Source: Chloroflexota bacterium (GTDB taxonomy: Bacteria; Chloroflexota; UBA6077). From it: DNA of 7,470 bases. The DNA is taken from contig JAMCTB010000153.1 in NCBI GenBank assembly GCA_023380955.1, positions 1 through 7,470 of the forward strand, given 5' to 3'. Below, one piece after another: positions 1 to 7,470 of the stretch. The notes under the pieces are model-generated. The model worked only from the letters and a program-made list of their open reading frames with translations. It was not told the DNA's origin and did no database searches. The position numbers and the translations under genes were made by a program. The number at the start of each line of letters is the position of its first letter. The stretch's first letter is position 1.

Positions 1-65
1 CCTACCCCAGCAACCAGGTGAAGCCCACGGATTCGGGCGCCAGGGCGCCAAGCCCTCGCTGGGCG
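1..65. other. Region downstream of the MFS gene, no gene seen
   Basis: These bases lie beyond the stop codon of the minus-strand transporter gene. They hold two close copies of the self-complementary hexamer GGCGCC (about 38-52), which could fold, but no T-run follows on either strand, so a terminator is not supported. Bases 26-37 (CACGGATTCGGG) are the exact reverse complement of 7368-7379 at the other end of the window and contain the AATCCGTG core repeated there. No convincing coding frame is visible. Confidence 0.4.
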
Positions 66-1433
66 CTACTCGGTGGGATCGCCCTCGGCCGTCGAGATCT
101 CTGCGGCGGAAAGGCTGCCGTTACCCGGCGCAGGGCGCGGTTCTGGCTCCGGGGCAGTCCGGGTGGTAGCGGCCTGGGCGGCGGTGCCCTTGGATGGAGC
201 GGCCGGGGAGGCCGTGCCCTCTCGCTCGAGTCTGGGCCGGGGCAGGGGATGGCGCCGCAGCCCCCAGCTGACCCAGCCGAAGCTCAAGGCGAAGAGGACT
301 CCGGTCGCCAGGAATACCGACCTCATCCCCCAGAAGGACGCGAAGAACGCGCCCGACAGGGGTCCGACGGCGTTGGCCATGGAGTTGGCAGTAGCGGCCA
401 GCCCGAAGGCTGCGCCCCGCCGCTCCTGGGGGACCAGTCCGGCCAGCAAAGCGTTGGCGCTGGGTATCAGCCCGCCCAGGAAGAGCCCCAGCAGCATCCG
501 CAGCAGCAGCAGTTGCCAGACCTGATCGACGAGGGACTGCGGGAAGTAGGACAGCGAAGCCCCTGCCAGACAGGCCATGAGGATCCGGCGGTGGCCTATG
601 CGGTCGCTAACCCGCCCGATGAGCAGGGCCGAGACCGCGCTCACAGCGCCCATGGCCGCCAGCACCAGGCCGGCGGCCGTCGCCGCGTCCTCCCCGCCTT
701 TCAACTCCGCGATGAAGAGGCTGAGCACGGGGCTCACGATGGTGCCGCCGTACTGGATCAGGAAGGTGACCCCCAGTAGGATCGGAAAGATCGCTATGGC
801 CAGCATCGACCGGCTCTCGGCCATCACACCCCGGCGGGCGGACCCGGGCGGGGGCGGAGTGAAGTCCTCCCGGACGAAGAGGAGCACTGTGGCCGCTCCT
901 ACAAGCATGAGGGCGCCGGCAACGTAGAAAGGCACGCGATAGCCGAAGCCGTCGGCGATCACCCCACCCACGAGAGGTCCCACGGAGCTTCCCAGGAAGA
1001 TGGCCACCTGCATCACCCCCAGGGCGAAGCCGAGGCGGTGTCGCGGCGTCGAGGTGGCCACCAGGGCGTTGGCGGCGGCCACGGTGCCGGTAATGGACCC
1101 CTGGATGAAGCGGGTTATCAGCAGCTGCTGCGGGGAGGTGGCCAGTCCCATCAGGGAGACGACGACGGCACCGCCCAGCATCGACCGGATCACCATGGGC
1201 CTCCGGCCCCACCGGTCGGCCAGGTTCCCCCAAATGGGCTGAGTCACCGACATGGAGACGGCGGCTGCCGCTGCTATGGCCCCTGCCCACTCGGCGGCCT
1301 CGACCGGATCCGGCACGCCCAGGCTCTGGACGAAGAGCGGGATGAAGGGGAAGACGAAACTGAAGGCGACCATGGTCAGCAACTGGCCGATCCAGAGCGC
1401 CGCCAGGTTCCGTTGCCACCGTTCAGTCAGCAT
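66..1433 (-). CDS. MFS multidrug efflux transporter (DHA1-like drug:H+ antiporter)
   Basis: A 455-residue inner-membrane transporter of the major facilitator superfamily, probably exporting hydrophobic drugs or toxic metabolites in exchange for protons. The sequence shows about a dozen hydrophobic segments. Motif A follows the second helix (GNLADRWGRRP, about residues 69-79), and a degenerate copy (GRVSDRIGHRR) sits at the matching place in the second half. The fifth helix carries antiporter motif C (GSSVGPLVGG), the mark of drug:H+ exporters. The last 55 or so residues form a hydrophilic tail rich in Pro, Ala, Thr and Glu, longer than usual and probably disordered in the cytoplasm. The ATG at 1431-1433 has a GGGAG ribosome site 5 nt upstream and lies inside the end of the MarR gene (11-nt overlap), so translation is probably coupled and the two form one operon. 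The stop is TAG. The substrate cannot be read from the sequence. Confidence 0.93.
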   Translation of the reverse strand: MLTERWQRNLAALWIGQLLTMVAFSFVFPFIPLFVQSLGVPDPVEAAEWAGAIAAAAAVSMSVTQPIWGNLADRWGRRPMVIRSMLGGAVVVSLMGLATSPQQLLITRFIQGSITGTVAAANALVATSTPRHRLGFALGVMQVAIFLGSSVGPLVGGVIADGFGYRVPFYVAGALMLVGAATVLLFVREDFTPPPPGSARRGVMAESRSMLAIAIFPILLGVTFLIQYGGTIVSPVLSLFIAELKGGEDAATAAGLVLAAMGAVSAVSALLIGRVSDRIGHRRILMACLAGASLSYFPQSLVDQVWQLLLLRMLLGLFLGGLIPSANALLAGLVPQERRGAAFGLAATANSMANAVGPLSGAFFASFWGMRSVFLATGVLFALSFGWVSWGLRRHPLPRPRLEREGTASPAAPSKGTAAQAATTRTAPEPEPRPAPGNGSLSAAEISTAEGDPTE

Positions 1434-1920
1434 TCTCGCTCCCGCCGCTCCCCCGCCGTCGATCGCCGATCCGCTCCAGCAGCGCCTCCAGCCCCTCCTC
1501 CAACGCAGCGCGGTGGGCGGGTTCCATGCCGGCCAGCAGCTGCTTCAGGGCCTCCATCGCTCGATCCATGGCGGCTTCCCAGCGGGCCAGGCCGGCGGGT
1601 GTGACCAGCAGCGGGGTGCACCGCCGGTCTCCCGGCTGGTCTCGTCGCTCCACCAGACCCCTCCGCACCAGCAGGTCGACGATCTCGCCGGCGGTGGCCG
1701 GTGTGATCTCCAGGGCCCGGGCCAGCTCGCTGGGCAGCTGCACCCCACGGACCAGCCGAGCCAGGACTCGAAGCTGGGTCACAGTGAGAGCGCCGGCGCT
1801 GTCGTCGTCCTGAGCTGCACTGTGGATGATCCGTCTGAGGTGCGGCACGGCCTCCAGCAACTGCGACGCTGCCCTGTCCGGTTCGCGACCCTCTTTTTGG
1901 CGACTTAGTTTGGTATCCAT
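1423..1920 (-). CDS. MarR-family transcriptional regulator
   Basis: A 165-residue dimeric winged-helix repressor of the MarR family. Residues 45-110 are the DNA-binding domain: LTVTQLRVLARL leads into the helix-turn-helix, the recognition helix is about ITPATAGEIVDLLVRRG (72-88), and the wing carries the family's DxxGDRR-type turn (RRDQPGDRR, 92-100). The helices on either side form the dimer interface. Its stop overlaps the start of the efflux transporter, so it most likely represses this operon until a ligand binds. I chose the ATG at 1918-1920. An in-frame TTG at 1930-1932 would add four residues. A TATAAT box at 1942-1937 would start transcription only about 10 nt before the ATG, giving an almost leaderless message; the only SD-like AAGG (1936-1933) would lie upstream of that transcription start. 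The inducing ligand is unknown. Confidence 0.9.
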   Translation of the reverse strand: MDTKLSRQKEGREPDRAASQLLEAVPHLRRIIHSAAQDDDSAGALTVTQLRVLARLVRGVQLPSELARALEITPATAGEIVDLLVRRGLVERRDQPGDRRCTPLLVTPAGLARWEAAMDRAMEALKQLLAGMEPAHRAALEEGLEALLERIGDRRRGSGGSENAD

Positions 1921-1973
1921 AATATCAGGCAACCTTATTATAGTGGCCGGCGGCCCTGCACGCCAGCTGCAGG
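1919..1973. promoter_or_regulatory. marR promoter -10 box and candidate MarR operator dyads
   Basis: On the minus strand a perfect TATAAT lies at 1942-1937; no good -35 element is visible 16-18 nt upstream (TGGCGT at 17 nt). Three perfect inverted repeats surround it. ATAATA (1919-1924) pairs with TATTAT (1936-1941), covering the -10 box and the start codon. CCTGCA (1955-1960) pairs with TGCAGG (1968-1973), covering the -35 region. GCAACCT (1929-1935) pairs with AGGTTGC (1971-1977). MarR proteins bind short palindromes of roughly this size over their own promoters, so one or more is probably the operator. Which one cannot be decided from the sequence. Confidence 0.5.
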
Positions 1974-2003
1974 TTGCTGCTATTCTACCAGGAGTGGCCC
2001 CCG

Positions 2004-2032
2004 TTGCCCCTTCTTTCCGGGAGCGCTATCAT
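2004..2032 (+). promoter_or_regulatory. Candidate sigma-70 promoter of the nitroreductase gene
   Basis: TTGCCC (2004-2009), a 17-nt spacer and TATCAT (2027-2032) match the -35/-10 consensus at 4 and 5 of 6 positions. Transcription would begin near 2039, leaving a leader of about 78 nt before the GTG start at 2117. It is the best plus-strand match in the intergenic region, but it is a pattern call only. Confidence 0.4.
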
Positions 2033-2116
2033 TTCGGCACTGCAGCGGTCGGGCGATTCCCGCGGCCCGCGCCTACTGGAACCGAGACTCACCCATAGAT
2101 CGCAGGAGGAGTAGCC

Positions 2117-2761
2117 GTGGAGTTAGAAGAAGCTCTCAAGACCAGGAGATCCATACGGAAGTACCGGGATGTCGACGTTCCCACCGACCTGATCCTGAAG
2201 GCTATCAGCTTGGCCTCATGGGCGCCCAACGGCGGCAATTTCCAGCCCTGGAAGTTCTTCGTGGTGAAGAACCCTCGGATGATCGGGCGGATTGCGGACG
2301 CCGTCCAGGCCAAGGTGGATGCGATGGCCGGCTGGCCCGAGGCGGCGGAGTTCGGCCAGACCTTCGAACGGTACCGGGCCAACGCCGCCTTCTTTCGCAC
2401 CGCGCCGGCCGTCATCGCCGTGGCCATGGGGGGCTACCAGAGCGCGGCCGACAAGGTGCTGCGCCGGCGGGACGAGACGGATCCGGCCGCCAGCGAGATG
2501 ATCCGGAATCGGGCCGAGGTCAGCTCGCGGATCCAGACCATCGCCGGAGCCACCGGCTACCTGCTGCTGGCGCTTCACAGCCTCGGGCTTGGTGCCTGCT
2601 GGATGGCGGGGCCGATGCTGGCGAGGAGGGAGATCGCCCGGATGCTGGAGGTCCCCGACGACGTCGAGCTGTTCGCCCTGGTGCCGGTGGGCTACCCCGC
2701 CGAGAGCCCCGCGCCCGGACCTCGCAAGCCGCTGGAAGAGGTGGCGCGGGTAATAGAGTAG
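2117..2761 (+). CDS. Nitroreductase-family FMN oxidoreductase
   Basis: A 214-residue cytoplasmic flavoprotein of the nitroreductase superfamily, which uses NAD(P)H and FMN to reduce nitro groups, quinones, flavins or related substrates. Family marks are the N-terminal FMN-phosphate motif (TRRSIRKYRD, residues 9-18), the ASWAPNGGNFQPW segment (33-45), which matches the usual AP-S-x-x-N-x-Q-P-W signature, and the C-terminal GATGYLLLALHSLGLGACW region that packs on the flavin. The length is normal. Translation starts at GTG 2117-2119, with a strong AGGAGGAG Shine-Dalgarno sequence at 2104-2111. The gene is divergent from the marR-efflux operon; pairs of MarR-type regulators and nitroreductases occur in quinone and electrophile stress responses, so shared control is plausible but not shown. 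The stop is TAG, with an in-frame TAA 12 codons later. The substrate cannot be predicted. Confidence 0.92.
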   Translation: MELEEALKTRRSIRKYRDVDVPTDLILKAISLASWAPNGGNFQPWKFFVVKNPRMIGRIADAVQAKVDAMAGWPEAAEFGQTFERYRANAAFFRTAPAVIAVAMGGYQSAADKVLRRRDETDPAASEMIRNRAEVSSRIQTIAGATGYLLLALHSLGLGACWMAGPMLARREIARMLEVPDDVELFALVPVGYPAESPAPGPRKPLEEVARVIE

Positions 2762-2766
2762 TTTCC

Positions 2767-2806
2767 CTGGCACCATCTGTTACGCAATGATATACTCTAA
2801 ATAGAG
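2767..2806 (+). promoter_or_regulatory. Candidate promoter with a palindrome over the -10 box
   Basis: CTGGCA (2767-2772), an 18-nt spacer and TATACT (2791-2796) form a plausible sigma-70 promoter for the kinase-like and dehalogenase-like genes. A perfect 12-bp dyad, CTCTA-AA-TAGAG (2795-2806), overlaps the -10 box and the expected transcription start. That position suits a repressor operator, though no cognate regulator is known. The dyad is too short and lacks the T-run needed for a nitroreductase terminator. Confidence 0.4.
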
Positions 2807-2838
2807 CCGCTCCGTGTGGGGTGTGTCGAAGGGGACTC

Positions 2839-2901
2839 GGCCGGAGAGCTGCTCCAGTCCACGACGCAGCAGAGGCCAGGGCTGATGGATCGCGTCCGGC
2901 C
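2839..2901 (+). other. Possible folded leader upstream of the kinase-like gene
   Basis: If transcription starts near 2803 the leader is about 145 nt. Within it GGCCGGA (2839-2845) is an exact inverted repeat of TCCGGCC (2895-2901), and CTGCT (2849-2853) can pair with AGCAG (2868-2872) inside that loop. No known riboswitch consensus is recognisable. In GC-rich DNA such pairing can occur by chance. A second reading is that the in-frame codons upstream of 2947 are coding, but their composition and lack of hydrophobic pattern do not support that. Confidence 0.2.
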
Positions 2902-2946
2902 TCGCCGCTCCGCCGCCGAGATCCGCATACGGAGGGAGTTAGCCCC

Positions 2947-3417
2947 GTGCGGTTCGTGTTATCTGTCTGGGTACTAGTTCTGTCTGCCCTGTTGCTGTTC
3001 ACCTTCGTGGTGCTCACCCACCAGTTCTTCGACCCTACCCTCTCCTCCGCGGCTGTGGCCGGTTCCCTCATCGTTGCGACCTGGGTGGTGGGCCTGGTCA
3101 GCGCCGGCGCCATCCACATCCTCTATCGCCGGGCCGAGCGGGCCATCCAGCAGGCGGCCCGAGACGAGACCATCGTCCAGCTGGCCGGCGCCGTGGCCCA
3201 CGAGTTGAACCAGCCGCTCACGGTGGTGATCAGCACCGCCGAGCTGATTTGCGGTCGGGAGCGGAGCCCCGAGGAGCTGCAGGGCCTGGTGCAGAGGATG
3301 GCGGAGGCCTCCTTGCGGATGGCCGACATCGTGTCCAAGCTGCAGCATGCCACCAGCTATCGCGCCAAGAGCTACGTGGGGGAGGTTCGGATCGTCGATC
3401 TGGACAAGGCCAGCTGA
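2947..3417 (+). CDS. Small membrane protein with HisKA phosphoacceptor domain, no ATPase domain
   Basis: A 156-residue protein. Residues 1-24 and about 35-58 are hydrophobic and should span the membrane as a hairpin. Residues 60-135 form a histidine-kinase dimerisation/phosphoacceptor helical pair with the H-box AGAVAHELNQPLT; the candidate phospho-His is residue 85. Everything that normally follows is absent: no N, G1, F or G2 boxes of a HATPase domain are present and the protein stops at a TGA after VGEVRIVDLDKAS. From memory, short HisKA proteins with a similar Y-x-G-x-x-x-I-x-D-x-D tail exist, so the ending looks natural rather than truncated. It cannot autophosphorylate by itself; it may accept phosphate from another kinase or act as a scaffold. 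The GTG at 2947 has GGAGGGAG 8 nt upstream; earlier in-frame starts are not favoured. The dehalogenase-like gene begins 11 nt after its stop, so the two are probably cotranscribed. Confidence 0.8.
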   Translation: MRFVLSVWVLVLSALLLFTFVVLTHQFFDPTLSSAAVAGSLIVATWVVGLVSAGAIHILYRRAERAIQQAARDETIVQLAGAVAHELNQPLTVVISTAELICGRERSPEELQGLVQRMAEASLRMADIVSKLQHATSYRAKSYVGEVRIVDLDKAS

Positions 3418-3428
3418 AGCACGGGGCA

Positions 3429-4442
3429 ATGGGTACGGGGATGCCGGTGGTCAACGATGTGCCGGGGAGCGCCGTGGAGTGGCGATCCCTCTTTGATGGT
3501 AGAAGGGTCGAGGAACCCACCTATCGCGGGGACGTGATCGGGCTGCTGGAGCGTTTCGACGAGCGGGATTGCCTGTTCGCCCGGATGGACCTGGAGTCGG
3601 GCTCTGAGCGGTATCGGGCCTACTACCAGGCCCACGAGGAGTTCCAGCCGGCCGACGACTTCCTCCGAGCCCTCCCTCCCCTGGGGAGTTCCGCCGCACC
3701 CCACGATCGAGCCGCCCTGGATAGTCTCTTCGGTTCGGCCTTCATCGCCGGGCTGCCGAAAGAGGTGGCATCCGTCGGTGGCCGACCCGAAGCGGCGCGG
3801 CTCCCGACGGACCCTCAGGTGGCCGCCCTCAAGGTGAAGGCTCTGGCCCGCTACCTGGGCGTCGACCTGGTGGGGATCGGCCCCCTGAATCCGGCCTTCC
3901 GCTACTCCCACGTGGGCCGGACCTTCTACGGCCAGCGCTGGGGTGAGGAGATCTCCCTGGAGCATCCCTACGCCATCTCGCTGGGGATCGCAATGGACTA
4001 CGACCAGCTGCGCCGCCACGCGCCGGGATTCCCCGTCCTCATGGAGAGCGCCCTGGCCTACGCCAGCGCAGCGGCCATCGCCGTGGAGCTGGCCAACTAC
4101 CTGCGAGGCATGGGCTACTCGGCTCGGGCCCACCACCTGAGATACTACCAGCTACTCAGTGTGCCGGTGGCCGTGGATGCCGGCCTGGGGGAACTGGGAC
4201 GCTCCGGCGTGCTGATCACCCGGGAGTTCGGCAGCAGCCTCCGGCTGGCCACGGTTACCACCGACCTGCCGATGGTCCTGGATCGCCCGGTGGACCTGGG
4301 GATTCAGCAGTTCTGCCGGGACTGCAAGCTGTGCGCAATGGCTTGCCCTGCCGGCGCGGTGCCCAAGGGGGATAAGATCGCCGTGCGGGGGGTCAGGCGG
4401 TGGAAGCTGTCGGCGGGGCGCTGCTACCACTACTGGCGCTAG
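3429..4442 (+). CDS. Reductive-dehalogenase-like 4Fe-4S protein, cut by an in-frame amber codon
   Basis: Residues 1-337 of a protein resembling reductive dehalogenases (RdhA), which use corrinoid and two [4Fe-4S] clusters to remove halogens from organic compounds. About residues 225-337 match the conserved core: SVPVAVDAGLGELGRSG (244-260), the ITREFG and VTTDLP segments, then RPVDLG followed by a ferredoxin-type motif with Cys 296, 299, 302 and 306 (CRDCKLCAMACP). There is no twin-arginine signal and no rdhB-like membrane anchor gene, so the product should be cytoplasmic and is unlikely to be a respiratory enzyme. The frame stops at TAG (4440-4442) after CYHYWR, just past the first Cys (332) of the second cluster motif; the frame continues in 4443-4634. 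As it stands the product would lack the second cluster. The start is uncertain: ATG 3429 or ATG 3441, both with weak G-rich ribosome sites, probably coupled to the gene upstream. Corrinoid binding and dehalogenation are not shown, and related uncharacterised Fe-S proteins exist. Confidence 0.8.
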   Translation: MGTGMPVVNDVPGSAVEWRSLFDGRRVEEPTYRGDVIGLLERFDERDCLFARMDLESGSERYRAYYQAHEEFQPADDFLRALPPLGSSAAPHDRAALDSLFGSAFIAGLPKEVASVGGRPEAARLPTDPQVAALKVKALARYLGVDLVGIGPLNPAFRYSHVGRTFYGQRWGEEISLEHPYAISLGIAMDYDQLRRHAPGFPVLMESALAYASAAAIAVELANYLRGMGYSARAHHLRYYQLLSVPVAVDAGLGELGRSGVLITREFGSSLRLATVTTDLPMVLDRPVDLGIQQFCRDCKLCAMACPAGAVPKGDKIAVRGVRRWKLSAGRCYHYWR

Positions 4443-4634
4443 GTGGGCAGCGACTGCGCCCTCTGCCTGGTGGCCTGTCCCTGGAGCCGCCCGGACAGGC
4501 TGACCCGGCCCCTGCGTCCGACCCACCCCGATCCGATCCTGGACCCCGCCACCCTGGCCATGGTAAGCCAGGTCCGTGCTTCGTTGCCGCCCTGGCTCAG
4601 GAAGTACCTGGGGGATGTCAATCCTTCTCGATGA
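4443..4634 (+). pseudogene. C-terminal continuation of the dehalogenase-like frame after the amber codon
   Basis: This stretch continues the frame of the preceding gene after its TAG and runs 63 codons to a TGA. It begins VGSDCALCLVACPWSRP, which supplies the missing three cysteines (343, 346, 350 if the TAG is counted as residue 338) of the second [4Fe-4S] cluster, followed by a short tail ending in PWLRKYLGDVNPSR. The whole frame would be 401 residues, a reasonable size for a dehalogenase-like protein without a signal peptide. The conserved motif and the absence of any further defect show that the break is recent, apparent (sequence error) or tolerated (readthrough). A GTG directly after the TAG could restart translation, but no ribosome site precedes it. 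The end overlaps the convergent metW gene by 17 bp. Confidence 0.7.
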
Positions 4635-5244
4635 CAAACAGTGCCATGCGGGCTCGCAGGTTGGGGAGCAGGTGCACCTGCCGGCCACCCGACAGGAAGA
4701 GGCTCTTCACCGCCGAGATCCCCTCGGCCTCGCACAGATCCTGGAAGTCCCGGATCGTGGTCAGGTGTATGTTGGGGGTGTTGTACCACTCGTAGGGCAG
4801 ATCGCTGGACTTGGGCATCCGGCCTCCCAGCGTCAGCTGGAGACGGTGTCGCCAATAGACGAAGTTGGGGAAGGAGACGATCCCCAGCCGCCCGACCCTC
4901 AGCATCTCCTGGAGCACCAGCCGGGGCTTGTGCACGGCCTGGAGGGTCTGGCTGAGGATCACGTAGTCGAAGGAGCCGTCGGGGTAGTCTTCCAGCCCCT
5001 CGTCCAGGTCGCCGTGGTGGACCGACAGCCCGCGAGAGATGCAGCGGTACACCCCCTCCTCGGCGATCTCCACACCCCTGGCGGTGGCCTGCCTCTCCCT
5101 GATCAGCATCTCCATCAGCTCGCCGTTGCCGCACCCCAGGTCCAGGACGGTGGAGCCCTCTTCCACCAGATGGGAGATGAGGTGAAGGTCTATTCTCTCC
5201 GTCAGCGCCGGTATCGCGATTTCATCGTCCAGCCTGGTGACCAT
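4618..5244 (-). CDS. metW: MetW, SAM-dependent methyltransferase-fold partner of MetX
   Basis: A 208-residue cytoplasmic protein with a class I methyltransferase fold, matching the MetW family that accompanies MetX in methionine synthesis. SAM-binding motif I is VLDLGCGNG (33-41), followed by an acidic residue in GVEI (58-60), GDLDEGL (78-84), FDYVILSQTLQ (92-102), and the family-typical SFPNFVYWRHR (124-134) and PYEWYNTPNIH (150-160). I favour ATG 5242-5244, just 2 nt past the metX stop, because GGGAAGG lies about 11 nt upstream. An upstream GTG (5254-5256) would add four residues and overlap metX by 10 nt, but the SD abuts it. It should be cotranscribed with metX and share its T-box control. 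In other bacteria metW is needed with metX for full methionine prototrophy; its exact biochemical role is less settled. Its 3' end overlaps the end of the convergent dehalogenase-like frame. Confidence 0.92.
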   Translation of the reverse strand: MVTRLDDEIAIPALTERIDLHLISHLVEEGSTVLDLGCGNGELMEMLIRERQATARGVEIAEEGVYRCISRGLSVHHGDLDEGLEDYPDGSFDYVILSQTLQAVHKPRLVLQEMLRVGRLGIVSFPNFVYWRHRLQLTLGGRMPKSSDLPYEWYNTPNIHLTTIRDFQDLCEAEGISAVKSLFLSGGRQVHLLPNLRARMALFVIEKD

Positions 5245-5246
5245 GG

Positions 5247-6479
5247 TTATCGCCACCTTCCCTTCGCCGTGTAGGCCAGGAAGCCCTTGATAAGGGGGGT
5301 CTGCGCCTCCTCCTCCAGCAGGAAAGCATCGTGGCCGTAGGAGGAGGGGATCTCACAGTAGCTCACGTCGATGCCGTTGACCTTCAGCGCCTTGACGATC
5401 TCCTTGGACTGGTAGGGGGGGTAGAGCCAGTCGGAGCTGAAGGAGATCACCAGGAAGCGAGCCTGCACGTCGCGGAAGGTGACGCCCAGCCCGCCGTGGC
5501 CGTTGGCCAGGTCGAAGTAGTCGATGGCCTTGGTGATGTACAGGTAGCTGTTGGCGTCGAAACGACGGATGAAGCTGTCGCCCTGGTGCCGCAGGTAGCT
5601 CTCCACCTCGAAGTCGGTGGAGAAGTCGAATCCGTACTTCTCACGGTTGCGGAGCCGCCGGCCGAACTTCTGGTGCATCGCCTCGTCGCTGAGGTAGGTG
5701 ATGTGGCCCAGCATGCGGGCCACGGCGAGGCCGGGCAGCGGGGTGTTCCTGCCGTAGTAGTCGCCCCCGTGCCAGTTCTGATCCGCCACGATGGCCTGGC
5801 GACCCACCTCGTCGAAGGCGATCCCCTGGGCCGACAGGCGAGCCGTGGTGGCGATGGGTATGCAGGCCCGAACGGCCTCCGGATAGGCCACGGTCCACTG
5901 GAGGGCCTGCATACCGCCCAGGGACCCTCCGGCCACTGCCAGCAGCCGCTCGATGCCCAGATGCTCCAGCAGCTTCTTCTGGGCGCGCACCATGTCGCCT
6001 ACGGTGATCACCGGGAAGCTCAGCCCGTACGGCCGGTCGGTGGCGGGGTTGATGGAGCTAGGACCGGTGGACCCTCGGCAGCCACCCAGGATGTTGGAGC
6101 AGATCACGAAGTAGCGGTCGGTGTCGAAGGCCTTCCCAGGGCCGATCATGTTGTCCCACCAGCCCACCTTCTTCCGGTCCGCGGCGTCGCCGGACTTCGC
6201 CCCGAAACCCGTGTCCGCCGCGCTGACGCCCCCATCCTCGGCGCCGATCCCCGCGGCGTGGGCATCGCCCGAGAGGGCGTGGCAGGCCAGGATAGCGTTG
6301 CTCCTATCGGAGTTTAGCTCTCCGTAGCTCTCGTAGGCCAGGGTGATTGGGCCGAGCTTCTCGCCGCTGTCCAAGACCATCTCGTCCGGTGGCTCGGCGA
6401 AGGTGAAGTACTGGGTTTTTACGGCTCCGACAGATCCCGGTTCCACGGCTGCGCGCCTGCTTTCTTCTTCGTTTACCAT
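5247..6479 (-). CDS. metX: Homoserine O-acetyltransferase MetX
   Basis: A 410-residue alpha/beta-hydrolase-fold enzyme of methionine synthesis that transfers an acyl group, normally acetyl from acetyl-CoA, to homoserine, preparing it for sulfhydrylation. Visible family marks are [10 protein letters not shown] (68-77), [16 protein letters not shown] (130-145), the nucleophile elbow [12 protein letters not shown] with Ser186, Asp350 in [10 protein letters not shown] and His383 in [10 protein letters not shown], which complete the catalytic triad. Residues 77-105 form a longer glycine-rich insertion before the usual GWWD motif. The start is ATG 6477-6479: the SD (GGAGGGG) lies 9 nt upstream at the end of the T-box leader. 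In-frame codons further upstream belong to the riboswitch and are not coding. MetX-fold enzymes may use succinyl-CoA in some lineages; the GGCxG(S/T)TGPSS segment resembles acetyl-type enzymes but is not proof. No sulfhydrylase gene is present in the window. Confidence 0.96.
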
Positions 6480-6822
6480 ACAGAAAGGCCCCTCCTCCCT
6501 ACCAGGGACGAGGGGCCCATCTCGTGTTACCACCCTGCTTCGCGACCGCCTCGCGGTGGCCGCCTCCGTGAGTACGGGGCCGGGCTTCGCCCGATCCGAT
6601 ACTCCAACCCTGATAACGGGGGCTGACTGTCTCCGTGGAGACACCGGCTCGGCCTACTGGGAACCCCGAGGGTTTCGTTCAGCCTGCGGCTCCGAGGTCA
6701 TTTTCACCGGCCCTCCGGCACCGCCTCTCAGCAACGCGGCTCTCTGGAGCGCTCGGCACCGGTTACTCGTCCTCTTCGCAGCCTTTGGCTATGCAATTGA
6801 TGGAACGCTGGTTCAACGGGTT
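6480..6822 (-). promoter_or_regulatory. T-box riboswitch sensing tRNA-Met, leader of metXW
   Basis: A full T-box leader precedes metX. Read on the minus strand, stem I carries the GAAGAGGACGAGTA motif (about 6777-6764), CAGAGAGCCG (about 6746-6737) and a TGAGAGGCGG segment. Its specifier loop reads GGTGAAAATGACC, giving an AUG methionine codon at 6701-6699. Further hairpins follow (GTCTC-CACG-GAGAC, 6642-6629; GGGC-GAA-GCCC, 6592-6582; ACCGC-GAG-GCGGT, 6557-6545). The T-box itself, AGGGTGGTAACACGAG, is at 6536-6521, with the 7-nt bulge UGGUAAC (canonical UGGNACC). UGGU fits a tRNA ending in ACCA, as expected for elongator tRNA-Met. The antiterminator pairs CAGGG with CCCTG and ACGAG with CTCGT. 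Uncharged tRNA-Met should stabilise it and turn metXW on. Specifier, bulge and downstream gene all point to methionine. Confidence 0.95.
6487..6517 (-). terminator. T-box terminator / Shine-Dalgarno sequestrator hairpin
   Basis: On the minus strand GGCCCCTC (6517-6510) and TCCCT (6508-6504) pair with AGGGA (6500-6496) and GAGGGGCC (6494-6487) across a GGT loop, with one G-G mismatch. The 5' arm includes CTCGTCCCT, which the antiterminator also needs, so the two folds exclude each other. The following run is only TTTCTGT, weak for Rho-independent termination, while the 3' arm contains the metX ribosome site. The hairpin may therefore act by hiding the ribosome site, by termination, or both. 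Confidence 0.88.
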
Positions 6823-6827
6823 AAGGG

Positions 6828-6856
6828 ATTATAGACCGGAGCCGCGCAACTGTAAA
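6828..6856 (-). promoter_or_regulatory. Near-consensus sigma-70 promoter of the metXW operon
   Basis: On the minus strand TTTACA (6856-6851), a 17-nt spacer and TATAAT (6833-6828) match the housekeeping promoter at 11 of 12 positions. Transcription should begin around 6822-6820, just before the T-box stem I, giving a leader of about 340 nt. Such a strong promoter fits control after initiation, by the riboswitch. It lies 15 nt past the stop of the glutaredoxin-like gene. Confidence 0.85.
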
Positions 6857-6871
6857 GATGTTAGGCTCGAA

Positions 6872-7123
6872 TCACCCCTGGCCGGCCAACTTCTTCGCCA
6901 GCTCCGCGTTGCTGGGTTCCACCAGGACGGAGCCGTCCTCGAAGAGGATGGTGGGGATGACCCGTTTGCCGCCGTTGACCTGCTGTACGTAGGCTCGAGC
7001 CTCGGGGTTCCCCTCGATGTCGTGCCAATCGTAAGGTACTTGACGCTCGTCTAGCAGCTGCTTGGCGCGCCGGCAGTCGGGGCACCACATCGCGCCGTAA
7101 ACCTGGATTTTCGTTGCCCCCAT
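6872..7123 (-). CDS. Glutaredoxin-like thiol oxidoreductase (CPDC active site)
   Basis: An 83-residue cytoplasmic protein with the thioredoxin fold of glutaredoxins, NrdH and mycoredoxins. The N-terminal strand KIQVYG leads into the redox motif WCPDC (Cys14 and Cys17). The cis-proline segment is VIPTI (Pro57), and the C-terminal part FEDGSVLVEPSNAELAKKL matches the glutaredoxin-family region before the last helix. It should reduce protein disulfides or mixed disulfides with low-molecular-weight thiols; the electron donor is not evident. I favour ATG 7121-7123, which puts AAAGGAG 10 nt upstream; ATG 7130-7132, three codons earlier, has the SD only 1 nt away. It has its own promoter. No terminator is seen between it and the metXW promoter, so some read-through into the T-box is possible. 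Confidence 0.88.
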   Translation of the reverse strand: MGATKIQVYGAMWCPDCRRAKQLLDERQVPYDWHDIEGNPEARAYVQQVNGGKRVIPTILFEDGSVLVEPSNAELAKKLAGQG

Positions 7124-7157
7124 CGAGTTCATGCTCCTTTCCACGTCGAACAGTATC

Positions 7158-7186
7158 AATATAGCCCTCCCGCGGCCGGATATCAA
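7158..7186 (-). promoter_or_regulatory. Sigma-70 promoter of the glutaredoxin-like gene
   Basis: On the minus strand TTGATA (7186-7181), a 17-nt spacer and TATATT (7163-7158) match the consensus at 5 of 6 positions in each box. Transcription would begin near 7151, leaving a leader of about 28 nt that includes the AAAGGAG ribosome site. Confidence 0.7.
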
Positions 7187-7200
7187 ACCGCTCAACCCTT

Positions 7201-7357
7201 AATCCGTGGATTCTCAGGGCTCGAATGGCTGTCTCGCATGCAGCCGCAGGGCAAACGCCCATTTTGCGCTTTCACCCAACGGGTGATATTGCCGCGACCC
7301 GCTTTCGCGTGGCGTGGAGCGGAAAAATGGCAACGCCGCTCAATGAATCCACGGATT
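7201..7357. repeat. 157-bp segment bounded by 13-bp inverted repeats
   Basis: AATCCGTGGATTC (7201-7213) is exactly inverted at 7345-7357. Each arm is itself a near-palindrome (AATCC-GT-GGATT). Between them lie smaller dyads: GCAAA/TTTGC (7251-7255, 7263-7267), TCACCC-AAC-GGGTGA (7272-7286) and CGCGA/TCGCG (7293-7297, 7305-7309). The arrangement resembles a small non-autonomous mobile or palindromic intergenic element, but no target-site duplication is visible at the edges and no transposase is present. The left arm begins 15 bp upstream of the glutaredoxin-like promoter. Confidence 0.45.
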
Positions 7358-7470
7358 GGGCCCAAGACCCGAATCCGTGAGTTGCCGAATTGGCGGGCCC
7401 GGGACTGGGCGATGTGGCTGGGTTTGAGCCTGTGTGGGAAGCTGTTGGTGCCCTGCTGGTGTCGCGTGGT
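7358..7470. other. Window edge, no recognisable gene
   Basis: This stretch contains another copy of the repeat core (CCCGAATCCGTG, 7368-7379), which recurs inverted at 26-37. Two frames are open: a plus-strand frame from an ATG at 7343 to the edge (42 codons, MNPRIGPKTRIREL...), and a minus-strand frame entering from the edge and ending with TGA at 7194-7192 (92 codons). Neither shows a ribosome site or a known motif, and both run through the repeats, so neither is called a gene. Confidence 0.3.

What the first reader, a model, noticed from the sequence alone, without database searches (positions are those of the whole stretch)
4440..4442. In-frame amber codon inside the second Fe-S motif of a dehalogenase-like protein
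The sequence shows CYHYWR, then TAG, then VGSDCALCLVACPWS in the same frame, with no other lesion from 3429 to 4634. The TAG falls between the first and the remaining three cysteines of the second cluster, so a stop there removes an essential cofactor site. Four explanations remain: a recent nonsense mutation, a base-call error (AAG, CAG, GAG or TGG would each need one change), translational readthrough, or pyrrolysine insertion. Against general recoding, the MFS and nitroreductase genes also end in TAG. Selenocysteine is excluded because the codon is not TGA.
Basis: partly seen in the sequence, partly recalled or inferred. Interest (0 to 1): 0.75.

Follow-up and report, generated by a model that had tools for sequence, protein, structure and literature searches.

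The report
Nonsense-broken dehalogenase-like gene, probably recent
A bacterial gene for a B12-dependent, dehalogenase-like enzyme carries a stop codon where its closest relatives encode an ordinary glutamine, most likely a recent disabling mutation or possibly a sequencing error, with no sign of a special reading of the stop.

Summary
The in-frame TAG at 4440-4442 is present in the given sequence. It cuts a 401-codon reductive-dehalogenase-like gene after residue 337 and removes three of eight Fe-S cysteines. All 120 listed homologues (of 1399 hits) have an ordinary residue in that column; 23, including the two nearest (98% and 94% identical), have glutamine, and the column is variable. So the stop is derived, is seen only here, and is one base step from a glutamine codon. 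'No other lesion' holds for stops and frameshifts. However, residue 239, Asp or Asn in 119 of 120, is Tyr only here and aligns with active-site Asn272 of PceA. This is weak evidence of decay, because intact relatives P0003 and P0004 also carry odd residues at conserved sites. Best reading: a young nonsense allele (pseudogene). Main rival: base or assembly error, which only reads can settle. Pyrrolysine or programmed readthrough has no support: no listed relative ends at this column, the column is unconstrained, and two window genes end in TAG. It is not excluded, because no host genome is held and Pyl systems are reported in some Chloroflexi.

The parts
3429..4634 (+). Reductive-dehalogenase-like gene, 401 codons if read across the TAG (ATG at 3429; an alternative ATG at 3441)
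   Evidence: Translation; 1399 homologues at E <= 0.001, best 98% over 100%; fold of relative P0002 matches PceA and NpRdhA
4440..4442 (+). In-frame TAG, residue 338
   Evidence: 120 of 120 listed homologues have a sense residue in this column, 23 of them Gln
4143..4145 (+). Tyr codon, residue 239, at the PceA Asn272-equivalent; window-only residue
   Evidence: N 85, D 34, S 1 in 120 homologues; profile alignment to PceA
4314..4346 (+). First Fe-S motif (Cys codons starting 4314, 4323, 4332, 4344), upstream of the TAG
   Evidence: invariant in alignment A1
4422..4478 (+). Second Fe-S motif (Cys codons starting 4422, 4455, 4464, 4476), interrupted by the TAG
   Evidence: invariant in alignment A1
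2947..3417 (+). Upstream neighbour: 156-aa membrane protein with HisKA domain only, 11 bases before the ATG at 3429
   Evidence: shares contig length with the dehalogenase for 13 of 32 clusters
2117..2761 (+). Nitroreductase-family gene, ends in TAG
4618..5256 (-). metW, convergent, overlapping the dehalogenase-like gene by 17 bases
5247..6479 (-). metX (start by comparison with P0121)

Best explanation
The gene encodes a soluble reductive-dehalogenase-like protein expected to hold a corrinoid and two [4Fe-4S] clusters, in an uncultured bacterium that is probably Chloroflexota. A one-base nonsense change has turned an unremarkable glutamine codon into TAG. Translation stops after residue 337 of 401. 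The product lacks three of eight cluster cysteines and the C-terminal helices, so it cannot assemble its electron relay and is inactive: a young pseudogene or null allele. Shown: the TAG, its absence from 120 listed relatives, glutamine in the nearest ones, invariance of the lost cysteines in 56 relatives, and Tyr at the Asn272-equivalent. Inferred: loss of activity, recency, and that the base is true in the cell.
For: Sense residue in 120 of 120 listed homologues, Gln in P0001, P0002 and 21 others. The frame stays open and codon composition stays coding-like on both sides (GC3 0.85 before, 0.81 after), which fits a young event. Lost cysteines are invariant in 56 relatives. Window-only Tyr at the Asn272-equivalent. 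The neighbouring MetX and HisKA proteins carry no window-only residue against their nearest relative (4 of 410 and 5 of 156 differences, all with a residue seen in other relatives), so the sequence is not generally poor. Precedent: rdhA7 of D. hafniense DCB-2 is interrupted by a nonsense mutation (PMC3306737, passages).
Against: No reads were available, so an error cannot be ruled out. Decay beyond the stop is not established. Unique residues at conserved sites also occur in intact relatives P0003 (three) and P0004 (two). The window has the shortest branch in its clade. The dehalogenase/HisKA divergence ratio of 1.58 is inside the range of 13 contigs, 0.72-1.67. The high dehalogenase/MetX ratio (5.2 vs 1.4-2.0) is only marginally significant. 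Two odd changes in 401 codons against none in 566 of MetX plus HisKA is also what a few local errors could give.
Confidence: 0.72

Rival explanations
1. Base-call or assembly artefact: low coverage or merging of strains produced a TAG (and perhaps the Tyr at 239) that no living cell carries.
For: The closest relative has a sense codon there. The stop is private. No reads are available. No whole genome is held for the window, so it may be a metagenome record. Two odd changes sit within about 300 bases (4143, 4440).
Against: No further stop or frameshift in the frame. No window-only residue in MetX or HisKA against the nearest relative. The sister P0001 differs at 8 further residues, so its sense codon does not speak for the same genotype.
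Confidence: 0.22
2. The TAG is decoded: pyrrolysine insertion, an amber suppressor tRNA or programmed readthrough gives full-length protein.
For: The frame beyond the TAG is intact. Pyl systems are reported in Chloroflexi, including a Dehalococcoides lineage (PMC5424206, passages). The position is variable, so many residues should be tolerated.
Against: None of 120 listed homologues ends at this column, so the TAG is not a conserved signal. Residues there are ordinary and variable, so nothing calls for a special one. Two window genes end in TAG. All bacterial reassignments of a stop codon listed in the introduction of PMC8629427 are of UGA (section read). No tRNA lies in the window; the host genome could not be searched.
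Confidence: 0.04
3. Split enzyme: the 63-aa frame opening with GTG right after the TAG (4443-4634) is translated by reinitiation and completes the protein as a second chain.
For: A GTG codon follows the TAG directly and opens a 63-aa frame.
Against: The cut lies inside one helix between cluster ligands (helix 328-338 of the P0002 model, with the glutamine at 337 by alignment). No split relative is seen among the 120 listed, although the length filter of that search would hide short tail pieces.
Confidence: 0.01

Closest known systems
rdhA7 of Desulfitobacterium hafniense DCB-2 (PMC3306737, passages seen)
   Same: A reductive dehalogenase gene reported as apparently non-functional because of a nonsense mutation
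   Different: A respiratory rdhA with rdhB in a cultured Firmicute; here a soluble RdhA-like gene of an uncultured, probably Chloroflexota, lineage without rdhB in the window
PceA of Sulfurospirillum multivorans (4UQU and others) and NpRdhA (4RAS, 6ZXU)
   Different: About 27-30% identity in the structural alignment; no extra N-terminal half as in NpRdhA; Tyr in the window where PceA has Asn272
QueG, epoxyqueuosine reductase (5D08, 5D6S)
   Different: Much weaker match: TIGR00276 scores 49.4 bits against a cut-off of 200

Membership tests
Reductive dehalogenase (RdhA) | Score above the curated NCBIfam RDH cut-off (TIGR02486) | tested here: not met
   150 vs 160.35 bits, window frame read across the TAG
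Reductive dehalogenase (RdhA) | Pfam Dehalogenase domain PF13486 | tested here: not met
   Not reported at E <= 1 for the window frame or P0001; weak and below cut-off (15.8 vs 24.3 bits) in P0057, one of five proteins scanned
Reductive dehalogenase (RdhA) | RdhA fold | tested here: met
Reductive dehalogenase (RdhA) | Catalytic Tyr and Arg (PceA Tyr246, Arg305) | tested here: met
   Y210 of P0002 invariant and R271 at 90% or more in 56 relatives; pairing by alignment; both kept in the window frame
Reductive dehalogenase (RdhA) | Two complete 4Fe-4S motifs | tested here: not met
   Complete in relatives; in the window the second is cut by the TAG if it is read as a stop
Reductive dehalogenase (RdhA) | Corrinoid bound; dehalogenase activity | not testable with these tools
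   Needs protein
Pyrrolysine protein | pylS, pylT and pylBCD in the host | not tested
   No genome held for the window; no tRNA in the window; one distant genome without PylS is not informative
Pyrrolysine protein | In-frame TAG conserved among relatives | tested here: not met
   Sense residue in 120 of 120 listed homologues
Pseudogene | Disabling change absent from relatives | tested here: met
   TAG private among 120 listed, removing cysteines invariant in 56
Pseudogene | Further decay or relaxed constraint | tested here: inconclusive
   Tyr239, but intact relatives have similar oddities, the window branch is short and rate tests are marginal

The most novel reading that the evidence does not exclude
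The host decodes amber (by a Pyl system or a suppressor tRNA), and this RdhA-like corrinoid protein tolerates the inserted residue at a variable helix position, so the TAG is a newly gained, near-silent sense codon in a B12 Fe-S enzyme that is not a methylamine methyltransferase.
Probability: 0.03. Interest if true: 0.75.

Novelty: new member of a known kind. Interest (0 to 1): 0.15.

Why it matters
If the stop is real, it is a snapshot of the loss of an RdhA-like gene and shows that this enzyme is dispensable in at least one population. It also warns against counting such genes as dehalogenation potential, or such stops as recoding. If amber were decoded here, a new class of corrinoid protein would join the amber-decoded set, but no result supports that.

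Tried and rejected
Recoding of TAG: unsupported (variable column, private TAG, two window genes ending in TAG). Selenocysteine: does not apply to TAG (established knowledge). RNA elements: no tRNA and no Rfam match at gathering thresholds in the window. DNA of relatives for a codon-level test: genome contigs gave one distant locus (51%) and viral contigs none, so no dN/dS was computed. PylS in the one genome reached, G001 behind that locus: 0 of 1; this is uninformative for this host, and 13 of the 14 control genomes rang weakly (1 over the cut-off). Decay of the HisKA neighbour: rejected, since the short form is conserved. Literature: DET0162 with stop codon and premature stop codon with Dehalococcoides gave no paper. 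A search for reductive dehalogenase pseudogenes gave 14 listed papers, of which I looked at passages of PMC3306737, PMC4751268, PMC8318568 and PMC8629427. Pyrrolysine searches led to PMC5424206. 'Fast-evolving, hence relaxed' was tested and is weak. A search for papers on HisKA-only kinases gave none (terms too narrow to mean much).

Full report
Observation. The + frame from 3429 runs to a TGA at 4632-4634 with one interruption, TAG at 4440-4442, residue 338. Read across the TAG, it finds 1399 proteins at E <= 0.001, of which the best 120 were listed and used here. The phylum is therefore an inference. The stop lies between the first cysteine of the second Fe-S motif and the other three. These eight cysteines are invariant in the 56 relatives aligned, which I chose from the 120.

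What occupies the column. A residue is present in all 120 listed homologues: A47, Q23, E19, T12, K10, S3, R3, D1, V1, L1. The two nearest, P0001 (98%, 401 aa) and P0002 (94%, 400 aa), have glutamine. The column is variable and the TAG is a derived state seen only in the window. In the predicted structure of P0002 (pLDDT 91.7) the corresponding glutamine, 337 by alignment, lies in helix 328-338 between cluster cysteines 331 and 342.

A second change. Counting window residues found in at most one other sequence, at columns with at least 100 residues, leaves two: the stop and Tyr239. Residue 239 is N in 85, D in 34 and S in 1 of 120 homologues. In the profile alignment it pairs with Asn272 of PceA. 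Passages of PMC6737245 name Tyr246, Arg305 and Asn272 as highly conserved active-site residues. Passages of PMC11921367 say Asn272 is predicted to aid the catalytic pair. A passage of PMC5500849 puts Asn272 in the ring that restricts access to the cobalt. Equivalents of Tyr246 and Arg305 are kept in the window. Two facts limit the weight of this. The position is not universal: a table row in PMC11921367 shows Ser and Ala in two other enzymes (column heads not seen), and NpRdhA has His by alignment. By the same count, intact relatives P0003 and P0004 have three and two odd residues at columns of 95% or more conservation.

Is decay visible? Window against it: dehalogenase 20/395 including the stop, plus a five-codon gap; MetX 4/410; HisKA 5/156. 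The dehalogenase/MetX ratio of 5.2 exceeds the 1.43-1.99 of ten pairs among five contigs. The binomial tail is 0.007-0.05 for assumed ratios of 1.4-2.0, and 0.04-0.16 when the first 15 residues and the stop are left out. The dehalogenase/HisKA ratio of 1.58 is above the 0.76-1.17 of the window against 12 other contigs, but inside the 0.72-1.67 of all pairs among 13 contigs. A protein tree of 15 sequences gives the window the shortest branch of its clade: 0.0075, against 0.016 for P0001 and 0.027 for P0002. Decay beyond the stop is therefore not established; if the stop is real, it is young. In MetX and HisKA all differences from the nearest relative have a window residue also seen in other relatives, which speaks mildly against a generally poor sequence. 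MetW, the nitroreductase and the MFS gene were not compared in this way.

Decoding. No genome is held and no tRNA lies in the window. Stops in the window genes are TAG for MFS and nitroreductase, TGA for MarR, HisKA, MetW and glutaredoxin, and TAA for MetX. Passages of PMC5424206 report Pyl systems in Chloroflexi metagenomes and a Dehalococcoides lineage, so the phylum alone excludes nothing. Nothing in the gene asks for such a system: the position is unconstrained and the TAG is not shared.

Verdict. A nonsense allele of an RdhA-like gene (0.72); a base or assembly error (0.22); decoding of the TAG (0.04); a split enzyme (0.01). A nonsense-broken rdhA is a known kind of thing: passages of PMC3306737 report rdhA7 of D. 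hafniense DCB-2 as interrupted by a nonsense mutation.

Noticed in passing
window 2947-3417 (+): A 156-aa membrane protein with a HisKA (phospho-acceptor) domain and no ATPase domain. 62 relatives plus the window all keep the His, 39 of 63 are exactly 156 aa, and six scanned show no other Pfam domain above cut-off. It shares contig length with the dehalogenase-like gene for 13 of 32 clusters. The search only admitted proteins of about 109-346 aa, so longer kinases could not appear. It looks like a conserved catalytic-domain-less kinase paired with an RdhA-like protein.
   Followed up: partly
window 6501-6788 (-): T-box leader upstream of metX: RF00230, 73.7 bits (below the gathering score of 93), E 3e-16 in a 411-base search. 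The specifier position reads AUG (Met) by the alignment columns, my inference. The terminator-like end folds well (z -4.1).
   Followed up: partly
window 4618-4634: The 3' end of the dehalogenase-like gene overlaps the convergent metW by 17 bases, so its last codons are also metW sequence.
   Followed up: no
window 7201-7213 and 7345-7357: A perfect 13-base inverted repeat with 131 bases between the arms, near the window's end; possibly the ends of a small mobile or repeat element.
   Followed up: no
window 3429-4634 against P0001 and P0002: The sense-codon sister P0001 has its own unusual residues (Cys269, Glu379) and shares with the window a five-codon gap relative to P0002.
   Followed up: partly
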